Shown in pieces: positions 1 to 54,472 of a stretch of DNA of 54,472 nucleotides. Position 1 is the stretch's first letter. Each line of letters starts with the position of its first letter. Source of the stretch: a virus; the IMG/VR virus record IMGVR_UViG_3300042898_002388, positions 1-54,472 of that record; one strand, written 5' to 3'. Position numbers and translations under genes: made by a program. Below the pieces are notes generated by a model, which saw nothing but the letters and a program-made list of their open reading frames with translations, had not been told where the DNA came from and did no database searches.

Positions 1-365
1 GGTATTTCATACATCTGTTGACCAGCAACTAACTCAAAGTAGTCCTTTTTTAATTCGGATTCACCACCAGCCTGTAAACCAACGATTTTAGAATAGGCGT
101 AAGTGAACTGAGTTTCATAATCCACACTTCTTGTGGTGAAAGCCCTACTTAATGATTGAGTGTCTAAATTAAGACCCAATAATGATGACCATTGGGACTC
201 AATTAACCAATCACTAACGTATTGTTCGTATTCTGATATGGATAACTCCAAAAAGGTATCCATTTGTTCTTGAGTTAACTCTATACCACGAACTGGCATA
301 CCTAATAGGTGGAAAACCTGTGTATATAATTTTTCTTTTTCTTCCGGTGTGATAATTGTCGCCAT
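1..365 (-). CDS. Possible neck/head-completion structural protein (gp13-like), truncated by window edge
   Basis: The minus strand is open from an ATG at 365 to the window edge, giving about 121 residues of the N-terminus (MATIITPEEKEKLY...), with no stop. The sequence is soluble and mostly helical at first (acidic and Leu-rich, roughly residues 5-60). It then has a segment of the type SELKKDYFELVAGQQMYEIP, which reads as a beta-rich structural domain. I have no confident family match. The neck-protein suggestion rests on a general resemblance to gp13-type proteins of T4-like phages and on synteny: gp14-, gp15-, sheath- and tube-like genes follow, as in T4 13-14-15-18-19, although here this gene is on the opposite strand. 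A TATTTATA octamer (coding strand) lies 15 bases upstream of the start. It could equally be another virion protein. Confidence 0.5.
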   Translation of the reverse strand, partial: MATIITPEEKEKLYTQVFHLLGMPVRGIELTQEQMDTFLELSISEYEQYVSDWLIESQWSSLLGLNLDTQSLSRAFTTRSVDYETQFTYAYSKIVGLQAGGESELKKDYFELVAGQQMYEI

Positions 366-368
366 AAT

Positions 369-399
369 TTTGTATATTCCTATAAATATCGTATATTTG
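369..399 (+). promoter_or_regulatory. Bacteroidota-type host promoter upstream of gene 406
   Basis: TTTG at 369-372 is followed after 19 bases by TATATTTG at 392-399. This matches the Bacteroidota primary-sigma consensus (TTTG, about 19-21 bases, TAnnTTTG) exactly. The predicted transcription start falls at or next to the ATG at 406, so the mRNA would be leaderless or nearly so. It would let the host polymerase transcribe the downstream gene early in infection. Confidence 0.6.
381..388 (-). promoter_or_regulatory. Late-promoter-like octamer TATTTATA
   Basis: The minus strand reads TATTTATA 15 bases upstream of the minus-strand start at 365. The same octamer occurs upstream of most structural genes in the window. 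It lies inside the spacer of the host-type promoter that faces the other way. Confidence 0.4.
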
Positions 400-405
400 T
401 GTATT

Positions 406-1344
406 ATGAACCAAATAGAATTAAGAGATAAATTAAAGTCGTTACCAAAAAAAGACCCTTTGTTAGTTTTAGTTGATTTTGATGTTGTTTCATCGTGGCA
501 AAATCAGAATTTAATTAAATTTCCACTCAGTGATGAGATAAATTTAATTTTAAAAGAAATATACGAACCTTTGGGTAAATGGTTGCAAAACCCAACTGAA
601 AACGCAAGGATTGGTCAATTTGGTGTTGTTTTTGAAGGTCAATCAAATCCATGGAGTTTCTTAAATCAAATCAATACCAATTACACGTGTCATGTCATTT
701 TAATTAATAGATGTAATAAAATATTATTAGATTATTATAGATTACGAAAAAAAGAAAGTTTTACTATTGATGGGGTTATGTTTTCATATCAAAATCAATT
801 TCAATTTAGTAGTAATGAATCAATTCAAACTACGAATGATAAAATTACAAAAATATTGGTATTGTTAAAACATTATAAAAATCAAATTTTTATAAGTGGT
901 AGTGAAATGTATAATCTATTAGAGGGGGCGTGTGATTCATCAATGAATAAGGGTGATGAAAGACAAAAATTTTATGTTGACAATATAAAAGACTTTTTTA
1001 ATGATATTGTTGAATTAAAATCATCATCGGGTAGGGGGGATTCTGCCGATATGGACGAGGGGGTTGATGTGTGGACAACACATTCAATTGATAATATTTC
1101 ATTTCAGAAAAAAACACATCAAGTAAAAGGAGTTGGTACAATAATAAAAGTAGAGGGGGGATATAAAATAAAAGCACCGTCGGTAAGTAGAACATCAAGA
1201 TGTGATTATTTTGTTTTTGTTGTTGGTGAAAAAAGAATTTTAGTGTTAAGAAAAGACTATACTAAAATGAAATTTTTTGATGGAACAGGATATATTTTTT
1301 TTGATGAGGAATTAAAACACAAAGATATTTTTTACAATGAATAA
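406..1344 (+). CDS. Unknown protein with possible PD-(D/E)XK nuclease-like C-terminal core
   Basis: 312 residues. The ATG at 406 is preferred over the in-frame 349 ATG because a host-type promoter ends at 399 and the extra 19 residues are hydrophobic and come from intergenic sequence. No confident family. In the C-terminal third a D-rich stretch (DSADMDEGVDVW) is followed by a strand with FQKKTHQVK, then an RCDYFVFVVG strand and an ILVLRKDY strand. That spacing (acidic residue, then Q/E-x-K, then a hydrophobic D-Y-F strand) is like nucleases of the PD-(D/E)XK fold, but this is pattern reading only. The N-terminal part (LLVLVDFDVVSSWQ) could be a separate alpha/beta domain. The gene overlaps the next small gene by 8 bases and is probably co-transcribed with it. 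Promoter type suggests early expression, so it may act on host or competitor DNA. Confidence 0.6.
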   Translation: MNQIELRDKLKSLPKKDPLLVLVDFDVVSSWQNQNLIKFPLSDEINLILKEIYEPLGKWLQNPTENARIGQFGVVFEGQSNPWSFLNQINTNYTCHVILINRCNKILLDYYRLRKKESFTIDGVMFSYQNQFQFSSNESIQTTNDKITKILVLLKHYKNQIFISGSEMYNLLEGACDSSMNKGDERQKFYVDNIKDFFNDIVELKSSSGRGDSADMDEGVDVWTTHSIDNISFQKKTHQVKGVGTIIKVEGGYKIKAPSVSRTSRCDYFVFVVGEKRILVLRKDYTKMKFFDGTGYIFFDEELKHKDIFYNE

Positions 1345-1537
1345 ATTTAATGAATTAGTACAACTATGTGGAATAAACGACATAAAATTTAGAATCACTA
1401 AAGAAGGTGAAACAAATAGTGTTGAGTATAATAAAGAAGAAAAAAAATTCCTTATCAATATACCGAATGATAAGGATAAGGAATTTGATAATTTATTAGA
1501 TAAAAAGATTTTAGAATTAAAAGAGGCTCTTAAGTAA
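1337..1537 (+). CDS. Small hypothetical protein
   Basis: 66 residues, charged (Lys/Glu-rich), starting 8 bases inside the end of the preceding gene, which suggests translational coupling and a shared early promoter at 369-399. The N-terminal half (MNKFNELVQLCGINDIKFRI) looks like a helix followed by a beta-hairpin; the C-terminal 25 residues form a charged helix. No membrane segment and no recognised motif. Its 3' end overlaps the 3' end of the minus-strand helicase by 21 bases (convergent). Not recognised; it could be a partner of the 406 gene product. Confidence 0.65.
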   Translation: MNKFNELVQLCGINDIKFRITKEGETNSVEYNKEEKKFLINIPNDKDKEFDNLLDKKILELKEALK

Positions 1538-3268
1538 ATCTTTACTGAAAGATTCCGAATATTCACCGTCTCCCATTACTTGGTCAATAACACCTTTCTT
1601 TTTTTGTAATATATTATAGATAATCTTTTCAACGGTGTTCTCAAATACAGGATAGTATACGAGAACACTATTTTTTTGTCCGTACCTATAAGCTCTATCT
1701 TCCGCTTGACTATGATGTGCGGGTACAAATGATAAGTCATTCATAACAACAACCTCACCCGCCGTTAATGTAATACCAACACCACCAGCGACAATATTTG
1801 ATATGAATATTTTTATCTTATCTTCATTTTGAAATCTATCAACACTCTCTTGTTTCTTTTCCTTAGACATACTACCATTTAGTATTACAGAATTCTTTTT
1901 GTATTTTTCATGTAACATATCTAATGACATTGTAAAGTTAGTAAATACAATTACTTTTTTTCCTTGGTCTAAACATTTATCTATAATCTCACAAGTGTAT
2001 GGAACTTTTTCATAAGCAATAAGTTGTCTAATTTTCATCAAACGATTTAAGGTAACACTAATAGTTTCGTTATCCTTCTTATCATTACTAATTCTTGTAA
2101 ACTCTTCTAACTCCTCATCATACATTTTACTTGTAAGTTCCACAAAAACAGGAGTAACAATTTTTTCGGGTAAATCAAGGATATCAATTTTCATCCTACG
2201 GAGAACATATGATTTAGTACGTTCACGTAATTCATCTAAATTACTAGCTCCACTTGTATTCCACACTTTTCTATTCCCAACCGAAAATTGATAACCTTTA
2301 CAGTATCTACGAACATACGATTGCCAATTTAATGCTAATGGTGAATCAACAATTTTAAGAAGATTAAAATAATTTATTGGACGAGATGTCATGGGTGTAC
2401 CCGTTAATAACCAAACCCTTGGTATGGTTTCCAATACGTCATTTAATAAACGAGTTCTGTTGGCGGTTGTGTTTGAAACATAATGTGCCTCATCCACAAT
2501 TGCCAAATCAAACTTTTCATTTACCAATAATTTATAATCATCACTATCTTCACTTTTTTCTGTTGTATGATAATTCTTTAATATATCGTAGTTGATAATA
2601 TAGTAATCAAAAGTAGATCCCCACTTACGACCTTCCACTATTAAAACTTTTTTATCTGTGTAATTTTTAATCTCTCTTTCCCAATTTATTTTAAGGGATG
2701 CTGGACAAACTATTAAAACTTTCTTTACATCACACTCCATTGATGCAATAACCGCAGCGGTAGTTTTTCCGAGACCCATATCATCGGCTAATATAAACTT
2801 ATCATTAGCCAATAATTTTTCAATGGCGACCTTTTGGTGTTCCATGGGAGGACGACTATCATACTTTGAGTAATCTATAATTCTGTCTAATTTTTTCTCT
2901 TCTTGAACGATTGCTGCTTTAGGTAACCACATTGCGTGATTTTGTTCACTATCTATAATTTTACCCCAAATATGAAACGCCTTTTCAGAATCACACAATA
3001 GTTTTTCACACCAAATTTTTTCAGGTGGTTTTGGAAGTAATCTATCTTCCATTATTTTTTCACCAAATGTTGAAACTATATTAATATACTTTCTCGCCAC
3101 TTTTGGTACCACGTCTTTATACTTTAAAACATACTCAGATTGTGGTCTTGTTAATTTAAAATTCTTAACATCGACAAACTTTTTCTTCCAATCTAACAAT
3201 TGATTGTTGGAACCTTCGTATGTTGATAGTACTTCTCTCGCTTCTATTTCTGGAATCATTTTTGACAT
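1517..3268 (-). CDS. SNF2-family (SF2) DNA helicase/translocase
   Basis: 583 residues. The two RecA-like lobes of a SNF2-type ATPase are clear: motif I ADDMGLGKTT (residues 161-170, Lys168), motif Ia VLIVCPASL (about 184-192), motif II DEAH (259-262), motif III LLTGTP (287-292), and in the second lobe VIVFTNFT, the GGVGITLTAG segment and motif VI QAEDRAYRYGQ (521-531, Arg525/Arg528). The first 140 residues are a phage-specific N-terminal region. SNF2-like proteins move on duplex DNA and anneal or remodel forks; in phages they probably fill a role like T4 UvsW in recombination and fork processing. It is encoded opposite to the neck genes and converges on 1337-1537. A near-match late octamer (TATTTATG, minus strand, 3282-3289) precedes the ATG. 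Confidence 0.93.
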   Translation of the reverse strand: MSKMIPEIEAREVLSTYEGSNNQLLDWKKKFVDVKNFKLTRPQSEYVLKYKDVVPKVARKYINIVSTFGEKIMEDRLLPKPPEKIWCEKLLCDSEKAFHIWGKIIDSEQNHAMWLPKAAIVQEEKKLDRIIDYSKYDSRPPMEHQKVAIEKLLANDKFILADDMGLGKTTAAVIASMECDVKKVLIVCPASLKINWEREIKNYTDKKVLIVEGRKWGSTFDYYIINYDILKNYHTTEKSEDSDDYKLLVNEKFDLAIVDEAHYVSNTTANRTRLLNDVLETIPRVWLLTGTPMTSRPINYFNLLKIVDSPLALNWQSYVRRYCKGYQFSVGNRKVWNTSGASNLDELRERTKSYVLRRMKIDILDLPEKIVTPVFVELTSKMYDEELEEFTRISNDKKDNETISVTLNRLMKIRQLIAYEKVPYTCEIIDKCLDQGKKVIVFTNFTMSLDMLHEKYKKNSVILNGSMSKEKKQESVDRFQNEDKIKIFISNIVAGGVGITLTAGEVVVMNDLSFVPAHHSQAEDRAYRYGQKNSVLVYYPVFENTVEKIIYNILQKKKGVIDQVMGDGEYSESFSKDLLKSLF

Positions 3269-3305
3269 CTTTTAAAATATACATAAATAGAATGGAAGAT
3301 TAAAC

Positions 3306-3313
3306 TATTTATT
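3306..3313 (+). promoter_or_regulatory. Near-match late octamer TATTTATT
   Basis: TATTTATT is five bases before the ATG of the gene at 3319, one mismatch from the recurring TATTTATA. If it is a promoter, the transcript would be essentially leaderless. Confidence 0.3.
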
Positions 3314-3318
3314 AGGGT

Positions 3319-3831
3319 ATGGACAATAAACTACCAATTACAAGATTATCTAAATTCATATCCCAAGACGATTTTGACATCAATATACAGATGGGACAAG
3401 AGTATCTACATGGTGACATTAACTTTAAATTAGTGTTATATCGTGTGGATAGACAGAAAACGACTATAGATGACGTATATGCTGAGGTTGGGATGGATGA
3501 GATTAAATATTTCCCACCTATGGAGTTTAACGCCTTAGTTAAAATTGAAGAACCAAAAAATTCAACATATAAAAATGGTTTATTACATTATAATGAACCA
3601 GGTAATATGATACTATCTGTTTATATTAAACATTTAAGTGAATTGGGGGTAGATATTAGATATGGTGACTATGTTGGATATCCTGAATCTGAAACAAGAA
3701 CAAGATACTATACAGTAACCAATGACGGTAAAGTTACTTCGGATAATAAACATAGTATGTGGGGTTATAAACCACATTATAGAACAATAACTTGTGCACC
3801 TGTACAAGACAAATCATTTAGAGGAGTATAA
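3319..3831 (+). CDS. Structural protein, possible gp14-like neck protein
   Basis: 170 residues, ATG at 3319. The C-terminal half contains a run of beta-type strands (DIRYGDYVGYPESETRTRYY, then a TNDGK turn and a WGYKPHYRTITCAPV strand). This pattern of a small beta domain reporting 'format, then value, then document-like WGYKP/HYR' recalls neck or head-closure proteins of T4-like phages (T4 gp14 has GDLIYFPMD...FEINWVEPYDPFY). Sequence similarity is too weak to be sure. Support is mainly positional: it precedes a gp15-like gene and the sheath/tube genes, in T4 order. One base separates its stop from the next start. Other virion-protein roles are possible. Confidence 0.6.
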   Translation: MDNKLPITRLSKFISQDDFDINIQMGQEYLHGDINFKLVLYRVDRQKTTIDDVYAEVGMDEIKYFPPMEFNALVKIEEPKNSTYKNGLLHYNEPGNMILSVYIKHLSELGVDIRYGDYVGYPESETRTRYYTVTNDGKVTSDNKHSMWGYKPHYRTITCAPVQDKSFRGV

Positions 3832-3832
3832 T

Positions 3833-5131
3833 ATGCCATTACCAAAAAGGAAGACGAATTTATCGGTTTACAAGGGTCAGGAATTAACCAAAAGAAGACA
3901 AGAGTTATTGGATAAAATAACTAAGTCCGACACGTTTCTTCCCGACTCAATATTACATGATGATTTAGATAGAGGTATGTTAGATTATGTAAATGAAACA
4001 TTTATTGTTGAATCCGAAGGTCATCGTATTCCTGTTATTGATAAAATATTAACAATACAAAGATGGGGTGAGTTTGCCAACAATTGGGAATTTTCCGATA
4101 AGGACGGGAATATGGAATTACCATTTATTGCTATCATTAGGAGACCTGAAGTTCAATTAGGTACAAATCCATCAGTACAAAGAACAATACCTGATAGACA
4201 CCAAATATATTATGCGTCCGTACCCACTTGGGATGGAGCTGCTTTAGGTGCTGACATTTATACCATTCCACAACCAATACCTGTGGACATATCTTATGAT
4301 GTTATTATTATTTGTAATAAGTTTAGGGATATAAACAAATTCAACAGAAAGGTATTACAAAATTTCGCGTCAAGACAAGATTACACAACGATAAAAGGAC
4401 ATTACATCCCAATTATTTTAGATAAAGTAGAAGATAACACCCCTATGGACACATTAGAAGGTAGAAGATTCTATATGCAGAACTATTCATTTACCATGTT
4501 GGGTTATTTAATTGATAGTGATGAGTTTGAAGTTAAGCCAGCGATAAATAGACTATTCACCATGTTTGAATTTGTGGTAGATACTAATTTAAAAAGTAAA
4601 AAAAGCTTTAATAAAGATAATGTGGTTCAAAAATCAACATCGGTTGCAGATGGATTACAAAAAATATTCAGTGTGGGTGAAAGTATTGGTGTATTATTTG
4701 ATGTTTTAGTAAATGGTGTGGTTCAAACTAAAAATGTAGATTATTTACACATTGCCTACACTTCCAAAATTGAATTTATTCAAACTTCAGGACAACCTAT
4801 TTTTCCGAATGAAGGTGACACCGTAACAATTCTTTATTATAAAGGTAAAAGTAATAAAATTGCGGGTGATAACGGTAAAATTTTACAATTTACGAGAGAT
4901 GAATTTAATTACACAGGAGATGAACCTGTAGGTTTAGATAATAATCCAATTTACACTACAAGTTATGAATTTACAGAAATAATTACAGTGGAGATTAATG
5001 GTTTATCGGAAAGAGAAAATATTGGTTATGAAATTTATGATGTAACCATAAATGATATTGTAGTGAAGTCTATTAAATTATTAGGTTTACCAGCAATAAA
5101 TTCAAAAATATCTATAGGTTATTTATATTAA
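3833..5131 (+). CDS. gp15-like tail terminator/sheath stabiliser with extra C-terminal beta domain
   Basis: 432 residues. The start is the ATG at 3833, directly after GAGGAG (3821-3826), one of the few Shine-Dalgarno-like sequences here; an upstream in-frame ATG at 3794 lies inside the previous gene. Residues about 140-250 carry PVDISYDVIIICNKFRDINKFNRKVLQNFAS, then HYIPIILDKVEDNT and GRRFYMQNYSFTMLGYL. This arrangement matches T4 gp15-type tail terminators (a YELSIFTRY strand, an oligomer helix, an R-x-Y-x-x-x-F strand). gp15 caps the tube and sheath and joins the tail to the neck. From about residue 265 a 168-residue beta domain (FSVGESIGVLFDVLVNG...) is added. It is duplicated as the whole of the next gene. 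Family call is moderate; the domain duplication is clear. Confidence 0.6.
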   Translation: MPLPKRKTNLSVYKGQELTKRRQELLDKITKSDTFLPDSILHDDLDRGMLDYVNETFIVESEGHRIPVIDKILTIQRWGEFANNWEFSDKDGNMELPFIAIIRRPEVQLGTNPSVQRTIPDRHQIYYASVPTWDGAALGADIYTIPQPIPVDISYDVIIICNKFRDINKFNRKVLQNFASRQDYTTIKGHYIPIILDKVEDNTPMDTLEGRRFYMQNYSFTMLGYLIDSDEFEVKPAINRLFTMFEFVVDTNLKSKKSFNKDNVVQKSTSVADGLQKIFSVGESIGVLFDVLVNGVVQTKNVDYLHIAYTSKIEFIQTSGQPIFPNEGDTVTILYYKGKSNKIAGDNGKILQFTRDEFNYTGDEPVGLDNNPIYTTSYEFTEIITVEINGLSERENIGYEIYDVTINDIVVKSIKLLGLPAINSKISIGYLY

Positions 5132-5144
5132 AAAATAATATATT

Positions 5145-5660
5145 ATGTACGAATATATAAAAGAGACTTACCCAAACCAAATTAATAGAGCGGTCAATAT
5201 TGCTACCACATCATTTGTATCAAACGGTAATGAAACTCAATTTAGTGTTGGTGAGAATATCGGAACGTTATTTTCGGTTGCAATAAATGGTATTGCTCAA
5301 ATACAAAATACAGATTTTACACACACTCAATTTACTTCTAAAATTACATTTCTTCAAACTTTATATCCAAATTCAATTATAACCATACAATACTATAAGG
5401 GTATTAATAGTGTTATGTTAGATAATACAGGTAAGTTAATTCAATTCAGAAAAGAAGAGTTTGTTTACACGGGTTCAACCTTATTTAACTTATCACAATC
5501 TATTAATAGTTTGATGACTGTTGAAACCAACGGTTTGGCGGAAGAAGAACTTGTGGAAGAGGGGGATGATGGAGGTTTTATTATTTATAGTGATAAACAA
5601 ATCCAATACTTATACAATCCAGTTATTGGTTCTAAAATTAGTATTAGTTACTTTTTTTAA
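5145..5660 (+). CDS. Stand-alone copy of the beta domain found at the C-terminus of the preceding gene
   Basis: 171 residues. It aligns along nearly its full length with residues about 265-432 of the upstream protein: FSVGENIGTLFSVAINGIAQ against FSVGESIGVLFDVLVNGVVQ, then D(Y/F)xHxxxTSKIxF, ITIQYYKG against VTILYYKG, GK(L/I)xQFxxxEFxYTG, and the endings IGSKISISYFF against INSKISIGYLY. The strands with V/I-x-x-NG-x-x-Q and YYKG look like a small beta-sandwich of the sort used in virion decorations and fibre domains. It follows 13 bases after the upstream stop and is therefore co-transcribed. Probably a virion accessory subunit that came from a domain duplication. No enzymatic motif is visible. 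Confidence 0.75.
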   Translation: MYEYIKETYPNQINRAVNIATTSFVSNGNETQFSVGENIGTLFSVAINGIAQIQNTDFTHTQFTSKITFLQTLYPNSIITIQYYKGINSVMLDNTGKLIQFRKEEFVYTGSTLFNLSQSINSLMTVETNGLAEEELVEEGDDGGFIIYSDKQIQYLYNPVIGSKISISYFF

Positions 5661-5815
5661 TCATCACCGTACATATCTTTCTTTTTAGGTTTACAATAGT
5701 CCTCTATCCATTTTTCTAAAATTTTATAGATTTTGAGTCCGTTTTTTTCACAATGGACTTTTAACATTTCATGATGCTTTTCACTGATTTTTACGTTTTT
5801 TGATTTGTTTTCCAT
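5657..5815 (-). CDS. Small ribbon-helix-helix (RHH) DNA-binding protein
   Basis: 52 residues: MENKSKNVKISEKHHEMLKV, then HCEKNGLKIYKILEKWIEDY and a charged tail. A short N-terminal strand (NVKIS) followed by two amphipathic helices separated by a KNGLK turn is the classic ribbon-helix-helix (Arc/CopG/MetJ-type) layout. These proteins bind DNA as dimers through the paired N-terminal strands, usually at tandem sites, and often repress their own genes. The gene is divergent from the tail sheath gene. Three AAAGAT repeats spaced exactly 10 bases apart start five bases from its ATG, followed by two inverted copies and one more direct copy before the sheath promoter. Its stop overlaps that of the plus-strand gene by 4 bases. 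The fold call is from pattern, not a search. Confidence 0.75.
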   Translation of the reverse strand: MENKSKNVKISEKHHEMLKVHCEKNGLKIYKILEKWIEDYCKPKKKDMYGDD

Positions 5816-5819
5816 ATGT

Positions 5820-5897
5820 AAAGATAAATAAAGATAAAAAAAGATAAATTACTATCTTTTAAAAAAAAGTACGGAAATCTTTGATAAAAACAAAGAT
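5820..5897. promoter_or_regulatory. Operator-like cluster of phased AAAGAT repeats
   Basis: AAAGAT occurs at 5820-5825, 5830-5835 and 5840-5845, exactly one helical turn apart. Inverted ATCTTT copies follow at 5854-5859 and 5877-5882, and another AAAGAT at 5892-5897. The last two form an inverted repeat (ATCTTTG/CAAAGAT) that touches the late octamer at 5897-5904. Location between the RHH gene and the sheath gene, and helical phasing, suggest the binding site of the RHH protein. On the minus strand the repeats read TATCTTTA or TATCTTTT, close to the host -7 box TAnnTTTG. Confidence 0.55.
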
Positions 5898-5904
5898 ATT
5901 TATA
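5897..5904 (+). promoter_or_regulatory. Late-promoter-like octamer TATTTATA (tail sheath)
   Basis: TATTTATA lies 36 bases upstream of the sheath ATG and overlaps the last AAAGAT element by one base, so a repressor bound there would block it. Confidence 0.5.
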
Positions 5905-5940
5905 GATAAGTAATAAAAAAAATTAATCAAATAATTATCA

Positions 5941-8805
5941 ATGGCAAATTCAAACAGAGTATTCGTGTCTCCAGGTGTCTATACATCAGAGAAGGATCTT
6001 ACATTCGTGGCCCAAAGCGTGGGGGTTACAACATTAGGTTTAGTTGGTGAGACATTAAAAGGTCCAGCCTTCGAACCGATTTTAGTTTCAAATTTCGATG
6101 AGTATAGAACTTATTTCGGAACAACATCCCCTGAAAAAGATGGAGCGGGTCAACCAAAATATGAGTTACCTTATCTTGCAAAATCTTATCTACAAGAATC
6201 AAATCAATTATTTGTATCAAGGATTCTTGGAAAAACGGGATATAAACCAAGTATGACTTATGGTATTAAAACCATTGGTGGAATGCAACTATCAAGTTCA
6301 ACACCTACAAGTACTACTGGTACAACATTAGACCCATCCCCATTTTCTTCATTAACTGGTAGTACAATATATTCAGAATTATCAGGTAAAACATCAGTAG
6401 ATGGAACAACAATTACCGATTACATATTCAAAAATTTTAGTGGTAATACCGCTTCAAATGATGGTGATTGGTTTGTTTTAGGTATGATTGATGATTCAGA
6501 TCCATCGGGAACAGAAAAGGTTTCGCCTTTAACGGGAAAATTTAATGCAGACAATAGTAACAATAAAGAATGGTATAATTCATTAACAAACGGAACAGAT
6601 GAAATTTACGGTTACTTATTTGAGTACAACAGTGGTACAACCGTTTTTGATGTAACAAAATACACATATGATGCCACTAAAAATACTGATTATGACAATT
6701 TTGTTGTTGCAGCATTAAGGAGTAGAGGTGTCTATTCAGGACAAACACTAAATTTAGAAGTTGAAGCAACAAACAAAGTTTCAATTGTGAGTGTTGGATT
6801 AGAAAATAATCCACTTGCTGATTTTACATTAAATGTAACAGGTGTCACTAGTGGAGTTAAATCGTTTGATTGTTCTTTAGATTCAACATCTAAAAAATAT
6901 ATCACTAAAGTATTAGGTACCGATGTTTATGATAAAAATAACACCGATTTCCCAATTTACGTGTATGAACAATATCCTAACTTCTTAAAATCCGCCTTTG
7001 AAAAGGGGTATATTAGAGGTTTAAGTTTAACATTATCTACAAATGCAGAAGGAAATAATTTTCTAAGAGAATGGGACACACCAATATCTCCTATGGTTGT
7101 TTCTGAAGTTCGTGGTAATAAAGTAGATGATTTATTTGAGGTTATAACAATTTCAGATGGTGAGTCCGCAAACACAGAAGTTAAAGTTTCAATTTCAAAT
7201 ATTAACACTGAAACAGGTGAATTTGACATATTAGTTCGTGATTTCTATGATACTGACGACAATCAAGTAGTTCTTGAAAAATTCACAAGATGTTCTATGA
7301 ACCCTGATGTTGCGGGTTATGTTGCAAGAAAAGTTGGTACATCTGATGGTCAATATACGTTGAATTCAAAATACATCATGTTAAACATGTCAGAAAACGC
7401 ACCGTCAAACGCATTCCCTGCGGGTTTTAAAGGGTTTGTTAAGAATTCTGCTTTCGGTAGTTCAAGTTTAGGTAATGTGATTTTCAAAACTCAATATTAC
7501 AATTCAGGTGATGTAATGTATTATGAGGCTGACGGTACTGAAATTTTATCAGGTGGTGATAAGGTTAAAAGGGTAACTTTAGGATTTTCAACACAAGAAG
7601 GTTCGTCTTACGACGCAGATTTATTAAAATATAAAGGATCAGAATCAAATGGTGCAACTTATGGTTTTCACCTATCAACAAATGCATCTTCTATTTTAAC
7701 ATCTGGCGGTGACCAAATTTACCAAACAACAACATACGATTTAGAAGGTCAAACAAATCCAACAACTAATAAATTAACTAACATCAATTATCGTAAATTC
7801 ACATTTGCGTTAGGTGGTGGATTTGATGGTTGGGACATATACAGAAAAGTAAGAACTTTAGGTGGCGAATATATATTCGGTAAAAATACCTACATAACTG
7901 GTGACACATCTAATGGTGGTGTTTTCAGTACAGCGGCAGGAAACTCAGATTATTACGCTTACTTAGAAGGTATACAAACATTCCAAAATCCTGAAGCTGT
8001 GGATATTAACGTATTCTCAACCGCAGGTATTAACTGGTATAATCACGAGTCATTAGTCGCCGCAGCAATTGACATGGTTGAAAATGAAAGAGCGGATTCG
8101 ATTTACATTATCAATTCACCAGGTCCTGATGTTTTAAACTCATCAACCGAAGTGGCAAATGCTATTGACGATTTAGCTTTCGATTCTAACTATTCTGCAA
8201 CATATTGGCCTTGGATTCAAATTAGAGATACTGATAATGCTACACAATTATATGTTCCGCCAACAGGTGAGGTATTAAAGAATATAGCTTTAACAGACAA
8301 TATTTCATATCCTTGGTTCGCGGTGGCGGGTTATTCAAGAGGTATTGTAAACGCAATCAGAGCGTCTAAAAAATTAACTTTAGATGAAAGAGATGAGTTA
8401 TACAAATCAAGAGTTAACCCAATTGCAACTTTCTCTGATACAGGTACCATTATTTGGGGGAACAAAACTCTTCAAATTAAAGAATCCGCATTGGATAGAA
8501 TCAACGTAAGAAGATTATTATTAAGAGCAAGAAAATTAATTTCTGCAGTCGCTGTAAGATTATTGTTTGAACAAAACGATGACCAAGTAAGACAAGAATT
8601 CTTAAGATTGGTAAACCCTATCTTGGAATCAATCAAAAAAGAAAGAGGTTTGTACGATTTCCGTGTAAGTGTGTCTAACGACCCTGAAGATATCGACGCG
8701 AACACATTGAGAGGTAAGATATATATCAAACCAACTCGTTCTCTTGAATTTATTGATGTTGAGTTCGTAATTACTCCAACAGGAGCTTCATTTGACAATA
8801 TCTAA
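5941..8805 (+). CDS. Tail sheath protein (gp18-like)
   Basis: 954 residues; forms the contractile outer layer of the tail. The N-terminus (FVSPGVYTSEKDLTFVAQSV, then TTLGLVGETLKGPAFEP and FDEYRTYFG) is the standard start of myovirus sheath proteins. The C-terminal domain has ALDRINVRRLLLRARKLISA, FEQNDDQVRQEFLRLVNPIL and RGLYDFRVSVSNDPEDID, followed by the closing strands that mesh neighbouring subunits. At 954 residues it is longer than T4 gp18 (659); the extra length is in the middle (about 110-560), where T4-like sheaths carry surface-exposed insert domains. Preceded by the late octamer and the RHH operator cluster and followed directly by a strong terminator at 8831-8860, so it is probably a monocistronic, highly expressed late unit. 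Confidence 0.97.
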   Translation: MANSNRVFVSPGVYTSEKDLTFVAQSVGVTTLGLVGETLKGPAFEPILVSNFDEYRTYFGTTSPEKDGAGQPKYELPYLAKSYLQESNQLFVSRILGKTGYKPSMTYGIKTIGGMQLSSSTPTSTTGTTLDPSPFSSLTGSTIYSELSGKTSVDGTTITDYIFKNFSGNTASNDGDWFVLGMIDDSDPSGTEKVSPLTGKFNADNSNNKEWYNSLTNGTDEIYGYLFEYNSGTTVFDVTKYTYDATKNTDYDNFVVAALRSRGVYSGQTLNLEVEATNKVSIVSVGLENNPLADFTLNVTGVTSGVKSFDCSLDSTSKKYITKVLGTDVYDKNNTDFPIYVYEQYPNFLKSAFEKGYIRGLSLTLSTNAEGNNFLREWDTPISPMVVSEVRGNKVDDLFEVITISDGESANTEVKVSISNINTETGEFDILVRDFYDTDDNQVVLEKFTRCSMNPDVAGYVARKVGTSDGQYTLNSKYIMLNMSENAPSNAFPAGFKGFVKNSAFGSSSLGNVIFKTQYYNSGDVMYYEADGTEILSGGDKVKRVTLGFSTQEGSSYDADLLKYKGSESNGATYGFHLSTNASSILTSGGDQIYQTTTYDLEGQTNPTTNKLTNINYRKFTFALGGGFDGWDIYRKVRTLGGEYIFGKNTYITGDTSNGGVFSTAAGNSDYYAYLEGIQTFQNPEAVDINVFSTAGINWYNHESLVAAAIDMVENERADSIYIINSPGPDVLNSSTEVANAIDDLAFDSNYSATYWPWIQIRDTDNATQLYVPPTGEVLKNIALTDNISYPWFAVAGYSRGIVNAIRASKKLTLDERDELYKSRVNPIATFSDTGTIIWGNKTLQIKESALDRINVRRLLLRARKLISAVAVRLLFEQNDDQVRQEFLRLVNPILESIKKERGLYDFRVSVSNDPEDIDANTLRGKIYIKPTRSLEFIDVEFVITPTGASFDNI

Positions 8806-8830
8806 TCTAAAAGGAGATATAAAAGGAAGA

Positions 8831-8860
8831 GGGTATCAGAAATGGTACCCTTTTTTTATT
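8831..8860 (+). terminator. Rho-independent terminator after the sheath gene
   Basis: GGGTATC / loop AGAAAT / GGTACCC forms a near-perfect stem (8831-8850, one T-G pair) followed by a seven-T run. It is 25 bases after the sheath stop codon. Confidence 0.85.
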
Positions 8861-8877
8861 TAAAAATACTAAATAAA

Positions 8878-8909
8878 TTTGGAATATTCGAATATGTGTT
8901 GTATCTTTG
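8878..8909 (+). promoter_or_regulatory. Bacteroidota-type host promoter upstream of gene 8928
   Basis: TTTG at 8878-8881, 20 bases, then TATCTTTG at 8902-8909: an exact match to the Bacteroidota consensus. It lies between the sheath terminator and the ATG at 8928, so this gene has its own host-read promoter. Confidence 0.65.
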
Positions 8910-8927
8910 TGTCTCAATAATAAAGAT

Positions 8928-9383
8928 ATGAAAAAAAGTCTAATGATAAAACTTTCAATATTAACTCTATTTGTCGTTTTCTTCAAGAAAATCGTAGTAA
9001 TTGGTATGATTGTGGTAGGTGCGGTGTTTTTCCCCGAGGCTTCACAAGCATTAAGACATTATTGTTTTGGTGACGGGTCCCAATTAGAAGTTAGTCCTGA
9101 TTATATCAAAAACTCACCCGTTGTTAAAAAACACTTGGCTCACATGAAAGTAGGTGAAAAACACAAGGTTGGTATGCACCAATGGGAAGATTGGAGACTT
9201 TCATTTGCAATTAACCCGTTTACAATTGAAAAAAGAAAAGATAAGATTATCATCACTCAATGGATGAAATTTGATAAAACTAATAAAGTGATTACTTGGT
9301 TTGGTCCAATTCCTATTCCTGACAATATCGTACACACTTTTGAATGTACTCCATATATGTTCCACACGGAATGGAAACTCTAA
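8928..9383 (+). CDS. Exported or membrane-anchored hypothetical protein
   Basis: 151 residues from the ATG at 8928; an upstream TTG (8907) overlaps the promoter and is rejected. The N-terminus has a lysine-rich start, then long hydrophobic stretches (SILTLFVVFF, KIVVIGMIVVGAVFF) and PEASQA, which ends in a plausible signal-peptidase-type A-x-A site near residue 41. The remaining 110 residues are polar, with two cysteines (about residues 45 and 142) that could form a disulphide in the periplasm. No known family. It has its own host-type promoter and so is probably expressed early. It converges with the L,D-transpeptidase operon (4-base overlap of the ends), which also acts on the envelope. Superinfection exclusion or an envelope role are possible guesses only. 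Confidence 0.7.
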   Translation: MKKSLMIKLSILTLFVVFFKKIVVIGMIVVGAVFFPEASQALRHYCFGDGSQLEVSPDYIKNSPVVKKHLAHMKVGEKHKVGMHQWEDWRLSFAINPFTIEKRKDKIIITQWMKFDKTNKVITWFGPIPIPDNIVHTFECTPYMFHTEWKL

Positions 9384-10072
9384 ATTTTACTTTTACATTT
9401 ACACCCATTAGATGGAACATTAATTTGTACGGGGAATCCCTTGTAACCTGTATTGTGTAATTGTGACATCACCTCTTCAATACCATTAACAGGACTTCTA
9501 CCTAATAGCCATCCACCTATTGTGGCACCAATACCACGAAGAGTATTCAAGTACATTTTAAAATAATTGTTAGTTTTTAAATGTGGCTTTTTCTCCATTA
9601 TATTATCAAAATTATACATATCATAAATCACCCAACCACTACCACCTTGTCTAATCGTAGCACCACCTAACGTTAACATTAATTCACTAATATTTGTAGG
9701 TTGTGAACCATATGTGAAACTAGTTCCCTTATAACTTGGTGATTTTGAATACAATGTGGTGTAATCATGATAACCTAATTGGTTTTTATTTGGAAGACCT
9801 TTTGGGTCCTTACCTTGCCACATGTCAGGATTACAAGAACCCATTCTATTAGCTTTTTCACATATAACATTAGATAACGTAGATAAAGTTTCTTTTTTTA
9901 ACTCCCTTTCAGTTAATGTCTCTTTGGACATTTTTAAAAATCTAAGAGCACAATATACGTGTAATGGGGAGTTTGCATACGAGTTCGCAACTTTATTTAA
10001 CAACATTTGAGGAGCCATGATTTGCTCGACTAATTTATTGACTTGAGATTCTGTTAATATTACCTTTTTCAT
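9380..10072 (-). CDS. Unknown protein with leader shared with the adjacent L,D-transpeptidase
   Basis: 230 residues. The first 18 residues (MKKVILTESQVNKLVEQI) match the start of the upstream operon partner (MNIIISEEQTSRLIKSI) residue by residue in pattern: I-[LI]-[TS]-E-x-Q-x-x-[KR]-L-[VI]-x-x-I. The rest is not recognised. It has helical segments (residues about 20-75), a Gly/Ser/Tyr-rich middle (GGATIRQGGSGWVIYDMYNF), a glycine-rich hydrophobic stretch (LRGIGATIGGWLLGRSPV) and a C-terminal SNGCKCK motif. The start codon overlaps the stop of the partner gene by one base (TAATG on the minus strand), so the two are translationally coupled. No catalytic motif could be assigned. Likely works with the transpeptidase, or is a second internal virion protein. 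Confidence 0.8.
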   Translation of the reverse strand: MKKVILTESQVNKLVEQIMAPQMLLNKVANSYANSPLHVYCALRFLKMSKETLTERELKKETLSTLSNVICEKANRMGSCNPDMWQGKDPKGLPNKNQLGYHDYTTLYSKSPSYKGTSFTYGSQPTNISELMLTLGGATIRQGGSGWVIYDMYNFDNIMEKKPHLKTNNYFKMYLNTLRGIGATIGGWLLGRSPVNGIEEVMSQLHNTGYKGFPVQINVPSNGCKCKSKI

Positions 10073-10755
10073 TATGGTCTAACATATAATTTAGTACCAA
10101 TTCTAATTGTATTCAATAAAAACAATATATTTTCGTTTGAAACTCGAATACAACCATTAGAATGTTTACCACCTAATTGTTTTTCTTTATTTGTTCCGTG
10201 TACATAAATTGATCTTGAATAAACATTTTTATTACATGGTTCAAGTCCAACTAATTCCAAAAGACCTGTTAACACATCCGCATCGTGGATTTCACCAGTT
10301 TCAGGGTCTTTTCTTTTTCCTGGCATATCAGGACCTAAAACTAAATTTATTGGTTTTTTACCCACTAAAACCTGATATTTTCTAGGTGCTTTAATTTTAT
10401 TACTTATTTTCATAAGACCTGTACTTGTCGATGCACTATCTTGTGCATTAGTAAATCCGTAAGCACCCGTTGAAACTTTCATTTCTTTGGATAAAGTCTT
10501 TCCATTCATTGTATAGTACATTGTTTGAGAAGGACCCCATAAAATTAACATTGGTTCACCTTTGTTAATCAATTTACCTTCTGATAACATATTATATAGG
10601 TTTTGCCAATTACTAGCCCTTTTTGTATCACTAGTACTACATTCGGTAAAATCAAATGCACCTTTTACCCTATTAAAAGCCTTTTGAATGTCACTCTGTT
10701 CAGTAATAGATTTGATTAATCTACTTGTTTGTTCCTCTGAAATGATAATGTTCAT
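10072..10755 (-). CDS. L,D-transpeptidase (YkuD domain) with N-terminal leader
   Basis: 227 residues. The C-terminal half carries the YkuD signature: IYVHGTN (His186-Gly-Thr), a short spacer with LGGKH, then SNGCIRVSN with the catalytic Cys202 and Arg204. The family motif is HG-x(n)-[S/T][H/N]GC[I/V]R, and the spacing of 16 residues from His to Cys is normal. L,D-transpeptidases form 3-3 crosslinks in peptidoglycan or attach proteins to it, working outside the cytoplasm. There is no signal peptide. Instead the N-terminus is a short amphipathic helix ending in SITEQS, similar to the neighbouring gene's leader and to capsid-targeting peptides cut after (L/I)-x-E. Upstream is a TATTTATA octamer only 4 bases before the ATG. 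A phage-borne YkuD is uncommon; entry-time cell-wall modification, or repair after injection, are inferences. Confidence 0.88.
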   Translation of the reverse strand: MNIIISEEQTSRLIKSITEQSDIQKAFNRVKGAFDFTECSTSDTKRASNWQNLYNMLSEGKLINKGEPMLILWGPSQTMYYTMNGKTLSKEMKVSTGAYGFTNAQDSASTSTGLMKISNKIKAPRKYQVLVGKKPINLVLGPDMPGKRKDPETGEIHDADVLTGLLELVGLEPCNKNVYSRSIYVHGTNKEKQLGGKHSNGCIRVSNENILFLLNTIRIGTKLYVRP

Positions 10756-10759
10756 ACTT

Positions 10760-10767
10760 TATAAATA
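10760..10767 (-). promoter_or_regulatory. Late-promoter-like octamer TATTTATA (L,D-transpeptidase operon)
   Basis: On the minus strand TATTTATA ends 4 bases before the ATG at 10755. If transcription begins as in T4 late promoters, the mRNA would be leaderless. Confidence 0.4.
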
Positions 10768-10801
10768 TCGAACATTTTAAATAAAGAAAAGTATTAGGAC
10801 A

Positions 10802-10826
10802 GTTCCACATGGAACCTATTTTTATG
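10802..10826. terminator. Weak hairpin with T-rich tail
   Basis: GTTCC-ACAT-GGAAC (10802-10815) followed by C and TATTTTTAT. A short stem of five pairs; a possible weak terminator. It lies in the 288-base gap between the transpeptidase operon and the tail tube. Confidence 0.35.
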
Positions 10827-10842
10827 AAAATCTTAACTTCAT

Positions 10843-10880
10843 AAACCCAGTATATACTAGAAAATACTAGAACTGGTTTT
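10843..10880. other. Inverted repeat enclosing a direct repeat, in the gap before the tail tube
   Basis: AAACCCAGT (10843-10851) pairs imperfectly with ACTGGTTTT (10872-10880), followed by a T-rich stretch. The loop holds ATACTAGAA twice in tandem. The gap also holds a TATTTATT near-match (10886-10893) and a TTGAC-AAA-GTCAA palindrome (10951-10963). Function unknown: terminator, operator or small RNA are all possible. Confidence 0.35.
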
Positions 10881-10996
10881 TATTATATTTATTGTTAGAA
10901 GTTTATTCTGGAACTTAATACTGGAGCCTGTAAAAAACTACGAAAAATAATTGACAAAGTCAAATAGTAATAAAAAATTTATTTCAAATACCGATA

Positions 10997-11004
10997 TATT
11001 TATA
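10997..11004 (+). promoter_or_regulatory. Late-promoter-like octamer TATTTATA (tail tube)
   Basis: The octamer lies 39 bases upstream of the tail tube ATG, nearly the same spacing as at the sheath gene (36 bases). Confidence 0.5.
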
Positions 11005-11043
11005 AGAAGTAAATAATACGAAAAAAAACTTAACAAATACAAA

Positions 11044-11532
11044 ATGGCAGATTTATTAATGAAAATGCCGGTTCCATATGAACCGAAAAGACAAAACCGA
11101 TTTATTGTTCGTTTCCCATCTTCTTTGGGTATTAATGAATGGTACGTAACATCGGCTAAAAGACCTAGTGCTAAAATTAACTCAGTAGCAATTCCTTTCT
11201 TGAACACCTCAACTTATGTTGCTGGTAGATTTGAGTGGGAAACGATGCAGGTAACATTTAAAGACCCAATTGGACCTTCAGCGTCACAAGCGTTGATGGA
11301 ATGGTTCCGTTTACATGCGGAGTCTGTAACAGGTCGTATGGGATATGCTGCGGGTTATAAGAAAGATATTGAACTTGAGATGTTAGACCCAACGGGAGTT
11401 GTGGTTGAGAAATGGATTTTACAAGGTACTTTCATCCAAGACTTAAATTTTGGAGATTTAGATTACTCAAGAGATGAATTAGCGACAATCACATGTACTT
11501 TAAGAATGGATAGATGTATCCAAGTTTACTAA
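11044..11532 (+). CDS. Tail tube protein (gp19-like)
   Basis: 162 residues, the normal length for the T4 gp19 family (163 in T4). It forms stacked hexamers, the inner tube through which DNA passes. Family features are FIVRFPS at the start (residues about 19-26), a long insertion loop, and the strands FEWETMQVTFKDPIG, a helix LMEWFRLHAESVTGRMGYAAGYKKDIELEMLDPTG, WILQGTFIQDLNFGDLDYS and the closing TCTLRMDRCIQVY. It has its own late octamer upstream and a strong terminator downstream, so like the sheath it is a separate, highly expressed unit. The sheath and tube genes are separated here by the accessory island at 8928-10755. Confidence 0.96.
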   Translation: MADLLMKMPVPYEPKRQNRFIVRFPSSLGINEWYVTSAKRPSAKINSVAIPFLNTSTYVAGRFEWETMQVTFKDPIGPSASQALMEWFRLHAESVTGRMGYAAGYKKDIELEMLDPTGVVVEKWILQGTFIQDLNFGDLDYSRDELATITCTLRMDRCIQVY

Positions 11533-11553
11533 GATAAAACGAATACACATACG

Positions 11554-11588
11554 AAACCGATATTCCTATTTAAGGGTATCGGTTTTTT
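11554..11588 (+). terminator. Rho-independent terminator after the tail tube gene
   Basis: AAACCGATA (11554-11562) pairs with TATCGGTTT (11577-11585) around a 14-base loop, followed by a T tract. 21 bases after the tube stop codon. Confidence 0.8.
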
Positions 11589-11636
11589 GTTATGTAGAAA
11601 CTTTACTTTTAGATAATTATAGTTTAAACTTACTAT

Positions 11637-12383
11637 ATGGAAAATTATAATATAGACCCAACAATTTCTTACGATGTAGTGGAATTACCAAGTAAAGGTA
11701 TTTTCTACGCAAATAATAAAAAAAGTTTAAGGGTTGCTTACTTAACAGCATCCGATGAAAATATCTTGGTAGCACCAAACTTATTACAGAGTGATACTGT
11801 AATTGAAGAGTTACTTAAAAGAAAAATATTAGATAAAGACTTCAATATTGATGAATTAGTAGATGAAGATAGACAAGCAATATTAATATTTTTAAGAAAT
11901 ACCGCATTTGGTAGTGAATACGAAATGGAGATGATTGACACTAAAACCAATTTACCATTTAAATTTGCGTTAGACCTATCAATTTTAAAAGTGAGAGATT
12001 TTAACTTAAAACCCGATGAAAACGGAGAATATTCATTTTTTATGAATATTTCAAAGAAGAATATTACTTTTAAGTATTTGAATAACATTCAAGAAAAAGA
12101 TTTAATTAAAATAAGAGATAATTCATCGACCTCTGTCGCTCCCGTAACTACAAAGAGACTTGAAATGATGATTAAGTCGGTCGATGGTATGAGAGACCAA
12201 ATGGGTATTTATCAATTTATTCAAAATTTACCAATTAGAGATTCTCAAGAATTTAGAAAATTTGCAAACGATAATAAACCCGGCATTGATTTGTCAGTAG
12301 ATGTAAAAACCCCGTCAGGAGACACAGTCAAAGCTTATATTGACTTCGGGGTGGAGTTTTTTCGTCCTTTCTACGGCGTATAA
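11637..12383 (+). CDS. gp26-like baseplate/tail assembly chaperone, zero-frame product
   Basis: 248 residues. It matches the T4 gp26-type family (T4 baseplate protein): IDPTISYDVVELPSKGIFY at the start, then a YLTASDENIL segment, the IDELVDEDRQAILIFLRNTAFG helix, and a last domain ending in DFGVEFFRPFYGV. It lies between the tail tube and the tape measure gene, the usual place of tail assembly chaperones (lambda G/GT type). Those genes commonly use a programmed frameshift, and here a second open frame (12364-12510) starts within the last codons of this gene. No late octamer is upstream; a palindrome AGTTTAAACT (11621-11630) sits just before the ATG. The protein probably binds the tape measure during tail assembly. 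Confidence 0.85.
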   Translation: MENYNIDPTISYDVVELPSKGIFYANNKKSLRVAYLTASDENILVAPNLLQSDTVIEELLKRKILDKDFNIDELVDEDRQAILIFLRNTAFGSEYEMEMIDTKTNLPFKFALDLSILKVRDFNLKPDENGEYSFFMNISKKNITFKYLNNIQEKDLIKIRDNSSTSVAPVTTKRLEMMIKSVDGMRDQMGIYQFIQNLPIRDSQEFRKFANDNKPGIDLSVDVKTPSGDTVKAYIDFGVEFFRPFYGV

Positions 12384-12510
12384 GAAAAAACAAATATCAG
12401 CAATTACCAATTTAGTACATAGAGGATTTACCTATAGAGATCTTCTCATTATGCCAATACACGAGCGTAATAATATTATCATGTTTATTAATGAAGAAAA
12501 TTCCCAATAA
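12357..12510 (+). CDS. Probable +1 frameshift extension of the tail assembly chaperone
   Basis: An open frame shifted by +1 relative to the preceding gene runs to the TAA at 12508-12510. Read from 12364 it gives 48 residues, including ITNLVHRGFTYRDLLIMPIH, which looks like a real helical chaperone domain. The only ATG within it (12452) would lose that conserved-looking part; a TTG at 12340 is the only upstream alternative start. A slip is plausible at GAG TTT TTT CGT (12354-12365): tRNA-Phe on TTT could move by +1 onto TTC, which it reads perfectly, next to an uncommon CGT codon. A -2 shift gives the same frame. Position just before the tape measure is where G-T type frameshift fusions occur. 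The frame is seen; the frameshift is inferred. Confidence 0.6.
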
Positions 12511-12512
12511 AC

Positions 12513-12520
12513 TATTTATA
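12513..12520 (+). promoter_or_regulatory. Late-promoter-like octamer TATTTATA (tape measure)
   Basis: The octamer lies 22 bases before the tape measure ATG at 12543 and just after the stop of the frameshift extension. Confidence 0.45.
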
Positions 12521-12542
12521 GATGATATATTAATACGACACA

Positions 12543-14573
12543 ATGGCTAATGGATTAAACCCCCAACAACAAACTCAATTACAAGGAATATTACAGAACC
12601 AATTTGGTCTTGGGCGTTCGAACGCCCAATCTTTTGTAAATGGGGGTAATCAAAGTGTTTTAGGTAATTTAGCTAGTCAATCCACCGCAAGTGCTGGTAG
12701 TACTACGAGTAGTGGTACTGGTTTAGGTGGTGTGGGAGGTTATTTACAAGGTGGTCAACAAATATTAAATGCGGGAATGAAGACCGCGGCTGATGTTACT
12801 TTAGCTAATTTTTATGATAATTTAAGTAATTCCAGTAATAGACTTAGTGTTGATACTTTTTCAACAATATTAAGAGGTGTTGCTGGTGGAGTTTCAAACC
12901 TTGCAAGTTTAAATATACCAGGACTGTTTACCGAAATGTTTAGTACGGGTGGTGCATTAGCGACAAAGTTTCTAAAGGATTTAGCTGAAACACAATCTAG
13001 ATTAATTGATGTAACCAATAAATCAGGTGCGTTCGTTGGTGATTTAGGTGGAAATATGAGAGAGGAGTTGAATGATGCAATGGTTGAAACAACTAAACTC
13101 GGAATGACTGTTGATGATTTCTTAAAATCTACTGAAATATTATTAACTAGTTCAGGTAGAATGGCTTTATATAGTAAAGAAGCCATTAGTGAGGGTGTTA
13201 AAGCGTCAATTGCATATACTAAATCGTCCACTACTTTATTAGAAAATAATGAAGCTTTTAGAAATGTTGGATATGGTTTACAAGATGCGGCAAAGGTAAT
13301 TACCACCGCGGGACAAAAAACATTAGAATTAGGATTAAATGCAAAAGTATTAACTGAAACATTAGTTAAAAATATAGGTAAATTAAATGAATTTGGATTT
13401 CAGGGAGGTGTTGCTGGTTTAACAAGAATGTCACAACAAGCACAATCCCTTAATTTCAATATGGATAATACACTTAAAATTGCCAACGATTTATTTGATC
13501 CAAATAAAGCAATAGATATGGCGGCTAATTTATCTATGATTGGTGGTGCCATTGGTGATTTTGGTGATCCATTAAGAATGATATACGATGCGACAAATAA
13601 CGTTGAGGGTTTACAAACAAGTTTAATTAACGCATCAAAAAGTTTAGCAACATTTAATTCGGCACAAGGTAGATTTGAAGTTACCGGTGCGAATTTAAGA
13701 AGAGCTAAGGCAATGGCAGATACATTTGGTATATCAATGGGTGATTTGACAAGTTTAGCGGTTAAAGCTAACGTTCAATTTCAAGCCATGAGTCAAATAC
13801 GTTCAATATTCCCCGAAGCTTCTAAAGAACAACAAGAGTTTATTAAGAATCTTTCAACAATGAAAGATGGTAAAATAGGTATTAGTATTCCTGCTGAAGT
13901 AGCTGAAAAATTTGGAGTAGTAGATAAAGTAAAAGATGGATTTATTGAATTTGCGGAATTTGCAAAGATTGATGTAACTAAGAGAAATCAAATTATTGAA
14001 GAACAAAAGAAAATTCAGGCAATGAAACCTGAAGATATTGCTAGAGGACAATTCAACGCAACCACTCAAATTCTGAATGTAATTAGTGCGATGTATATCC
14101 AACAACAAAATCAACTTAGACGAAGTGGGCCGGGTAAAACATTGGGTGACGCGGCTAATGACTTTGCTAAAAACATGTCAACTATTGAGATATCCAAAAA
14201 TAAATCTACTCAAGATTTAATAAATGATGTAACAAAGCAAGCTCAAAATACATTAAGTAAATATTATGGAAATGTCACACCAAATGAACTAACAGTTACT
14301 GAGATGAAAAATAGTAAAAGTGAGAACGCTAAAATTGAGGCTAAAAATAGTACCACTACTAATGCAAATATTGAAAATAAAAACAACACTTCAGATAGTA
14401 CAACTCAAAAGGTTGATATAACACATACAATTACAGCAAGTGATTCAACTATGGATGCAATGACAAAACATTGGTCTAAGAATTTACAATCTTTAGAATT
14501 AATAGGACTTAAAATTAATAACAAACCAAAAAGTTTTGATAGTACACAGAAAGTACTCAAAAAAACTAACTAA
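12543..14573 (+). CDS. Tail tape measure protein
   Basis: 676 residues. Composition is typical of a tape measure: Gly/Ser/Gln-rich N-terminus (GLNPQQQTQLQGILQNQFG), then long Ala/Leu/Ser-rich helical stretches with hydrophobic patches (GGVSNLASLNIPGLF, LSMIGGAIGDFGDP) and coiled-coil-prone regions, and a hydrophilic C-terminal tail (about 560-676) rich in Lys/Asn/Thr. It follows the assembly chaperone directly, as expected. In tailed phages this protein sets tail length at about 1.5 angstroms per residue, which would give a tail near 100 nm, close to T4. There is no visible peptidase or lysozyme domain. It is the functional counterpart of T4 gp29, but I cannot show sequence homology. Confidence 0.8.
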   Translation: MANGLNPQQQTQLQGILQNQFGLGRSNAQSFVNGGNQSVLGNLASQSTASAGSTTSSGTGLGGVGGYLQGGQQILNAGMKTAADVTLANFYDNLSNSSNRLSVDTFSTILRGVAGGVSNLASLNIPGLFTEMFSTGGALATKFLKDLAETQSRLIDVTNKSGAFVGDLGGNMREELNDAMVETTKLGMTVDDFLKSTEILLTSSGRMALYSKEAISEGVKASIAYTKSSTTLLENNEAFRNVGYGLQDAAKVITTAGQKTLELGLNAKVLTETLVKNIGKLNEFGFQGGVAGLTRMSQQAQSLNFNMDNTLKIANDLFDPNKAIDMAANLSMIGGAIGDFGDPLRMIYDATNNVEGLQTSLINASKSLATFNSAQGRFEVTGANLRRAKAMADTFGISMGDLTSLAVKANVQFQAMSQIRSIFPEASKEQQEFIKNLSTMKDGKIGISIPAEVAEKFGVVDKVKDGFIEFAEFAKIDVTKRNQIIEEQKKIQAMKPEDIARGQFNATTQILNVISAMYIQQQNQLRRSGPGKTLGDAANDFAKNMSTIEISKNKSTQDLINDVTKQAQNTLSKYYGNVTPNELTVTEMKNSKSENAKIEAKNSTTTNANIENKNNTSDSTTQKVDITHTITASDSTMDAMTKHWSKNLQSLELIGLKINNKPKSFDSTQKVLKKTN

Positions 14574-14579
14574 AATATC

Positions 14580-14587
14580 TATTTATA
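14580..14587 (+). promoter_or_regulatory. Late-promoter-like octamer TATTTATA, overlapping TATAAATA
   Basis: TATTTATAAATA (14580-14591) contains both the octamer and its reverse complement, which is the T4 late consensus. The ATG is 10 bases after the octamer. Confidence 0.45.
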
Positions 14588-14597
14588 AATAAAAATA

Positions 14598-17500
14598 ATG
14601 CCAAGTAACTTAGATTTTGATTCAACCAAAAAGTTTAGAGACTATATTTTAGGTAAGACTTTGAAACAACCAAACGGACCTCAAAGTTTTACTAATGCGT
14701 CTTATACGGTACAAAATACTGCCGAAACATCTAATAAAATGTTAGGTGGCGTTGAACCAACAAATCCGAGTTTAAATGGTAATCCATTTACAAACACATA
14801 CGCACCAGAAAATATTAATTATATTCAAAATATTAATACGGTTCAAATAACAAATAGTTTAAATTTATATCCGAGTTTTATAAGTAATAATTATAATTTA
14901 GTTGGTATTGCAACAGGAGGTTCAACATATACTAATGAATCTGAATTATTTAAATTTGCTGCGAACAATATAAAATACAATACACAAGGACCTGTTTATT
15001 CAAGGATTGCACAAAATGTAGAAAAAAATACAACAGGTAGAGCAAGAATTTTAGACGCATTAAATGGGAATGCAACAACGGCAATTAATATTATAACAGG
15101 TAGAGAACCACTTATTGAAGCGAATTATAAAATTACAGCCGAAAGTGGACTTAGTATTCCAGGTTTAGCTGTTGATTTTTTAAAGTTAGTTGGTGGAGTT
15201 CAATTACCATTTTCACAAATACCTGGCGATTATTTAAGTGTACCACAAAATCCAAGAGATAATAAAACACAAGAAAAAGAAAGACCTGAAGCTAAAACTC
15301 AAGTTGGTAAAATATTTCAAGATGTTACAGGAACTTTAGGTTCAATGATTGGTATTAATAGAAGACCAAGAAAGGATAGGTCACCATCTGATTTGTTATT
15401 AGAACACATGGGTTCAGGACAGAAGAATAGATTATTTGATAATTTATCATTTAATAAATTTGGTCCTGATTATACAATATTAGCAAGGTCACAAAATACA
15501 TCTAGATTATTCAATGGAATAAGTAAAGGTATAAATTTAGTTAAGAAAATGACAGGAGGAAGTGAGGCTCCTAAAATTAGTGGTTATATTGGTGACGATA
15601 GAGGTAACTCTGTTTCAAATATTTTACACGACCAATTTGATAGACCAACACAAAGTAGTTTTTATTTATCATCATTTTTTGACCCTAAAGCTGCGGAAGT
15701 TTTTAGAAGAAACACATCAATATCTGAAGGAGGTAATATTGCTGGTAATTTAACATGGATATCAAATGATAGACAGAACAAACCAAAGTATGGTTCAAAC
15801 AACAAAGAGTGGAGTGGTGAAAGTACATTATATGAAAAATCAATTTCCACTAGTAGTGAATATAGTGGGTTTACTGACAATTCAATTTTAAGTTACACAC
15901 AAGATATGTTGAAACAGTCAAATCAAGTTTCTAACGCGATTGACCAATCAACAAGATTATTTAAAGATGGTAACATGGTTATGTCAAAAGGTTCTGCAAT
16001 AAAATACATTGAGAAATTTTCCAAAGAAGAAGCTGGTGTAGAATATTGTAGAGTTTGGACTAAAGACCGTTCTTATATGAATCTTTCTGATACCATGAGA
16101 ACAACTACCATGTATAGAAAGTTTGAAGGTAGTGTAATGGGTGGAGCAAGTAGAGTATGGAATTTAAATATTGCACCAATGTCTAATGGTAAAAAATCAT
16201 TTGACGGTTCAACAAACATAGTTTCAGGGTCAACATATGGAAGTAATTTTTATGCTAAAAAATATATGTTTTCAATTGAAAACTTAGCATGGAAAACATC
16301 TAATAGAGCGGGATTTACCGTTAACGATTTACCGGCTTGTGAAAGAGGAAATAACGGAGGAAGGGTTATGTGGTTTCCACCATATGATTTAAAAGTGACA
16401 GAACAAAATAGTGCAAACTGGGATAAAAATACTTTCGTTGGTAGACCCGAACCAATTTACACGTATCAAGATTCTGAAAGAAACGGTACACTATCATTTA
16501 AAGTTGTTGTTGACCATCCAAGTATATTAAATTTATTAGTAAGAGAACATTTTAAAGGAATGTCTAATGAAGAGGCTGATAACTATATAAATGCGTTTTT
16601 TGCTGGATGTACAGATTTAGATTTTTATGATTTAATTCAAACATATACAACGTTAGATAGGGAAGATGTTACATTAATTCAATCTTATTTAGACAAGGGT
16701 GTTGAACCACAAGTTATTGAAAGTTTAACATTTACAAGTGAACAAGTTCCAGAAGAAATCCCTGGAAAAACTGAAGAAAGTGAGGAACCTAAAAAATTAA
16801 CATCAAGACTATTTTTTCAAAACGATAGACCACAAAAAACATCACAACAAGGAAAAACGGCGGAACAATTTGGTAATATTTACACCGAATATATTTCTAA
16901 AAAAAGTCAATTTATAAGTGAATTAAGTGAGGAGTTAACTGGTAGTACAACTACAAGTGGATTAATAACCGGTACAACAAAAAATCAAATACATGACCAA
17001 CAAGTTATTTTTGATAAGGTAAATAAAACTGGAGTGGAAATAACTATCGACAACGCTAAACAAGTTGTAAAACAAGCTGAAGATGGATTTACCGCTTTAG
17101 AAAAAAGTTACACAGATTATACCACGTTTGTTACAGAATTAAAAAATAATCTTTCAGGTAAGACTGTTAGTAATGAAGTTAAAGTAACGATAAACGCATC
17201 AACATCTGAAGTTGCAACCGATAAATATAATTTTTATTTAGGTGTTAGAAGATCATATAGTATTCTTGTTGATTTTCTTAATAAGATTAGTGGATTAGAC
17301 CAATTTGATGAAAAGATAATCACTTGGTATACAGATGAACAATTAGCACCCGAAGCCGATAAAGGTGTAAGAGATATATTTTCAATTAATTTCAAAGATT
17401 TAGGATACGATATTGAGGGTAAATTTATTATTGAAATTGCAACCGAGGGAGAAAGTTCCGACGTACCAAATTTTAATGGAGTTGGTAATATTGATTGTAA

Positions 17501-19451
17501 AAAAGAAATTAAAACAAAAACAGGATTAAAAGACCATGCACCTATCGCGTTTTATTGTAGAAGTGCTGAAGTTCAGATTGAATATAAAAACAAAACAACT
17601 AAAAAAATAGAAGGACAAACAGTTAAAGTTCCTAGATTAAAAGTTAGTCCTGATAAGAAAACAGTTGGAGGTAGACCACCAAATAAACCAACTATTGATG
17701 TGATGAAAAGAATAATAATGAAAACTTTATCAGAGTGTCATTATTTTAAAAAATTGGAAGAAGATTCTCCGTTACAATTTTCATCACTAAGAGAAAAATT
17801 AAAATATTTCCATCCGGCTTTCCACTCAACAACACCCGAGGGATTGAATAGTCGATTAACATTCTTATTACAATGTTTAAGACCTGGAGATACAATACCA
17901 ATCATAAATAATAAATTAGATAAGACCGCTAGAAATACAACTTTTGGTCCACCACCAATTTGTGTTTTAAGAATTGGGGATTTTTATCATTCTAAAGTTA
18001 TCATAAAAGATATTAATATTAGTTATGATGATAGTCCTTGGGATATGAATCCCGAAGGAATTGGTATGCAACCAATGATTGCGAGTGTTACATTACAACT
18101 TAGTTTCATTGGTGGACAAGGATTGGAAACACCTGTTAATAAATTACAAAATGCTTTATCGTCAAATTTCTTTGCAAACACCGAAATATATGACGAAAGA
18201 TCTGAAGCTACTAACACAATTATTAACGGAAAAAGGGCTGAAGATTTTACTAAGGAATTTATTGAGAAATTAACTAAAAAACCTGAGTTTGAATTAATTA
18301 ACGATTTAAATGCTGGTATAATTGACGTTGTTGATGGTAAATACATTGGAAGAGTAAGTGATAAATTTATGGATTATACCGATATCATATCTGAATTAAA
18401 TGATGAAATGAAATCCTATTTAATTACATACAAGATTGAGTATCAAAATAAGTACAATCAGTACAGTAAAAATTTTATTGATTTATATTTTTCACATAAC
18501 TATAGAAAAAATAACATACTAAAGGTACAAACTGGACCAACAAGTGGAGATACTATTAATTTAAAAGTTTTAGGTATTCCTGATAAGGGTAAAGAAAGGT
18601 CTACATTAATGAATATTTTTATTCCTAAGTTTATTGATAAATTAAAAAATACTAATTTAACTGAAGTTGTTTTTAATTTTTATTTAGATCAAATGAAAGA
18701 CCCTCAATGGAATGAAGCATCAGAAGGAACACTACAATCTTTTTTACCTGAATTAATAAAAACTAAACTAAATAATATTATAGACGAAGGATATGTTGAT
18801 AAGGGGTTAACCGAAAAAAGAGATAAAATTATTGAAATTATTGATAAACTTAATTTTATCATGACATCAGAAAGTACTTTATTACCAAACGGTAACCCAT
18901 TAGGTGCACATGACGGACAAATATCTGATGCAAAATATAAGTACGCAAAATTAAAAAACTTTGTATCGTCATATGAGTTCTATTCAAAATATTATGAAAT
19001 GGTGAACTTCTTTAAAGAGGCCACAGATAATATTGAAGCAATCGAAGGAACTTCAATTGCCGAAAATATCATTATAACAAATGATCAATTAGTTGAAATT
19101 GTTCACTACTTAGTTAAAGACGAAAAGAGTAAATTTTTAGATGAATATAATAAGTCAAATGAAACTTATAATGGTGTATTCTCAGTTGAATTACCAGAAA
19201 GTTCAACAACATACTTTGATCAAATAGAGTTATATTTTGATACCGTAATAAAAATTACAACAACACCACAATATGAAGAATTTGGGTATGATATTTTAAC
19301 GGCTCCAAAATTTGCTAAAGAAATACCAATTAGATATGAAATTGAAGAACAAGACGAATTACTTGATGATGCTGAAGGTAAAATTCTAAACAAGATTTTT
19401 GTTAATAAACCATTCTTAGACCCATCTAATTTAAACTATTATAAAAAATGA
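14598..19451 (+). CDS. Very large baseplate/tube-initiator protein
   Basis: 1617 residues. The N-terminal 450 residues are Asn/Thr-rich and hydrophilic. A central beta-rich domain (about 540-700) contains VMWFPPYDLKVTEQNS, FVGRPEPIYTYQDSERNGTLSFKVVVDHPSI and LLVREHF. Residues about 1070-1200 have FHPAFHSTTPEGLNSRLTFL, LRPGDT, PICVLRIGDFYHSKVIIKDI and SYDDSPWDMNPEGIGMQPMI, ending in TLQLSFIGG. That last block resembles the tube-like domain of baseplate proteins that start the tail tube (T4 gp48/gp54-like: an R-[IL]-GDF strand, then W-[D]-x-x-x-G-QPM). A Glu/Lys-rich helical tail follows. It lies directly upstream of a gp53-like gene (4-base overlap, ATGA) and the hub gene. Role: inner baseplate connecting hub and tube. 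Much larger than its T4 counterparts. Confidence 0.75.
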   Translation: MPSNLDFDSTKKFRDYILGKTLKQPNGPQSFTNASYTVQNTAETSNKMLGGVEPTNPSLNGNPFTNTYAPENINYIQNINTVQITNSLNLYPSFISNNYNLVGIATGGSTYTNESELFKFAANNIKYNTQGPVYSRIAQNVEKNTTGRARILDALNGNATTAINIITGREPLIEANYKITAESGLSIPGLAVDFLKLVGGVQLPFSQIPGDYLSVPQNPRDNKTQEKERPEAKTQVGKIFQDVTGTLGSMIGINRRPRKDRSPSDLLLEHMGSGQKNRLFDNLSFNKFGPDYTILARSQNTSRLFNGISKGINLVKKMTGGSEAPKISGYIGDDRGNSVSNILHDQFDRPTQSSFYLSSFFDPKAAEVFRRNTSISEGGNIAGNLTWISNDRQNKPKYGSNNKEWSGESTLYEKSISTSSEYSGFTDNSILSYTQDMLKQSNQVSNAIDQSTRLFKDGNMVMSKGSAIKYIEKFSKEEAGVEYCRVWTKDRSYMNLSDTMRTTTMYRKFEGSVMGGASRVWNLNIAPMSNGKKSFDGSTNIVSGSTYGSNFYAKKYMFSIENLAWKTSNRAGFTVNDLPACERGNNGGRVMWFPPYDLKVTEQNSANWDKNTFVGRPEPIYTYQDSERNGTLSFKVVVDHPSILNLLVREHFKGMSNEEADNYINAFFAGCTDLDFYDLIQTYTTLDREDVTLIQSYLDKGVEPQVIESLTFTSEQVPEEIPGKTEESEEPKKLTSRLFFQNDRPQKTSQQGKTAEQFGNIYTEYISKKSQFISELSEELTGSTTTSGLITGTTKNQIHDQQVIFDKVNKTGVEITIDNAKQVVKQAEDGFTALEKSYTDYTTFVTELKNNLSGKTVSNEVKVTINASTSEVATDKYNFYLGVRRSYSILVDFLNKISGLDQFDEKIITWYTDEQLAPEADKGVRDIFSINFKDLGYDIEGKFIIEIATEGESSDVPNFNGVGNIDCKKEIKTKTGLKDHAPIAFYCRSAEVQIEYKNKTTKKIEGQTVKVPRLKVSPDKKTVGGRPPNKPTIDVMKRIIMKTLSECHYFKKLEEDSPLQFSSLREKLKYFHPAFHSTTPEGLNSRLTFLLQCLRPGDTIPIINNKLDKTARNTTFGPPPICVLRIGDFYHSKVIIKDINISYDDSPWDMNPEGIGMQPMIASVTLQLSFIGGQGLETPVNKLQNALSSNFFANTEIYDERSEATNTIINGKRAEDFTKEFIEKLTKKPEFELINDLNAGIIDVVDGKYIGRVSDKFMDYTDIISELNDEMKSYLITYKIEYQNKYNQYSKNFIDLYFSHNYRKNNILKVQTGPTSGDTINLKVLGIPDKGKERSTLMNIFIPKFIDKLKNTNLTEVVFNFYLDQMKDPQWNEASEGTLQSFLPELIKTKLNNIIDEGYVDKGLTEKRDKIIEIIDKLNFIMTSESTLLPNGNPLGAHDGQISDAKYKYAKLKNFVSSYEFYSKYYEMVNFFKEATDNIEAIEGTSIAENIIITNDQLVEIVHYLVKDEKSKFLDEYNKSNETYNGVFSVELPESSTTYFDQIELYFDTVIKITTTPQYEEFGYDILTAPKFAKEIPIRYEIEEQDELLDDAEGKILNKIFVNKPFLDPSNLNYYKK

Positions 19452-19774
19452 GTAGACAATATTTCAATAGATACCAACTATTTTTAAAAGACGGAGGATT
19501 TAGAATTGTACCAGGAATTGAATTACCAATAAAAGGAACCGACAAATACTTACAATATAAAAAAGGTAAAGACAGATTAGATAAGGTATCACAAGAATAT
19601 TATGGTACACCGTTATTTGGTTGGTTAATTTTACAAGCAAATCCATCAGTAGGTGGTTTAGAATTCACAATACCCGACAATTCATACTTAAGAATACCAT
19701 TTCCATTAATTACCTCTTTACAAGATTATAAAAGTGGTGTAGAATTGTATAACTTATATTATGGGGAACAATAA
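19448..19774 (+). CDS. gp53-like baseplate wedge protein with LysM-type fold
   Basis: 108 residues. It contains the compact LysM-like pattern of T4 gp53 and P2 gpX: Y-x-x-x-KGKDRLDKVSQEYYGTPLFGWLILQANP, then IPDNSYLRIPFPL. In these small baseplate proteins the LysM-like module is a structural clamp joining wedge and hub rather than a cell-wall binder. The start overlaps the previous stop (ATGA), and its own end overlaps the next start by 14 bases, so the three baseplate genes are translationally coupled. Confidence 0.85.
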   Translation: MSRQYFNRYQLFLKDGGFRIVPGIELPIKGTDKYLQYKKGKDRLDKVSQEYYGTPLFGWLILQANPSVGGLEFTIPDNSYLRIPFPLITSLQDYKSGVELYNLYYGEQ

Positions 19775-22700
19775 AATACAAGAGACTGAAAATTTACATA
19801 TTAGATTAGATGAAAACAACGTAATTTGTATAGACCCAAATTCTGTCGTTAATGAAGATAATTTAGTAGAACCAAGACACACCAACCCTGAAAAGTTGGT
19901 TATGTTTGTAAATTTGGAAGCTGATTTGATACCAAGAACAGTATTATCCGTTTCAGATGAAAAGGGAAAGGGTAGATTAAGTTCTATTGCTGGTGGTACT
20001 TTAAATTTAATGAGTAATCAAAACGGTAAAGATTTTGACACCTCTTGGACTGATTATTTTAACCCAAAAGCATATACAGAAAAAGATGAAGTAATAAATT
20101 TAGTGGTCGGTGCGCTTACTGGTATTTTTCCTAACGTACCCAATAATATGGATAGTTCCGGACAAGGTTTTGGAATTGATAGTATTTCAATGACAGTAAA
20201 CGCAATTGGTTTACCTAAAGTGTCTATTAATTTTGTCGATGTTAGAGGTAAGACATTAATGAGTGGAGAACAAAATTCACCATATGCATCATTTTTTCAT
20301 TTACCGTGGCCAATATTTTACCTAACAATCAAGGGTTATTACGGTAAGGCGATTAGATATAGATTACACATGACATCATTTACGTCAAAGTATAATGATG
20401 GTAATGGTAATTTTGATATAACATGTACATTTGTTGGACAAACCTACGCTTACTTTTCTGAAATACCTTTGAATGGTATTCTCGCAGCACCATACCTTTA
20501 TTATATTGAAAAAAGTGTGGACGTAAAAACAAACGATAAAGATAAGATAATAACAAAAAGAATTTCAAAGTCATCTAAAGGTTATTCTCTTTTAACTTCA
20601 ATTTACAATGAGTATAAAACCAAAGGATTAATCTCTAAGGATTTTCCCGTTTTAACTTTACGTGAGTTAATAAGTAAGGCTAAAAGATTAGATAGTATTT
20701 TAGAAAAACAAATATTTGGAAGTTCCGTAGATTATAAAGTTTTTGGTGGTCTAAAAGAATTAGAAGGTGTTATACAAAATTTTGTTGATAGTATAAAGGC
20801 GTGGACAATTCTATATTTGAGTAATGATGTTTATGTTGAAAACGGTATTAAATATTTTAAATTATCGAGTCAAGATAAAACGGAAACAATAAATATTTTA
20901 GGTCCTAAGGAGGCTAAAACATTAGAATATCAGATAAATTTTTACAACAAGGAAATTGAAAAAATTATAACATATATTAGATTACAAAATAAGGACACAA
21001 ATAGTGACATATCAAAAAAACTCAGATTAGATATAATCAATAATGTTAAGAGTGACGTAAAGAGTTATTATAAAGTACTAGACAATCCCGACACCAACCA
21101 TATCGCGGTAAATTATGCTTCATTAGTTAAGGATGTGTATGATTTACAAAAAAACTTTAACACAGAAAGAGACAAAGTTCAAACGACAATTGAACGAAAG
21201 ATGAATGAAGTGGTTAAAGATAAAACTAATGGATTGGGATTTGACCCAACCATTAGAAACGTGTTTGCGGTTGTTTTAGCAAATGCCGAGGTATATGTAC
21301 GTTTTCTTAAAGATGTCCATTTTAAAGCTTTTGAAATCGGACCCGAAAGAAAAAAACTTATAACAAAAGAATATAGTAATGAAGCTAAAGATGGGGATTC
21401 AATATACCCATGGCCTAAAATTACTAAACCATCATTTAAAACCAATCAAAATGAACTTGCTTATCCTGGTTCGAGTGATTTAGTTGAAATATTACAGACA
21501 AACGATAAAATATTATGGCCTGAGATTGATTTCTTAGAAACATATATTAGTATTATTACTAAAAAAGAAGATACGTTAGCCGATAAGGAAGGTGGAGTAA
21601 CTAAAACAAATTTAATTTTTGAAGACGATAAGGATTCAAATCAAATTAAACCAGTTTCAGATTTATTAAATCTTATTGTTGGTAAAATTCCATATACGGA
21701 TAAGAGTTTAGCATCTATATTATATGAAATTTATGAAAGAGGAAAATATATCAGTTTTATAAATCCATTTACAAAAACATCATATATTGAATTAGCTAAT
21801 ATTGAATTTGATAATATAAAAAATACATTTGAGGAGGATTATGACATCATTGAAGTTTTAAAGAAAGTACAGGATGTTCAAAAGTTAAAAGATTACATCC
21901 AAGCTTTTTCACCTAACGATAGATATCTTTATTATTTGGATAATATGGATACAACTATGAGTATTCAAAATGTTTTACAAAATACGTTTGACATCACAGC
22001 AAACTATACTGAAAAACTAAACGTAGATAACGATAAAGAGTATCCTGAATTATCTAAAGAGTTACAAAACTATAAATCAGAAGAATACCGAACAAATGTT
22101 TACCCATTCAATTCTGATGAATACCTTTCATACATAAATAAACCATCATACGATAGGTCTAATTTAACATATCTTGATTTATTCAGGGTTGAAACAAAAA
22201 AAGGATTCATTAATACACCAAACGAAACAACACCATGGGTTAAAGGTTCTTACCTTGAAAACATGTTTAACTACACATTGAAAATTAGTGATGGTGAATT
22301 TGTAAATGTACTTAATACACCATATTTCCATAAACAACTTTATAAAGATTTTACAAACGGAAAATTATACGGAAAATATGCGGGGTCAGCATACCTTTTA
22401 TTAAATTCTTTACCATATAAAAATTTAGAAGACACCATCATTTTTAATGAAAGAATGACAAGTGTTAGAATTTCTGATATGTTTAAAGAGGTTGCATCAA
22501 CACATTATGTACCGTATCACTTGATGTTGAAATGGGGCTCATTATATCACAGATATAAAAAGAAGTTACTTGAAAATGAAGATATTCTATCAGGAATTAC
22601 AACACCAATTTCAGGAAGTACATTTTTTGATAATAATAGTGGACATACTTTTGGTGATTTAAGTATTGATGTATTAGATAACGTTTTTCACGACCCAATA

Positions 22701-25637
22701 TTTGACAATTACTTAGGACTTAAACATAGTGAAAAAACCGAATTAGGTGTTCACCCATTCTACGATGCTATATTCCACCAAATTATTCATGATTACACAT
22801 TTTATGATGTTAATGACGTTGCTTCATATTATGATAGAACACAACCTAATAAAGGACACTACAGTAGGGTTAGAAAAAATAAAAATTTAAGATATTACAC
22901 CAATTGGATTAAAAATAATGAATTAAGTTTAAGAACTGAAAGTTTTTACACGTTACTACCATCTGACGGATCAAATGCGTTAGAAAATTATGATGGTGTT
23001 TTTTCAAAAGACGAACAAAGTTCATTTAGAGTTATTTGGAATTCAGATGAAAAAATAACTAAAGATTATAGTGGTGTTACATTTAACGGACCAAATGAAT
23101 ATCTTTTAAGTTTAGACACATCTGAAGAAAGAAGTAATTTAACCGACAATAGTTTTTATTTAAGTGGAACATATCGTAAGGTAATGGATTTAATTGCAAC
23201 ATTTAATCATGAGGTATTAGAATCATTTGAAAATTATTTTTTAGAATTCGCTTCCGACAGTCAAAATGTTGAAGTAAAAACATACTCGTTTGAAACACTT
23301 TTAGAAGAAGATAATAAACGACATGAAGTAAAGTATCAAAATTTCCAAGAATTATTAAAAGATATTGTTACTGTCCCAATTATTAGTAATGACGAAACCG
23401 ACCATGAGGTTATCATTGGTTCAATTAGAGAACAACAAGAAATTAAATTAAAGAGTATAACGAAAGATTTACTTAGTTCTGATAATATGATTAAAATCAC
23501 TATTGCAAATCCAAGAGAAATGAATAGTCACATATTAGAAGGGTTTAGTGGTAACAATCCGAATACAACATTATCATATGAAAAGTTTGAATCTTCACAA
23601 ATAACAACAGGTACAACTGTTGCGTTAGAATATACACCAGGAACTTCGGAGTACTTTAAACTATATGTGGGTGAAGATTTAGATGGTAATTATTTGAAAT
23701 TTTTTACAATTTGTGATGTTGAATTTAGTGAAGAAAATATAAAAAGGTTTAGACCTTTAATTTACATTTTTGCTGGCGGATTTAAAGCTAATAAATTCAC
23801 AACAAAAACAGGATTTAAAGAATACTTGGTTACTAATATGTTAACACCATATTTGACTAATTTTGGTACATACCTGATTCAATTTATAATAAAATTAAAT
23901 GATATCACTTTTAAAGGTAAAGGAAATCCACTAAACGCTTTAGACCTTAAGGGTTTTAATAACGATGCTACCAAATTAGATTTATACAATTATTTTAAAT
24001 CATTCAATGACAAATGGGCTTCAGGTAACTCAATTGGTCAAAAATCAATGTTGGAAGAATTTTTATTTTTAGATAGGGCAAATAGAGATATTGGTGATTT
24101 AGCATATATCGATATAACCAAATTAATAGATTTAGAAATGACAGAAAACGGTTCTATAGATTTATATAGTGTTTGTAATATGTTAATTGGTGATAATCAA
24201 GGTTTTGACATGAAACCAATGCCTGCATATGTTAATTTTTACGGAACAAATTTTTCAGGGTCCAAACAAAAAATCAAATCATCTAGAGAGGCTGCAAGTT
24301 CGGTTTTCGGAACATTTTTAGATGTTGACTATGAAGAATCGTCACCTAAAATTATAATTCAATATATTAATACAACTTCTAAAAATCCGGATTTATCAGA
24401 TATTAGTCCTGATTATAAATTCAATGATGACAGTCATGATATTGGTAGTAATGTTAACAACCCTATGATTTTAACTAACCCTGAAATTTTCTCAGCTGAA
24501 AATATGGCAAGGTCAAATAAAGTCGTCGCTTTTGATATTAGTGTTGGTGACCAAAATCAGGGAATTTTTAAAGGAGTTCAAGTATCTCAAGATACAATTA
24601 AGAACACAACTGAAACCTTTAAGATTTATGAAAATATGGGTCGTTCAGCAACAGGTGCCGCGGCTTATCAAATTGATAGTAATCTATATGAGGTATATAG
24701 ACAAGCATCATATAGTTGTGAAATTACAATGATGGGTTGTGTCATGATTCAACCAACGATGTATTTTTATCTAAAAAATATTCCAATTTTTAAGGGAACA
24801 TATTGGATAACTGAAGTTAGTCATAATGTTAAGGGTAATAAAATCACCACTAATTTTAAAGGTACTCGTATCCCTAAAGAAGCATTACCAACATTTGAAG
24901 ATTCATTCACATCTAGTTATAAATCATTGTTTGATAAAATAACAATGAATGCTTTAACTAAATTTAAACAAGAAACGGCACCAAAACCAACCACCGAACA
25001 AACAATAACCACACCTAACGGTACGGGTACAATCGATAATGGAAATACAATACCAAACAATGATGAGAAATTAGAATTGGATAAGGATTTAGATTTATAT
25101 GGTATTCCATTTAACGGGTATAAAAATATTAAAGGAATACAAAAAGTTACATATAAAGGTGAAAGTTTTTATAAGGCTAAAGCTGTCAGAATGGGAAGTA
25201 AGGATAACGTATTACAAGATTCAAATGAAATGCAGATTATTAATAAATTAGTTAATCGACAAGTTCTTGGTAATTACAATTCTATGATTACTTCAATTAA
25301 TACAGGTAAAATTTTATGGGAAGATATTAAGGATAGTAAAAATCTATTCTACTCAACCAAATTTGATATAACCAATAAAAAATTATCAAATATGAATGTT
25401 GCGGACTTTATTGTTAATGCAACAACGGTTTTCTTAAATCCAGATGGTGATAACGGTAAAGGTATTAGAGTTAAAATAGACCCAACCCCAAATACTGAAA
25501 TGATAAGTAAAACAAATATAAGTGGTGCGGTTAACATTGGACCCGATTCTGACACATATGGTATTTCATTATCTAATGAATTATTCAAACAATTAGGTAT
25601 CAATAACGGTGACTTTGTTTATTTTAAATTGGTTTAA
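19761..25637 (+). CDS. Giant baseplate hub protein with VgrG/gp27-like end and possible DPBB domain
   Basis: 1958 residues. The N-terminal part has a beta-rich domain with SMTVNAIGLPKVSINFVDVRG, HLPWPIFYLTIKGYYGKAIRY and FTSKYNDGNGNFDITCTFVGQTYAYF, typical of hub proteins. A long Glu/Lys/Asn-rich, mainly helical middle follows (about 270-1550). Residues about 1590-1720 hold FDISVGDQNQGIFKGVQVSQ, YRQASYSCEITMMGCVMIQPTMYFYL, IFKGTYWITEVSHNVKGN and TNFKGTRIP, which match the closing domain of phage hub and VgrG-like proteins. After a low-complexity linker the last 110 residues contain a strand IRVKIDP and GISLSNELFKQLGINNGDFV, which resembles the end of double-psi beta-barrel (RlpA-like) domains. 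That last point is only a suggestion. The gene overlaps the gp53-like gene by 14 bases. Confidence 0.85.
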   Translation: MGNNKIQETENLHIRLDENNVICIDPNSVVNEDNLVEPRHTNPEKLVMFVNLEADLIPRTVLSVSDEKGKGRLSSIAGGTLNLMSNQNGKDFDTSWTDYFNPKAYTEKDEVINLVVGALTGIFPNVPNNMDSSGQGFGIDSISMTVNAIGLPKVSINFVDVRGKTLMSGEQNSPYASFFHLPWPIFYLTIKGYYGKAIRYRLHMTSFTSKYNDGNGNFDITCTFVGQTYAYFSEIPLNGILAAPYLYYIEKSVDVKTNDKDKIITKRISKSSKGYSLLTSIYNEYKTKGLISKDFPVLTLRELISKAKRLDSILEKQIFGSSVDYKVFGGLKELEGVIQNFVDSIKAWTILYLSNDVYVENGIKYFKLSSQDKTETINILGPKEAKTLEYQINFYNKEIEKIITYIRLQNKDTNSDISKKLRLDIINNVKSDVKSYYKVLDNPDTNHIAVNYASLVKDVYDLQKNFNTERDKVQTTIERKMNEVVKDKTNGLGFDPTIRNVFAVVLANAEVYVRFLKDVHFKAFEIGPERKKLITKEYSNEAKDGDSIYPWPKITKPSFKTNQNELAYPGSSDLVEILQTNDKILWPEIDFLETYISIITKKEDTLADKEGGVTKTNLIFEDDKDSNQIKPVSDLLNLIVGKIPYTDKSLASILYEIYERGKYISFINPFTKTSYIELANIEFDNIKNTFEEDYDIIEVLKKVQDVQKLKDYIQAFSPNDRYLYYLDNMDTTMSIQNVLQNTFDITANYTEKLNVDNDKEYPELSKELQNYKSEEYRTNVYPFNSDEYLSYINKPSYDRSNLTYLDLFRVETKKGFINTPNETTPWVKGSYLENMFNYTLKISDGEFVNVLNTPYFHKQLYKDFTNGKLYGKYAGSAYLLLNSLPYKNLEDTIIFNERMTSVRISDMFKEVASTHYVPYHLMLKWGSLYHRYKKKLLENEDILSGITTPISGSTFFDNNSGHTFGDLSIDVLDNVFHDPIFDNYLGLKHSEKTELGVHPFYDAIFHQIIHDYTFYDVNDVASYYDRTQPNKGHYSRVRKNKNLRYYTNWIKNNELSLRTESFYTLLPSDGSNALENYDGVFSKDEQSSFRVIWNSDEKITKDYSGVTFNGPNEYLLSLDTSEERSNLTDNSFYLSGTYRKVMDLIATFNHEVLESFENYFLEFASDSQNVEVKTYSFETLLEEDNKRHEVKYQNFQELLKDIVTVPIISNDETDHEVIIGSIREQQEIKLKSITKDLLSSDNMIKITIANPREMNSHILEGFSGNNPNTTLSYEKFESSQITTGTTVALEYTPGTSEYFKLYVGEDLDGNYLKFFTICDVEFSEENIKRFRPLIYIFAGGFKANKFTTKTGFKEYLVTNMLTPYLTNFGTYLIQFIIKLNDITFKGKGNPLNALDLKGFNNDATKLDLYNYFKSFNDKWASGNSIGQKSMLEEFLFLDRANRDIGDLAYIDITKLIDLEMTENGSIDLYSVCNMLIGDNQGFDMKPMPAYVNFYGTNFSGSKQKIKSSREAASSVFGTFLDVDYEESSPKIIIQYINTTSKNPDLSDISPDYKFNDDSHDIGSNVNNPMILTNPEIFSAENMARSNKVVAFDISVGDQNQGIFKGVQVSQDTIKNTTETFKIYENMGRSATGAAAYQIDSNLYEVYRQASYSCEITMMGCVMIQPTMYFYLKNIPIFKGTYWITEVSHNVKGNKITTNFKGTRIPKEALPTFEDSFTSSYKSLFDKITMNALTKFKQETAPKPTTEQTITTPNGTGTIDNGNTIPNNDEKLELDKDLDLYGIPFNGYKNIKGIQKVTYKGESFYKAKAVRMGSKDNVLQDSNEMQIINKLVNRQVLGNYNSMITSINTGKILWEDIKDSKNLFYSTKFDITNKKLSNMNVADFIVNATTVFLNPDGDNGKGIRVKIDPTPNTEMISKTNISGAVNIGPDSDTYGISLSNELFKQLGINNGDFVYFKLV

Positions 25638-25660
25638 ATGAATATTAATAAAACTTAGGA

Positions 25661-25668
25661 TATTTATA
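25661..25668 (+). promoter_or_regulatory. Late-promoter-like octamer TATTTATA
   Basis: Sixteen bases before the ATG at 25685 and 23 bases after the hub stop; probable promoter of the 25.7-27.2 kb group of small genes. Confidence 0.45.
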
Positions 25669-25684
25669 CATATAAAAGAACATT

Positions 25685-25888
25685 ATGGAAAATAATAAAA
25701 TAAACGACGCAATGGACCAATTTTTAAGTCCTAAACAGACTAAAAGAACGTCAAGTGATGGTATGGAAAGAGAAGAATGTGATTTAATGACGGGAGAATG
25801 TTACACAATTAGAGAAAAAGACGGAATTGTTGAAAGAATAAATAAAAAATATGTTACCAACGATGGTAGACAATTATTACAAGATTAA
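25685..25888 (+). CDS. Small hypothetical virion-associated protein
   Basis: 67 residues, hydrophilic. A charged N-terminal half (Lys/Arg/Glu) is followed by EECDLMTGECYTIREKDGIVERINKKYVTNDGRQLLQD. The C-x5-C pair and GLx/GIVERxNKxYVTxDGRQLL pattern is of a type I associate with small proteins next to structural genes of T4-like phages, but I cannot name a family. Four bases separate its stop from the next start. First gene after the late octamer at 25661, so it is expected to be a late product. Confidence 0.7.
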   Translation: MENNKINDAMDQFLSPKQTKRTSSDGMEREECDLMTGECYTIREKDGIVERINKKYVTNDGRQLLQD

Positions 25889-25892
25889 TACT

Positions 25893-26570
25893 ATGTTAGA
25901 GCAAAAACTACAAGAAGAATTAAATCGTTATAAAGCCATTAACAAATATGGTAAAACGATGATAATGGAACAAGACGTTCCACCAGCACCTGAAGCACCT
26001 GTTGAAGACCCATTAGCGGCACCTCCAGCAGACGCAGCGGCGGCGGACGCACCATTAGGTGGAGATGTACCACCAGCACCAGATGCTGGTATACCACCCG
26101 CTGACGGTGGAATGCCACCGGCTCCCGACGCAATGGGAGGAGACTCAACAGAAGAAATTGATATTACAGACTTAGTTGATATGACCAAAAGTATCAAAAA
26201 AGATTTAGAGGATAAACAACAAGACCAAGGAAACCTTATTGGTAAGATGGATGACGTTTTTTCTAAATTAGGAGAACTTGAAGTTAAATTGGCTCAAATG
26301 GACCAATTGGTTTCAAGAATTGACCAATTAGGATCTAAAATTGATGAGGTAAAACCTAAAAGTGAAGTTGAAAAATTGGAAATGCGTTCTTTGGATTCAT
26401 ATCCATTTAACGAAAAACCACAAGAATTCTTTGCTCACAAACAAGGTGAAATGAGAGCAAGTGGTAAAAACGAATATGTTTTAACTAAAGATGAGGTAAG
26501 TAACTACCCCGTTGACCAAATAAGAAAATCATTTAATCCGGAAACTGAAGAAGATGAATTTAAGTTCTAA
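25893..26570 (+). CDS. Coiled-coil protein with Pro/Ala/Asp-rich linker
   Basis: 225 residues from the ATG at 25893; an earlier in-frame ATG at 25851 lies inside the preceding gene. Layout: a short N-terminal helix (about 1-28, ending in MIMEQD), a Pro/Ala/Asp/Gly-rich linker (29-88) with PPAPDA-type repeats, a long coiled coil (about 95-165; EIDITDLVDMTKSIKKDLED, then repeating K-M-D-x-V/L heptads), and a C-terminal domain with SYPFNEKPQEFFAHKQGEMR. The architecture suggests a structural or scaffolding protein. The linker's codons are unusually GC-rich for this genome. No enzymatic motif. The next gene starts 17 bases before its stop. Confidence 0.75.
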   Translation: MLEQKLQEELNRYKAINKYGKTMIMEQDVPPAPEAPVEDPLAAPPADAAAADAPLGGDVPPAPDAGIPPADGGMPPAPDAMGGDSTEEIDITDLVDMTKSIKKDLEDKQQDQGNLIGKMDDVFSKLGELEVKLAQMDQLVSRIDQLGSKIDEVKPKSEVEKLEMRSLDSYPFNEKPQEFFAHKQGEMRASGKNEYVLTKDEVSNYPVDQIRKSFNPETEEDEFKF

Positions 26571-26925
26571 TGTAAATTTCTTTTTGGGGTTACAAATGCA
26601 ACTTAAGGTTAATCATTGGCAAACCAAAGGGTTTGCTCGTCATAATGCTTTTGGGTCTACATTTGATGAATTACTTGAATTGGTAGATAGGTATGTTGAA
26701 GAGGCTATGGGAAAGTATGGTCGTTTTATATTAGACGACGAAACTAAAACCATTGAATTGGTAAATCTATCTGAATTAGATATGAAAGGATTTATAAACA
26801 CATTAAGAGAAGCATTAGTACAATTTACATCACAACTTGACGAAACAGACACAAACCTATTAAACATCAGAGATGAGATTTTAGGTTTGATTAATAAACT
26901 AGGATATTTATTAACATTAGAATAA
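26554..26925 (+). CDS. Ferritin/Dps-like small helical protein (DUF5856-type)
   Basis: 123 residues. The N-terminal helix reads MQLKVNHWQTKGFARHNAFG followed by STFDELLELVDRYVEEAMGKYGRF, which is close to the Dps/ferritin pattern (HWN-x-KGPxFxxLHxxxDExxxxxDxxAExxR), and matches the phage DUF5856 type that I recall. It is predicted all-helical, four-helix-like but shorter than Dps (about 160 residues). The usual di-iron/ferroxidase ligands are only partly present (His and Asp/Glu in the first two helices), so iron binding is uncertain. It starts 17 bases inside the preceding gene (coupled). In T4-like phages such genes sit near structural genes; their role is not known to me. Confidence 0.7.
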   Translation: MNLSSNVNFFLGLQMQLKVNHWQTKGFARHNAFGSTFDELLELVDRYVEEAMGKYGRFILDDETKTIELVNLSELDMKGFINTLREALVQFTSQLDETDTNLLNIRDEILGLINKLGYLLTLE

Positions 26926-26938
26926 AAACAAATATAAT

Positions 26939-27166
26939 ATGCAATCAGGTTCAGCAGCAAGAACAGCGTCAAATACCGCCACGGGTTCATTATCATACAT
27001 AGATGGTTTAATAACCTCAGCAACGGCACAGGGATTATATCAAATTACAATAGACCCTAGATATATTAACGAACAAATTTTAACCACATTGGATAATTAC
27101 GGATATAAAGTAAGTACCAAAAATAATTTCATGGGTACAAACAACGATTACGTTATTAGATGGTAA
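26939..27166 (+). CDS. Small structural-type hypothetical protein
   Basis: 75 residues. An Ala/Ser/Thr-rich N-terminus (residues 1-30) precedes a compact segment GLYQITIDPRYINEQILTTLDNYGYKVSTKNNFMGTNNDYVIRW, which reads as strand-helix-strand. This segment type (I-x-x-x-LxxxGYxV...NxYxIRW) appears in phage structural regions but I cannot name the family. It lies 13 bases after the ferritin-like gene and is followed by a strong terminator (27191-27219), so it closes the 25.7-27.2 kb group. No signal or membrane segment. Confidence 0.65.
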   Translation: MQSGSAARTASNTATGSLSYIDGLITSATAQGLYQITIDPRYINEQILTTLDNYGYKVSTKNNFMGTNNDYVIRW

Positions 27167-27190
27167 TTTAAGACTTTTTAAAAAAACTTG

Positions 27191-27219
27191 AACCCGGATT
27201 TCGTAATTCGGGTTTTTTT
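27191..27219 (+). terminator. Rho-independent terminator before the replication block
   Basis: AACCCG (27191-27196) pairs with CGGGTT (27209-27214), with further partial pairing inside, followed by a run of seven Ts. It separates the small-gene group from the SSB gene. Confidence 0.85.
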
Positions 27220-27251
27220 ATTTATAATTTACTATAACAGTTTTATAAATA
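27219..27251 (+). promoter_or_regulatory. Late-type octamers upstream of the SSB gene
   Basis: TATTTATA at 27219-27226, immediately after the terminator T-tract, and TATAAATA at 27244-27251, 13 bases before the ATG at 27265. The second is the exact T4 late consensus in the coding orientation. Either could drive the SSB gene; I saw no host-type TAnnTTTG box here. Confidence 0.4.
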
Positions 27252-27264
27252 AAAATTCTTAATT

Positions 27265-28113
27265 ATGTCAACATTTGATGCAGTACTAGCACAGTACGAG
27301 AAAAACAAAAACGCCACAAGTGGCAATTCTAACAAAATGTCCTCAGAGGACAGAATGAAGCGTTATTTCACTACCGTATTACCTAAGGGTTCTAAGGGAG
27401 AAGAAAGACGTATTCGTATTTTACCTACAAAAGATGGTGGTTCACCATTTGTTGAGGTTTATTTCCACGAAGTTCAGGTGGATGGAAAGTGGGTTAAATT
27501 ATATGACCCTAAACAAGAAGGAAAACGTTCCCCATTAAATGAGGTTCATGACAGTTTAATGCAAACAGGAGTTGAGTCTGACCGTGAATTAGCACGTAAC
27601 TACCGCTCTCGTAAGTTTTACATTGTTAAGGTTATCGACCGCGACCATGAAAACGACGGGGTTAAGTTTTGGAGATTTAAACATAATCACAAAGGTGATG
27701 GTGTTATTGATAAAATCTTCCCAATCTTCCGTAACAAAGGTGACGTTACAAGTCCTGAAAATGGACGTGACTTAATCTTATCTTTAACTTTAACAAAAGC
27801 AGGAACGGGTAAAGAATACACAGTTATTAATTCAGTATTAAATGACGATTCAAGTGTATTACATTCTGATAGTGACGTTGCTAAAGCGTGGTTAGATGAT
27901 GAGACAGTTTGGTCTGATGTTTATTCTAAGAAAGGTGAAGATTATCTTGAAATGGTTGCAAATGGCGAAGCTCCACGTTGGGACACAAACCAAAACAAAT
28001 GGGTTTCAAGTAACAACACAACTGGTGAGGAAACAATCGGAAATGTAAAATCATCTACACCTGTGGTTGACCCACAAGCGGATGATGACACAGATAGTGA
28101 ATTACCATTCTAA
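27265..28113 (+). CDS. gp32-like single-stranded DNA-binding protein
   Basis: 282 residues, close to T4 gp32 (301). N-terminal basic segment, then an OB-type core with RRIRILPTKDGGSPFVEVYFHEV, RNYRSRKFYIVKVIDRDHENDG and KFWRFKHNHKG, and a second lobe with LTLTKAGTGKEYTVINSVL. The last residues are acidic with a hydrophobic tip (DDDTDSELPF), like the protein-interaction tail of bacterial SSB. There are no cysteines, so the zinc module of T4 gp32 is absent. It coats single-stranded DNA and loads UvsX and helicase partners. First gene of the replication block; codon use is noticeably richer in CGT and GAC than in the structural genes, as for a strongly expressed gene. A 13-bp hairpin lies between it and uvsX. 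Confidence 0.92.
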   Translation: MSTFDAVLAQYEKNKNATSGNSNKMSSEDRMKRYFTTVLPKGSKGEERRIRILPTKDGGSPFVEVYFHEVQVDGKWVKLYDPKQEGKRSPLNEVHDSLMQTGVESDRELARNYRSRKFYIVKVIDRDHENDGVKFWRFKHNHKGDGVIDKIFPIFRNKGDVTSPENGRDLILSLTLTKAGTGKEYTVINSVLNDDSSVLHSDSDVAKAWLDDETVWSDVYSKKGEDYLEMVANGEAPRWDTNQNKWVSSNNTTGEETIGNVKSSTPVVDPQADDDTDSELPF

Positions 28114-28122
28114 TTAATTTAA

Positions 28123-28152
28123 GATGTTCCCGACACCAATGTCGGGAACATC
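28123..28152 (+). terminator. Perfect 13-bp hairpin between SSB and UvsX genes
   Basis: GATGTTCCCGACA (28123-28135), loop CCAA, TGTCGGGAACATC (28140-28152), followed by ATTTTAAAA. The stem is perfect and stable but the T-tract is only four bases, so it may be a partial terminator, an RNA processing site or an mRNA-stabilising end. It would let SSB be made in excess over UvsX. Confidence 0.65.
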
Positions 28153-28170
28153 ATTTTAAAAAACAACAAC

Positions 28171-29151
28171 ATGGCAGGTATAAAAAAAACAGACTTTTCT
28201 GCAATTAAGAAGAAATTCTCTAAAGAGGCCGAATATAAAGCAGACCGTTTCTTTGATTTGGGTGATGCTTTCTTAGATGCAACGGGTATACCCGGTCCTG
28301 CAATGGGACACATCAATATGTTATTAGGACATAGTGATACGGGTAAAACAACGGCACTTGTAAAGTCAGCGGTAGATGCACAAAAGAAAAACATTGTTCC
28401 TGTGTTTATTATCACAGAACAAAAATGGAGTTGGGACCACGCCGAATTGATGGGTTTCGATAGAAATGGAGATTATCTTTTTAATAGTGATTTTGAATAT
28501 ATTGAACAAATTACAGAATATATCAATGAATTATTAGACGCACAAGAGAAAGGAGATTTACCTCACGATTTATTAATTCTTTGGGATTCAGTAGGTTCAG
28601 TTCCTTGTAAAATGACTTACGATGGTAAAGGTGGTAAACAACACAATGCGTCGGTATTAGCTGACAAAATTGGAATGGGTATCAACCAACGTATTTCAGG
28701 TTCAAGAAGAACAGATAAACCTTATACGAATACATTAATCATTGTTAACCAACCTTGGGTAGAATTACCTGATAATCCTTTCGGACAACCTAAGATTAAA
28801 GCAAAAGGTGGAGAAGCGATTTGGTTAAACTCGAGTATTGTATTCTTATTTGGTAATCAAAAAGGTGCGGGTACAACTAAAATCTCAATCACAAAAGATA
28901 AGAGAAAAGTTAAAATCGCAACAAGAACAAAAATCTCTATTATGAAGAACCACATTAATGGTTTGGGATATGAAGATGGACGTATCTTGGTTACATCACA
29001 CGGATTTATGGCAGGACGAGAAGAAGGAGAAGAAAAGAAATCTCTCGAAGAGTACAAAAAAGAGTGTGGTGATTACATCAGTAAGATGTTAGGTGTTAAT
29101 GTTACAGACATCGAAGACGTGGAAGTTGTAACAGAAGAAAGTGATCTATAA
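28171..29151 (+). CDS. uvsX: UvsX/RecA-type recombinase
   Basis: 326 residues. Walker A GHSDTGKTT (residues 53-61, Lys59), Walker B LLILWDS (134-140, Asp139), and the DNA-binding/monomer-interface region KGGKQHNASVLADKIGMGIN, followed by TNTLIIVNQPWVE and KAKGGEAIWLNSSIVFLF, are as in T4 UvsX and RecA. ATP-dependent strand exchange protein for recombination-dependent replication and repair. The C-terminus ends in an acidic stretch (about 305-326). It lies downstream of the SSB gene and 12 bases before the FEN nuclease; the order SSB-recombinase-nuclease-helicase makes one functional operon. Confidence 0.95.
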   Translation: MAGIKKTDFSAIKKKFSKEAEYKADRFFDLGDAFLDATGIPGPAMGHINMLLGHSDTGKTTALVKSAVDAQKKNIVPVFIITEQKWSWDHAELMGFDRNGDYLFNSDFEYIEQITEYINELLDAQEKGDLPHDLLILWDSVGSVPCKMTYDGKGGKQHNASVLADKIGMGINQRISGSRRTDKPYTNTLIIVNQPWVELPDNPFGQPKIKAKGGEAIWLNSSIVFLFGNQKGAGTTKISITKDKRKVKIATRTKISIMKNHINGLGYEDGRILVTSHGFMAGREEGEEKKSLEEYKKECGDYISKMLGVNVTDIEDVEVVTEESDL

Positions 29152-29163
29152 TAAAATTTATTA

Positions 29164-30183
29164 ATGTCTGTTTTACTTGTTGATGGTGACAATTTACTTA
29201 CGATTGGTTTTTATGGTGTCAAGAATTACTTCTATAAAGGGACACATATTGGGGGAATATATCATTTTCTTAATACCCTTAGAAGAGCATTTGAGACGTA
29301 TCATTTAGATAAAATTGTGGTATTTTGGGATGGACTTGACGGTTCACAAACCAGAAAGAAAATTTATATCCATTACAAGGAGAACAGAAAATCTAGACTT
29401 CGTTCTGAAGAAGAGATTAACTCATACGGATATCAAAGGGATAGGGTAAAACAATATTTAGAAGAACTTTTTGTTAGACAAGGAGAATATGAATATTGTG
29501 AAACTGACGATTGTATTGCATATTATTCACAAAAATCAAACAACGAGTCTAAGATAGTTTACTCATCTGATGGAGATTTAACTCAACTTGTTTCAGAAAC
29601 TACACAAATATACAACCCGTCACACGGAAAAATATACAAACAAAACGATACGATTGTTTACGACCACGAAGAAATTTTAATTGAAAATGTTAAATTGGTT
29701 AAAATGATGTGCGGAGACTCTTCAGACAACATCGCAGGTATAAGAGGAATGGGAGTTAAGAGATTTTTATCACTTTTCCCTGAACTAAAAACAGAAAAAA
29801 TTTCAATTGAACAAGTTAAAGACAAATGTAACGTCTTATTTGAACAAGATAAGACAAATAGGTTAGTAACTAATCTACTTACAGGTGTAACTAAGCATGG
29901 AGTTTTTGGAGATGAGTTCTTCGATGTAAACAGTCGTATTGTAAGTTTGGATGACCCGTTCCTTACTGATGAGGCAAAACAAAATATAGATTCACTAATT
30001 AATGAAAATTTAGACCCTGAGGGGAGGTCTTATAAAAATACCATGAAAATGATGATGGAAGATGGATTATTCAATGTGTTACCAAAATCGGATGATGCAT
30101 GGATAAAATTTTTAAACCCATTTTTACGTCTCACAAGAAAGGAAAAAAATAAAAGAATAATAAAAATTAAAAACTATGAGTAA
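29164..30183 (+). CDS. FEN-type 5'-3' exonuclease / flap endonuclease
   Basis: 339 residues. All landmarks of the phage 5' nuclease family (T4 RNase H, T5 D15, Pol I N-domain) are present: VDGDNL (Asp7, Asp9), an arch-like Arg/Lys segment (residues about 60-85), CETDDCIAYY (Glu113, Asp115, Asp116), SSDGDLTQL (Asp136, Asp138) and the helix-three-turn-helix GDSSDNIAGIRGMGVK (Asp185, Asp188). These acidic residues bind the two active-site metals. It removes RNA primers and flaps from lagging-strand fragments. The last 60 residues are basic. Its stop overlaps the next start by 8 bases. Confidence 0.93.
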   Translation: MSVLLVDGDNLLTIGFYGVKNYFYKGTHIGGIYHFLNTLRRAFETYHLDKIVVFWDGLDGSQTRKKIYIHYKENRKSRLRSEEEINSYGYQRDRVKQYLEELFVRQGEYEYCETDDCIAYYSQKSNNESKIVYSSDGDLTQLVSETTQIYNPSHGKIYKQNDTIVYDHEEILIENVKLVKMMCGDSSDNIAGIRGMGVKRFLSLFPELKTEKISIEQVKDKCNVLFEQDKTNRLVTNLLTGVTKHGVFGDEFFDVNSRIVSLDDPFLTDEAKQNIDSLINENLDPEGRSYKNTMKMMMEDGLFNVLPKSDDAWIKFLNPFLRLTRKEKNKRIIKIKNYE

Positions 30184-30622
30184 TCAAGAAAACATTACTA
30201 AATTCGAATTCCTATTATCATTAGAGGGAAACATCATTGTCCAAAGATTTTTTAACGTTAAAGACCACTATGACCCATCTAGAAGATCAATGGACTTACA
30301 CTACTATGTGAAAAATATTTGTGATGATATTGCTGAAGATTTAAAAATAAAAAGTTCCAATTATCTATGTGAGAATGCAAATTTTATCTTGTCTTCTGAC
30401 TATGTGGAAGATTCAAATGAGAAGGATAAAGAACACTTTTTATTGGAAATTAAGTTGAATGAGGATGTATTTATTCAAAGAATATTCCCAGCATTTTACT
30501 ACCATCCAAAGGTTAGATACACGGTGGATGTTCGACCAAGACTTAAGAGAATTTTGACAGATTTAACTGACATTTTATCATCTGATGAATTGGAGACAAC
30601 GTATTTGAATTATGAACTATAA
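30176..30622 (+). CDS. Conserved-looking hypothetical protein of the replication block
   Basis: 148 residues, starting 8 bases before the end of the FEN gene and ending 14 bases before the helicase gene, so it is transcribed with replication genes. Layout: a strand pair around FEFLLSLEGNIIVQRFFNVKDYxx, a helical middle (residues about 40-65), then HFLLEIKLNEDVFIQRIFPAFYYHPKVRYTVDVRP, which repeats the 'xxxIxxxIQRxF' motif of the first strands (IIVQRFF and FIQRIF). It may be an internal beta duplication. No catalytic motif. The place is often taken by helicase loaders or small recombination accessories in T4-like phages, but I cannot support either. Confidence 0.65.
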   Translation: MSNQENITKFEFLLSLEGNIIVQRFFNVKDHYDPSRRSMDLHYYVKNICDDIAEDLKIKSSNYLCENANFILSSDYVEDSNEKDKEHFLLEIKLNEDVFIQRIFPAFYYHPKVRYTVDVRPRLKRILTDLTDILSSDELETTYLNYEL

Positions 30623-30636
30623 AATATATATATAAA

Positions 30637-32019
30637 ATGGCAGAGAAGAATTTTGGTAATTTAGGATTTTCATTTCAACAATCACTTATTAAGTCAATAA
30701 TCGAAAACAAGAAGTACGGAGAAACGATTATTGATGTTTTAGAAAGTAGATATTTTGATAATACATCGTTTAAATTTATCATGGAAAATGTTAAAGAGTT
30801 ATTCAAAACGTATAACACTATACCAAACTACGATACGGTTGCACAAAAGTTAATGGCCGAAGGTGGTAATGACTCAACAAAACACGTTGATACTCTTGAA
30901 GCTATTAAACAATTAGAAGTCAATACTGAATACATACAAGATACCGCCCTTAATTTCTGTAAACAACAGAACTTAAAGAAGAAACTTAAAGATGTACATA
31001 ACATTATTGACAATGGTGAATTTGAATCTTATAATAAGATTGAGGAAATCATACAAAAAGCGTTACAAATCGGTTTAATGAACGATGACGGAACGGATGT
31101 ATTTGAGGACATTGATTTAGCATTAGAAAAGGACAATAGACTTCCAATTGCGACAGGTATTGTTGGAATCGACAACTTGTTAGAGGGTGGACTTGGAAGA
31201 GGAGAATTGGGTATTGTATTAGCTCCTACGGGTACTGGTAAGACTACCTTACTTACTAAAATGGCTAACACGGCATATAACCAAGGATATAATGTTTTAC
31301 AAGTGTTTTTTGAAGATAATCCAGGTAATATTAAAAGAAAACATTATACCATATGGTCAGGTGTTGCACCTAAAGATCAACCAGAAAACGCTGAAGAGGT
31401 AAAAATAAAGGTTAAAGAAGCTGAAGTACAATCTAAAGGTGGAATTAAACTTTTAAAATTAGCGAGTGATAATGTAACAATATCTGAAATAAAAAATAAA
31501 GTTAGAAAATTGATTTCTGACGGATTTAAAATAGATTTGCTACTCATTGATTATGTTGATTGTATATCTCCCGAAAGAAGTGTAAATGGAGAAGAATGGA
31601 AAGGAGAGGGTTCTATTATGAGAAGTTTAGAATCAATGACAGGTGAATTCGATATTGCAATATGGACGGCGACACAAGGTAATAGAGAATCAATTTCATC
31701 TGAAGTTGTTAATAGTGACCAAATGGGAGGATCAATTAAGAAAGCACAAATTGCCCACGTAATTGTTTCAATCGCTAAAACACTTGAACAAAAAGAAAAT
31801 AACTTAGCAACATTAACTTTACTTAAATCACGTATTGGTAGAGACGGTGTTATATTTCAAAACTGTAAGTTCAATAATGAATATCTTGTTATTGATACCG
31901 ACACACAGAATACTCTTCTTGGATTTGAAGAACAAAAAGTACAAGAGAGAGCAACTAGAGCGGCAGATGTCTACAAAAGGACACAAGAAAGAAAGGCAGG
32001 TTTAGTAGTTAAAAATTAA
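30637..32019 (+). CDS. Replicative DNA helicase (gp41/DnaB-like)
   Basis: 460 residues (T4 gp41: 475). N-terminal helical domain (1-130), then the RecA-type ATPase: [18 protein letters not shown] (Walker A at 197-204, Lys202), [10 protein letters not shown] (motif Ia, about 219-228), [11 protein letters not shown] (Walker B, Asp305, at 299-309), the [10 protein letters not shown] motif with a Gln sensor, and [14 protein letters not shown]. The hexameric ring unwinds DNA at the fork on the lagging strand. Upstream it sits with FEN and UvsX, downstream with ribonucleotide reductase. No primase is visible in the window; it is presumably elsewhere. Confidence 0.95.
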
Positions 32020-32030
32020 AAAAAATCAAA

Positions 32031-33008
32031 ATGACTGAAAAAATATTACAAGACAATCCAGGGAGATTTGTCGTTTTCCCTATCGAACACCATGACCTAT
32101 GGAAGTTCTATAAACAATCTGAAGCGTCTTTTTGGACAGCTGAAGAAATTGATTTAGGACAAGATGTTTCTGATTGGGAAAATAAACTAAATGCTGACGA
32201 ACAACATTTCGTAAAACATGTATTGGCATTTTTCGCAGCATCTGACGGAATCGTAAATGAAAATTTGGCAATAAACTTCTTAAACGAAGTTCAATATACT
32301 GAAGCTAAGTTTTTCTACGGATTTCAAATTATGATGGAGAACATCCATAGTGAAACATATTCACTTTTAATTGACACTTTGGTAAAAGACAAAGATGAAC
32401 AACATTTCTTATTCAATGCTATCGACACAATTCCTGCTGTTAAAAAGAAAGCTGATTGGGCATTAAAATGGATTAATTCAGAGTCGTTTGTTGATAGATT
32501 AATTGCATTTGCTGCGGTTGAAGGTATCTTCTTTTCAGGTTCATTCTGTTCAATTTTTTGGTTAAAGAAAAGAGGGTTATTACCCGGACTTACATTTTCA
32601 AATGAATTGATATCTCGTGATGAAGGTATGCATTGTGATTTTGCATGTCATATCTATAATCAACATATTCAAAATAAAGTAAAACCTGAAAGAATTAAAG
32701 AAATTATATGTGGGGCTTTAGAGATTGAAAAAGAATTTATACTTGAGGCATTACCAGTTCGTTTAATCGGTATGAACTCAGATTTAATGTCACAATATCT
32801 TGAATTTGTAACTGATAGATTATTGATTGCCTTAGGAGTATCTAAAGTTTATAACTCAGAGAATCCATTTGATTTTATGCAAAACATTGCATTACAAGGT
32901 AAAACAAATTTCTTTGAGAAAAGAGTTGCCGAGTATCAAAAAGCTGGTGTGAATAAAACAAACGAATCTGAAGATTTAGATTCTGCATTTGGTGATGTTG
33001 ATTTTTAA
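32031..33008 (+). CDS. nrdB: Class I ribonucleotide reductase, beta (radical) subunit
   Basis: 325 residues. Dimetal-site ligands are all present: Asp72 (AASDGI), Glu103 and His106 ([10 protein letters not shown]), Glu164 (AAVEGIF), Glu198 and His201 ([10 protein letters not shown]). The radical tyrosine Tyr110 is seven residues after Glu103, as in E. coli NrdB (Glu115/Tyr122). It makes the stable tyrosyl radical used by the alpha subunit. The C-terminus (SAFGDVDF) is the short acidic tail that docks in alpha. It lies 11 bases after the helicase and 15 bases before nrdA; the order beta-alpha is the reverse of many bacterial operons. Confidence 0.97.
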
Positions 33009-33023
33009 AATTAGAAAATAAAA

Positions 33024-35456
33024 ATGAAAGTAAAAAAAAGAGACGGTTCCTTAGAGGAGATGAGATACGATAAGATTACAAGAAGAATAAGTGTATTTTG
33101 TAGTGATTTAAATTTAGAATACATAGACCCAACCTACGTTACTTTAAAAGTTACACAAGGAATATATGATGGAATTTCTACAACTGAATTAGATGTTCTT
33201 GCTGCAGAAACTGCGGCGGCGATGGCCACAACACATCCTGATTATTCAAAATTAGCAGGAAGACTTGCCGTTTCTAATTTACATAAAACAACTCATAAGA
33301 AATTTTCACAATGTATTAAAGAACTATATTCTTTTATTGAACCAAAAACAGGTAAAGAATCTTCTTTAATTGATGAAGGAGTTTATGAGTTTGTCATGAA
33401 CAATAAAGAATCACTTGACGGTTCAATTCACCAAGAAAGAGATTTGGATTTCGATTATTTTGGTTTTAAAACATTAGAACGTTCATATCTATTAAAGATA
33501 GGTGAACGTATTATTGAAAGACCACAATACATGTATATGAGAGTCGCGGTAGGTATTTGTAAAGGTGATGTTGGAACTGCGATTCGTATTTATGATGACT
33601 TATCCCAACATTATTACACACATGCAACCCCAACGCTGTTTAATGCCGGCACAAAACGAGCTCAAATGTCATCTTGTTTTTTAATTGGAAATAAAGGTGA
33701 TGATATTGATGGGTTGTTTGATACAATCAAAGATGTGGCTAAGATTTCTAAATGGGCTGGTGGAATTGGTTTACACGTTCATGATGTTAGAGCCAAAGGT
33801 TCTTATATAAAAGGAACAGGAGGTCTTTCAGATGGTCTGTTACCAATGTTAAAAACATACAATGAGGTTGCTCGATGGATTAATCAAGGTGGTAAACGTA
33901 AAGGTTCTTTTGCTATTTATCTTGAACCTTGGCATTCAGATATTTTTGATTTTATTGATTTAAGAAAGAATCATGGTAAGGAAGAAATGAGAGCGAGAGA
34001 TTTATTCTTAGCGATGTGGACTCCCGATTTATTTATGCAACGTGTTGAAAGTGATGGAGATTGGTCCCTATTTTCACCTGACGAGGCGCCAGGATTATCC
34101 GACGCTTACGACAGTCCTGAAGATAAAGCATTCACTCGTTTATATGAATCATATGAAAAGGATGGTAAGGCAAGAAAAGTAGTTAAGGCAAGAAAATTAA
34201 TGGACGCAATCTTAACTGCACAAATTGAAACGGGAACACCTTACATGTTATACAAGGACCCAGCGAATTATAAATCAAATCAAAAGAATTTAGGTACTAT
34301 TAAATCTTCAAATTTATGTACAGAAATTATTGAATATAGTTCACCAACTGAACAAGCAGTTTGTAATTTAGCATCAATCGCGTTACCAAAATATATCCTT
34401 GATGGAGAATTCAATCATGAGTTACTTTATGAATACACATATCAAGTTGTTAAGAACTTAAACAATGTAATTGATTTAAACTTCTACCCAACCGAAGAAA
34501 CTAAACGTTCAAACTTTAGACATCGTCCTGTTGGTTTAGGTGTTCAAGGTTTGGCGGACGTAATGTGTAAATTGGCTTTACCTTTTGAATCTGAAATGGC
34601 TGATAAATTACAAACAGATATTTTTGAAACAATTTATTTTGCGGCATTAACTTCATCAAAAGATTTAGCGAAAGAATTTGGTCCATATGAAACAATTGTA
34701 GGTTCACCAATTGAAAAGGGTATTTTACAATATGAAATGTGGGGTAAAAAAGATTCAGATTTATCAGGTCGTTGGGATTGGAAATCTTTAAGAAAAGAAA
34801 TTAAAACAAATGGTGTTAGAAATTCATTATTAGTTGCACCAATGCCAACTGCATCGACTGCACAAATTTTAGGTAATAATGAAGCGTTTGAACCGTTTAC
34901 AACTAACTTATATTCTCGTAGAACATTAAGTGGTGAATTTATTATGATTAATAAACACTTGGTTTATGATTTAATAAAAATTGGTTTATGGAATGAAGGT
35001 ATTAAAAATAAACTAATCATGGAAAATGGTTCAGTTCAAAACATACCTGAAATTCCTACAGAAATGAAGGAAGTATATAAGACCGTTTGGGAAATGTCAC
35101 AAAAGAGAATTTTACAAATGGCAGCCAATAGAAGTGTTTTTATTGATCAGTCACAATCATTGAATTTATTTGTGGATAACGCTACCAAACCCAAATTATT
35201 AGCCGCACATTTATTTGGTTGGAAATTGGGGTTAAAAACGGGTATGTATTATTTAAGAACAAGAGCGGCGGTGGATGCAATTAAAGGTTTGGGTGTGGAT
35301 ATGTCAACATCAAAACCAATTGAACAAACGTCATCAGTAAATAATGTTGAAGTACCAAAAAATAATTCTTTAATAAGTGAAGAAACACCTGAGGTAGTAA
35401 TGACATCGGAAAAACCAGTAGACTCTCCATTTGATTGTGAGGGATGTGGTTCTTAA
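33024..35456 (+). CDS. nrdA: Class I ribonucleotide reductase, alpha (catalytic) subunit
   Basis: 810 residues. An N-terminal ATP-cone (residues 1-90, beginning VKKRDGSLEEMRYDKITRRI) indicates allosteric on/off control by ATP/dATP. The catalytic barrel carries Cys218 (SSCFLIG) and Cys447 (AVCNLASI) as the redox pair, and the NLCTE motif with Asn430, thiyl Cys432 and Glu434, equivalent to E. coli Asn437/Cys439/Glu441. MPTASTAQILGNNEAFEP is the phosphate-binding segment. The C-terminal CEGC supplies the thioredoxin/glutaredoxin-reducible pair. It makes dNDPs for phage DNA synthesis. The stop is followed at once by the structured RNA and terminator at 35457-35555. Confidence 0.97.
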   Translation: MKVKKRDGSLEEMRYDKITRRISVFCSDLNLEYIDPTYVTLKVTQGIYDGISTTELDVLAAETAAAMATTHPDYSKLAGRLAVSNLHKTTHKKFSQCIKELYSFIEPKTGKESSLIDEGVYEFVMNNKESLDGSIHQERDLDFDYFGFKTLERSYLLKIGERIIERPQYMYMRVAVGICKGDVGTAIRIYDDLSQHYYTHATPTLFNAGTKRAQMSSCFLIGNKGDDIDGLFDTIKDVAKISKWAGGIGLHVHDVRAKGSYIKGTGGLSDGLLPMLKTYNEVARWINQGGKRKGSFAIYLEPWHSDIFDFIDLRKNHGKEEMRARDLFLAMWTPDLFMQRVESDGDWSLFSPDEAPGLSDAYDSPEDKAFTRLYESYEKDGKARKVVKARKLMDAILTAQIETGTPYMLYKDPANYKSNQKNLGTIKSSNLCTEIIEYSSPTEQAVCNLASIALPKYILDGEFNHELLYEYTYQVVKNLNNVIDLNFYPTEETKRSNFRHRPVGLGVQGLADVMCKLALPFESEMADKLQTDIFETIYFAALTSSKDLAKEFGPYETIVGSPIEKGILQYEMWGKKDSDLSGRWDWKSLRKEIKTNGVRNSLLVAPMPTASTAQILGNNEAFEPFTTNLYSRRTLSGEFIMINKHLVYDLIKIGLWNEGIKNKLIMENGSVQNIPEIPTEMKEVYKTVWEMSQKRILQMAANRSVFIDQSQSLNLFVDNATKPKLLAAHLFGWKLGLKTGMYYLRTRAAVDAIKGLGVDMSTSKPIEQTSSVNNVEVPKNNSLISEETPEVVMTSEKPVDSPFDCEGCGS

Positions 35457-35460
35457 AATA

Positions 35461-35530
35461 ATGGGAGACCCCTTGAAGAGTACTCCCAGGTCTTGAGAAT
35501 ATAGGGGGTGAATATTAAGACACTAATTTA
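35461..35530 (+). ncRNA. Structured RNA with two hairpins and complementary loops, 3' of nrdA
   Basis: Hairpin 1: GGGAG (35463-35467) with CTCCC (35483-35487), 15-base loop ACCCCTTGAAGAGTA. Hairpin 2: GTCTT (35490-35494) with AAGAC (35517-35521) and, after a GAG bulge, AATAT (35498-35502) with ATATT (35512-35516), loop AGGGGGTGA. ACCCC in loop 1 is complementary to GGGGT in loop 2, so a kissing-loop contact of at least five G-C-rich pairs can form. The region is far richer in G and C than its surroundings. A UUCG terminator follows 9 bases later. No protein-coding signal. It could be a small RNA, an mRNA 3' end protecting structure, or a ligand-sensing element. I recognise no known family. 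Confidence 0.6.
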
Positions 35531-35555
35531 AATCCAGCTTCGGCTGGATTTTTTT
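35531..35555 (+). terminator. UUCG-loop rho-independent terminator
   Basis: AATCCAGC-TTCG-GCTGGATT (eight perfect pairs closed by C(UUCG)G, one of the most stable tetraloops), followed by a T run. It ends the replication/RNR block. Confidence 0.93.
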
Positions 35556-35581
35556 ATTTATTACCATTTTATATTAGTTTA

Positions 35582-35589
35582 TATTTATA
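35582..35589 (+). promoter_or_regulatory. Late-promoter-like octamer TATTTATA (gp25 operon)
   Basis: The octamer ends only 3 bases before the ATG of the gp25 gene at 35593, too close for a normal T4-type start point. Either the transcript is leaderless or the motif acts differently here. Confidence 0.45.
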
Positions 35590-35592
35590 GGT

Positions 35593-36042
35593 ATGGCGAC
35601 ATATGGTATAGATTTTCCTTTCCGAGATAGTTTAGAAGGAAAGTTTTTAAAAATGACAGGAGAGGCAGAAAGAGAGATTAGAGGAAACCTAATTCATCTT
35701 TTACTGACAAGAAAAGGTAGTAGATATTTCTTACCTGATTTTGGTACCCGTTTATATCAATTTATCTTCGACCAAAACGATATGGTAACATTCGGATTGA
35801 TTGAAAGTGAGATTAGAGAGACGGTAAAAACCTATATCCCTAATTTAGATATCACATCAATTAATGTCATGTCCGCGGAGGATGACCCCGATGAAACAAC
35901 CACATTTAACATGATGGAAGATGAAAGACTATTCAGGGTTTCCGACCATTCAACCAAACCATATACTGCCAAAGTAAAAATTGAATACACAGTAACTAAT
36001 GGAGCATTTTCAACTTCAGATTTTGTAATATTAAACATTTAA
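35593..36042 (+). CDS. Baseplate wedge protein gp25
   Basis: 149 residues (T4 gp25: 132). The family signature is clear: YGIDFPFRDS at the start, REIRGNLIHLLLTRKGSRYFLPDFGTRLYQFIFDQND (the EPR-like core region with the GxR..PxFG-[ST]-x-L motif), and ESEIRETVKTYIPNLDITSINV. gp25 is the most conserved wedge protein of contractile machines and joins the sheath to the wedge via gp6. There is one base between its stop and the gp6 start, so the two are co-translated. The start is fixed by the MATYGIDFPF alignment. Confidence 0.95.
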   Translation: MATYGIDFPFRDSLEGKFLKMTGEAEREIRGNLIHLLLTRKGSRYFLPDFGTRLYQFIFDQNDMVTFGLIESEIRETVKTYIPNLDITSINVMSAEDDPDETTTFNMMEDERLFRVSDHSTKPYTAKVKIEYTVTNGAFSTSDFVILNI

Positions 36043-36043
36043 G

Positions 36044-37876
36044 ATGAGTAAAAAAATATCATATGCAACCCGTGATTTTGCGGGTTTAAGACAGGAATTA
36101 GTAAACCTAACTAAACAATATTATCCTGATTTGGTTAAAAACACCAATGATGCGTCAATATATTCTGTATTGTTAGATTTAAACGCGGCTGTTACCGATA
36201 ACTTACATTATCACATTGATAGGGTTTGGCAAGAAACTATGTTGGACTTTGCTCAACAAAGACAATCGTTATATCACATTGCAAAAACCTACGGACTTAA
36301 AATACCCGGTAACAGACCATCGGTTTGTTTGTGTGATTTCTCAATAAATGTACCTGTTAGAGGAGACAAGGAAGATGAAAGATATTTGGGTATTTTAAAA
36401 ACAGGAGCTCAAGTTTCAGGTGGTGGACAAGTTTTTGAAACATTAGAGGATATTGATTTCTCTAGTCCATTTAACACTAAAGGGGAACCAAATAGACTTA
36501 AAATACCAAACTTTAATGCAAATAACACTTTAGTTTCCTACACAATCACAAAAAGAGATGCGGTTGTTAACGGTGTTAGTAAAATATATAGAAAAATTAT
36601 AAATCAAACAGATCAAAAACCGTTCTTGAAGTTATTTTTACCTGAACAAAATGTTTTAGGTGTTGTTTCAATTATACATAAAGAGGGTACGTCATTTGGT
36701 GCAAACCCAACACCAAGTGAATTTTTAACAACCACAAATAAGTGGTATGAAGTTAAAAGTTTAATACAAAATAGAGTTTTTATACCCGATTCAACGGCGG
36801 TTTCAGATAAGGATAATTTTAAATCTGGAGTCTACAAAGACGTTACAAATAAGTTTATAACTGAATATACACCTGAAGGATATTTCTCATTGATATTTGG
36901 TTCTGGGACTGTTAATCCATTAGATAATTTGGATAATTACATGACGGGTCAATTAAAAGTGAATTTAGCGAGTTATTTAAACAATTTATCATTAGGTGCA
37001 GTACCAAAAACAGATACAACATTATTCGTAAAATACAGAATTGGTGGTGGTAAAAATTCAAACGTAGGTGTAAACGTCGTAAACAGTATTGATACTGTCG
37101 AATTCAATGTAAACGGACCTGTTAGTTCAACAAACACTCAAGTCATACAATCTTTAAAAGTTACTAATATCACACCTGCGGTAGGTGGTGCTGACCAACC
37201 AACAATTGAGGAATTAAGAAATATGATTTCATATAATTTCGCAGCACAAGATAGGGCGGTTACATTAAATGACTATAAATCGTTAATAGAGGTCATGCCA
37301 TCGACTTTCGGAGCACCGGCTAAGGTAAACGTCATGGAAGAAGATAATAAGGTTAAAATCAAAATATTATCATATGATGATAAAGGTAATTTAACTGACA
37401 CAGTTTCTAACACATTAAAAAATAATATCATTAATTATCTATCTGAATATAGAATGATAAATGATTACATAGATATTGCAAATGGTGAGGTTATAGACTT
37501 AGGATTGGAAATTGATTTGATTATTGATAAAAATGAAAACCCTTCTGATATCATAAAAACAACAATTAACAATACGATTGATTTCTTCTCATTTGATAAA
37601 AGAAAGATGGGAGACCCGTTATTTGTTGGTGATTTGATTAGACAAGTTGGTCAAGAAAATGGTGTAATCAACGTAATTGATGTTAGAGTTTTCAATAAAA
37701 TCGGTGGCCAATATTCATCTGCTGAAGTTTCACAATCATACGTAAATGATAGTACCAAAGAGATACAACAGAGTGACATGACTATTTTTATGAAATCTAA
37801 CCAAATTTACCAAATTAGATTCCCAAATGTCGATATCAAAGTTAGAACTAAAACATTAGGAACGACTACATATTAA
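36044..37876 (+). CDS. Baseplate wedge protein gp6 (gpJ-like)
   Basis: 610 residues (T4 gp6: 660). ATRDFAGLRQELVNLTKQYYPDL near the start, NDASIYSVLLDLNAAVTDNLHYHIDRVWQE and RQSLYHIAKTYGLKIPGNRPS are the standard N-terminal helices of gp6/gpJ proteins. The middle has a beta domain with YFSLIFGSGTVNPLD, then QPTIEELRNMISYNFAAQDRAVTLNDYKSLIEVMP, the conserved J-family segment. The C-terminus has FFSFDKRKMGDPLFVGDLIRQVG. It forms the dimeric ring of the baseplate wedge with gp25. One base after gp25 stop; a 57-base gap follows. Confidence 0.95.
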   Translation: MSKKISYATRDFAGLRQELVNLTKQYYPDLVKNTNDASIYSVLLDLNAAVTDNLHYHIDRVWQETMLDFAQQRQSLYHIAKTYGLKIPGNRPSVCLCDFSINVPVRGDKEDERYLGILKTGAQVSGGGQVFETLEDIDFSSPFNTKGEPNRLKIPNFNANNTLVSYTITKRDAVVNGVSKIYRKIINQTDQKPFLKLFLPEQNVLGVVSIIHKEGTSFGANPTPSEFLTTTNKWYEVKSLIQNRVFIPDSTAVSDKDNFKSGVYKDVTNKFITEYTPEGYFSLIFGSGTVNPLDNLDNYMTGQLKVNLASYLNNLSLGAVPKTDTTLFVKYRIGGGKNSNVGVNVVNSIDTVEFNVNGPVSSTNTQVIQSLKVTNITPAVGGADQPTIEELRNMISYNFAAQDRAVTLNDYKSLIEVMPSTFGAPAKVNVMEEDNKVKIKILSYDDKGNLTDTVSNTLKNNIINYLSEYRMINDYIDIANGEVIDLGLEIDLIIDKNENPSDIIKTTINNTIDFFSFDKRKMGDPLFVGDLIRQVGQENGVINVIDVRVFNKIGGQYSSAEVSQSYVNDSTKEIQQSDMTIFMKSNQIYQIRFPNVDIKVRTKTLGTTTY

Positions 37877-37916
37877 AATGTTTTTTCGTTATAATAATAG
37901 AAAACCCGATCGTTTC

Positions 37917-37924
37917 TATTTATT
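37917..37924 (+). promoter_or_regulatory. Near-match late octamer TATTTATT
   Basis: Nine bases before the ATG at 37934, one mismatch from TATTTATA; possible promoter of the large wedge/fibre genes. Confidence 0.3.
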
Positions 37925-37933
37925 ATAAGAATC

Positions 37934-40900
37934 ATGCAAAAACATAGAATTTTAACCAACGTTGGTAAGGACAACAAGATTACCGTCGAACTAAAGCAAG
38001 ATTATGAATTGTTAGAAATTCTATCTTTAAAGTTCAGTCAGAAAGACGCGTACGCCTCGTTTTGCTCAGATTATGGTGTTGTTTGTGGTAGGATTTCGGT
38101 TAACAATGGTTTAGGTATACCAAATGCAAGAGTTTCAATATTTGTTCCGTTAAAAGACGAACACAAAAATGACCCCGTAATTTCAGCTTTATATCCATAT
38201 AAAGAGGCTGATGACAAAAATGAGGCGGGTTACAAATACAATTTATTACCATCTAGACAACAACACGGAGGACATGAACCAACAGGTACGTTCTTTGACC
38301 AAACCGATATTTTAACAAGAGAAGAAATTTTGGAGGTTTTCGAAACCTATTATTCTTATACGGTTAAAACTAATGAGGCTGGTGATTTTATGATTTGGGG
38401 TGTACCATTAGGTAACCAAACATTACATGTCGATGTAGATTTATCAGACATTGGAGCGTTTTCATTAAGACCATATGATTTAATGAGACAAGGTGCTGGT
38501 GTTGATAAATTTAAAAACAAATACAAATTTAAATCTTCAGAAGATTTAATAACCCTTCCTCAAATTATTTCATATAATAAATCAATTGAAGTATATCCAT
38601 TTTGGGGTAATGAAGATTATTGTGAAATTGGTTTAACAAGAACTGATTTTGATTTGACAGAAAGAGGTGTCACTATAAAACCTAAAGCATATTTAATCGG
38701 AGGAGTTTACACTGACGGTGGAAAAAATTCAATAAGTAAAACTTGTGTACCAAGGGCTAAGATGGGACGTAAGTGTGACTTACTTGCCAAATCGGCTAAA
38801 GTAGAATTAATTAGATTCACACCGGTTAAAGATGAAAATAATAAACCAGTCTTAGAGGAGGTAATTCTTAATGAAGATGTTCCAGATGATGGTGGTTTTG
38901 TAATTCCTTTGGAAATGAATATGGATTTCATTTACACTAACGAGTTTGGTGAAAATGAAATAACAAATGACCCAAATAAAGGAGTTGCGACTTCCGCATG
39001 TTATCGAGCAAGAATTAACATAAATGATAATGATTTATCAAGAGTTAGACAAAACGCTGATTTTTTAATTCCAAACATTAGAGAGTATGGTTCATATAAT
39101 AGTACTACTTGGACTATAGATGATAAATCGTATGCATGGTCATTAGATTGGGCTGATTATCCAACAACTGCAGTTAGTAATGACGGGTCATTAGGGATTT
39201 TATATAATGAAAATGGAAAGTATTTTCCGAAAGATTATTTCTATAGATTTAATTATAATAAAGTTTATACTGTTTCATCATTTCAAAGTTCATATCATAA
39301 TGATAATCTATTCACTAAAGATAGATTTATAGGTCTTAAAGAATTAGTACCCAATGAAGAAGAAGATTGTGGTGATCATTTAACACCTCCTGTGAATTTT
39401 GGACTTAAGAATTATACATTTACATTATTAATTGCCGACGTATTATTGTTTTTTGAACAATTAATAAATGTTGTTACATTAACATTTTTTAACACCATTG
39501 CTAAAGTATTTCATGGACTTGCAGATGCTGTTGATTTTTTCCCAATTAAAAGATTGTCAAGATCTATTAGAAAATTTGCGTATAGAATTCAAGATTCATC
39601 ACAAAGAGCTTTGTACCTAATAACATATCCCGAATGTGAAGAGTGTAATGATGCTAATAATTTATATGGTATACAAGGTAGTACATCAACAAGTTCAGAA
39701 TATTGTCAAGTTGGTACGATAGAAATTACGGGTTCTGGAGATCAATCATATAGAATTTTAAATGCTGCTAATTTTAATAGTGCAGTTCCTGATGTTGGTA
39801 TTTGTGTTGGTACGGCAAGCCCATTAGTTGATATTAATGATTTTATTAATAGACAAAGTGATTATGTTATTTCATTTTATGGTAATAACATTAGTTTAGA
39901 TGACACACCATTCAGTGATGATGGTAGTGGAGGTATACTTTTTGATGATACATCTGGTTTTTTCTCAGACTCATCACTATATACTTTAATTATTAAAGAT
40001 AAAAACGCAACATCTAACCCAAGTAGTAATTTAGTTACACTTGAATCAGGTTGTGAACTTTATGATGTACCATATAATGAATCATTAGTTGCAATATATT
40101 ATGTTGGTACAGGAAGAACTGAAACAACAGTATACACACCAGGGTTGGACGTAACGGCAACAAAATTATCCGATACCACTAATTTTAAATTACCAACAAA
40201 TTATGAAGGAGAATCTTATTCACCAATAACAAAATCAGGTTATAGCGAATTTTCAAATGGAGGATTTTATATAACACCAGGTTCATTATCTAACAAAAGA
40301 TTATTTGATATCCTTATAGAATATAGAAGACGAAAAAGAGTTGGAAAAATGTTTTGTGGTGGAATTGTAAATTATGCTTTTATTGACAATTGGTTATCAG
40401 GTTCATTATATTTCTTTCAATTTAAAGCTAAAAAAATGTCCGATGCTGTGAATAATGCAAACGAAAACACTGCAAAATATTGTAGAGACGTTGTTAGATT
40501 TGTTGTTACACAAGGAAGGTTTTATTATAGGTCAACTAAATTTAACGGAACATTTGTTCCATCAGTTGAAACGTTCGGTAATTCAAGTGTGTATAAAAGA
40601 ATCGGAACTCCAACCACATTTGTTGATTTAGGACCAAGAGATGAATTTATAAAAGAAATAACAACAGACCCAACTTTAGATGTTAATTCTTCAGTTGTAA
40701 GGTCAATTGGTGCAACTTCATATCAAAACTTTGGTGAGATTTTAGGATTAACAATAAATTATAGATTAGATGTTAGTAATAGTGAATTTGAACTAAAAGA
40801 TTTTTTTACAAATTCAGGATTTTCATCAATTAAACTTAGTGATGTTTTAGATGGTGATATTTTACAATTAATATCAACAAATTGTGAAACTGGAATAGAA

Positions 40901-41707
40901 CCATTTGATTTACAAAGTCCAAAATATTTGGGTTACTCATATCAAGTACTTGACCCTGATTTATATCCACAAGTATTTAAACCAAATGGTTATTACGGAG
41001 CAACACCAATTACATTAGAATTTAACGATGATGGTGAAAGAGTTAGGGCATCATTAAATGAACCGGGAAGATTAACAGAATCATCACAAATTGTACCCTT
41101 TCATTTATGGGATAAAAAGGGAACAGGATTCGGTGGTACAAATGAAGCAACTTCAGATGACCAATCTTGGGATTATACCACAATACAAACACAACCATTA
41201 CAAGGTATGACCTATGGTTATTCTTATACGGGTACATATGATGATATATCTGACAAATATTTGTTATTACCCATCACATATAATTTTGCCGGATTAACAA
41301 TTACAGGTAACACAACAGACCAAATTGAATTTGATGATGTAATCACAGGTAAAACACAATCAGGTAGTTTAATATCTGTTGGAACATTATTACAAGATTA
41401 TAATAATCAATATCCAGGATACACTGTTTTAGCGGTTACAAGTGGTTCAATATTAAATCCAACAGTAGGTACATTATATACAAGAAATGGTCCCGCTGGT
41501 AACGATGGTTCTACAGGTTGGTCAACACAATCATGGACAATCAATGTCGATTTTATTATTAGACCAACTTCAGATTATTATAGTGGTAGTAAACAAATAC
41601 TTTCTACACCGTTCCAATTTTATTTTGGACTGAAAGCCGGTAAAACTGGGCTTGATAAATTTATTGACCTATTTGGTCCGAAGGGAGCGTTCCCACCAGC
41701 TGAATAA
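37934..41707 (+). CDS. Large baseplate wedge protein, gp7 position
   Basis: 1257 residues; T4 gp7 in the same place is 1032. The N-terminus has ELKQDYELLEILSLKFSQKDAY and a domain with GRISVNNGLGIPNARVSIFVPLKDE, then TNEAGDFMIWGVPLGNQTLHVDVDLSD. That is the pattern of a carboxypeptidase-regulatory-like (beta-sandwich) domain with a large insertion. Residues about 495-540 (FTLLIADVLLFFEQLINVVT...) form a long hydrophobic, helical stretch, unusual for a baseplate protein; ECEECND (about 562-568) is Cys-rich. After about residue 580 it is beta-rich with Gly/Ser/Thr repeats, fibre-like. It follows gp25-gp6 as in T4, so the wedge role is inferred from position. No sequence match to T4 gp7 can be claimed. 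Confidence 0.65.
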   Translation: MQKHRILTNVGKDNKITVELKQDYELLEILSLKFSQKDAYASFCSDYGVVCGRISVNNGLGIPNARVSIFVPLKDEHKNDPVISALYPYKEADDKNEAGYKYNLLPSRQQHGGHEPTGTFFDQTDILTREEILEVFETYYSYTVKTNEAGDFMIWGVPLGNQTLHVDVDLSDIGAFSLRPYDLMRQGAGVDKFKNKYKFKSSEDLITLPQIISYNKSIEVYPFWGNEDYCEIGLTRTDFDLTERGVTIKPKAYLIGGVYTDGGKNSISKTCVPRAKMGRKCDLLAKSAKVELIRFTPVKDENNKPVLEEVILNEDVPDDGGFVIPLEMNMDFIYTNEFGENEITNDPNKGVATSACYRARININDNDLSRVRQNADFLIPNIREYGSYNSTTWTIDDKSYAWSLDWADYPTTAVSNDGSLGILYNENGKYFPKDYFYRFNYNKVYTVSSFQSSYHNDNLFTKDRFIGLKELVPNEEEDCGDHLTPPVNFGLKNYTFTLLIADVLLFFEQLINVVTLTFFNTIAKVFHGLADAVDFFPIKRLSRSIRKFAYRIQDSSQRALYLITYPECEECNDANNLYGIQGSTSTSSEYCQVGTIEITGSGDQSYRILNAANFNSAVPDVGICVGTASPLVDINDFINRQSDYVISFYGNNISLDDTPFSDDGSGGILFDDTSGFFSDSSLYTLIIKDKNATSNPSSNLVTLESGCELYDVPYNESLVAIYYVGTGRTETTVYTPGLDVTATKLSDTTNFKLPTNYEGESYSPITKSGYSEFSNGGFYITPGSLSNKRLFDILIEYRRRKRVGKMFCGGIVNYAFIDNWLSGSLYFFQFKAKKMSDAVNNANENTAKYCRDVVRFVVTQGRFYYRSTKFNGTFVPSVETFGNSSVYKRIGTPTTFVDLGPRDEFIKEITTDPTLDVNSSVVRSIGATSYQNFGEILGLTINYRLDVSNSEFELKDFFTNSGFSSIKLSDVLDGDILQLISTNCETGIEPFDLQSPKYLGYSYQVLDPDLYPQVFKPNGYYGATPITLEFNDDGERVRASLNEPGRLTESSQIVPFHLWDKKGTGFGGTNEATSDDQSWDYTTIQTQPLQGMTYGYSYTGTYDDISDKYLLLPITYNFAGLTITGNTTDQIEFDDVITGKTQSGSLISVGTLLQDYNNQYPGYTVLAVTSGSILNPTVGTLYTRNGPAGNDGSTGWSTQSWTINVDFIIRPTSDYYSGSKQILSTPFQFYFGLKAGKTGLDKFIDLFGPKGAFPPAE

Positions 41708-43530
41708 TGGAAGAGAATAAAGAAATATTATTACCTAATAAAAGGTACAAGAAAGCCGAGGAACAAGATTTAACATTACAAGTTAATTTAGAATCGTCCG
41801 AGTCCCTAATGAGACTTGGTGATAGAGACATTGTTTTAGATTTAGAAAAATTATTCAATAAAGAAAGACAAGATAGTATTGATTATAAAATTTACGGTAA
41901 GATGAAAATGGTCTTCCGTAACATGTATAGTGGTGATACTCCTTACGATTATTTAAGTGAAAATTTATACTTGGCTGGTGATGGAACAAATGGACTTGAT
42001 GGTGCGAATAGATTTACTGGATTTTTACCATATGATGAGTTTGCATTTTTAAGAAGAGATTTACGTAGACAAATTAATACACCAGTAAGTGGAACGACAG
42101 TTGGTTTTAATAGTAATTTAAGTTACACAGGACCAACAGGTCACACATCGATTTCCACAATGATGGCACCATATCATAATTGGAATCTTTATTTATCATA
42201 TGTTTATAGTGGAGATTCTAATTACCAAATGACATATACGTTATCTGGTAGTACAAAGACTGTCGGTAATAATATAATAACGTTTAAATCAGGAGATGGA
42301 ATACCGTTTAGAGTTTCTTATACGGTTGGTAATTTTTATGAATTAACGAGTCCTATTGAACATGGGATGAAACAAGGGGAATATATCACATTATCAGGTG
42401 TAACATTTACGGGAGCAATAACAGGTAGAACATACCAAATTGATTCAGTTGGAAACGAATTCTACGATTCAGAAAAATATGTTATTAATTTATCAAAATC
42501 ATCATTTAAAAGTGGTATCACAATTGGTACAGATAATAAAATTTTATTTACAGGTAAAAGGGTATTGGATGTTAATAATATAACTAACACAACATCATCG
42601 TATTATGTACATAAACATAAAACATTAACAGATAGTAGTCATTATATAATGGACAATGTTGGATTTGAAAGTCCAATTTTTGAAAATGAAAAAAAGATAA
42701 TATTTGAAAATAGTGCGGGAATTAATGACGTGTTAGTTGAGAGAAATAGACCTGAATCGGTTCTATTTGATTTTAAGGAACCATTTCAACTTACGTCAGA
42801 ATTAAAAAATAATTTAGGATACACACCAACAGAAATATATGTAACAACTATTTTTAGAAATGGAAATGGTTATTTTAATTATCCACCAAAAGTAGGACAC
42901 AAATTTAATTTTCATAATAGTTGGGTTGATAATCATTTTAGTGGTACAACATCAAATGAAAGTACAATTGGAAATGGTACTACATTCACGAGAGACTCTA
43001 TAACATTCACTAGTGGTAATACAATATCAAAAGGAACCGTATTAACTGGTGCCTTTGTTGAGTACAACCCAAAAGAATTAAAAGAAAGAATTATTTGTGA
43101 GGCGTTTCAAAAAATAACAAACCCAACAACAATTTTTGATTATGGACAAACTATTAATGTAGATGGATTTTCGGGTGCGACGGTGAATAATCCATTTGGT
43201 TTACATTATCAACCACATCATAGAATAAAACTTAGACAACTTTCACCCTATATTGAAAATTCAGATACAAAAGATATTTTTAATATACCTGAAAATAAAA
43301 TATATGATAGTCAAGATAAATTATGGAGATATCGTGATTTATATGACCATGGTTATGTTGATGTTGATGGAAATGGAACCGATTTTCCTTTTATCAATGG
43401 ACAACATTATGTTAAAGCCGATATTAATTTCTATTTAAGAAATGAAAGATACTATACAAACAAGGCCGATGGTCTAATAAACTTCTTGGATAGTAATAAC
43501 CCAAGAAATAACACTAAAGGTATTTGTTAA
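41707..43530 (+). CDS. Structural protein, gp8 position (wedge or fibre-attachment)
   Basis: 607 residues. Its ATG overlaps the last base of the previous stop (TAATG). Segments: a polar N-terminus (ILLPNKRYKKAEEQDLTLQV), helical part with FNKERQDSIDYKIYGKMKMVFRN, a beta-rich middle (TGPTGHTSISTMMAPYHNWNLYLSYVY; FRVSYTVGNFYELTSPIEHGM) and a C-terminal part with GLHYQPHHRIKLRQLSPYIE, LWRYRDLYDHGYVDVDGNG and DFPFINGQHYVKADINFYL. The His/Tyr-rich C-terminal block looks like a folded connector domain. I do not recognise a family; T4 gp8 is 334 residues, so the gp8 position is only a synteny guess. It is translationally linked to the following Ser-Gly protein, also by a 1-base overlap. Confidence 0.7.
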   Translation: MEENKEILLPNKRYKKAEEQDLTLQVNLESSESLMRLGDRDIVLDLEKLFNKERQDSIDYKIYGKMKMVFRNMYSGDTPYDYLSENLYLAGDGTNGLDGANRFTGFLPYDEFAFLRRDLRRQINTPVSGTTVGFNSNLSYTGPTGHTSISTMMAPYHNWNLYLSYVYSGDSNYQMTYTLSGSTKTVGNNIITFKSGDGIPFRVSYTVGNFYELTSPIEHGMKQGEYITLSGVTFTGAITGRTYQIDSVGNEFYDSEKYVINLSKSSFKSGITIGTDNKILFTGKRVLDVNNITNTTSSYYVHKHKTLTDSSHYIMDNVGFESPIFENEKKIIFENSAGINDVLVERNRPESVLFDFKEPFQLTSELKNNLGYTPTEIYVTTIFRNGNGYFNYPPKVGHKFNFHNSWVDNHFSGTTSNESTIGNGTTFTRDSITFTSGNTISKGTVLTGAFVEYNPKELKERIICEAFQKITNPTTIFDYGQTINVDGFSGATVNNPFGLHYQPHHRIKLRQLSPYIENSDTKDIFNIPENKIYDSQDKLWRYRDLYDHGYVDVDGNGTDFPFINGQHYVKADINFYLRNERYYTNKADGLINFLDSNNPRNNTKGIC

Positions 43531-45119
43531 TGAAAATTATTAAAACCACAAACGACATCAATTTAGTTTTAAATGTAGAAACTGATTTCCTATCAAATTT
43601 AGGGTCAGAGGAAAATTTACAACAATTTGAAGGAGAAGTGTTAGATGAAATTTTAAATCCGATTGAGAATTATGATGTTATCAGATTTATTCATAAACCA
43701 TATAGTTTTGGTGAATCATCAATAACACAATCAGATATTTGGTTTTATTTTTATTTTTTAAGTGGATCAACATATGTCCAAGATTATACACCACAAGATA
43801 TTAGTTCAAGAGAAAATGAATTAATGTTAAAACAATCAACAGATAGTTTTTTTAGATTAGAATTTTATAAAACTCCTGGTGTTGTTAATGGAAACACTTT
43901 ATCATGTGAACCACCTACAAGAGTAAATCGAAAATTAGTTTTTAGTAGAAACTTATCCTTACCGTTGGGTGAGAAAATGTTTTATAACACATTAAGTGGT
44001 TATGTACATCTACCTGTCTTTAATGGTAACAATTATAAAAATAAAGAAAACATGTATTTGTTTTGGTTTGAACAAGAAGATGTTTTTATTGAAACCAACT
44101 TAAGTGGTACAACTTCAGGAAACACATTTTTTATGACTGCTAAATTTTACAATGCCAAAAACGGAAACATTGTTGATTTTACAAATTCGGGATTCACTCA
44201 AAATTATGAGGTTACTGAAGAAAGTGATATGTATTACCAAGTTGATATTGATAGAACAAATCACACATACGAGATATCAAATTACAATGGAATAACTAAA
44301 GGAACTAGAGTGGGTACTGTTAGTGGTACAACAATAAACGCTGTTAAGTTCTACGAAAAGGGCGGAACATCCGCCGGTACAAGTGGTTCATCAGGTTCTA
44401 GTGGTTCATCAGGTTCTAGTGGTTCATCAGGTTCTAGTGGTTCATCAGGTTCTAGTGGTTCATCAGGTTCTAGTGGTTCATCAGGTTCTAGTGGTTCATC
44501 AGGTAGTTCTGGAACACCACCAACCTCATTAACATTTACTGCAACGGTTGATAAATCACAAATAGGTGAGCAACCACCTGGTAATGTTATAACGGTTACT
44601 GTAACAACAAATATGAGTGCGGAAGGTATGCACATTTGGTGGGGTAAAAAATCAGGAACCGCCAATGTTGAAGATTTTGAAAACCTTAATACTGCAACGA
44701 CTATTTCATCACCCACAGGGTATACTTTTGATTTAGTTGCAGTTGATGATGAGACTACTGAGGGTGATCAAACATTTTCTGTGGCCATATTTACAGGAAG
44801 CACATCTGTACGTGGAGGAGAAGTTGCGTTCACACCTACATTTACAATACTTGATGATTCTATCACACCACAATATAGATATGTAATATTAGAAAGAATT
44901 AGAGATTATAACGGAGGTCCTTGTGATTTGGCGGGCAATAATTTAACAAATTTTTGGTGGGATCAACAAACTGACGGTACTCTTGATGGTAGTGACCAGT
45001 TATGGAGTGGCGCTGGATATTGTTATAGAGTTGTTTCATTTACAAACGACACTAACGAATTGGGTAATACTCAAATTAGTGATGCGTCAAAAAATAACTG
45101 TCCATCATGTCCATATTAA
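43530..45119 (+). CDS. Appendage protein with Ser-Ser-Gly linker and Calx-beta-like domain
   Basis: 529 residues. The ATG at 43530 overlaps the previous stop (TAATG); a TTG two codons upstream is rejected. Residues 1-280 are beta-rich (with IRFIHKPYSFGESSITQSDI, MYLFWFEQEDVFIETNLSG). Next is a flexible (GSSGSS)n linker at about 286-327, encoded by perfect 18-bp repeats. Then comes a beta domain TFTATVDKSQIGEQPPGNVI...EGDQTFSVAIFTGS...FTPTFTILDD, which has the look of a Calx-beta domain (an acidic GDQTF-type calcium-binding loop). The C-terminus has several Cys (CDLAG, CYRVVSF, CPSCP). It is likely a receptor-binding or adhesin component. Confidence 0.75.
   Translation: MKIIKTTNDINLVLNVETDFLSNLGSEENLQQFEGEVLDEILNPIENYDVIRFIHKPYSFGESSITQSDIWFYFYFLSGSTYVQDYTPQDISSRENELMLKQSTDSFFRLEFYKTPGVVNGNTLSCEPPTRVNRKLVFSRNLSLPLGEKMFYNTLSGYVHLPVFNGNNYKNKENMYLFWFEQEDVFIETNLSGTTSGNTFFMTAKFYNAKNGNIVDFTNSGFTQNYEVTEESDMYYQVDIDRTNHTYEISNYNGITKGTRVGTVSGTTINAVKFYEKGGTSAGTSGSSGSSGSSGSSGSSGSSGSSGSSGSSGSSGSSGSSGSSGSSGTPPTSLTFTATVDKSQIGEQPPGNVITVTVTTNMSAEGMHIWWGKKSGTANVEDFENLNTATTISSPTGYTFDLVAVDDETTEGDQTFSVAIFTGSTSVRGGEVAFTPTFTILDDSITPQYRYVILERIRDYNGGPCDLAGNNLTNFWWDQQTDGTLDGSDQLWSGAGYCYRVVSFTNDTNELGNTQISDASKNNCPSCPY
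44385..44510 (+). repeat. 18-bp tandem repeat coding for GSSGSS
   Basis: Unit GGTTCATCAGGTTCTAGT, six identical copies (44385-44492) and a diverged seventh (44493-44510). Perfect identity at the DNA level, including synonymous positions, indicates recent expansion by slippage or unequal recombination, so copy number is expected to vary between related phages. Confidence 0.95.
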
Positions 45120-45165
45120 TAAAAATCAAATGATAAATAATAAACACCGAATATTAAAACACCTT

Positions 45166-45173
45166 TATTTATA
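45166..45173 (+). promoter_or_regulatory. Late-promoter-like octamer TATTTATA
   Basis: The octamer ends 4 bases before the GTG start at 45178. Same tight spacing as at 35582 (3 bases) and 10760 (4 bases). Confidence 0.4.
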
Positions 45174-45177
45174 GTAA

Positions 45178-48100
45178 GTGAAAAAAATCATACATAAAAT
45201 ACGAAGAAAAGAAATACCAAATTTAGCATTGGTTTCTTTATCTGCGCAACAATGGTATGATAATGAGGGTAATTTAATTCCATGGTCAGATAACACAGGT
45301 TATTTACCAACAGGATATACCCCGTCACAAGGTTTTGTAGTTTACAATACAACAACGGGAACAACAGATAATCTTGTTCAAGGTTATTATAAGTATAGTG
45401 GTTCTACATGGTATCGTGTAACAGGAACCACATCACAAATTAATTCACAAATTTACGATGATACACAGTTACCTATATTCTTAGAGTCTAGTGCTTATGA
45501 GATGGGTCAAATGTATGCGTTTGACGGTAAAATTGGACAAGTTGGACAAAATAAAATAACGGCAAACTTTGCTTACGATGTGGAGTGTGATGTTGTTACG
45601 GTTTATAACACAACAAATTATGGTTCTCTTAGTGTTTTAGCTGATGCTGAATTTACAATTCATTGGGGAGATGGAACAAGTAATTCAATTGAATCAAATG
45701 GTTCGGTAACAAAACAATTTAGTACTCAAGGGGAACAAAATATTGAAATACAATTTATTGCACCATGGTCAACGGATAGAGTTGTAAAAGTATTGACAGT
45801 TAATTGTGAAACTCCAACTCCAACACCAACTCAGACTCCAACAAATGAGGCTACACCTACACCTACACCAACCAATACATCCACACCAACTCAGACTCCA
45901 ACTCAGACTGTTACACCTAGTCAGACACCGACTAATACAGTTACGCCGACAAATACCCCTACTAATACACAAACACCAACGAATACCCCTACTAATACAC
46001 AAACACCAACCGTTACACCAACCCATACACCAACTGGAACTTTGGTACAGTCGATAGAACCATCAAGGACCCCAACAGGTACACCTACACAAACGCCGAC
46101 CAATACTATTACACCGACCAACACACCAACTCAGACACCAACTAATACCGAGACACCAACTCAAACGCCTACTAATACGGTTACACCAACCAATACTGAA
46201 ACACCGACCCAAACGCCTACTAATACACCAAGTGAGACACCAACTCAAACGCCTACTAATACTGAAACTCCAACCAATACACCAACCCCAACTAATACTG
46301 AAACACCAACTGAAACGCCGACTCAGACACCTACACCAACAAATACTGAAACGCCGACTCAGACACCTACGCCTACACAAACTGAAACACCAACTCAAAC
46401 TCCAACCAATACCGAAACGCCGACTAATACTCCTACACCTACAAATACTGAGACCCCAACCGAAACGCCGACTCAGACCCCAACTCAGACTGAAACACAA
46501 ACACCTACGCCAACTCAAACTAACACAGAGACACCAACCAATACACCAACTCCAACTAATACTGAAACACCAACCAACACCCCTACTAATACTGAAACTC
46601 CGACTCAGACTCCAACACCAACCCAAACTGAGACCCCAACCAACACACCTACGGTTACACAAACACCTACTAACACAGTTACACCTACTAATACCGAAAC
46701 GCCGACCAATACTCCTACACCTACCAATACCGAAACACCAACCAATACTCCTAGTCAGACTGAAACTCCGACTCAGACTCCAACGCCAACTAACACAGAA
46801 ACACCAACTCAGACTCCAACTCAGACTGTTACACCGACTAATACGGTTACACCGACTAACACCGAAACGCCAACTAACACCCCAACACAAACTGAAACGC
46901 CAACCAATACTCCTACACCTACTAATACCGAAACACCGACTAACACGCCGACTAATACAGTTACGCCAACTAACACAGAAACACCAACTCAAACACCTAC
47001 TCAAACTCAAACTGAGACGCCAACTCAGACACCTACTAATACCGAAACTCCAACTCAAACTCCGACTCAGACTCAGACTGAAACGCCGACTAACACGCCG
47101 ACCAATACCGAAACTTCAACTCAAACACCTACACCGACAAATACTGAAACACCGACTAATACACCTACTAATACTGAAACGCCAACTCAGACGCCAACAC
47201 CGACAAATACTGAAACACCGACTAACACGCCGACTAACACAGAAACACCAACACAGACTCCAACCCAAACTAACACAGAAACTCCGACTCAAACTCCGAC
47301 TAATACTGTTACGCCGACTAACACCGAGACGCCGACTAATACACCAACACCTACCAATACTGAAACGCCAACTAACACGCCGACCAATACAGTTACACCT
47401 ACCAATACGGTTACACCAACTCAAACGCCCACTCAAACTCAAACAGGTACACCAATTCAATCACCGACTAATACCGAAACGACAACCCCAACCCCAACAC
47501 AAACTCAAACCGGTACACCAACCAATACACCAACACAAACCAATACACCAACACCAACATTAGATTGTGTGGTGGATGTAACTTTCACGGAAGTTTTCTC
47601 TATACCAACCCCAACACCAACATTAGATTGTGTGGTGGATGTAACTTTCACGGAAACATATTCAATACCAACCCCAACCCCAACACTAACAAATACAGTT
47701 ACACCAACTCCAATAGGACCTTGTGTTAAACCATCATCTGGTTTAACAACGTATCAATTAATAAGGAGTGTAGAGGTTTTAGGTGAACAATATATTTTCT
47801 ATACAGGTACAACAACAAATGCGGGTAATGTTTACAATTTGTATAAATATTATACCTCTCAAGGAACAGGATATGAAACGGTTGATATCGCCACAATTGC
47901 AATTGGAAATAGGGTATATCTTAATGATCCATATTTTACAAATTGTGAATGTGCAACAAATGGTAAGTATTGGTTATTTGATTCATCATTTATTAATTCA
48001 AATGACCCTAACGTTAAAATAGTAACCATTGTTGATTGTATTATTACTGATATTACCGATTGGACATATAGTGAACCTACACCACCCGGAGTAGTTTATA

Positions 48101-48429
48101 AAAGAGTGTACCCTGGAAGTAATGTAAATTCTTATGGTTACAGTCCGGGAACTACTTATTGTGGAGGTATTAGTATTGCATCACAAAGTGGTTATGAATT
48201 TTATTTTGTTGGGAATGGAACATTACCCGCACTTGGAGATTTGACATATAAAAAATTAGTTAATGGTAGTGTCTATGAAATTGCTTGGCCATCCCCTTCA
48301 AATTGGCAATATATAAGTGCAACACTTGGGTCACCTACGGTAATGTCATGTAATGTAACTGGTCAATATAGTGAACCCGTAAATGGATATGACGAAGGAC
48401 GTGTAAATGCAATAACAATTTGTCCATAA
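45178..48429 (+). CDS. Long Pro-Thr-stalk appendage protein with PKD-like domain
   Basis: 1083 residues, GTG start at 45178 (no ATG fits; a late octamer ends 4 bases upstream). Residues 1-210: a polar N-terminal domain with [26 protein letters not shown] and a PKD-like beta domain ([16 protein letters not shown]...[13 protein letters not shown], typical WGDGT motif). Residues about 211-830: a Pro-Thr tract (TPT-x-T patterns with Asn, Gln, Glu, Val) of about 620 residues. Then two 21-residue copies of [15 protein letters not shown] and a C-terminal domain (about 850-1083) with Cys, Gly and Tyr ([17 protein letters not shown]...). The extended, unfolded-like stalk would carry the terminal domain far from the baseplate, like a fibre. 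Thr-rich tracts can be O-glycosylated in Bacteroidota. Role in attachment is inferred. Confidence 0.85.
45810..47550 (+). repeat. Degenerate Pro-Thr coding repeat tract
   Basis: About 1.7 kb coding for T-P-T-x units (NT, QT, ET, VT). Pro codons CCA/CCT/CCG/CCC and Thr codons ACA/ACT/ACC/ACG are freely mixed, so the DNA is degenerate while the protein pattern is kept. That is the mark of long-standing selection on the protein, unlike the perfect 18-bp repeat at 44385. Antisense frames appear open here only because of the codon pattern. Confidence 0.9.
47548..47655 (+). repeat. 63-bp tandem duplication in the Pro-Thr protein
   Basis: Copies at 47548-47592 and 47611-47655 are identical for 45 bases and lie exactly 63 bases (21 codons) apart. 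Each codes for [15 protein letters not shown] followed by a diverged (V/T)(F/Y)SIPT. A recent duplication that bridges the stalk to the C-terminal domain. Confidence 0.9.
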
Positions 48430-48441
48430 AAATAAAAATGA

Positions 48442-48449
48442 TATTTATA
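48442..48449 (+). promoter_or_regulatory. Late-promoter-like octamer TATTTATA, overlapping TATAAATA
   Basis: TATTTATAAATA (48442-48453) contains the octamer and its reverse complement; the ATG at 48458 is 8 bases after the octamer. The same combined 12-mer occurs at 14580. Confidence 0.45.
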
Positions 48450-48457
48450 AATAAGAA

Positions 48458-50314
48458 ATGAATAGATACTTTTATGTAAAAATTACCACGGGGACATCAC
48501 AAGGTCCTTACAACATCCACTACGATGGTGTAAGTACTAATTACGCCACCTTGGTATATACTGAAAGTGACGCAATAAATGTTTCATATTCAGATTTAAC
48601 AACAGATTCAGGAGTTTTACTTTCGGTACCAATAGAGACAACGTTAATAACATTACATAATACAAAAGAAAATTGTTCATTTGATTTTGTAAGTATGTTA
48701 CCAACTCAAACACCAACGGTTACACCAACAGTTACAATAACACCTACTATTACTATTACGGTTACACCAACTCAAACTGAGACCCCAACAAATACCCCAA
48801 CTAATACAGTTACACCAACAAATACGGTTACACCAACACAAACTGAAACGCCGACTCAAACACCTACACAAACTCAAACCCCAACTAATACCGAAACGCC
48901 GACCAATACCCCTACGGTTACACAAACACCAACCCAAACTGAAACACCGACTCAAACACCTACTCAAACTGAAACACCAACTAACACCCCAACAAATACA
49001 GTTACACCGACAAATACTGAAACGCCAACTAACACACCAACGAATACAGTTACACCGACTAACACACCTACAAATAGTGTTACACCAACCAATACACCAA
49101 CGGTTACACAAACGCCGACTAATACAATTACACCAACCAACACCCCAACAAATACCGTTACACCAACCAATACTATTACACCAACTGTTACACCAACAAA
49201 TACCGTTACACCAACAAATACCGTTACACCAACTCACACACCAACACCAACAAGTACACCAAGAGATTGTAATGGTTGTACATCATATAATGTTGTAATA
49301 TCACAAGCGGATTTGGATGTAATAAGTGGTAATACCGATAATAAAATCTATTTATATTATTATCCATGTGAAACGGGAACACAAGAGTTCGTGACATATT
49401 CATCGGCTGGAACTTATGAAAATGAAATATGTTCAGACAACTGTTCAAATGAGGAACCATCACTCTATTCAAGTTTTGATGGAGGTACAAATCCTGAAAA
49501 TTCTTATTTAATTGAAAGAAGTGGTGATTGTAGTCTAAGTATATCAAGAAGATCTAATTGTGGAACCGGTACGGTTGTAAACACAATTAATTCTGCTGGA
49601 TTAAGTAGAATGTTAAACACATTTGAATTAGATCAACCATATGGTAACTACGAAATGACAGTAAGTGCAACAACTAATAATAATACTACTGAGATTTTTA
49701 TAGGTAATTATGAGGAAAAAGTTGGTGAATTATTTATATTAACTGGAGGATTAAATGAATTCACCAAAACAGTTGGTTATTATAGTTCAAAAGAAAATAA
49801 AGTGTTGGATATATATGTACTCTCAACAAATACAGGATTATTCCAACCATTTGATTTATCTGTAACAAGTTCTTGTCAAACAACAGTATCTTGTGATTCG
49901 GTATCTGAAACAACCGAAACGTATAAACAAAATGTTGTATTAAACGTTACAGACGCGGGTTATATTATTTACAATAACGTATCGGGACAACAAACAATAT
50001 ATGCTACAGTTGGAACACAAACAATTTATGATTGTGTTATTATTGAAACAATAAAATCTCCATTAGTTCTACTTAATCCTGCTTCATTCACAATAACAAA
50101 TGAAGGTACATTATGTAATTCAACGGTTGCTGTGATAGGTGATTGTGTGGATATTACATTCTCTGCAAATTATGGATTTAGTGCAACAGCAAATTGGTTA
50201 GATTGTAATGGAAATGAAATAACAAGATTTATAAATTCAGGTGAGATATTCACAACAACAGGTAAAGTTGATAGTGGAAGTGGATTACCTGTAATATATG
50301 GTGAAGCGATATAA
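48458..50314 (+). CDS. Second Pro-Thr-stalk appendage protein
   Basis: 618 residues. The N-terminal domain (1-80; [20 protein letters not shown], with [18 protein letters not shown]) differs from the upstream paralogue. A Pro-Thr tract of about 180 residues (about 82-265; TPTxTPTxT with Asn, Gln, Glu, Val, Ile) follows, then a Cys-containing beta-rich C-terminal region ([10 protein letters not shown]..., [44 protein letters not shown]). Paired cysteines could form disulphides. The composition links it to the 45178 and 50630 proteins: same stalk grammar, different heads. Likely a tail fibre or receptor-binding component. Confidence 0.85.
48702..49260 (+). repeat. Degenerate Pro-Thr coding repeat tract (second)
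   Basis: About 560 bases with the same TPT-x repeat grammar and mixed synonymous codons as the tract at 45810. Shared runs such as CCAACTAATACAGTTACACC-type units suggest exchange of segments between the two genes. Confidence 0.85.
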
Positions 50315-50326
50315 AAAATATAAAAA

Positions 50327-50620
50327 ATGAGTACATATACTAACATTCCTAGCGTATCTTTTAGTGTACCTTTTGGTAGGGTCTCTAAAATTATTTGGTT
50401 TAATGTTCAAAACACTTACGGAACATTTAATGTAAACTTTTATTTGGACCCTAGTCAAACCGAGGATATTAATATTATGATATTTAACTATAGTAGTAAA
50501 AAGGAATTGTTTGTAAAAAAATACAACAGAACCCCAAGTTTAACAACCATAATTGAAACAGTAAAATTAACACACATACCCAGCACTATGTCAACCATAT
50601 ATGGGTTAAAAATATTTTAA
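50327..50620 (+). CDS. Small hypothetical structural protein
   Basis: 97 residues, starting 12 bases after the previous stop and ending 9 bases before the next ATG. It has alternating polar/hydrophobic stretches (SVSFSVPFGRVSKIIWFNV, FNVNFYLDPSQTEDINIMIFNY) that read as beta-strands, and a basic C-terminal helix/strand (KKYNRTPSLTTIIETVKL). No cysteines, no export signal, no recognised family. Placed between two fibre-type genes, it may be a small tail-tip, chaperone or connector protein. Confidence 0.6.
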   Translation: MSTYTNIPSVSFSVPFGRVSKIIWFNVQNTYGTFNVNFYLDPSQTEDINIMIFNYSSKKELFVKKYNRTPSLTTIIETVKLTHIPSTMSTIYGLKIF

Positions 50621-50629
50621 CAATAGAAA

Positions 50630-53600
50630 ATGAGTAATTTTAATTTTAATTGTCCAGAACCGATACCAGGTGATACTCCATCAACACACGAATGTGGTGT
50701 TGAGAAGGTATTTACATGGGCAAATACAGGATTACATAACTCAAGTTCTAATAGTTTTTATTTAGTCTATTCTAAATTAACAAATTTAAGACCAATATAT
50801 GTCATAGTAAAACCAACTGTTCAAAAACTATTAAAATTTAATTTTACTCCTGTTACAACAAATGGTGCAAATATCACCGTTTACATAAAACAAAAAAAGA
50901 ACGGAATTGACACGGTTATCTCTGAAATTCCATTAGGTATCTTATCCTCAACCTATAGTAAATATTTACAAGTTTTATTAGATGATGAGAATAAAAGTGA
51001 TGTAATTTTTACTGTAGAATTTAGAACAACGGGAGGAAGTAGTGGAAGTTTTAAAGTTCAATTAGATTGTGACCCTGAAGTTATATCAGGAGAATTTTGT
51101 ACTGGTTATAGTGGTTCATCAGGAACTTCAGGTTCTAGTGGTTCATCAGGAACTTCAGGTTCTAATTCCGCAACATATTGTAATGAATGTCCACAAACAA
51201 TAAAATTATACACTGAAAAAGTGCCAGGTTGGAGTGTTGCACCATTTACAAATTCACCATATTATCTTGACGATAATTTAACTATTGAACTTACTAATGG
51301 GGACATATATGTCCCAAAAGTTAATTTTATTGGTGGGGGAGATAATAAAATTATATTAACATATAATATTTCAACACATAGATTTGAAATTGGAAGTTGT
51401 GGTGGTGGGTCTGGTGTGTATGGATGTAGTCCAAATAGTAGGTCAACAGAATTAACAACAAGTACCGCTAAAGAAACACATCCATATTTTCCAGATGCGT
51501 TTAATCATTCGGAAGATATGAATGGTATTAGTTTAAATACGGGACTAAAATACACATCATGGGATTTTGTTTTTTCATTAAATGCACCAAATAAATTTGT
51601 ACCGGTAACAGTTTCATTTACAGGGAATAATCAGGGAGTTTATTATGTTGTTGGGGATGGGGTCAATTTAAATAAAATAGGTGAAATATCGTATTTAAAA
51701 ACTTGGGATGCCAATCAAGGAGTTTTTAATGTTGGAAATTATTCTAACCTGTATAAGTTACCATATATATTAAATGTACAAAATAGAACAGATTATTTTG
51801 TAACAAATAGTGGAATGATTCACGTTAGAGTTTCTGTTGCGTACAAAAAAGATGCAATAAGTACTAATGGATTTCCAACTACTATAAATGTTTCAGTTGG
51901 TTGTGGTGATTTAGTTCATAAATATAAAGTTGGTGTTCATCCATATTCGGCATACGATTCATTAGTAAATCCCAAAATTGAAACATATCTTTATAGTTTA
52001 TCTCCTATAAACACTTGGGATGCATCCACAAGTAAAACATTCTATAATAGAGTATTTAATAACTCATTATTAAGTTATTTCTCATTACCATACTACTACG
52101 GTGCACTATATGACAATAACATGGTGTATAAAATAGGTAGCTCAAATATAAAAAGAGAATTTGGTACAAAAACAGATTATCAATTTAAAAGTAGATTATT
52201 TGCAAGTACTAAAGTAATACCGAAAGTTGATGGACCAAAAGATTGGACATATGTACCACAAAATAATACATATACAACAAATTATTCATTAAATCCATCA
52301 TATGATAGGGCAACAATAAGCGCCATTGAACTATCGTGGCCAGCCACTGGACACATAAGTGAAAAAATTCCGCAAGGTAGCTTAAGAGTACCGAGCACAT
52401 ATTCCTATTTTTTAGGATACTCAAATAGTTCAAATTATTTAGCAAATAATGAACATTTTACAGCATATAATTTTTCAAACGAAACTCATATACCGTTAAA
52501 TGGTTTTGAACATGCCATTTATAAAAACGGAAAAAATTATGCTTTGTCTTCTGGTGTTCCAGAAAAGTATCTCATCTCAGATAAACCTATTGAACAAGGA
52601 GGTGCAGATTTTTTGGTTGGTTATAGTATAGGATATGCACTTCTTTCATTGGCCAAAGGGGCTCTTGTTGCGGGACCTATAGGGGCCATTGTTGCCGGTA
52701 TAGCATTACTTGTCGGTTTATTTTTAGGAAAAAATATTACAAGAAGAGAATTACCTTTAAAAATTTTAAGAAAAAGATATACGACAACACCATATCTTAA
52801 TACAAACGTTACGGTTTATAAACACTCAGACATGTCTACGGGTAATGAGCATAGTAATACTCCATATGAAAGTTATTATACCACATTATGTGACGGTGCA
52901 TATTTTTACAGTGTATCAAATAGTGGAGTTATAACTAATAGATACGTGTCATATGCCTTAGACACAACACAAAATCCAAATGTTAGTAGATTTTCAATAG
53001 ATATTATGAGAATCAGTGACCCAACATATACTAATGCACCTATTGTAACAACAAATTTTGCAGATTTATTTTTACTTTTCTATATTGCAGGTAAACCAGA
53101 ATCATACTCAACTGGAACATCATATACAAGTTCTGCAACCACTTATACTATTATACAAACAAATAACGTTATTGGAGAATTAAATAACCCAATACCAATT
53201 AACATAACAATACCCGATGGGTTTATAGTTTCTGACATATCCGAAGCTGATGCTAATGACAAAGTACAATCGTATTTAGAATCAATTACGGGAAATACAC
53301 AAGATACACTATATTCATATCAAGATAAACCGGGTAATAAAGTAATAAGTACATATTTTACACACGAATTAAAAGTGGAAAATAAACCAAACGTATTTGA
53401 AATACATTACAATGATGCGGATGGATTAGGTATTGTACAAGGTAAAAAATTATATTACGACATTGACGGAGACTCGACAGTTTTAAATGGATATTATTCA
53501 ATAAGTGACGGAACAAATTATAGAAAATTTTATAAAACAACAGACGGTATTGTAAGTGACATAATAACATTGGTCAATAGTGGTGATTCAACGGCAATAT

Positions 53601-54472
53601 CCGAAGATAGTGGAACTGTAAATATTATTACAACAGGACTAACATACACCAGTGGATGGTTTTTAACTTCATATGACCAATCAAATTTACAGTTAAATGT
53701 TTATAACGATTTAAATGGATTAATAACAAATTGGAACACAAGTAATTTTTATAATAGTGAATATATTGTAAGAGGATTTATTGATGACCTATCTACAAAA
53801 GAGACTTTTTATTTATATGATGATAACACAAGTTCGTATTCATACACTGAAGCGGATGAAGGTTTGTACAGGGAAATATTTCCATTTGAGAGTACAATTT
53901 TTAAATATAATAGACCACATACTGTTTACATTGATTATGAAGAAATATGTAGTACGATAAGTTCAAATGGTGTTAATTTTAAAACAAGAAATGGTAATGG
54001 TGACCCAACCGCAACCTTTGTTGGTGTAATATTTACCGCAAACATTTACATCGCTAGTGGTTTATATTCATCCACAACCGTAACAATGTTATCTCAGGAG
54101 TATGAAAAATTTGTAGAATTACCATTACTTCAATATAATGATGTAACCGATGTAACAATATCAATAACATCAACCAATCCATATGAAAAAATAACATTTA
54201 GTGGTGGTGATTTTATTGGATGTATCGCACCAATCGATTGTGATTATTATGAAAATACTTTATACATAGTTGATTCGTATGGTTATATTCAATATGAGAA
54301 TACTGATAATATAATACAATATGAATTTGTTTCAGAGGGGATTTTCACATTAACAACACCAATAGTACATGGTACATTAATGAGTTCTCAATCAGTAGAA
54401 CATGAATATCTTATTGCTTCAATTAGAGTATTAAATTATGGTGATTGTTATACATTACCTACCCCAACACCT
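50630..54472 (+). CDS. Very large appendage protein, truncated by the window edge
   Basis: At least 1281 residues; open from the ATG at 50630 to the last base with no stop. N-terminus MSNFNFNCPEPIPGDTPSTH, then a beta domain up to about 155, a Ser-Gly linker (GSSGTSGSSGSSGTSGS, about 162-180), two cysteine pairs near 185-190 and 263-268, and long beta-rich stretches with many Tyr/Asn/Thr. Residues about 661-705 form an Ala/Gly-rich hydrophobic stretch (LVGYSIGYALLSLAKGALVAGPIGAIVAGIALLVGLFLGK in two pieces), like a membrane-active segment. The last visible residues are CYTLPTPTP, the start of another Pro-Thr tract as in 45178 and 48458. Likely a tail fibre or adhesin. Confidence 0.85.
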   Translation, partial: MSNFNFNCPEPIPGDTPSTHECGVEKVFTWANTGLHNSSSNSFYLVYSKLTNLRPIYVIVKPTVQKLLKFNFTPVTTNGANITVYIKQKKNGIDTVISEIPLGILSSTYSKYLQVLLDDENKSDVIFTVEFRTTGGSSGSFKVQLDCDPEVISGEFCTGYSGSSGTSGSSGSSGTSGSNSATYCNECPQTIKLYTEKVPGWSVAPFTNSPYYLDDNLTIELTNGDIYVPKVNFIGGGDNKIILTYNISTHRFEIGSCGGGSGVYGCSPNSRSTELTTSTAKETHPYFPDAFNHSEDMNGISLNTGLKYTSWDFVFSLNAPNKFVPVTVSFTGNNQGVYYVVGDGVNLNKIGEISYLKTWDANQGVFNVGNYSNLYKLPYILNVQNRTDYFVTNSGMIHVRVSVAYKKDAISTNGFPTTINVSVGCGDLVHKYKVGVHPYSAYDSLVNPKIETYLYSLSPINTWDASTSKTFYNRVFNNSLLSYFSLPYYYGALYDNNMVYKIGSSNIKREFGTKTDYQFKSRLFASTKVIPKVDGPKDWTYVPQNNTYTTNYSLNPSYDRATISAIELSWPATGHISEKIPQGSLRVPSTYSYFLGYSNSSNYLANNEHFTAYNFSNETHIPLNGFEHAIYKNGKNYALSSGVPEKYLISDKPIEQGGADFLVGYSIGYALLSLAKGALVAGPIGAIVAGIALLVGLFLGKNITRRELPLKILRKRYTTTPYLNTNVTVYKHSDMSTGNEHSNTPYESYYTTLCDGAYFYSVSNSGVITNRYVSYALDTTQNPNVSRFSIDIMRISDPTYTNAPIVTTNFADLFLLFYIAGKPESYSTGTSYTSSATTYTIIQTNNVIGELNNPIPINITIPDGFIVSDISEADANDKVQSYLESITGNTQDTLYSYQDKPGNKVISTYFTHELKVENKPNVFEIHYNDADGLGIVQGKKLYYDIDGDSTVLNGYYSISDGTNYRKFYKTTDGIVSDIITLVNSGDSTAISEDSGTVNIITTGLTYTSGWFLTSYDQSNLQLNVYNDLNGLITNWNTSNFYNSEYIVRGFIDDLSTKETFYLYDDNTSSYSYTEADEGLYREIFPFESTIFKYNRPHTVYIDYEEICSTISSNGVNFKTRNGNGDPTATFVGVIFTANIYIASGLYSSTTVTMLSQEYEKFVELPLLQYNDVTDVTISITSTNPYEKITFSGGDFIGCIAPIDCDYYENTLYIVDSYGYIQYENTDNIIQYEFVSEGIFTLTTPIVHGTLMSSQSVEHEYLIASIRVLNYGDCYTLPTPTP

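Follow-up and report, generated by a model that had tools for sequence, protein, structure and literature searches.

The DNA between the tail tube gene and the presumed tape measure gene of this viral sequence raises the question of how a reading frame without a start codon of its own comes to be translated. The window, i.e. the whole analysed stretch of 54,472 nt (IMG/VR record IMGVR_UViG_3300042898_002388), carries this frame directly behind a gene for a gp26-like protein. Sequence comparison established the conservation of the frame, a conserved site at the junction, a conserved hairpin ahead of it and homology to T4 gp26/gp51. Taken together, the comparisons indicate that the locus very probably makes two chaperone forms from one gene by a +1 frameshift at UUU_C.

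Gene identity and layout of the locus

The gene at 11637-12383 (+ strand, frame 3) has an unshifted product of 248 aa and encodes a gp26-like tail assembly chaperone. By its sequence matches, it is the TAC-N of the T4 gp26/gp51 family (PF12322). The match to PF12322 had an E-value of 7e-6 and 26.3 bits (gathering cut-off 24.5), and the profile phrog_150 was matched with E=3e-10. An AlphaFold2 model of TAC-N reached a pLDDT of 88. A fold search with this model returned predicted T4-like baseplate hub gp26/gp51 proteins with E-values down to 1e-26, and the fold search against the PDB gave no significant match. The preliminary description had seen a tail assembly chaperone here, and the matches to PF12322, phrog_150 and the fold bear this out.

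When the protein was read on into the +1 frame by a single-base step at TTTC, residues 14-288 of the fused product aligned continuously with positions 16-280 of 282 in phrog_150. In T4, gp51 covers positions 13-280 of this profile, and gp26 covers 14-235 only. Hence, the unshifted product resembles gp26 and the shifted product resembles gp51. The bit score hardly gained from the extension (40.9 for the fused protein vs 40.8 for TAC-N alone), and an AlphaFold2 model of the fused sequence by itself was uninformative (pLDDT 34).

A gene for a gp19-like tail tube protein lies just upstream of TAC-N, at 11044-11532. The next gene downstream (12543-14573, + strand) is presumed to encode the tape measure protein from its position only. 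Profile searches with its product gave no convincing family match, and a large gene at the corresponding place in phage immuto is annotated as a tail tape measure protein. On the reverse strand, the neighbouring genes at 9380-10072 and 10072-10755 have a similar short motif at both starts. The product of the latter ends with HGT...SNGCIRV, which resembles an L,D-transpeptidase active site.

The +1 frame and its conservation

The downstream part, TAC-C (12364-12510, + strand), is in the +1 frame and consists of 48 codons and a stop codon, without its own start codon. The open stretch of the +1 frame starts at 12307 and closes with the stop at 12508-12510, between TAC-N and the gene at 12543, and exactly 48 codons follow the TTT-C of the site (VLSTAYKKKQISAITNLVHRGFTYRDLLIMPIHERNNIIMFINEENSQ). 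The length and the coordinates in the preliminary description were right. It had counted a single internal ATG, but there are two in frame, at the 30th and the 40th codon past the site. As either of them would cut off the conserved part, the point that TAC-C has no usable start stands. A TTG at 12340 opens the +1 frame in the window. Taken alone, a 67-codon open frame is unremarkable at 32% G+C.

Relatives were collected by IMG/VR searches. The first set of the window's clade comprised 47 distinct members including the window, and a second search added 27 further distinct clade sequences. A wider set held 83 more distant loci beyond the clade. The 47 and the 83 (130 loci) were scored for re-pairing at the site.

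The downstream frame was +1 in each of the 74 distinct clade members whose junction is intact (47 + 27) and in all 83 more distant loci. The distant loci included Flavobacterium phage immuto, Microcystis phage Mel-JY01, Bacillus phage SP-15, Rhodothermus phage RM378, a Streptococcus phage and a huge uncultured phage. Among the 47 clade members of the first set, dN/dS was 0.155 in the +1 frame, with 0 stops. The other two frames had a dN/dS of 1.1 and 2.0 and approximately three stops each. With conservation in 74 and 83 loci, a dN/dS of 0.155 and no stop in 47 members, the +1 frame is far beyond chance. TAC-C is a conserved out-of-frame extension, and the aligned relatives displayed both the purifying selection and the conserved slip site (see the following section) that the preliminary description had led us to look for.

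One clade contig (L037) is without TAC-C, and its TAC-N runs straight into the inside of the next gene. The junction lies at a short shared sequence, around 3690-3900, which points to either a deletion or a misassembly.

TAC-C matched the TAC-C of the immuto-like +1 phages with E=1.3e-10, and the immuto-like TAC-C matched that of cyanophages with E=1.7e-5. The match between this TAC-C and the -1 TAC-C of cyanophages was weak (E=4e-4), and a direct comparison with T4 gp51 was not significant. The link to gp51 is carried mainly via the immuto-like TAC-C and from there via the cyanophage TAC-C.

TAC-C could also be a small protein in its own right, translated from an internal start or by ribosomes that re-initiate beyond the TAC-N stop. 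In the GenBank records of immuto, SP-15 and Mel-JY01, separate small ORFs have been drawn at this place, and the annotation of T4 gene 26 includes an internal in-frame product, 26'. Yet no ATG was present between the last +1-frame stop and 15 codons past the site in 33 of the 47 clade members, and three of the 47 had no ATG, GTG or TTG in this interval. In five of the 47 clade members and 20 of the 83 distant loci, a +1-frame stop precedes the site by ≤11 nt, and no start codon lies in between; close relatives of the window, e.g. L008, have such a stop just before the site. For these loci, shifting at the site is the simplest way into the frame. Relatives were searched for a conserved separate start of TAC-C, and none was found; the frame itself was conserved, so that neither of the observations that could have overturned the preliminary description turned up. 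Moreover, a separate protein leaves the conserved shift site unaccounted for, and both parts are in one frame in T4 gp51. We consider this explanation very unlikely.

The probable shift site and the likely direction of the shift

The site TTT TTT C is located at 12357-12363 (+ strand), with TTT-C at 12360-12363. We infer that the P-site codon TTT (12360-12362) is exchanged for TTC (12361-12363), with CGT (12363-12365) as the zero-frame codon in the A site. The sequence TTTTTTC was found in 46 of the 47 clade members, followed by a CGT or CGC codon, and in all 27 sequences of the second set. The slippery TTT-C at 12360-12363 was already part of the preliminary description and is confirmed by these relatives. 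L085 of the same clade has TTCTTTC (codons TTC TTT). In the immuto-like group, the site is TTT YTT, then TGG, TAC or TTC, and then CCT. A shift-prone site is therefore conserved at the junction. PMC5009743 describes UUU_Ynn as a sequence on which bacterial ribosomes are particularly liable to shift by +1, and UUU_CGU also forms the core of the described +1 site in influenza A segment 3.

The C domain is likewise in +1 in four relatives (L286, L287, L289 and L290) of a chaperone (L205) that was found in a rumen Bacteroidaceae assembly. Their junction is ATT TTC A, and there is no zero-frame UUU_Y at that place.

Lambda-type gpG/gpGT chaperones use a programmed frameshift of -1, and Mu-type chaperones one of -2. 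A lambda-type shift does not agree with the data: the C domain was in +1 in every clade member analysed, and the -1 frame closes soon after the TAC-N stop in nearly all clade members. A -2 shift, which the preliminary description had kept beside +1, would lead into the same frame and add one extra Phe. In 46 of the 47 clade members, among them the window, the six T's permit re-pairing of Phe two bases back. This re-pairing is impossible in 23 of the 130 loci (L085 with TTC TTT C and the sites of the TTTCTTT type, codons TTT CTT), whereas re-pairing in +1 is possible in all 130 (by tRNA-Phe, or CUU on UUU). Hence, -2 shifting is disfavoured; we rate it as no more probable than the separate protein, and the +1 part of the earlier claim is what stands.

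Slippage of RNA polymerase on the T run would yield mRNAs of altered length in which the frames are fused. The window offers a run of six T's, which is short for polymerase slippage, and relatives with TTTCTTT or TTCTTTC kept the +1 frame with a longest T run of only three or four, which makes this explanation more improbable still. Finally, a frame break in a single contig can arise through a sequencing or assembly error that splits one gene, but the same arrangement in >150 loci, from many metagenomes as well as isolate genomes, refutes this.

A conserved hairpin upstream of the site

An RNA hairpin conserved in the clade lies just 5' of the shift site, at 12309-12352 (+ strand). It is an addition to the preliminary description and sets the window's clade apart more than any other feature. 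The outer stem pairs 12309-12314 with 12347-12352 (ACCCCG/CGGGGU), and the inner stem pairs about 12326-12330 with 12341-12345. With UUU 12360-12362 in the P site, the hairpin ends, at 12352, four bases ahead of the E-site codon.

The outer stem, RCCCCR/YGGGGU, was 99.5% paired across 36 distinct rows. In the same rows, the pair 12314-12347, which joins two synonymous third positions, was GC in 14, AU in 11, GU in 10 and unpaired in 1. The whole structure beat 500 of 500 shuffles both in covariation score and in cells paired, and it beat all slid versions. The mean z against codon-preserving shuffles was -2.48 (34 sequences). The 27 later sequences, which had not been used to define the hairpin, kept CCCC/GGGG in 27 of 27 cases and the pair 12314-12347 in 25. 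On the tree, this pair changed only a few times (three direct GC/AU exchanges, the others via a single unpaired step), meaning that the covariation is supportive but not overwhelming. The inner stem occurred in most sequences, with a varying register.

Synonymous change was suppressed at 12294-12344 (+ strand), i.e. TAC-N codons 220-236. In 9-codon windows, it was 0.30-0.40 of expectation there, the lowest in the gene, and roughly 0.7-1.35 of expectation further upstream in TAC-N. On the 5' side of the hairpin, UCAGGAGA (12315-12322) was nearly invariant, though the genes here use no Shine-Dalgarno sites. A three-base hairpin in the bulge, GUC-AGGA-GAC, was present in some sequences only.

For the clade, RNAalifold detected no conserved fold 3' of the site. 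In the immuto-like group, there was no such hairpin and no conserved structure in the windows tested on either side. As these more distant +1 phages are without it, the hairpin is not required for +1 shifting generally.

Shine-Dalgarno context and proposed mechanism

None of the 25 genes in the window had a Shine-Dalgarno-like site, with ~9% expected by chance. This absence fits a putative Bacteroidota host, and one distant relative sits in a Bacteroidaceae assembly. AGGAG was conserved ~35 nt upstream of the shift codon, inside the hairpin.

Huang et al. (PMC6321510) showed that hairpins adjacent to the E site stimulate +1 shifting on 70S ribosomes in vitro. The effect was ~60% of that of a Shine-Dalgarno duplex, at CUUUGA without RF2 (PMC6321510). 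Their constructs had a stop codon and no RF2, and the phage has the sense codon CGU at that point. Since hairpins can stimulate +1 shifting and the genes of the window are without Shine-Dalgarno sites, a hairpin in place of the duplex is a reasonable idea. We lean slightly towards a +1 shift in this large, Shine-Dalgarno-free T4-like clade that is driven by a hairpin which refolds co-translationally beside the E site and takes the place of the internal Shine-Dalgarno duplex.

The proposed sequence of events, in which we infer that the shift occurs, its direction, the exact codon, the role of the hairpin, the product ratio and the function, is as follows. Most ribosomes would terminate at the UAA at 12381-12383 and release TAC-N (248 aa). 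The others, a minority, would slip by +1 with the second UUU (12360-12362) in the P site, where tRNA-Phe would re-pair from UUU to the overlapping UUC. Reading would resume at GUC and give the shifted product TAC-NC of 290 aa, the putative counterpart of T4 gp51. The hairpin at 12309-12352 probably refolds on leaving the mRNA exit channel, beside the E site, and would thereby promote the forward slip, in the manner of the internal Shine-Dalgarno duplex at the prfB site. If lambda gpG/gpGT is a guide, loading of the tape measure protein and recruitment of the tail tube would be the tasks of the two forms.

Comparison with known systems

As in lambda gpG/gpGT, a short and a long chaperone are expected, and the shift is close to the 3' end of the gene and before a presumed tape measure gene. 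Unlike lambda, the shift here is +1 at UUU_Y rather than -1 on a heptamer, the protein belongs to PF12322, and a conserved hairpin lies on the 5' side.

The bacterial prfB gene (RF2) combines a +1 slip with a Shine-Dalgarno duplex upstream and a UGA stop codon in the A site. The present locus would share the +1 slip and, as a candidate, an upstream duplex beside the E site as stimulator; it differs in having an intramolecular hairpin and a sense codon.

The T4 proteins gp26 and gp51 are of the same family, the unshifted form corresponding to gp26 and the shifted form spanning the profile like gp51. In T4, they are two separate genes without a frameshift (PMC10885494). Shifting by -1 has been described in T4-like chaperones (PMC12846349). 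The C domain was in -1 in the cyanophages P-SSM2 and S-PM2 and in Cr30, phiM12 and phiW-14, mostly at T TTT TTC, and also, by coordinates, in Pelagibacter phage HTVC008M. Two huge phages of the same family, LR756511 and Agrobacterium phage Atu_ph07, likewise have the C domain in -1. The window shares with the cyanophage-type chaperones the family, a related C-terminal domain and a T-run motif at the junction. The phase of the T run differs: it is T TTT TTC with -1 there and TTT TTT C with +1 here. As the cyanophage-type relatives use -1 at T_TTT_TTC, the direction of the shift has switched.

Forward chaperone shifts also occur among actinophages. The archaeal myovirus HSTV-2 likely has a +1 frameshifted chaperone, and thus the same direction and role, as far as the passages of PMC5009743 on it go. 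They concern an archaeal host and describe no hairpin, and the likeness is one of described direction and role. The preliminary description had expected a distinct +1 variant in a T4-like phage of Bacteroidota. The +1 arrangement holds up, but it extends beyond this phage and beyond Bacteroidota phages; it was also found in phages with Microcystis, Bacillus, Rhodothermus or Streptococcus as host. A literature search, the reach of which did not extend to the work of Vladimirov, Gautam and Davidson (2022, Virology 566:9), reportedly on T4 gp26 and gp51, did not bring up any account of a +1 shift in the chaperones of T4-like phages.

A nearby motif and wider meaning

The motif CTATTTAT occurs at 12512-12519, 14579-14586, 37916-37923 and 3305-3312 on the + strand and at 3283-3290 on the - strand. 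It is located 7-31 nt ahead of several start codons in the correct orientation, and it directly follows the TAC-C stop in 43 of the 47 clade members. Over the window as a whole, it is no more frequent than expected by chance. It may represent a late promoter element.

A separate small hypothetical protein that equals TAC-C or a part of it is annotated in immuto (L014:4854-4964), Mel-JY01 (L015:4728-4964) and SP-15 (L181:3264-3383). This means that several deposited genomes list TAC-C as a hypothetical protein of its own.

Within one family, there would be three routes to a chaperone pair: a -1 shift (cyanophage type), a +1 shift (the window's group) and two genes (T4). The T-run motif is at the same place in different phases and with opposite directions, and the evolution of the frameshift direction should therefore be traceable. 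The hairpin of the clade offers a natural example, easy to test, of an RNA structure ahead of the site that may favour a forward shift in phages without Shine-Dalgarno sites. If true, it would be the natural counterpart of a hairpin effect so far known from test constructs.
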